Positions 1 through 20,219 of a stretch of 20,219 nucleotides of DNA are shown here, in pieces. Origin of the DNA: a virus; the IMG/VR virus record IMGVR_UViG_3300031800_000019, positions 1 to 20,219 of that record. The stretch is one strand, 5' to 3'. Positions within the stretch are counted from its first letter, which is position 1. Each line of letters starts with the position of its first letter. Position numbers and translations under genes: made by a program. The notes below the pieces were generated by a model. That model ran no database searches, was not told the DNA's origin, and was given only the letters and a program-made list of their open reading frames with translations.

Positions 1-20
1 GTTCCACGGGGAGAAGCCAT
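1..20 (-). CDS. 5' end of a gene cut by the window edge (possible terminase small subunit)
   Basis: Only the first six codons are present, on the minus strand: an ATG at 20-18 followed by codons for Ala-Ser-Pro-Arg-Gly. The start is supported by a very G-rich, Shine-Dalgarno-like stretch (G-runs at 31-43, then AAAG) about 10 bases upstream, and by its place 39 bases after the HNH gene in the same direction. In many phages an HNH gene lies directly before the terminase genes, so a terminase small subunit is a reasonable guess from position alone. The sequence itself does not show function. Confidence 0.4.
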
Positions 21-30
21 AGGTATCTTT

Positions 31-52
31 CCCCCCCCTCCCCAGGCACCCC
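31..52 (-). other. G-quadruplex-capable G-tract in a 5' leader
   Basis: On the minus strand this reads four bases of G (52-49), TGCCT, four G (43-40), A, then eight G (38-31). It lies between the HNH stop codon and the ATG at 20. It has enough G-runs with short loops to form a G-quadruplex, and it also overlaps the only purine-rich ribosome binding site for the gene at 20. Folding is inferred from pattern only. Confidence 0.35.
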
Positions 53-59
53 ATCCACC

Positions 60-404
60 TCAAGCACGATGCTCTGCTCTGGTCTTCTTGGTGTGACAGC
101 CGTGGCACAGGCCCTGTCCATTATCTAGGCTCCAGTTTCCCGCATAAGGATCTCGAGGGTCTAGTGGCTCCATGTGATCGGCTACCGTAGCCACACGGTT
201 TCCGCACATCTGACAGATCGGATGACGAGCGAGCACAAGCGTTCGCCACCGCCGGTGTCGAGCGTCGTACCCCCGTTGTGCTGATGTGCCGCGCTCCCGA
301 ATGTCATCCTCAGATGTCCGCCGAGTGTGCTCGTCGCAGTACCGTTGTCGACTGACACGACGACACCCAGCGTAGCCACACGGCGTTTCGACTCTTCGTG
401 GCAT
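60..404 (-). CDS. HNH endonuclease, 114 aa
   Basis: A small HNH-family (beta-beta-alpha metal) endonuclease. The core is visible: a zinc knuckle C64-x2-C67 and C100-x2-C103, the D76-H77 pair, N95 in the 'SLDNGQGLC' segment, and H104. An extra N-terminal Cys cluster (C9, C14, C23, H26) may bind another zinc. The length is typical of free-standing phage HNH enzymes, which in lambdoid and HK97-like phages lie next to terminase and assist cos cleavage or DNA packaging. That role is inferred here from family and from the gene being next to the window's left edge. The ATG at 404 has no strong ribosome binding site of its own. A strong one lies about 85 bases upstream, in front of a two-codon ORF (see 475-497). 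Confidence 0.88.
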   Translation of the reverse strand: MPRRVETPCGYAGCRRVSRQRYCDEHTRRTSEDDIRERGTSAQRGYDARHRRWRTLVLARHPICQMCGNRVATVADHMEPLDPRDPYAGNWSLDNGQGLCHGCHTKKTRAEHRA

Positions 405-430
405 ACGCTCATGGGGTCACAGGTGGCTGC

Positions 431-481
431 GGCATGAACAACAGTCTAGCCCGTCGCTGGGCATGAACAACAGTCTAGCCC
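431..481. repeat. Perfect 22-bp direct repeat, 29-bp period
   Basis: Positions 431-452 and 460-481 are identical over 22 bases. Each copy begins GGCATGAACAACAG and ends TCTAGCCC. The spacer is 7 bases, so the period is 29, which is not a multiple of three and argues against a coding tandem repeat. On the minus strand each copy carries GGC/GCC complementary ends. The repeat covers most of the leader between the strong ribosome binding site at 490-497 and the HNH start. Confidence 0.85.
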
Positions 482-497
482 ATGACTTACTCCTTCC
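475..497 (-). promoter_or_regulatory. Strong ribosome binding site driving a two-codon ORF
   Basis: On the minus strand GGAAGGAG (497-490) is followed after six bases by ATG (483-481), then GGC and TAG. This is one of the best Shine-Dalgarno sequences in the window, yet the reading frame stops after Met-Gly. It may be a leader mini-ORF, or the relic of a gene start broken by the adjacent repeat. Confidence 0.5.
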
Positions 498-540
498 GTT
501 GCCTTCAATCTTTCACACTTGAGCCTTGTGGGTCAACCCG

Positions 541-555
541 GGGGGCGTTGCCCCC
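541..555. other. GC-rich hairpin
   Basis: GGGGGC-GTT-GCCCCC is a perfect 6-bp stem with a 3-base loop, 28 bases beyond the end of the 67-aa gene. It is not followed by a T-run in either direction, so it is not a normal intrinsic terminator. It could attenuate transcription or mark a rho-dependent end of the early operon. Confidence 0.45.
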
Positions 556-582
556 ACCCGCCCTAAACGCTCCGCCCCTTGT

Positions 583-786
583 CTAACGAGACAGCCACTC
601 ACGCCGACGAGGCGCTTCCCGCTCTCCTGACAGCGATGCCCTCCGCCCTGGTGGGTTGGCGCTCACGTTCCAGTCCCACGTCGGCCATGAGTCAATGATA
701 TCCCCTAGCATGGCGTGAAGGGCTTCCTCACTCAGTCTCCTCCCTAGCGTGTCGAACCTGAGTGGATCATCCAGTGGCAACCCCAT
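583..786 (-). CDS. Hypothetical protein, 67 aa
   Basis: A small unrecognised gene at the downstream end of the early operon. The ATG at 786 shares a base with the helicase TGA (TGATG junction), the same coupling style as its neighbours, and this is the main reason to believe it. The first 40 residues look like a folded acidic/hydrophobic helix pair ('SEEALHAMLGDIIDSWPTWDW'-like). The last 25 are basic and rich in Arg and Glu. It could be a helicase accessory protein by position, but nothing in the sequence shows function. It ends in TAG, whereas most operon neighbours end in TGA. Confidence 0.6.
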   Translation of the reverse strand: MGLPLDDPLRFDTLGRRLSEEALHAMLGDIIDSWPTWDWNVSANPPGRRASLSGEREAPRRREWLSR

Positions 787-1649
787 CACGGCTCTGGCCA
801 CTCGTCTAGCTCGTCGGGCAAGCCCTGTCTCTGGGAGAGGTCGCGGTACGAATTGAGGACTGGAATATCTCCCACCTTGCCGTGCCTGTTCTTCTCCACC
901 TGAATAAAAGTTCGAGCGCACTGGTTGGCATCGTCTCGTTCGTAGGCATGGTGCGAGAGCAAGAGGACAATATCTGAACACTGCTCGATTATGGCTCCGC
1001 CCCACAATCCAGTCATGCGAGGACGGGTGCGGAACTCGGATGACGTGGTGCGATTGAATTGAGAGAGCACCAGACAGACGATGCCATTGTTCGCCGCATA
1101 GGTTCGTAGATCGGTCGTGACCTCACTGATCGCTCGCATGATGTCCTGCTCCGAGCCTACGCTCGTAAGCTGGAGGTAGTCGAGGATCACATAGGTCGCG
1201 CCTTTTTCCTCCACTGCCTGACGGATGAAGGCGACCACATCCTCATAGCGCCCACTGATCTCGTCTGGGAAGTAGAGCCCCGGCAACTCCTCCGACGACC
1301 TCTGGGCTTCAGTCCAGATCCTGTCATCGAACGAGCCACGCTCCAAGCCGACCACTGGCATCTTGCTGACGATTGAGAAGTACCTAGCCGCGATAGCTTC
1401 AGCCGACATCTCGAGTGAGCAGTAGGCCACGCTCTCGCCTGCCCGCAGAGCCGCGCAACAGAAGTTCAAGGCCGTGATGGTCTTGCCGTGGCCTGTCAGG
1501 CCAGCCAGGGTGATGAAGAAGCCACGACCGAAGCCAGCAGGGTTGATGAGCGCGTCGAGGGCCGGGAGGTGAGACGGCACCGAGTCAGGCTCCCGGCGCT
1601 GAAGGAGCGCGAACTCCTCTTGAAAGGCGAGCGAGTTGACGTTGATCAT
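786..1649 (-). CDS. DnaB-type replicative helicase (RecA-fold ATPase domain), 287 aa
   Basis: A hexameric, DnaB/T7 gp4-type helicase core that would unwind DNA at the phage fork. Visible motifs are Walker A GLTGHGKT (50-57), the 'SLEMS' strand (78-82), Walker B VILDYLQL with D157, the SQFNR motif (196-200), 'IEQCSD' (221-226), and the EKNRHGK segment (252-258) that holds the arginine finger in DnaB proteins. At 287 residues it is the ATPase domain only; the N-terminal primase-binding domain of full DnaB (about 450-470 aa) is missing. The ATG at 1649 is chosen over an upstream ATG (1691) because GAGG precedes it and it overlaps the previous TGA as ATGA. It lies two genes after the putative initiator, as expected for a replication module. 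Confidence 0.92.
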   Translation of the reverse strand: MINVNSLAFQEEFALLQRREPDSVPSHLPALDALINPAGFGRGFFITLAGLTGHGKTITALNFCCAALRAGESVAYCSLEMSAEAIAARYFSIVSKMPVVGLERGSFDDRIWTEAQRSSEELPGLYFPDEISGRYEDVVAFIRQAVEEKGATYVILDYLQLTSVGSEQDIMRAISEVTTDLRTYAANNGIVCLVLSQFNRTTSSEFRTRPRMTGLWGGAIIEQCSDIVLLLSHHAYERDDANQCARTFIQVEKNRHGKVGDIPVLNSYRDLSQRQGLPDELDEWPEP

Positions 1650-1912
1650 GGTAGCCTCACGAGGAACCCCGGCGTCTTGGGGCCGTGCCAACCGCAGAGT
1701 CGGTTGAACTCAAGGTACTCAAGAGCCTCCTCGTAGCTGTCGCACCACTCGTCCATGAGTTGCCGAAGGACCTTCTCCTTGTCGTACAAGATGATCGGCT
1801 CCATGCCGCACCGCTCCAGAACCCCGATGACACAATCGTCGTAGCCTGTCACCATCAAGGCATCATCAGCGCCCATGTCCCGTAGCCGATCCGTTAGTGC
1901 GCAGCCTCTCAC
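1646..1912 (-). CDS. Conserved phage hypothetical protein, 88 aa
   Basis: A small acidic protein with a recognisable phage pattern: 'GYDDCVIGVLERCG', then 'ILYDKEKVL', then 'EEALEYLEFN', and a C-terminal 'TPGFL'. I recall this layout from many phage genomes, usually without a known function and often beside replication or nucleotide genes. The likely start is GTG at 1912. It overlaps the initiator TGA (GTGA), and AAGGTG lies 5 bases upstream. An ATG at 1876 would give a 76-aa product. Its stop overlaps the helicase ATG (ATGA). The longer reading frame upstream of 1912 is only a shadow of the initiator gene. Confidence 0.78.
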   Translation of the reverse strand: MRGCALTDRLRDMGADDALMVTGYDDCVIGVLERCGMEPIILYDKEKVLRQLMDEWCDSYEEALEYLEFNRLCGWHGPKTPGFLVRLP

Positions 1913-2571
1913 GACATCACCTTCATCAGTGCGCTGCCCGTGATGACGTTGCGCTTCAGCGCACCGGGAACCTCGTGGGCCTCCTCCCACCGCTGGTCCC
2001 TGATGTATCGGAACAGGTGGACGCCGTGGAAGTCTGGCGTGAGCGACGCCACGTAACCTCTGAGCGCCTTCACTAGCTCCTCCTGTGTGATGACCTCGGG
2101 CACCGCCGCCCGCCACTCCTCGAACGCTTTCGCCTTCGGCCCACGTCGGTGAGTTTTCCAAACAACCAAAAACTCAGACGGATACACCCGTCGCTTGCGA
2201 CGTGTTTGTTTTTTCTCTGTCTCTGTCTCTGTCTCTGGTGCATCATCTTGATATCGCGCTGATATCACGTTGATATCATCATCCGACGATATATCTATAA
2301 AACCCTGCACCGCTACCGCTTGGAGAAGCGGCCAAACTTCAGCAGCCGTCCGATGTAGCCGAAAGGCGATGTCTTCAATATCACCAGTGATGATGCCTTC
2401 GACGTGTTGCTCTGACGCGAGCAACCAACACTCCACCAATAGTTTTGCACACTCAGGTGGCAAGTCGTGCCATTGGCGGTCATCAAGTAATTCACGATAG
2501 AGCTTGATCCACGGAGGGCGGCGATCCTTGAAGTGCTGAAAGCGCGTGTAGTTCTTGATGGTGATCTTCAT
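1909..2571 (-). CDS. Replication initiator / replisome organiser-like protein, 220 aa
   Basis: This resembles phage replication proteins of the lambda O / DnaD-like type. It has a winged-helix-like N-terminus starting 'MKITIKNYTRFQHFKDRRPPWIKLYRELLDD' (about residues 1-95), a low-complexity linker (98-128; ETETETE then a Lys/Arg cluster), and a C-terminal domain (129-200) with the 'FLVVWKTH...AFEEWRAA...LFRYIRDQRWEE' pattern of helicase-loader or DnaD-like ends. The linker DNA carries iterons, hexanucleotide repeats and an AT-rich stretch, as expected if the origin lies in the initiator gene. The ATG at 2571 has AAGGAGAG upstream and overlaps the methyltransferase TGA (ATGA). Family naming is from pattern memory. 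The role as origin binder is inferred. Confidence 0.72.
   Translation of the reverse strand: MKITIKNYTRFQHFKDRRPPWIKLYRELLDDRQWHDLPPECAKLLVECWLLASEQHVEGIITGDIEDIAFRLHRTAAEVWPLLQAVAVQGFIDISSDDDINVISARYQDDAPETETETEKKQTRRKRRVYPSEFLVVWKTHRRGPKAKAFEEWRAAVPEVITQEELVKALRGYVASLTPDFHGVHLFRYIRDQRWEEAHEVPGALKRNVITGSALMKVMS
2214..2237. repeat. Four tandem TCTCTG hexanucleotides
   Basis: Four perfect TCTCTG copies, read as GAGACA-type codons on the minus strand, encode the Glu-Thr repeat (ETETETE) in the linker of the replication protein. Such a microsatellite can change copy number without shifting the frame. Confidence 0.85.
2249..2277. repeat. Three TGATATC iterons, 11-bp period
   Basis: TGATATC occurs at 2249-2255, 2260-2266 and 2271-2277. 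The starts are exactly 11 bases apart, about one helical turn, so a bound protein would face one side of DNA. The core GATATC is itself palindromic. The spacing is not a multiple of three, so the repeat is not a simple codon repeat; it encodes the differing residues Asp-Ile, Val-Ile-Ser and Arg-Tyr-Gln. Confidence 0.8.
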
Positions 2572-3710
2572 GGCGTCTCTCCTTCCGAAGGTATGAAACA
2601 CGTCTCCATCAGCCGCCGCCCGATCCACTCCGCTACGTTCACGGTCACCGCGTTGCCCATCATCCGGTAGCGCGGACCGTCAGCGAGTGCCTTATGGTTG
2701 TCCTCGTTCGTGATGCCCTTAGCTGTCCACCCATCGGGGAAGCCTTGTAGGCGCTCGCACTCGACGGGTGTTAGTCTGCGGGGTGTGGGGCCTGACACCC
2801 CGACATACGCCGTCCCATGCGTCCCCATCGTCGGTGTAAGCTCGAAACCTGTCTTGGTCGTGTTGTTGCCGTTGAACGCAATCGCGGCACGACCCTCCAC
2901 CCGCAGCGGGTGGTGTGTCCCGTCTTGGTGTGTCCCGTCTTGGTGTACGCTCTCTGATGTGAACGCTACGGGCTGGAGCGGAAACGCACCGGACGTGTCT
3001 AGGTCGTTTCTCCACCCGCGCTCGCCAGCAGCGCCACCGCCAAGGCTTCCGGCAACTTCTTCCCGCGCCTCTCTGCTCGGCGCAGGATGCCCGCGCAAGC
3101 CTTCGCCGAGAGCAAGTATTTCTGGTCTGGCGATTCCTCCAGAATGTCCGACAATGAACAGGCGTCTCCGTCGTTGCGCCACTCCGAAGTATTGAGAGTC
3201 AAGAGTAGCCCATGTGACGCCATACCCGAGTTCAACAAGGCTGGCAATGATGGTAAGGAAGTCACGGCCTCCGTTGCTGGACAGGAGCCCAGGTACATTC
3301 TCTCCGACAACCCACTCGGGGCGGCACTCAGCAATGATCCGGTGCATTTGCCACCAGAGTGCGCCACGGTCACCAGCCAAGCCGCCGCGCTTTCCTGCAA
3401 CGCTGTAATCTTGGCACGGGAATCCGCCGCAAATAAGGTCAACTGGTCTGTGGATTGTATCGGCTCCACTAGCGTGTACCGCTTTATTAGGTTCGCCGTG
3501 AACTGGTTTCCCCCGCCCTCGTCCGCCGACAGTGTTGCACTCACCTTTGACATCATGCACATCCTCGTAATGGGAAACCTCCGGCCAATGCTTCCGCAGC
3601 ACTGACCGCGCTTGCTTGTCGTACTCGACCGTCCAGGCGCACTTCATACCGGCACGCTCAAAGCCAAGATCAAAGCCGCCTACCCCGCTGAACAGGCTAC
3701 CGACTCTCAT
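2568..3710 (-). CDS. DNA (cytosine-5) methyltransferase, 380 aa
   Basis: A complete orphan C5 methyltransferase (Dcm/HhaI family), which transfers a methyl group from S-adenosylmethionine to cytosine in a specific site. Conserved motifs in order are I 'FSGVGGFDLGF' (7-17), IV with catalytic C99 in 'GGFPCQDYS', VI ENV (137-139), VIII QRRRR (179-183), and X with GNAV (352-355). The target-recognition region is roughly 190-310 and holds a tandem HQDGT repeat. There is no partner restriction enzyme nearby, so protection of phage DNA from host restriction is the likely use. The ATG at 3710 follows GGAAGAG and overlaps the RusA TGA (ATGA). Target site unknown. Confidence 0.93.
   Translation of the reverse strand: MRVGSLFSGVGGFDLGFERAGMKCAWTVEYDKQARSVLRKHWPEVSHYEDVHDVKGECNTVGGRGRGKPVHGEPNKAVHASGADTIHRPVDLICGGFPCQDYSVAGKRGGLAGDRGALWWQMHRIIAECRPEWVVGENVPGLLSSNGGRDFLTIIASLVELGYGVTWATLDSQYFGVAQRRRRLFIVGHSGGIARPEILALGEGLRGHPAPSREAREEVAGSLGGGAAGERGWRNDLDTSGAFPLQPVAFTSESVHQDGTHQDGTHHPLRVEGRAAIAFNGNNTTKTGFELTPTMGTHGTAYVGVSGPTPRRLTPVECERLQGFPDGWTAKGITNEDNHKALADGPRYRMMGNAVTVNVAEWIGRRLMETCFIPSEGETP
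2911..2940. repeat. Tandem 15-bp repeat in the methyltransferase target-recognition region
   Basis: TGGTGTGTCCCGTCT occurs twice head to tail (2911-2925, 2926-2940), with a partial third start at 2941. It duplicates five residues in frame (HQDGT-HQDGT, residues 256-265) inside the likely target-recognition domain. It looks like a recent slippage duplication. Confidence 0.8.
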
Positions 3711-4048
3711 ATCTCTTCCACCTCCAACTCCATCCGCTGATTCTTGCGGTCCACGTGTTGCCTGACCGTCAGCGTCCCGATGCACTTGGGGCTATCCGAG
3801 GCGATGTATCCGCGAGCTTGCAGCCAGTCGAGCACCCACTTGAGACGCCCATAGGCGTTGTCCTGATCCATCATGCTCCACACGTACAGGTCGCAAGTGA
3901 TGTCGCAACGCTCCAGCGTCTGGGCGGGCAGCTTGGGGTACAGCGCGGTGCTCGTCAGGTAGAACGTGTCCCTGTATCGCTTCTCCACGCGCCAGTGGCC
4001 CCAGCGTGCGTTGGCGCGGTTAGGCGGGAGGGGTAGGACCAGCCTCAT
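3707..4048 (-). CDS. rusA: RusA-like Holliday junction resolvase, 113 aa
   Basis: RusA enzymes cut four-way DNA junctions produced by recombination or replication. The family pattern is clear: N-terminal 'LPLPPNRANARWG' (5-17), the acidic pair D61-x-D63-N64 in 'MMDQDNAYGRLKWVLDWLQ', D74, and 'GYIASDSPK' with D85. The length (113 aa) is close to E. coli RusA at about 120 aa. The gene starts at ATG 4048, overlapping the preceding TGA (ATGA), and ends overlapping the C5 methyltransferase start. It probably resolves branched phage DNA before packaging. The symbol is given for family, not strict orthology. Confidence 0.87.
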   Translation of the reverse strand: MRLVLPLPPNRANARWGHWRVEKRYRDTFYLTSTALYPKLPAQTLERCDITCDLYVWSMMDQDNAYGRLKWVLDWLQARGYIASDSPKCIGTLTVRQHVDRKNQRMELEVEEI

Positions 4049-4122
4049 GCGCCCTTCGCGTAGGCATCACCGCAGCACTCGCATAGGCGCATGATCTCTA
4101 GTAGCCCCCTTGTGCGCTTCAT
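4045..4122 (-). CDS. Cys-rich mini-ORF, 25 aa
   Basis: A 25-codon reading frame that exactly fills the space between the helicase-methyltransferase TGA (4124) and the RusA ATG (4048). It has a one-base gap on one side and an ATGA overlap on the other. The sequence is basic at the N-terminus and ends with 'LCECCGDAYAKGA'; three Cys in four residues suggest metal binding. The ribosome binding site for ATG 4122 is weak. A second in-frame ATG at 4089, after GGGGGCTACTAGAG, would give 14 residues. It could be a real micro-protein or just a translational relay that couples ribosomes to RusA. Confidence 0.4.
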   Translation of the reverse strand: MKRTRGLLEIMRLCECCGDAYAKGA

Positions 4123-4123
4123 C

Positions 4124-6442
4124 TCAAAATTGCCCCATCCCGACACGTTCCTCTCTGAGATATTCCGCGCCCTCATCCGCCTCGACAGAACCGACAGAAC
4201 TTGGTGGGTCGGAGGTTTTGTCGAGGTTGTCGGTACTCGCACCTGTGGCCGTGAATAAATCCACCCTGGACGACACAGCCGCTCCAAGGTTTATTACCGC
4301 CTGCCGATAATAGGATTGCTTTAGCTCGACACCCAAGAACCGTCGTCCTTCCTCTATCGCCACGTGGCCCTCTGATCCAATCCCAGCGAACGGAGACAGC
4401 ACTAGATCATTTTCGTTCGTCCATAACCTGATGGCCCTGCGGATTACTTGAAGTTGTAGGGGACAGATATGGCGTTCGTCTTCGTGTTCCCGCGCGCTGC
4501 GGTATTGGAGCGTGTCCGATGGGTTGATATCGCTCCATACGGGAGAGGCGTAGCGTTGCCACACCTTTACCGGGAAAGTTTCGTTCGTGTTCGTGACGGG
4601 GTCTGGGTTAACTCCGGGCTTCCTCATCGTCACCAAGTAGTCCGCGATGCCCTGGCGGCTCATGCATGCATCTTTCTTGAGCTGCTTGTGGAGGAGTCCC
4701 AAAGCCTTTGTGCGCTGCATCGCCGTCACGGGATCTTTCCAAATGCAGACCTCCGAATGGTAGATGAACCCGTGGTCCTGGAACAACCGGATCAATTCGC
4801 CGCGGAAATCGCGGATACCGATCACGCCATCGCGCACCTTTGATGTCGGCAGGTTCATGCAATGAAACGAGACCAGCCTGCCGTCCTTCGTCACCCGGAA
4901 TAGATCCCCGACCAGAAAGCCGAAATGTTCGCGGAACTCCTCAGACGAGCGACAGTTGCCCATGTCGCGGTCCGTCGCCGTGTATGTGTAGAGGCTCTCG
5001 AACGGCGGCGAGAAGATCGAATAATCCACTAATCCATCTGCCATGTCAGCGACAATTTCGCATGAATCTCCGAGGTGAAGCTTCCAACCATCGCCCTCTG
5101 ATGAGTCGGTTACATAAGGCTGTTGATCTCTAGTCATTCCACTCACATTCTCCCGGCTTAAGTCCCTCATATGGGCCGTCATTTCTTCCGTCATCTTTGT
5201 GGCGGAGGCTTCTTTGCGCTTGATGTTAGCCACGACCGCGCCCTCCACGTCGGCGGTATAGATATGCACCTGTACTTCACGTTCCTGGCCGAAGCGCCAG
5301 CACCTGCGAACGGCCTGATAATATTGCTCCCAAGAGTCCGACAACCCCACAAACGCGACGTTCCGGCAATGCTGCCAGTTCATGCCGTGACCAGCAATCG
5401 ACGGCTTGGTAACGAGCACCCGAAATGCGCCATCGGTAAAGCCCAAGAGCGTCGATTCTTTGTCCTCCGACGACATGGCACCACGCACCTCCACCGCGTC
5501 TGGGATCGCTTGCGTGAGCGCGTTGGATTCGTCATTGAGGTTGCACCATACGACCCACGGCTCTTCGGATGCGTTCACATCCAGGGCACACGCATCTACG
5601 CGGTCCCTTATCGTGGACCTACGAGCCCCTATGCGTTCCTGAAGGGTCTGAGCTTCCACCGGGAACAGAAAGCCGTCTTGGACTTGGCTGGCGCTGACGA
5701 CGTGATCGTGATAAACCACCGGGGGTAGCACGAACGCATCATCCTCGTAACCGAGATCAGAAGGGTTCCTGAGCATCACGGCCCAAGAACAAAGCCATCT
5801 CCAGAACTCGTCTTGAGCATGTCCCTTAAGCCTCCAGTTTTGAGTAGAGCCTCCGTCGTGAACAAAAAACGTGCTCAACATCTCACTCATCGTGAGTACG
5901 CCCATGAACTCGGAGTGGTTGCCTAATTCCGTGAAGTCATTAGGGGCGGGGGTCGCCGTGCAGGCGAGCCGGAACGGAGTATCCGAGAACGAGGAGATCA
6001 GATGATTGCGAAACGCGCCGTCCTTGTGTTTGATGATGCTAGATTCGTCGAGTACGATTCCAGACCAAGCGCCCGGATCGAAGCGATCAAGCATCTCGTA
6101 ATTCGTGATGTATGTTCGCTCGCCGGGGTCGCTTGGCTGCTCTCGGACATACTCAACGGGAACGTCAAACTTGGAACCCTCACGAACCGTTTGAGCGGCG
6201 ACCGCCAACGGCGCGAGGATCAATACCGATCCAGGCACGTGCTCTGCCCATACAAGTTGCATCGGAGTTTTGCCCAGCCCGCAATCAGCGAAGATGGCAG
6301 CGCGCCCACGTCGTAGTGCCCACCGTGTGAGGTCGCTTTGGAACGGGAAGAGCTTGGGGTTGAGCACTCCGGGAACTTCGATGCCCGTGTCCGGGTCCAC
6401 TGTGACCTTCCGCTTTAGGAAATCAGCGTAGTCCATCATCAT
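4124..6442 (-). CDS. SNF2-like helicase fused to a DNA methyltransferase, 772 aa
   Basis: Two enzymes on one chain. Residues about 25-430 are an SF2/SNF2-like ATPase: Walker A 'CGLGKT' (54-59), motif II LDESS (131-135) with DESS in place of DEAH, motif III 'CTATPAPNDF' (161-170), and motif VI 'QAVRRCWRFGQ' (376-386). Residues about 450-720 are an amino-methyltransferase (N6-adenine or N4-cytosine) in beta-class order: the catalytic SPPF (478-481) comes before the SAM-binding 'FAGIGSEG' (685-692) and 'GVELKQSYY'. The ATG at 6442 is preferred among three consecutive Met codons because GGAGG lies 7 bases upstream and it overlaps the previous TGA. Phage P1 DarB, also helicase plus methyltransferase, blocks type I restriction. 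A similar anti-restriction role is plausible but unproven. A DNA-translocating methylase is another reading. Confidence 0.87.
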   Translation of the reverse strand: MMMDYADFLKRKVTVDPDTGIEVPGVLNPKLFPFQSDLTRWALRRGRAAIFADCGLGKTPMQLVWAEHVPGSVLILAPLAVAAQTVREGSKFDVPVEYVREQPSDPGERTYITNYEMLDRFDPGAWSGIVLDESSIIKHKDGAFRNHLISSFSDTPFRLACTATPAPNDFTELGNHSEFMGVLTMSEMLSTFFVHDGGSTQNWRLKGHAQDEFWRWLCSWAVMLRNPSDLGYEDDAFVLPPVVYHDHVVSASQVQDGFLFPVEAQTLQERIGARRSTIRDRVDACALDVNASEEPWVVWCNLNDESNALTQAIPDAVEVRGAMSSEDKESTLLGFTDGAFRVLVTKPSIAGHGMNWQHCRNVAFVGLSDSWEQYYQAVRRCWRFGQEREVQVHIYTADVEGAVVANIKRKEASATKMTEEMTAHMRDLSRENVSGMTRDQQPYVTDSSEGDGWKLHLGDSCEIVADMADGLVDYSIFSPPFESLYTYTATDRDMGNCRSSEEFREHFGFLVGDLFRVTKDGRLVSFHCMNLPTSKVRDGVIGIRDFRGELIRLFQDHGFIYHSEVCIWKDPVTAMQRTKALGLLHKQLKKDACMSRQGIADYLVTMRKPGVNPDPVTNTNETFPVKVWQRYASPVWSDINPSDTLQYRSAREHEDERHICPLQLQVIRRAIRLWTNENDLVLSPFAGIGSEGHVAIEEGRRFLGVELKQSYYRQAVINLGAAVSSRVDLFTATGASTDNLDKTSDPPSSVGSVEADEGAEYLREERVGMGQF

Positions 6443-6759
6443 TTCTGACCCTCCCATAATTGCTGGTACCACGGCGCACGATCCCTGATGGATTGCTTGG
6501 TGCGCCCGTACCTCTCGCGGAACTTCGACTCCGGCATCTCGTCGAATCGCTGATGGACTTCCGACGACAGCGGCACGATGTCTTTGTACGTGCCACCCGC
6601 GCCCCTGCTCTTGGTATGAGCGTTGTGGGAGCCCTCAGAGCAGAGCCCCGTCACCTCGCACGGCAGGGAGCGGATGAACTTGACACGCTGCAACGACCCG
6701 AAATGCCTAGCGAAGCGGGCTTCCGTTCGGTCGAGCTTCCGCTGGGCAGTCGGCTTCAC
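6439..6759 (-). CDS. HNH-like nuclease, 106 aa
   Basis: A small basic protein with an HNH-like pattern: 'LPCEVTG' (C34), 'SHNAHTKSRGAGGTYKDIVPLSSEVHQRFDE' with H45, H48, D60 and H69. This resembles phage recombination-associated nucleases of the DUF968/Ref-like group, which have an H-x2-H and a later His in a beta-beta-alpha metal fold. The usual second Cys pair is not seen, so the zinc site may be reduced. Translation starts at GTG 6759, overlapping the upstream TGA as GTGA, with GAGG a few bases before. It lies beside RusA and the SSB-like gene, which fits recombination or DNA processing. Assignment to HNH is by motif only. Confidence 0.65.
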   Translation of the reverse strand: MKPTAQRKLDRTEARFARHFGSLQRVKFIRSLPCEVTGLCSEGSHNAHTKSRGAGGTYKDIVPLSSEVHQRFDEMPESKFRERYGRTKQSIRDRAPWYQQLWEGQK

Positions 6760-7148
6760 CTCATCACCTCATAGACCTTAGTCTCCCTCGCGTGGCTCTT
6801 CGTGTCTTCCATCTGCCTGTACTCGCCCGTGGCTTGCAGTCGCCCCGCTCGCACAAGCCCCGAGACAACGCCGCCCCAAGCGTTCGAGTGGTGAGGCGTG
6901 ACCCCGCGATCCGTGCAGATTCGACGGATGTCCTCACCAGTGACGTGCATCCCGCCTAAGCCGCGCACAACCCCGGCCACTGCCCCCGAGAATGCCTGCA
7001 CCTCGACACGCTCAATGCCTTCATCGCGTAGGTGGCGACCCTTCTCGACATCGAACACGAGATGATGCGGCGATCCATGGTCATTGCTCATAGATGTTGA
7101 GCGTGGCACTTCAGTGACCCTAAAGAATTCGCCTTGATCGTCGCTCAT
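6756..7148 (-). CDS. Conserved phage hypothetical protein, 130 aa
   Basis: No enzyme motif. The C-terminal two thirds look like a small winged-helix fold: helices at 'AFSGAVAGVVRGLG', 'TGEDIRRICTDRG' and 'HHSNAWGGVVSGLVRAGRL', then a wing-like 'QATGEYRQMEDTKSHARETKVYEV'. The 'HHxNAWG ... TGE ... SHAR ... VYE' signature is one I recall from many phage proteins of unknown role found near replication genes. Start is ATG 7148, overlapping the preceding TGA (ATGA). An upstream ATG at 7205 is in the shadow of the neighbouring gene. DNA binding is an inference from the predicted fold. Confidence 0.72.
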   Translation of the reverse strand: MSDDQGEFFRVTEVPRSTSMSNDHGSPHHLVFDVEKGRHLRDEGIERVEVQAFSGAVAGVVRGLGGMHVTGEDIRRICTDRGVTPHHSNAWGGVVSGLVRAGRLQATGEYRQMEDTKSHARETKVYEVMR

Positions 7149-7588
7149 ACGGGCTCCTCCAATCGTGAGAGTGCGTTCAGGTGGGCGACGGAGGCCCTGT
7201 CCCATTCGAGGAGGCTCTTGAGGGCCCAGTACTCGGAGCGGGCCATGTCGCGCTCCACCAGCGCCTTGGCCGTCCTCTTGATGTGCTCGCCATAGCGAGG
7301 ATCTGCCCTAGCCACGCGCTCCAGCTTGGCCTCAGAGAGGGGCTCCTTGCTATGGGCAACGCTGAACTCCGTCGCTAGACGCGAGAGCACGATATGGCGA
7401 CCGTGTTCCAACTCGTAGGCCACCCCCTCGGCCCGCGCCTTGCGCTTCCCCACCTCCCGCAGTTGCTCCACCAGTTCATATGGGCCTTGGTCTGGTGGGA
7501 AGTTCGCGGCGATTAGTTCGCGAGCGGCGTCTGGGGTACGCACATCGCGCACCCCAGAACGCAGGAGGGCCTCTGTCCTGTCCGGCAT
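7145..7588 (-). CDS. Hypothetical helical protein, 147 aa
   Basis: A highly charged, mostly helical protein with heptad-like stretches ('YELVEQLREVGKRKARAEGVAYELEHGRHIVLSRL' and 'KRTAKALVERDMARSEYWALKSLLEWDRASVAHLNAL'), so probably a coiled coil or helical bundle. It immediately follows the SSB-like gene: its ATG (7588) shares the A of the SSB TGA (TGATG). Many phages have an unnamed helical protein of this size in the same place, between the single-strand binding protein and nucleases. No catalytic residues are apparent. The reading frame extends upstream of 7588 but that part is low-complexity shadow of the SSB gene. Confidence 0.72.
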   Translation of the reverse strand: MPDRTEALLRSGVRDVRTPDAARELIAANFPPDQGPYELVEQLREVGKRKARAEGVAYELEHGRHIVLSRLATEFSVAHSKEPLSEAKLERVARADPRYGEHIKRTAKALVERDMARSEYWALKSLLEWDRASVAHLNALSRLEEPV

Positions 7589-8076
7589 CAGAAGGGAAGC
7601 GCGTCGTCGTCGTCGGGCTCCACCGCTGGCACCTTGAGCGCCACGATGCCCTGCTCCTCCGCCTCCGGTGCCGCAACCTCCAAGACCGCGAACACACGAT
7701 AGCGGTTGCCGTTGGCTGGCTCCTGCCAACGCAGGAACGCCACGTGGAAGTGCTTGCCTTGCTGGACATCCGCCGCCGTGATGGTGCCCTGTAGTGTCGC
7801 GGACCCAAGCCCCACGTTGGCCCTCCCGCCTGCGCTGATGGCAACGATCTCGGTGCCCAGCTTGCCCATCAGGTTGTCCGAACAACTGGTCAGAGCCATC
7901 GAGATACTCTCGCCGTAGCCCTTCGGAGAGTCCCACAACTCCTTCACCTGACCCTCCACGTAGGCGTACTCATCCGCCCATTTAACGTAGGGCGCAGGCT
8001 CCATCGAAGCGTCGCCGCTGACCTCTTTAGTGCGGGCAACCGCGCCCGACGCTCTTAACTCATCTGTTCTGCTCAT
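7588..8076 (-). CDS. Single-stranded DNA-binding-like protein, 162 aa
   Basis: Probably the phage single-stranded DNA-binding protein. The best evidence is the extreme C-terminus DDDDALPF (155-162), which closely matches the acidic DDDxPF tail by which bacterial and phage SSBs recruit partners. The middle (about 28-135) is rich in beta-strand patterns with aromatic residues ('YVKWADEY', 'FHVAFLRWQEP', 'YRVFAVLEV') suited to an OB-fold. It lacks the classic E. coli SSB N-terminus, so it may belong to a diverged phage family. Start ATG 8076 is preceded by GGGAG at a good distance and lies 3 bases after the nuclease stop. It would coat DNA during replication and recombination. Confidence 0.68.
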   Translation of the reverse strand: MSRTDELRASGAVARTKEVSGDASMEPAPYVKWADEYAYVEGQVKELWDSPKGYGESISMALTSCSDNLMGKLGTEIVAISAGGRANVGLGSATLQGTITAADVQQGKHFHVAFLRWQEPANGNRYRVFAVLEVAAPEAEEQGIVALKVPAVEPDDDDALPF

Positions 8077-8079
8077 CTG

Positions 8080-8940
8080 TCAACTCCCTTTCAAAGTGAT
8101 TGGTTCTTCGTACACTCGCTCGCGAGGTGTCTTGCGGTACGAGTTGGTGTCCTTCAGCCACTGTGAAATCGTAGCCGCCGACTCCAGTATGGGCAGAAGG
8201 CTTTCGGGGTTCTTGATAGGATGGAGCACGGCACCCTCTGGGCTCACGTGGACGATGCCGAGCCGCTCTGCGTACTCAGGGCCCCACGGGATGACTTTCG
8301 CCACCGACTTCCCATCACCAAGCGACCGCGCCTTCACCAGCGCCCACTCGGCTCGCTGATAGGCCACCTGCTGGATTGCCATGTCGGGAAAGACCCCGCT
8401 CTTCGATGTCTTGTAATCGAGAATCCAAGTCTGGCCCTCCCGGTCGATCTCCCACAGGTCGAGCGTCCCGGCGTAGCCGCTGCCCAGCGAGTCGTTGAAC
8501 ACTGTGATCTCGGTCCCGAGATGCTTCGAGTCGCGCAAGGCGAGGAAGTCCGCCGCCGCATCCGCACACGCCTGCTCGTCTTCAGTCAGGTCTTGCGGCA
8601 TCGGGGCATCGCTCAATAGGGCCTCGAGCGTCTGGTGGACGGCTGTCCCCCGAGCCGCCGCATCGTCGCGCTGACTGTACGGTGACCCCTTTAAGAGCTT
8701 GATAGCATCGGTCTTGTTCAGCTTCGACCAGACCTCCCGATGCTCCCAGGCCCACTCGCTCGTGGCCTTGATGCCCCAGCCGATCAATGCAGGCTTCGGG
8801 ATGCCGCCCCCCAACATACTGGTCACGCGACGGTAGAGCGTGCCGTCGATGGTGTAGCCCATCCTGTTCACCGAGTAGACGACTTCCCTGGCGTCCTTGG
8901 TCGCGGTGAAGAGCTTATGTAGTAGTGCCTCGCTGGTCAT
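8080..8940 (-). CDS. PD-(D/E)XK exonuclease, RecB/Cas4-like, 286 aa
   Basis: A nuclease of the RecB/Cas4 group. Visible elements are 'GTAVHQTLEALL' with H102 (the G-x3-H-x2-LE motif), E144, D161 in 'AGTLDLWEID', the D175-Y-K177 core in 'WILDYKTSK', and the downstream Q-x3-Y (Q190/Y194), in family order. It lacks the four-Cys iron-sulphur cluster of true Cas4, and no cas genes or repeats are near. In phages such enzymes process DNA ends for recombination or degrade host DNA. The ATG at 8940 is well supported by AAAAGGAGAAACC directly upstream. This is the promoter-proximal gene of the leftward early operon, followed by the SSB-like gene 3 bases on. Confidence 0.87.
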   Translation of the reverse strand: MTSEALLHKLFTATKDAREVVYSVNRMGYTIDGTLYRRVTSMLGGGIPKPALIGWGIKATSEWAWEHREVWSKLNKTDAIKLLKGSPYSQRDDAAARGTAVHQTLEALLSDAPMPQDLTEDEQACADAAADFLALRDSKHLGTEITVFNDSLGSGYAGTLDLWEIDREGQTWILDYKTSKSGVFPDMAIQQVAYQRAEWALVKARSLGDGKSVAKVIPWGPEYAERLGIVHVSPEGAVLHPIKNPESLLPILESAATISQWLKDTNSYRKTPRERVYEEPITLKGS

Positions 8941-8985
8941 GGTTTCTCCTTTTGAAGGATGAACGTGTGGTGACCCCCTTAGTCG

Positions 8986-8998
8986 CCTTCGACGAAGG
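8986..8998. promoter_or_regulatory. 13-bp dyad, possible operator
   Basis: CCTTCG-A-CGAAGG is a perfect inverted repeat, flanked by AGTC (8981-8984) and GACT (9002-9005), which extends the symmetry imperfectly. It lies about 45-60 bases before the start of the leftward operon, in its likely untranslated leader or promoter. There is no T-run, so it is not a terminator. Confidence 0.4.
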
Positions 8999-9049
8999 AG
9001 TGACTCGCCGGGAGCACGTTTCCGCATAGCTCCTCGACATAGGGGCCAC

Positions 9050-9065
9050 CGACACGAGGGTGTCG
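9050..9065. promoter_or_regulatory. Hairpin CGACAC-GAGG-GTGTCG, possible operator
   Basis: A perfect 6-bp inverted repeat with a 4-base centre in the divergent control region. TGTCGA-like half sites recur at 9034-9039 (reverse) and 9113-9118 (direct), which suggests a repressor-binding cluster. Could also be an RNA hairpin in the leftward leader. Confidence 0.35.
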
Positions 9066-9199
9066 ATGTGTTGGAGATCGTGCTATGGCGGGAATGGAAT
9101 CTTGAACTCCTGTGTCGAAGGTCAACGTAGGGAACCTAGCCCCAGCCCCCCCCGCAGTGCTAGCGGCCAGACGCCCCCCTTTGGGTTGTCCTTGCGTAT

Positions 9200-9255
9200 G
9201 GGGCCATATGCCCCACATTCACTGGATGGACAATCACACCTTCATATTAGGAGTA
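9200..9255 (+). promoter_or_regulatory. Leader block A: CATATG palindrome plus ribosome binding site
   Basis: GGGGCCATATGCCCC (9200-9214) is a near-perfect palindrome flanked by T and A. It is followed by ATTC (9217-9220) and by CCTTCATATTAGGAGT (9239-9254), which contains the ribosome binding site of the first rightward gene. The same series of elements recurs at 10328-10380 (block B). TTGTCC (9186-9191) and GGACAA (9228-9233) form an outer inverted repeat. A repressor or activator site controlling the rightward operon is the likely meaning. Confidence 0.55.
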
Positions 9256-9260
9256 CCGGA

Positions 9261-9626
9261 ATGCTGTTCCCATCGACAGGCACGTCCCACGACACGGCCA
9301 ACACCAAGATCACCGAAGTCGTCAACAGAGACGGGCGCACCTTCACCGTCAGGATCATCCATGAGGGCGACAGGTACGGCCTCAACGATTGCCTGACGCA
9401 CGACGAGTCCGAGCCGATGGTTGAGTTCTTCGACGCGACCTATATCGAAGGTTTCACCCCGCTGGGCCAGTTCATCAGCCGCTACTACCTCAAGACCCTA
9501 GCCAAAGATGACGGTGCGGACTACGGCATCAACTTGGACGGCGGCGTGGGTGTCTGGCACGTCTCAGCGCAGAACGTCGCAGACGCCATCGCCTTCGCCC
9601 ACACCCTCAACCGGGAGGGGGCCTGA
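9261..9626 (+). CDS. Conserved phage hypothetical protein, 121 aa
   Basis: First gene of the rightward island. The ATG at 9261 follows TTAGGAG at proper distance; an upstream extension in the same frame is control-region DNA. The centre has the pattern 'GDRYGLNDCLTHD', 'MVEFFDATY', 'LGQFISRYYLKTL', then 'GINLDGGVGVWHVSAQNV', which I recall from small phage proteins in several lytic phages with no assigned role. Predicted mixed alpha/beta fold; no signal peptide, membrane segment or catalytic motif seen. Two bases separate its stop from the next gene. As an early, separately controlled gene it may act in host takeover, but that is a guess. Confidence 0.78.
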   Translation: MLFPSTGTSHDTANTKITEVVNRDGRTFTVRIIHEGDRYGLNDCLTHDESEPMVEFFDATYIEGFTPLGQFISRYYLKTLAKDDGADYGINLDGGVGVWHVSAQNVADAIAFAHTLNREGA

Positions 9627-9628
9627 GC

Positions 9629-9829
9629 ATGAAGAACAAGCACGTGATCCTGCTTCACGCTCGCATCAAGGAGTCGAAGCTGACAGACGCCCGCTTCGCC
9701 ACAGAGGTGATGAGGGTACACCCACGCACCTTGAGGCGCTGGAAGGGCGCGTACACGCCCATACCGCCGCTCCAGCGGGCCTTCCTTGAGAACCCCCAGC
9801 CACTGACGTGGCCGAAGGAGACGCCATGA
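9629..9829 (+). CDS. Small helix-turn-helix-like protein, 66 aa
   Basis: A short basic protein. The segment 'DARFATEVMRVHPRTLRRWKGAYTPIPPLQRAFLENP' fits a helix-turn-helix: a first helix (FATEVM), a turn, and a recognition helix (PRTLRRWK), as in Cro- or antitoxin-like regulators. It could bind the palindromes of the rightward leaders or the divergent control region, but that link is inferred from position only. ATG 9629 is preceded by GGGAGGGGG. Its TGA overlaps the next ATG (ATGA at 9826). Confidence 0.68.
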   Translation: MKNKHVILLHARIKESKLTDARFATEVMRVHPRTLRRWKGAYTPIPPLQRAFLENPQPLTWPKETP

Positions 9830-10077
9830 CCATCCCCACCGGACACATCCTCGTGAAGGCGAGCAAAGGCAGGGCCACCCACAACGGCGACGGACGCTAT
9901 CGCAAGTGCTGGAGGCTCTGGTCAGACGGCACGGTCGAGCGCACATCCTCGCGCTCGAAGTACCAGCAGCCGTTCACTGATGAACTGGTTCCTCAGAAGA
10001 TCCGCGAGACGGCCCACGCGCATGGCGTGACGCTCCGGGGCTTCCGCGAGCGTGGCCCGCTGAGGAGGTCGCCATGA
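9826..10077 (+). CDS. Hypothetical protein, 83 aa
   Basis: A small basic protein with no recognised family. The N-terminal half has short strands ('GHILVKASKGRATH', 'YRKCWRLWSDGTVERT'), perhaps a small beta domain. The C-terminal half is helical and Arg-rich. The ATG at 9826 follows GAAGGAGACGCC and overlaps the previous TGA. Its last codons (Arg-Arg-Ser-Pro-stop) are formed by the ribosome binding site of the next gene (GAGGAGGTCGCC), so the tail sequence is probably dictated by that signal. Confidence 0.65.
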   Translation: MTIPTGHILVKASKGRATHNGDGRYRKCWRLWSDGTVERTSSRSKYQQPFTDELVPQKIRETAHAHGVTLRGFRERGPLRRSP

Positions 10078-10197
10078 AACGCTGGCCGCTAATTGCCCTC
10101 GCGGGAGCGTGCGCTGTCATCGCGGTGAGCTACGGCGTCCGCTATGGCTGGCTCGCCGCTCACACTCACTGGGTGACGTTGAGGAGGTCGCCATGAA
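10061..10197 (+). repeat. Two copies of an 18-bp ribosome-binding/start module
   Basis: TGAGGAGGTCGCCATGAA is present at 10061-10078 and again at 10180-10197. Each copy contains the end of one gene (AGG-TCG-CCA-TGA), a near-ideal Shine-Dalgarno sequence, and the ATG of the next. Both upstream proteins therefore end in Leu-Arg-Arg-Ser-Pro. This suggests duplication of a start module. Confidence 0.8.
10074..10196 (+). CDS. Small single-pass membrane protein, 40 aa
   Basis: A 40-codon gene with a strong ribosome binding site (GAGGAGG, 8 bases before ATG 10074) and ATGA overlaps on both sides. It reads MKRWP, then a hydrophobic segment 'LIALAGACAVIAVSYGV', then a short polar tail. The positive N-terminus and single hydrophobic segment suit an inner-membrane anchor or an uncleaved signal. 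Its neighbour is another 40-residue membrane protein; the two may work together. Function unknown. Superinfection exclusion is one possibility, from position and size only. Confidence 0.62.
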   Translation: MKRWPLIALAGACAVIAVSYGVRYGWLAAHTHWVTLRRSP

Positions 10198-10315
10198 CGG
10201 CCCCTACGGCCACGACGTGGAGTTCGTCCTGGTGGTGGGAGGTTGCTTCATGCTGTTCCTGATCGTGGGCTCGGTGATCGAGATCTATCTGGACGCGAGG
10301 AAGGGCAAGAGATAA
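10193..10315 (+). CDS. Small single-pass membrane protein, 40 aa
   Basis: Same length as the preceding gene. The N-terminus is acidic and polar (MNGPYGHDVE), followed by a hydrophobic segment 'FVLVVGGCFMLFLIVGSVIEIYL' and a basic tail (DARKGKR). By the positive-inside rule the C-terminus would be cytoplasmic, opposite to its neighbour's likely orientation. It starts at ATG 10193 with a strong GAGGAGG site and overlaps the previous stop (ATGA). A longer frame with an earlier ATG (10109) has no ribosome binding site. No known family recognised. Confidence 0.65.
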   Translation: MNGPYGHDVEFVLVVGGCFMLFLIVGSVIEIYLDARKGKR

Positions 10316-10327
10316 GACTTGCCCCGA

Positions 10328-10380
10328 GGGGACATATGGCCCCATATTCCGTCTATGATTAACGACCTTCAATTAGGAGT
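10328..10380 (+). promoter_or_regulatory. Leader block B: CATATG palindrome, -10-like box and ribosome binding site
   Basis: GGGGACATATGGCCCC (10328-10343) is a palindrome with one central mismatch pair. It is followed by ATATTC, TATGAT (10354-10359, -10-like), and CCTTCAATTAGGAGT (10366-10380), the ribosome binding site of the gene at 10385. CCCC-GA-GGGG (10322-10331) overlaps its left edge. The order and sequence match block A at 9200-9255. No good -35 is visible, so an activator or a non-standard sigma factor may be involved. Confidence 0.58.
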
Positions 10381-10384
10381 TCAC

Positions 10385-10714
10385 ATGGCTAAAGTCACAT
10401 TTGGAACCCCAAGAGAGGACGGCTCCTTCGGCAACGAAGCCCAAACCCAAGGCGGCACCACTACCAGCATCTTCTTGGACGGCGCGAAAACTGGGTACAT
10501 CGAAAGGTACATGGCCTTCGGTTGGAAGCCCTTCACTTCGGCCTACATAGTCTGGTGGGGCTTAGTAGAGCCGAACGGCGAGTTTACCGCCACCACTTCG
10601 GAGAGGTGGTTTAACACCCACGGCTCTTCAGGTGATGTCTACCCCAGTGCTCGCTCCGCTCTCGCCGCCGCGAAACGGTATGCTCGCGAGACATTGATTC
10701 AAGGGAGATCTTAG
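10385..10714 (+). CDS. Hypothetical protein, 109 aa
   Basis: First gene after leader block B. The ATG at 10385 follows TTAGGAG; an earlier in-frame ATG (10319) would read through the palindrome and is rejected. The protein starts 'MAKVTFGTPREDGSFGN', has a Trp/Tyr-rich centre ('MAFGWKPFTSAYIVWWGLVEPNG') and ends with a helix 'ARSALAAAKRYARE'. No catalytic motif or membrane segment. It looks like a small soluble alpha/beta protein. Family not recognised. TAG stop, one base before the next ATG. Confidence 0.68.
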   Translation: MAKVTFGTPREDGSFGNEAQTQGGTTTSIFLDGAKTGYIERYMAFGWKPFTSAYIVWWGLVEPNGEFTATTSERWFNTHGSSGDVYPSARSALAAAKRYARETLIQGRS

Positions 10715-10715
10715 G

Positions 10716-11084
10716 ATGAGGCCACTCGGAGCGCGACAAGGGATGCTCCTTGAGGTGCTGGCCACTGGCGCCAACGAGCGGTGGGCGGTTCGCGACAATG
10801 TTCGCGAGGGCTACGTCGGGTTTGGGCCAGAGGCAGAAATGAAGATCGCCGCCTCTCTTGCCAAGCGCGGCTTGCTCGACACGGTTGTTGAACCAGCGTC
10901 CCTGACCTACGGAGTCTTCGTGATGAACGACGCAGGACGAGCGGTCGCCGCTACCAAGGCCACGGTGATGTCCTCCCTGGCACTCTGGCGTCCCGAACGG
11001 TTCGCGGCTTACCGCGCTTTGGTCCACGAAGTCGGAGCCCAGGCCGAGATGATCGCCAGAATTCTACCAGAGGAGGGGGCCTAA
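10716..11084 (+). CDS. Possible winged-helix protein, 122 aa
   Basis: Last gene of the rightward operon. The first 80 residues fit a winged helix: helix 'ARQGMLLEVLATGANERW', helix 'EAEMKIAASLAKRGLLDTV', then a wing 'ASLTYGVFVMNDAGRAVAAT'. This is the pattern of MarR- or PadR-like small DNA-binding proteins, though no family is recognised with certainty. The C-terminal helix may dimerise. ATG 10716 follows AAGGGAG. Ends in TAA, 9 bases before an intrinsic terminator. A regulatory role is inferred from fold only. Confidence 0.68.
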   Translation: MRPLGARQGMLLEVLATGANERWAVRDNVREGYVGFGPEAEMKIAASLAKRGLLDTVVEPASLTYGVFVMNDAGRAVAATKATVMSSLALWRPERFAAYRALVHEVGAQAEMIARILPEEGA

Positions 11085-11093
11085 GATAACTGA

Positions 11094-11122
11094 GGGGGGT
11101 CCGAAAGGCCCCCCCTTTTTTT
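11094..11122 (+). terminator. Intrinsic terminator of the rightward operon
   Basis: Six G (11094-11099), a single T bulge, CC, a GAAA tetraloop, GG, then seven C (11109-11115) followed by seven T (11116-11122). This is a strong rho-independent terminator just after the last rightward gene. Read leftward there is no T-run after the stem, so it mainly serves the plus strand, although it also lies 5 bases past the end of the leftward lysis operon. Confidence 0.93.
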
Positions 11123-11127
11123 GCCCT

Positions 11128-11766
11128 CTAGTTACTGAGTAGCATTCCCAACGCCACGCCCACCGCGAGCACTGGCACCCCCACCTTCGCACCGTTCAGG
11201 AAGCGCACACTGAAGGGAGGCGTGAGGAGTCGCTCTAGCTCACTGATGCTCAACGCCTGTTGCTCTATCTCCGCACGTAGGCTCGCCTGGATGTCGTCGC
11301 CCAGGTGCATCAACTCAGTCATCGAAGCGTTCGCCTCGAACAGTGCGACGGTCTCGCGCTTCAGGATCGCGACCTGGGACTCCAGTGCGCTCACCTCCTT
11401 CTGGTGCTCGACCACAAGGGAGTCCACCAACTGAAGCGTCGAGGAATCAACCCGAACTCGAATGGAGTCTACCAGGGTGGTGGCACGGACGTTGGCCTCG
11501 CGGGCACGGTCGTTGGCCTCGTCGAGTTCGTGAGCCCACCTGATCGAGTCGAGTGTCAACGCCCTTCCCTGCTCATCGACCACGGAGCGCAAGCTATCCT
11601 CTCGCACCGCCATAGGCTCTCTAGCGTCGATCAGAACCGCAATGCTATCAGACGCCATGCCTAGAGCCTCGCGGGCCCTAGAAGCGCCATAGATGCTATA
11701 GATGCCATGCACGAATAGGAGCGCCATAAGGACCGCGACGACTGCCAGCCATCGGTATGAGATCAT
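11128..11766 (-). CDS. Coiled-coil membrane protein in spanin position, 212 aa
   Basis: Last gene of the lysis cassette. It has an N-terminal hydrophobic segment (about 6-24, 'WLAVVAVLMALLFVHGIYSIY'), a long charged helical middle (about 30-180) with heptad-like repeats suited to a coiled coil, and a second hydrophobic segment at the very C-terminus (about 192-211, 'GVPVLAVGVALGMLLSN'). In Gram-negative phages this slot after the endolysin is normally an Rz-type i-spanin, which has only the N-terminal anchor. Hydrophobic ends on both sides are unusual. ATG 11766 overlaps the previous TGA (ATGA). No lipobox. Spanin function is inferred from position and architecture. Confidence 0.66.
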   Translation of the reverse strand: MISYRWLAVVAVLMALLFVHGIYSIYGASRAREALGMASDSIAVLIDAREPMAVREDSLRSVVDEQGRALTLDSIRWAHELDEANDRAREANVRATTLVDSIRVRVDSSTLQLVDSLVVEHQKEVSALESQVAILKRETVALFEANASMTELMHLGDDIQASLRAEIEQQALSISELERLLTPPFSVRFLNGAKVGVPVLAVGVALGMLLSN

Positions 11767-11885
11767 AGAGCCCCGGTTGTCCTGATCTTGTCGATGTCTT
11801 GATGTGTCACCTTACGAGGGGTACCCCACATGAGTAGAAGAGCAAGCGAGGCGGTAACCATTCCAATGACTAGATACTTCCTCAC
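11763..11885 (-). CDS. Small single-pass membrane protein of the lysis cassette, 40 aa
   Basis: Forty residues starting at GTG 11885: a basic N-terminus (VRKY), a hydrophobic segment 'LVIGMVTASLALLLMWG', then a polar, charged tail. AGGAG lies 7 bases before the GTG, and the GTG overlaps the endolysin TGA (GTGA). It is probably an inner-membrane protein with the tail outside. It has no Cys, so it is not an o-spanin lipoprotein. A second holin, an antiholin or a spanin partner are possible from position only. Confidence 0.6.
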   Translation of the reverse strand: MRKYLVIGMVTASLALLLMWGTPRKVTHQDIDKIRTTGAL

Positions 11886-12349
11886 GCTCCATCTCCTCTC
11901 AGGACGCCAGTCGCGGTGAGGGGAGCCTCGAACTCCTCGGGCCATGCCCTGAGTTCAAGATGGGGAAGGTCGTGGAAGCTCTGGTCGTGGTGGTCTCCGT
12001 CCTGATCCCAATCGCCTCCCGACCGGATCACGATACCGCTAGTCGATGCGATGCCCTGGATGAAGCCCGCAAGAGAATAGAACTCCTCTCGGTTGTCCCA
12101 TCTCACATGGGGTCGCTGGGGATACCAGGGCGCTAGATCGACCGCACGTGCTGGTTGCTTGTTGTGAAGCGAGTCGGGGTAATGGAGCGTCGTCTTGCCT
12201 GTCCTGAAATACTCTTCCTGTAGGTCACGCCCACGGTGGCCTTCTATGAGAGTGAAGTCCCTGGTTTTGATCGCCTCCTCGAGCACCTGTTTCAGTGCGG
12301 GGTGGAGCGTGTCGAGCACCTGAGTGGAGCGCCTACCAAAGCTAGGCAT
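11882..12349 (-). CDS. Endolysin, M15-family peptidase, 155 aa
   Basis: A zinc D,L- or L,D-type peptidase that cuts peptidoglycan cross-links at lysis (VanY/VanX-like M15 family, compare T5 endolysin). Visible features are 'IEGHRGRDLQEEYFRTGKT' (35-53) with R39, the S60-L-H62 element with R68 and D71 in 'ARAVDLAPW' (the S-x-H-x5-R-x2-D pattern with zinc ligands H62 and D71), and the C-terminal 'PHLEL' with H130 as third ligand. No signal peptide, so it needs the holin for export. The ATG at 12349 overlaps the end of the holin candidate by 8 bases. GAGG lies 8 bases upstream. Confidence 0.88.
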   Translation of the reverse strand: MPSFGRRSTQVLDTLHPALKQVLEEAIKTRDFTLIEGHRGRDLQEEYFRTGKTTLHYPDSLHNKQPARAVDLAPWYPQRPHVRWDNREEFYSLAGFIQGIASTSGIVIRSGGDWDQDGDHHDQSFHDLPHLELRAWPEEFEAPLTATGVLRGDGA

Positions 12350-12518
12350 CGTCGCGCCTCGATCCTACATAGATGTTGTGGGCTTGCCCCAGGGCTATCG
12401 TCGCAGTCGCTATCGCAGTGAAGGCAGTCGCGTCATCGAGGTAAACGGACAGGCCAAACGCCACCGCACTGAGCGTGACGCTTATGACCATCCAACGAGA
12501 GGCGAACCATCGATTCAT
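12342..12518 (-). CDS. Holin candidate, 58 aa
   Basis: A short gene found by reading the gap between its neighbours: ATG 12518 overlaps the preceding TGA (ATGA), and TAG at 12344-12342 lies just inside the endolysin start. The protein is MNRWFASR, a hydrophobic segment 'WMVISVTLSAVAFGLSVYL', a short acidic loop (DD), a second segment 'ATAFTAIATATIALGQA', and a charged tail ending SRRDDA. Two membrane segments, small size, a charged C-terminus and placement directly before the endolysin are the usual class II holin profile. No family recognised by sequence, so the function is inferred from context. Confidence 0.7.
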   Translation of the reverse strand: MNRWFASRWMVISVTLSAVAFGLSVYLDDATAFTAIATATIALGQAHNIYVGSRRDDA

Positions 12519-12766
12519 TTGTCTTTGAGGTGAGTTGTCTCCACTTCCAAGACAGTGATGCGATCACCCTGAGCATCTACCCTATCATCAAGGCGAGTGA
12601 TGATACGCTCCATAGCATCTAGTGATTGGCGACATCCATTGAGGCCAGCTTTCACTCCACCGTAAGCGGCCCCTGCTGCACCGGGAATAGCTAGGAGGGA
12701 GAGTAGGGTGATGGTATCAGAGTCCACGGTTTCAATCACCTTCGTTCCAGGGAAGCTCGTCTCCAC
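12515..12766 (-). CDS. Membrane/coiled-coil protein at the head of the lysis cassette, up to 83 aa
   Basis: One hydrophobic, Gly/Ala-rich segment ('TITLLSLLAIPGAAGAAYGGVKAGL') followed by a charged helix 'LDAMERIITRLDDRVDAQGDRITVLEVETTHLKDK' that looks like a coiled coil. This resembles small holin-associated proteins of phage lysis cassettes. The start is unsure: GTG at 12766 (listed), GTG 12739, or GTG 12727. The last has the best ribosome binding site (AAGGTGAT) and lies just after the upstream stop at 12732, giving 70 residues. Its stop overlaps the holin candidate's ATG (ATGA). An antiholin or holin partner is a reasonable guess. Confidence 0.65.
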   Translation of the reverse strand: METSFPGTKVIETVDSDTITLLSLLAIPGAAGAAYGGVKAGLNGCRQSLDAMERIITRLDDRVDAQGDRITVLEVETTHLKDK

Positions 12767-13094
12767 GCATCGTCTCGTGTGTGGGCGTGATCTGTTCAGC
12801 TATCTGAGCATCGAAGCTCGCTTGCATTCCCTCGATCTGTTCCTCGCCAAGCTGCTCCTCAGTCCAGCCTTGAACATCGCTTTCAGTGAGGTCAACAAAC
12901 GGAATCCACGGATCACCCTCAGTCCATGTCACGGACGATGTGCCGATAGATGAGGCCGTGTGTGGTGGATCTTCACCATCTGTAGCTGAATACCGCCAAT
13001 GGATCGTGTAAACGACCATAGTCACGTCATCGGGGGGCACCGGCCCTATCTCCACGTCGAGCGCGGAGAACGTCCAGGAATACGAGATACTCAT
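12732..13094 (-). CDS. Small conserved phage protein after the tail fibre, 120 aa
   Basis: A small acidic protein. The N-terminal half is beta-like with alternating hydrophobics ('SISYSWTFSALDVEIGPV', 'MVVYTIHWRYSATDG'). It is followed by the 'PFVDLTESDVQGWTEEQLGEEQIEGMQASFDAQIAEQI' helix pair and a Pro/Trp end. This layout recalls a protein (DUF7936-like in my memory) common right after tail fibre genes in marine phages, with unknown function. ATG 13094 lies 2 bases after the fibre stop, with GAGGAAG upstream. It may be a fibre chaperone or a structural accessory. That is inference. Confidence 0.74.
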   Translation of the reverse strand: MSISYSWTFSALDVEIGPVPPDDVTMVVYTIHWRYSATDGEDPPHTASSIGTSSVTWTEGDPWIPFVDLTESDVQGWTEEQLGEEQIEGMQASFDAQIAEQITPTHETMRGDELPWNEGD

Positions 13095-13096
13095 GG

Positions 13097-16000
13097 TTAT
13101 TCTTCCTCTGGTTTCTCAGGCTCGACAATCACATGGCCGTCATCATCGGTCCAATCGGTTTCCATTATGTGTGGATCGCAGCGTTCTGCCACGACCATCC
13201 AGCTTACGGTATCGTCTGAGTCAGTTTCCTCACATTCAATCGTGAGCGTGTTTCCCTCGACTGAACCTCTAACCGCATCCCACCCAGAGTCATTCTGTAT
13301 CCAGCACTGAGGATCGCGGCACAGAAGCTCCCATGTGCCCTCAGTCATGCCAGCCGCATCATCCAAATCCACCTGTGCCCAGCCACCAGAGAGATCAGCG
13401 GTGCCCCTATAAACTAGATCAGCTTTCGGTCCCTCAATGAAGCTGTGAACTAGGTGGTGCGTGTCTTTCTTGTCTGGTAGCGGATGGTCGATCCTGAAGG
13501 AGCCAGAGCCTTTAGAAAACGCACCATTAACCGATACCGCACCACCAATTGCGATGGACATCCGAGTGCCACCACCGTTCTTAAAGTTGAGAGGTTTATC
13601 GGCGACTACTGTTAATTCGCCAGTATCACCATTGATGCCGTATCCAATAAACATTTTATTGGCGCTATCGCTCTCACTAAACTTTATAGTCGGTGCATTA
13701 TCTGCGGCAGCTATTTCTAAATGCGCTGCTGGCGATAATGTCGTCCCTATGGCGAGGGCGCCGTTAGGGATGTTTACGTCCTGTGACGAGTCGAGGGTGA
13801 GGGCGATTGAACCACCAGCGGCGACATTCATCTTGTCGGTGTTGTGGTCGTAGTACAGCTTACCGCGACCGTTATCATCGCTATCACCGAAGTATATGCC
13901 ACCAGCGGCAGATGTACCCGTCAGGATGGAAATTCCTCCAGAGGTAAGAGTTTCGATGACGAACTCGTCAGCGGCTGAGTTAGGAGATGCCCCAGAAGAA
14001 TCCATGTAAATTTCGAGTCTACCAGCAGGGGTCGTAGTTCCTATCCCTATTTTATCATTGCCAGCATCGACAAAGAACATATTGGCTTCGCCGTTGGCTT
14101 CGATCCTGAAGTCATAATCGCCAGAGCCTTCATTGAATACCGTCGCACCATTTACCGTAAGCCCTGTCAGCGTTCCGAGACTGGTGATCGCTGACTGAGC
14201 CGCACCTGTGACCGTTGCCGCCGTGCCACTCGCGTTACCTGTGACGTTGCCCGTCAGCGGTCCTGCAAACCCCGTCGCAGTCAACACTCCCGTAGAAGCG
14301 TTGTAAGTGAGATTCGATGCGTCGGTCATTATTGCGAGACTGCCAGTAGCACTATCGAAGAACGCAGGGAAGGCTGTCGTATCTGACGAGTCTGCTACCG
14401 TGACCGTTGAGGCGAGCGTAGCAGTAGCAGCGTTTCCGCTACAAGCCGCAGCAGTCGAAACAGTTACAGCACCTCCTGCTGTCATGGTCGCATCACCTGA
14501 GAGTGCAAACTCTGCGGCGACATCACCCGAACTACCTATCCAGATCTTCGTATTCGCGAGCGGTGAACTTGTCGCGTCTATGTAAGCACCAGTTATAACG
14601 TCAGCCGTCCAGGTTCCAGCAGTTAAGGTCCCTACCCCAGTGATCGAAGTGGCAACCGCTGTGTTGAACCCTGCTATCGAGATATTTGCCTTGGTCAACT
14701 TCTTCTGAGCGTTGGCCGCATCAACAACCGCGAAGTAATCGCCATCACCATCGCTCGTACTCGTTGACAGTTCCGATAGATCTGTGTTCACCGTCACGTC
14801 ACCAGTGGTGCCAGAGACATCAATCAACGTCCCTGCTACGACTGAAGTGACCTTCGCGTCTGTGTAGGATGTCGAAATGGAGGTGAAGCCAGAGGCAATA
14901 CTCCCTGAAGCCAGGGCACCGACAGTGACTAAACTGGAGTCCCCGGTGTAGGCGGTGGCGCCTGAGAGGTTGAAGGCTGGTGTGCTGTCAGCTCCACCCA
15001 ATGACAGTGAAACTCCCCCATACGCAACCGTGGAATTCGTCAACGACCCGTTCGCTATCGCAGATAGGGTGTTGGTCGAGCCCGAGATGCTCTTGTTCGT
15101 GAGCGTGTCGGTCGTGGCCTTGCCCACTAAGGTGTCCGTGCTCGTAGGTAAGGTGACCGTCCCTGTGTTCGATATTGAACTGATGACCGGAGTCGTGAGA
15201 GTCTTGTTGGTGAGGGTCTGCGATCCTGCTAGGGTCGCAACCGTCGAGTCTATCGCGAAGGTCACCGTAGTACTCGACGCGCTCGACGCGAGCCCCGTGC
15301 CACCAGCAAGCGTCAGCGACTCGGAGTCCAGGTCGATGTCGATGTTGCCAGAATCGGAAATAATGTCCAGATCCTGAGCCGTGACCTGTGCGTCTACATA
15401 CGTGCGGATTGCGCCAGCCGTAGCGAGCAGGGTCGCGCTCGTCCCAAGTGAGCCGTTGTCGATTCCCGTGACCGTCGCGCCCGTAGCTAGGGCAAGGCTA
15501 GTGCTCCCACTGATGGTCGTGAACGAGGCGCCGCCGCCAGTAATGGTCGAGCTGCCGACATTGATTGTGCCGAAGTCGGTTGATATAGAACCAGCGTTGA
15601 GGGCCCCCACAGTTGTCAGATTGGCGGCAGTCGTAATCGCAGCCTGAGTTGCACCCGTGACCGTTGCGGCTGTACCGCTCACATCACCTGTAACGTCACC
15701 AGTTAGGTCACCATTAAAAGTTCCAGCCAGAACATTAGAGATCGCATTGTAGGTCAGTCCTGCATCACTCTTGGGAGCCAAGCTACCTGTCGCACTCTCA
15801 AACAAAGCTACCGAACAAGTGGAATCAGTGGTGGCTGCAACCGTGACTGTCGAAGCAAGCGTAGCTGTATCTGCGTTTCCTGTGACATCACCTACGAATG
15901 CGGTATCTGCTGTAATTGTGGCTCCGTCTATATTGGAACTACCAACGTCAATGTTTCCGAAGCCACTAGTGATGCTTCCAGAATTGAGGGCTCCCGTGGT

Positions 16001-16297
16001 GACGAGGGTTGAGTCACCCACATAAGCGGGAGTGAGTGTGCCAGCAGAATCGTCGTAGGTCCACGTTAAACCTCCGGCTGCACTGTCCTGGATCAGTTCT
16101 GCAACTCTGTCATCAATCGACTCGTCTACGGTGCGGAACACGTATTCTGAAGAACTCGCCTGGAAGAACAGACCCTCTCCATCCGTAGGTGGCCCTGCTT
16201 CTATGCTATAACCTCGCAGGGCTGTGGCGTCCCGCGAGTTCGTAATCTCGAGCGTCTGTTGAGTTGCATCGATCACCAGTGTGGTCGGGACGGCCAT
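13097..16297 (-). CDS. Large repetitive tail fibre / receptor-binding protein, 1066 aa
   Basis: Very rich in Thr, Ser, Ala, Gly and Val, with repeated units typical of trimeric beta fibres. 'TLASTVTVA...FxSATGSLA...LTYNA...LTGxVTGxxSGTAATVTGAxQxAIT' appears twice (about residues 145-240 and 610-705). 'TVGALxSGSIxxxFxxI' appears three times. Several 'LTNKxI/T' turns are seen near 370-400. The C-terminal ~130 residues ('GSFRIDHPLPDKK...DLVYRG...MTEGTWELL...WDAVRGSVEGNTLTIE') match a module I recall from many marine phage fibres and would carry or anchor host binding. The lower GC in parts of 13.5-14.1 kb hints that this end was acquired. ATG 16297 lies just past the preceding stop. Confidence 0.88.
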   Translation of the reverse strand: MAVPTTLVIDATQQTLEITNSRDATALRGYSIEAGPPTDGEGLFFQASSSEYVFRTVDESIDDRVAELIQDSAAGGLTWTYDDSAGTLTPAYVGDSTLVTTGALNSGSITSGFGNIDVGSSNIDGATITADTAFVGDVTGNADTATLASTVTVAATTDSTCSVALFESATGSLAPKSDAGLTYNAISNVLAGTFNGDLTGDVTGDVSGTAATVTGATQAAITTAANLTTVGALNAGSISTDFGTINVGSSTITGGGASFTTISGSTSLALATGATVTGIDNGSLGTSATLLATAGAIRTYVDAQVTAQDLDIISDSGNIDIDLDSESLTLAGGTGLASSASSTTVTFAIDSTVATLAGSQTLTNKTLTTPVISSISNTGTVTLPTSTDTLVGKATTDTLTNKSISGSTNTLSAIANGSLTNSTVAYGGVSLSLGGADSTPAFNLSGATAYTGDSSLVTVGALASGSIASGFTSISTSYTDAKVTSVVAGTLIDVSGTTGDVTVNTDLSELSTSTSDGDGDYFAVVDAANAQKKLTKANISIAGFNTAVATSITGVGTLTAGTWTADVITGAYIDATSSPLANTKIWIGSSGDVAAEFALSGDATMTAGGAVTVSTAAACSGNAATATLASTVTVADSSDTTAFPAFFDSATGSLAIMTDASNLTYNASTGVLTATGFAGPLTGNVTGNASGTAATVTGAAQSAITSLGTLTGLTVNGATVFNEGSGDYDFRIEANGEANMFFVDAGNDKIGIGTTTPAGRLEIYMDSSGASPNSAADEFVIETLTSGGISILTGTSAAGGIYFGDSDDNGRGKLYYDHNTDKMNVAAGGSIALTLDSSQDVNIPNGALAIGTTLSPAAHLEIAAADNAPTIKFSESDSANKMFIGYGINGDTGELTVVADKPLNFKNGGGTRMSIAIGGAVSVNGAFSKGSGSFRIDHPLPDKKDTHHLVHSFIEGPKADLVYRGTADLSGGWAQVDLDDAAGMTEGTWELLCRDPQCWIQNDSGWDAVRGSVEGNTLTIECEETDSDDTVSWMVVAERCDPHIMETDWTDDDGHVIVEPEKPEEE

Positions 16298-16299
16298 AG

Positions 16300-16662
16300 T
16301 TAGTTCCTCGTCACGCTAGGTGTGAACTCACAGGTGCCTTCGACCAAGCGCAGATTCGATCCTCCAGAATCAATCAACTCGAGATCCCAGACGCCGAAGC
16401 CTGGATCGATTGCAGCAGTCTCAACATCCGTGAGTGAGATGTTAATCGTCCCGGCTGTGCCGCCGAGCGTGATCCCTGATCCAGATGTCAGCGATGCTAG
16501 AGCTGTACTGTCCGACTGCTTCCTTCTGATGTCCATCGCAGCCGTGTAATTAGTTAGATCTTTCTTCGTGCCAGCCGCAACCGTGGTCACGTACCACGTC
16601 ATCGTGACCCCGAACTCTGAGTATGTAGGAATCTCGAAGTGTACTGGTCCGGCAGTAGCCAT
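16300..16662 (-). CDS. Small tail protein, 120 aa
   Basis: A beta-rich protein just before the fibre gene. Pattern: 'MTWYVTTVAAGTKKDLTNYTAAMDIRRKQ', then 'ITLGGTAGTINISLTDVETAAI', then 'FGVWDLELIDSGGSNLRLVEGTCEFTPSVTR'. I recall this last motif from small tail or baseplate-associated proteins next to tail fibre genes in siphoviruses, where it resembles an immunoglobulin-like structural domain. The ATG at 16662 shares a base with the previous TGA (TGATG), and GGGGGA lies upstream. It probably links the fibre to the tail tip. Confidence 0.74.
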   Translation of the reverse strand: MATAGPVHFEIPTYSEFGVTMTWYVTTVAAGTKKDLTNYTAAMDIRRKQSDSTALASLTSGSGITLGGTAGTINISLTDVETAAIDPGFGVWDLELIDSGGSNLRLVEGTCEFTPSVTRN

Positions 16663-16982
16663 CAGTCCCCCTTGGTTTCCGTTCCGTCCAACCGATCCAG
16701 CACGTCAGGGATGCAGCGCACGCTCCACGTCTGGAAGCGTCCGATCCCACGGTCCAGATGGTCGCGTAACGTGGCTGGTGCGCCTGCGGGCAGTTCCAGC
16801 TTAATGTCGCGCTCTATCGTATACATCCTAGGCACCCCGTTCGCCTGGACCCCTATGCCCATCCCCACCTTCTCGAACGCCTCGAGGATGTCGTTCAGGT
16901 TCCGCTGCTCACCGACCGATTCCACACTGGAGGTGATCAGGATTCTGTAGATTGTCTCGTACTCATGTTTGCTCAGTTTCAT
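16662..16982 (-). CDS. Conserved hypothetical tail-region protein, 106 aa
   Basis: A soluble protein, helical at the N-terminus ('SKHEYETIYRILITSSVES') and with a Trp/Arg-rich end ('LRDHLDRGIGRFQTWSVRCIPDVLDRL'). I recall a similar 'DHLDRGITRFQTWxVRPIPDV' signature from tail-region proteins of marine phages, with no known function. ATG 16982 is chosen because GGAAGAG lies just upstream. An ATG four codons earlier (16994) has no ribosome binding site. It ends at the shared TGATG with the next gene. Confidence 0.72.
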   Translation of the reverse strand: MKLSKHEYETIYRILITSSVESVGEQRNLNDILEAFEKVGMGIGVQANGVPRMYTIERDIKLELPAGAPATLRDHLDRGIGRFQTWSVRCIPDVLDRLDGTETKGD

Positions 16983-17021
16983 CGTCTCTTCCATGCGCCG
17001 GAGGGCTATAAGTCACGCTCT

Positions 17022-17051
17022 ATATTACCACCGTTTATCCTCTTCCATCAA
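17022..17051 (-). promoter_or_regulatory. Possible leftward sigma-70-like promoter
   Basis: On the minus strand TTGATG (17051-17046) and TAATAT (17027-17022) are separated by 18 bases. They lie in an AT-rich gap of about 75 bases between the tail hub stop and the next gene, the only real gap in the tail block. It could drive the fibre and lysis genes. Each box matches consensus at four of six positions. Confidence 0.4.
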
Positions 17052-17057
17052 ATGTCT

Positions 17058-19004
17058 CTATTCATCTTCCTGCTGATCGTAGATCACCGACACGGGTGGA
17101 CCTGGGATGCCTCCTGCCGCCGCAGCGGGGTAGGGCGTAACCGTGATCGTTGAACGTCCCGTAGGTGGATCGCCCGCATCGAACGGATACTCCGTTGCTC
17201 CGTCTGATTGGTACAGATACGGCGTAGTCGAGGTGCCAGTGAAGGGAGTGACCGTGTAGGTGTAGGTCGCACCGACATCTGGATCGTGCTTGACCGTATA
17301 GCTGCCCATCCCACCACTGAAATACAACTCGAGAACGAGGAACCACTCCTCGCCTCCCTGATCCTCTGGTGAGAGGAAGAAGTTCTCGAGTTGAACCGTT
17401 GGGCTATCCGCATCGGTATACCGTGCGGGCACGGAAGCCGCCACCAGAGCCGCCTTGACTGTCATGGTGGGCACCGTGTAGGCGGCGGCATCGTACTCCT
17501 TGAGCGCGAGCCCTACGAGCCCGTCACGCTTCAACCCTACTGCCTCCACCCACATCGTCTGGTCTGTCCAGCTAGGCGTATCGTGAGTCACATTGACCAC
17601 ATCACCGACCGCCAACTTCAGCGCCTCGCGTTGGGCTACCACCGTGCAACCCATATCGGCCCGCCTCTCGAGGAACTGCTGGCTGGCGATCATCTCGGCC
17701 ATGTACAGCGACTCGGTGAACGGAAGCTCAAGCCTCGCCTCGACGGCGTAGTCGTTGTCCTCGGTAAGATATGCGTTGCTCGCGCCCGCCTCGGGAATCG
17801 TGATCGGTCGCGGCGTATAGTTGAGATCGCTGTCCACATAGGTGCAGACCAGTGTATTAGGCGTCTCGTCGATGCCCGTCCTGACGAACGACCAGTCGCC
17901 CACAATGTTGGTGCGGTTCAACTCGAACGTCTCCGCAGATTGAGCTTTGCGGATGACGAGCTTGTACTTGCCGCCCTCCATGACGAGACGCCCGCAACAG
18001 GAGGAGAGTAGGCGCTCCAGATTCGACAGCGGCCCATCGTCAGGCATGAGGAAGCCATTGCACGTGAACCTGTCGTCGAGCGTCACCGTGCCGCTACTCA
18101 GGGTGATCGTCACGGGTTCGTCGCAGTAGGCGGCGGCGGTTGAGAAACTTGTGTCGTCTATTTGCGCGGCTGGGATGCCGAGCCCATACCTCGTCGAGGT
18201 CATGAAGTCTCGGATACAGTCCGCTGGGTTCTCACTGTACGCCGCCGCCGAGCCAAGGCTCTGGCAGTCGAGCACCTTATTCCCCTTAACCTTCAAGGTC
18301 ACGTTCTCGACGCCATTCGTATAGATGTCTTCGTCGAAGTACAGCCACAGCACGATATAGGCGACGCCCACGCCCTCCGCATTTGTTCCCCATGCGGTAC
18401 TGAACTCGTCGTTCAGCGCGTAGTCTACTAGCTGCGCGTCATCGCCGTCGTGGAGGAAATACTCCAGCCAGAAGTCGGTACCGTAGACGCCGCTCCCCAC
18501 GTTACCGTTCCACGGGCTCTTGACCACTGAGTTGTCGAATGGCGTGGGATTACCAGTGCTAGAAGTCTGGGCGATGTTCACTCCGAAGACGGGGTTCTCT
18601 AGCGCCCTCGCTTCGTTGAAGTAGACATCCGTGACCGCCTCGATGCCGGACCCCGCTTCTGGTGCTATGGCGAACGCGCCCACCAGGGCGAGGACATTCA
18701 CGTCGCTCCCCTGCCGTTCATCGACGATGCTCATGCCGACCTTCGCCTTCCCGTAGATGATGGGGAGCGATATCTCCGTGCCCGTAGTATTGCGTTGTAT
18801 CCCCGCCTGCTTGCCCGCCACCCCATCGTTGAGGTTGTCGAGCTGCGACTTCAGGCTCCGGCCCGCGATGGCGCTTGTGATGAGGCCACCGATCATGGCG
18901 GCGGTGCCCCAACTCATCGTCGTCACCGCCGCCAGACCGCCCGTAAAATAGATGGCCGCAGTTATGGCCGCACCCTTGATAATGGTCTTGGCTACGTCGC
19001 TCAT
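17058..19004 (-). CDS. Tail hub / tip attachment protein, lambda J-like, 648 aa
   Basis: The central tail tip protein, which forms the hub that carries fibres and contacts the cell. Features are a hydrophobic Gly/Ala-rich N-terminus (about 8-50, 'IIKGAAITAAIYFTGGLAAV', 'AAMIGGLITSAIAG'), then 'QRNTTGTEISLPIIYGKAKVGMSIV', the usual entry of J/gp21-type hubs, a region with 'PADCIRDFMTSTRYGLGIP' (the J-like 'NPadiirdlLts.ryGlG' element, about 260-280), and beta-rich C-terminal domains (about 530-640) like fibronectin type III. Start ATG 19004 overlaps the NlpC-like TGA (ATGA), and the stop precedes the promoter-like gap. The order peptidase-hub-fibre is typical of siphoviruses. Confidence 0.82.
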   Translation of the reverse strand: MSDVAKTIIKGAAITAAIYFTGGLAAVTTMSWGTAAMIGGLITSAIAGRSLKSQLDNLNDGVAGKQAGIQRNTTGTEISLPIIYGKAKVGMSIVDERQGSDVNVLALVGAFAIAPEAGSGIEAVTDVYFNEARALENPVFGVNIAQTSSTGNPTPFDNSVVKSPWNGNVGSGVYGTDFWLEYFLHDGDDAQLVDYALNDEFSTAWGTNAEGVGVAYIVLWLYFDEDIYTNGVENVTLKVKGNKVLDCQSLGSAAAYSENPADCIRDFMTSTRYGLGIPAAQIDDTSFSTAAAYCDEPVTITLSSGTVTLDDRFTCNGFLMPDDGPLSNLERLLSSCCGRLVMEGGKYKLVIRKAQSAETFELNRTNIVGDWSFVRTGIDETPNTLVCTYVDSDLNYTPRPITIPEAGASNAYLTEDNDYAVEARLELPFTESLYMAEMIASQQFLERRADMGCTVVAQREALKLAVGDVVNVTHDTPSWTDQTMWVEAVGLKRDGLVGLALKEYDAAAYTVPTMTVKAALVAASVPARYTDADSPTVQLENFFLSPEDQGGEEWFLVLELYFSGGMGSYTVKHDPDVGATYTYTVTPFTGTSTTPYLYQSDGATEYPFDAGDPPTGRSTITVTPYPAAAAGGIPGPPVSVIYDQQEDE

Positions 19005-19435
19005 GGCCCGAACCTATAGACCCGTGCCCGCCGTCTCAGATCAGCCCTGCCGATCCAGTGCGGTCCCTGCACAGGATCGCTCGTCAGTAGCACCTCGCCA
19101 TCCAGCGCGAGCGCGAGACGGGGCAGCTTGTTCGCCGTCCCCGGCCTGACGACCACATCGCCACCACGTAGGTCGCTGATGGGCTGAAGCGATGCGCCGC
19201 ATCCCTCGAAGTATTTGCTGGCGCTCGAGCCCATCGTCTGCATCCATGCCCGAGCTTCCTCCCGCGATGCGTATGCGATGTTCATAAGCGGATGGCCGAA
19301 GACGACCTCCAGGCCCTGACGCAGCAACGTGCCGCAGTCGGTCTCTCCCCACGCCCATTGCATCCGACGCTGGCGCTCGCCCCAGAGCAGAAGCTCTCGC
19401 TGCCACTCCGGCACCCGCTCAATCTTCTGTGCCAT
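19001..19435 (-). CDS. NlpC/P60-like tail assembly peptidase, 144 aa
   Basis: Resembles the small cysteine-peptidase-like proteins (DUF6950 / lambda K-like group) found directly before the tail hub. 'MQWAWGETDCGTLLRQGLEVVFG' (25-47) carries the candidate catalytic Cys C34. A 'DLRGGDVVVRPG' segment near residue 90 is where such proteins have their second core strand. The expected catalytic His is not obvious: the 'GPHWIGRADL' near 125 offers one candidate, H126. It may help the tail tip cross peptidoglycan or be purely structural. ATG 19435 overlaps the upstream gene by 17 bases and lacks a clear ribosome binding site. Confidence 0.72.
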   Translation of the reverse strand: MAQKIERVPEWQRELLLWGERQRRMQWAWGETDCGTLLRQGLEVVFGHPLMNIAYASREEARAWMQTMGSSASKYFEGCGASLQPISDLRGGDVVVRPGTANKLPRLALALDGEVLLTSDPVQGPHWIGRADLRRRARVYRFGP

Positions 19436-20090
19436 AATACGGGCCGTGATAGCCCGAGGCCTGGTTGGCTCTTGCGCCTACACGGCCCCAGTAGATGGGC
19501 CTCCCTACCAGATCCGGCAGCGTCTGGAAGAAGATGTCGGGGTTGGTCGCGTCAAAGATTCCGCCCCGCTTCTGGAGTAGTCTCAGGCTCGGGACGTTCG
19601 TCCGTAGAAGGCGACGGAACAGATACCGCGCCAACTCGCTGACTATCGTGGTCGATACCGTCACCGTACCCCTAGTGCTCTCGTCGCTAGGCGTATGCGA
19701 GATCTCCCAGCTTGCGTTCATTAGGCCACCGAACGCCTCAATCGGGTCGGTGACGATAATCCCCGTGCTTGTGGTGATCTGACCCCAGTACAGAGTGCAG
19801 TCGCGCCCCCGTAGCTGGTAGTCGAGGATCTGCGTGATCAGCGCCGTATCGACGCCTGAGAGACTGAGACGCAGACTCTGACCGGACGGGTCTGCCGTCT
19901 CAGCGGGAGGATTGAACTCGATCACGCCGCCGATGCCTGTCCAATTTTGAGAATCCCAGGCGACATTCGATGGAGCGGTCGAATAGTAGAGCGTCGTGTT
20001 CGATGTTACGATCTTGATCAACCACACATCAGCATAGCCCTCCTTCGCGCTGATCGCCGTCTGCATCGCCGCAGTCAGGGTGCGCGACAT
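19419..20090 (-). CDS. Tail assembly protein, 223 aa
   Basis: Fits the DUF2163/BR0599-like tail proteins that precede the NlpC-like gene: an opening 'MSRTLTAAMQTAISAKEGYADVWLIKI', 'NWTGIGGVIEFNPPAETADPSGQSLRLSLSGVD', 'QLRGRDCTLYWGQI' and 'FGGLMNASWEIS', all beta-rich structural segments. The ATG at 20090 is preferred over one at 20162, because the earlier frame overlaps the previous gene's coding end and GGAAG sits before 20090. Probably part of the tail tip ring. Family assignment is by pattern memory. Confidence 0.74.
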   Translation of the reverse strand: MSRTLTAAMQTAISAKEGYADVWLIKIVTSNTTLYYSTAPSNVAWDSQNWTGIGGVIEFNPPAETADPSGQSLRLSLSGVDTALITQILDYQLRGRDCTLYWGQITTSTGIIVTDPIEAFGGLMNASWEISHTPSDESTRGTVTVSTTIVSELARYLFRRLLRTNVPSLRLLQKRGGIFDATNPDIFFQTLPDLVGRPIYWGRVGARANQASGYHGPYYGTED

Positions 20091-20091
20091 C

Positions 20092-20219
20092 TTACGGGGC
20101 TTCCTTAAAGGTGACCTGTAGGCCACCGATAAACTCGTCCGGTCCTGCGGTGGCAGACGCATAGTCCAACACCACGGCAGTCAACGTGGCGTCCGCAATC
20201 GTTAGTAGCGCATCATCGG
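20092..20219 (-). CDS. C-terminal part of a tail gene cut by the window edge
   Basis: An open frame runs from the right edge to TAA at 20094-20092, encoding at least 42 residues and ending 'GPDEFIGGLQVTFKEAP'. It lies one base before the next gene's ATG in the same direction, so it is very likely real. A segment 'LLTIADATLTAVVLDYA' may be a helix or strand pair. By order it should be another tail structural protein. Function cannot be told from this end. Confidence 0.62.
   Translation of the reverse strand, partial: DDALLTIADATLTAVVLDYASATAGPDEFIGGLQVTFKEAP

Follow-up and report, generated by a model that had tools for sequence, protein, structure and literature searches.

Helically phased palindromes inside a viral initiator gene mark a probable replication origin

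The window analysed here, a 20,219-bp stretch of viral DNA, carries on its minus strand a replication initiator gene, a gene for a small protein, and a gene for a phage DnaB-like replicative helicase that is the probable client of the initiator (Table 1). The initiator consists of an N-terminal domain (about residues 1-90), a linker (about 90-130), and a C-terminal module. The phrog_26426 profile matched the window protein with an E-value of 4.9e-11 and matched all 81 members of alignment A4, the window protein included; the name of that family, 'replication protein', carries no information on origin, iterons, or specificity. A profile of phrog_186, a DnaD-like helicase loader, gave a possible match to the DnaD-like region of the window protein at E 9e-5 and matched 40 of the 81 members, and the C-terminal modules vary among members, with O-like, primosomal, DnaT-like, and DnaD-like family matches. 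The initiator had no match in Pfam, NCBIfam, or PDB, and neither a search of solved structures with the family profile nor a search of Rfam returned one. A C5 cytosine methylase gene (2568-3785) adjoins the initiator, and at 4124-6472 helicase-type and N6/N4 DNA methyltransferase domains are joined in a single protein.

Table 1. Positions of the genes and sequence features in the window; motifs of stranded features are given on the coding (minus) strand.
Feature	Position	Strand	Remark
Phage DnaB-like replicative helicase	786..1649	-	
79-aa protein of unknown function (phrog_13182), encoded between helicase and initiator	1646..1885	-	
Replication initiator gene, 220 aa	1909..2571	-	phrog_26426 'replication protein' match
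14-bp dyad, CGTCGCTTGCGACG	2189..2202		just beyond purine tract
Purine-rich (AG/AC) tract, CAGAGACAGAGACAGAGACAGAGAAAAAACAAACA	2203..2237	-	
Degenerate iteron 4, TGATGCACCAG	2235..2245	-	register and form TGATNNNCYAG kept in most homologues
Iteron 3, CGATATCAAGA	2246..2256	-	
Iteron 2, TGATATCAGCG	2257..2267	-	
Iteron 1, TGATATCAACG	2268..2278	-	
AT-rich stretch	about 2286..2303		opposite side of iterons from tract
Codon of Phe14 (FQHF)	2530..2532	-	residue covarying with iteron type

An earlier note on this DNA had described three TGATATC copies spaced 11 bases apart, and these were found on the plus strand at 2249, 2260, and 2271, in steps of exactly 11; a fourth, degenerate copy had been missed. 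The other elements that it listed, namely four TCTCTG hexamers (2214-2237, plus strand), a dyad, and an AT-rich stretch, are likewise present, and all of them lie with the iterons in the linker-coding region, which separates the parts of the gene for the two protein domains. Read on the coding strand, the hexamers belong to a purine-rich tract. The AT-rich stretch comes first on this strand, followed in order by TGATATCAACG, TGATATCAGCG, CGATATCAAGA, the degenerate TGATGCACCAG, the purine-rich tract, and the dyad, and the sites are best read there as TGATATCA palindromes. The three exact copies fall in three reading frames, encoding D-I-N, V-I-S, and R-Y-Q. The pattern GATATC-N5-GATATC-N5-GATATC occurs once in the window and in none of 100 dinucleotide shuffles, and the exact triple arose in 34 of 20,000 synonymous shuffles of the window gene alone. 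The argument against chance is therefore moderate from the window by itself, and the decisive evidence is comparative.

Homologues were collected by protein pattern, with no use made of the repeats. Conserved protein with scrambled iterons, the case that the earlier note had held to speak against an origin, was not the pattern found, since at least two phased sites were kept in 155 of 166 distinct homologous genes, as GATATC (75 genes), as GCTAGC (78 genes), or, in two genes, as hybrids only. Several of the 11 genes without two phased sites retained degenerate copies in register (e.g. L065 and L203). No clear array was seen in the divergent homologues L002, L104, and that of Methylophilales phage Venkman, with L104 and L002 also lacking in-register copies. 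Among 25 representatives of less than 60% identity, motif pairs peaked at separations of 11 bp (38 pairs), 22 bp (14), and 33 bp (9), the expectation at 11 bp under synonymous codon shuffling being 0.64; for the first 103 genes, there were 1.52 eleven-bp pairs per gene as against 0.036 under synonymous shuffling. The phased pair was confined to the initiator gene in four complete phage genomes of 39-47 kb, and a fifth, that of Vibrio phage phiV208, held no exact phased pair.

When viral contigs were scanned for the GATATC triple at the DNA level only, with the protein ignored, at least 75 distinct matches were obtained, and about 67 of the 75 listed were in the initiator family. The corresponding strict scan for the GCTAGC triple, which gave 26 stretches with one distinct match in the family, is uninformative because this class uses more degenerate sites. 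A search of viral contigs with the phiPLPE protein, with confirmation by tblastn, yielded no match. Bacterial genomes rarely hold the family (two of 385 and five of 369 searched, two of the latter five matches being weak and C-terminal only).

Several contigs stood apart in their details. Two initiator-like proteins have no visible FQH domain (L339:967-1641 and L375:1-546, the latter with its start cut off), yet GATATC arrays in 11-bp steps are present in both, L339 having five copies, and a purine-rich tract comes after each array. Alternative explanations are convergence, transfer, and very distant kinship. Five genes (L007, L009, L102, L103, and L108) have extra GCTAGC-class sites in the conserved core at about gene nucleotides 117-150, within Leu-Ala-Ser codons and at a spacing of 11 and then 21, and these may be additional initiator sites. 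Limnohabitans phage DC33 (L270) is recorded as Inoviridae, yet its genome is 39 kb and its gene content is like that of a tailed phage, including for example a 9.4-kb ORF.

Codon usage at the sites was counted for Ile, Ser, and Arg in genes picked by protein pattern only. At site 1, Ile was encoded by ATC in 55 of 56 genes, while at site 2 it was ATA in 58 of 58 (17% elsewhere) and Ser was TCA in 58 of 58 (21% elsewhere); at site 3, Arg was CGA in 26 of 29 (13% elsewhere), and the residue alternates between Arg and Gly while GATATC stays. The FQHY genes, which belong to the GCTAGC class and encode a different peptide, used GCT for Ala, CTA for Leu, and AGC in 20 of 20 genes each. Synonymous codons are fixed site by site, Ile being ATC at the first and ATA at the second, which supports the proposal that selection acts on the DNA rather than on the protein.

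The purine-rich tract has a codon bias of its own. Within it, Glu was GAG in 90% of cases (41% elsewhere), Thr was ACA in 99% (29% elsewhere), and Arg was AGA or AGG in 96% (32% elsewhere). The stretch counted had been selected by its purine content, so that the Arg value is biased, but the GAG/GAA and ACA/ACG comparisons are independent of that selection. Slippage in simple repeats could contribute to this bias. The tract is about 45% GC and not AT-rich; the AT-rich stretch stressed by the earlier note proved to be the least conserved part of the segment, and the tract is the likelier opening element. Perfect dyads of at least 7 bp were present just beyond the tract in 22 of 157 genes and in none of the 157 in a downstream control, and in 22 representatives there was an excess of hairpins relative to downstream sequence (P 0.009) and to synonymous shuffles (P 0.005). 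The dyad of the window itself, with a 5-bp stem, is unremarkable alone. The dyad sequences mostly differ from phage to phage; a common GTCCG...CGGAC stem was noted after the tract in L014, L017, L020, L036, and L243, which include both iteron classes.

The type of site covaries with residue 14 of the initiator, the last position of an FQHF or FQHY motif, which was Phe in 75 of 75 GATATC genes and Tyr in 78 of 78 GCTAGC genes without exception; L262, an FQHY gene with GCTAGC, is concordant. Limnohabitans phage DC33 is among those with Phe14, and Iodobacter phage phiPLPE among those with Tyr14. Among the GATATC-triple matches listed, the residue was Phe in 64 of 64 where visible, and no FQHY was seen. 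Many other columns also separate the two clades, and the division between them is by itself little evidence. More informative are two genes (L011 and L014) that combine Tyr and GCTAGC with a domain that is otherwise Phe-type, and the closest relatives of the window (L420-L423) all have Tyr with GCTAGC, a second tree placing the window, with Phe and GATATC, among them. Together these indicate two to three independent switches between Phe and Tyr, all concordant and too few for significance in a sign test. The accompanying change in the iteron, from TGATATCA to TGCTAGCA, is symmetric in the palindrome, as would be expected if both half-sites were recognised by a protein dimer or by paired monomers.

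Three other explanations for the conserved segment were considered. That the constraint lies only in the protein, the peptide DDI-x-x-IS-x-RYQ-DD...ETETE being needed and the DNA repeats following from it with help from codon bias or slippage, gains something from the fair conservation of this peptide within the GATATC clade and from the recurrence of the exact triple among synonymous shuffles of the window gene, but the codon data largely refute it: neighbouring sites fix synonymous codons differently, the site is kept while its residue changes between Arg and Gly, and the GCTAGC class has the same phase with another peptide. We give it almost no credence.

Better placed, although still improbable, is the possibility that the array is an operator, at which the initiator or a repressor binds within its own gene, blocks transcription, and so sets the level of expression rather than the start of replication. 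An operator of this kind would present the same picture of palindromes in helical phase that covary with a residue of the protein. However, the coding region begins about 290 bp before the array, no site resembling a promoter is close by, and it is not obvious what the purine tract and the hairpin after it would do in an operator. Somewhat less likely than an operator is a recombination joint, that is, a common linker that would let phages exchange N- and C-terminal initiator modules. The C-terminal modules do vary in the manner described above and GAGACA repeats could recombine, but a joint leaves unexplained the 11-bp phasing, the palindromes, and the covariation with a residue about 80 codons away. 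Such a joint may instead be a side effect of an origin placed between modules.

Based on these data, we consider that the segment is probably the replication origin of the phage, located inside its own initiator gene, and we assign this reading, made from sequence comparison, a probability of about 0.83. Points that count against it are the GC content of the tract, the divergent homologues in which no clear array was seen, the agreement of GC skew in two of four genomes only, the small number of Phe/Tyr switches, and the missing similarity to lambda O. In the scheme that we propose, the N-terminal domain of the initiator would bind the palindromic sites, which, being one helical turn apart, would allow the bound proteins to stack along a single face of the helix. 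This nucleoprotein would strain the adjacent DNA, the purine-rich tract would open or be held as a strand-specific single strand, the hairpin after the tract would form on one strand, and the C-terminal module would then recruit the DnaB-like helicase. Cumulative GC skew, suggested earlier as a check, reached its extremum close to the array in two of the four complete genomes and at a long distance from the array in the other two, and was uninformative; we rejected skew as an origin marker, since it was inconsistent across these genomes and tracks the direction of transcription. No description of the array or origin was found in the open-licence literature searched, and iterons go unmentioned in the publications on PBR31 and phiPLPE.

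The likeness to lambda gene O that had been pointed out for this DNA holds for the plan, in which iterons inside the initiator gene (here those of a putative origin) are followed by a tract of purine asymmetry on the same strand, and fails for the sequence, the iteron length, and the AT content. In lambda, almost all of the purines of the A+T region are in one strand and the iterons bind O dimers (PMC5043065). Both systems have dyad-type iterons and a two-domain initiator with a modular C-terminus. In contrast, the lambda iterons are 18 bp long at a spacing of 20-24 bp, whereas those of the window are 8-bp palindromes at 11-bp steps; the lambda tract is 75% AT, whereas that of the window keeps the purine asymmetry at about 45% GC; and a DnaB-like helicase lies downstream in the window where lambda has a P-like loader. 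No similarity between the window initiator and lambda O was detectable (hhalign probability about 0.1%). With a shared plan and with differing step, tract composition, and proteins, the segment would work like ori-lambda and is not filed as a member of that group. Iteron plasmid origins of the P1, F, RK2, and R6K types likewise place initiator sites in helical phase next to a region that opens, but the array of the window is inside the initiator coding region and has no AT-rich 13-mers, and profile comparison of the initiator with the Rep_3 or RepA type gave no match.

A broader proposal, on which we are evenly balanced, is that these phages represent an undescribed and widespread replicator type of environmental phages. 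Its new DNA-binding domain would read 11-bp-phased TG[A/C]TA[T/G]CA palindromes by something near a one-residue code, in which Phe14 would specify A:T at positions 3 and 6 and Tyr14 would specify C:G there. It would open a purine tract that is not AT-rich, with a hairpin after it. We found here no characterised member of the initiator family, and the signature of 11-bp-phased sites, purine tract, and dyad marks a probable origin in a family of hundreds of viral contigs. The joint change in nature of one residue with two symmetric bases also makes it simple to test how the specificity of an initiator can shift. Finally, a candidate opening element that has strand asymmetry and is not AT-rich is relevant to the way in which origins open.
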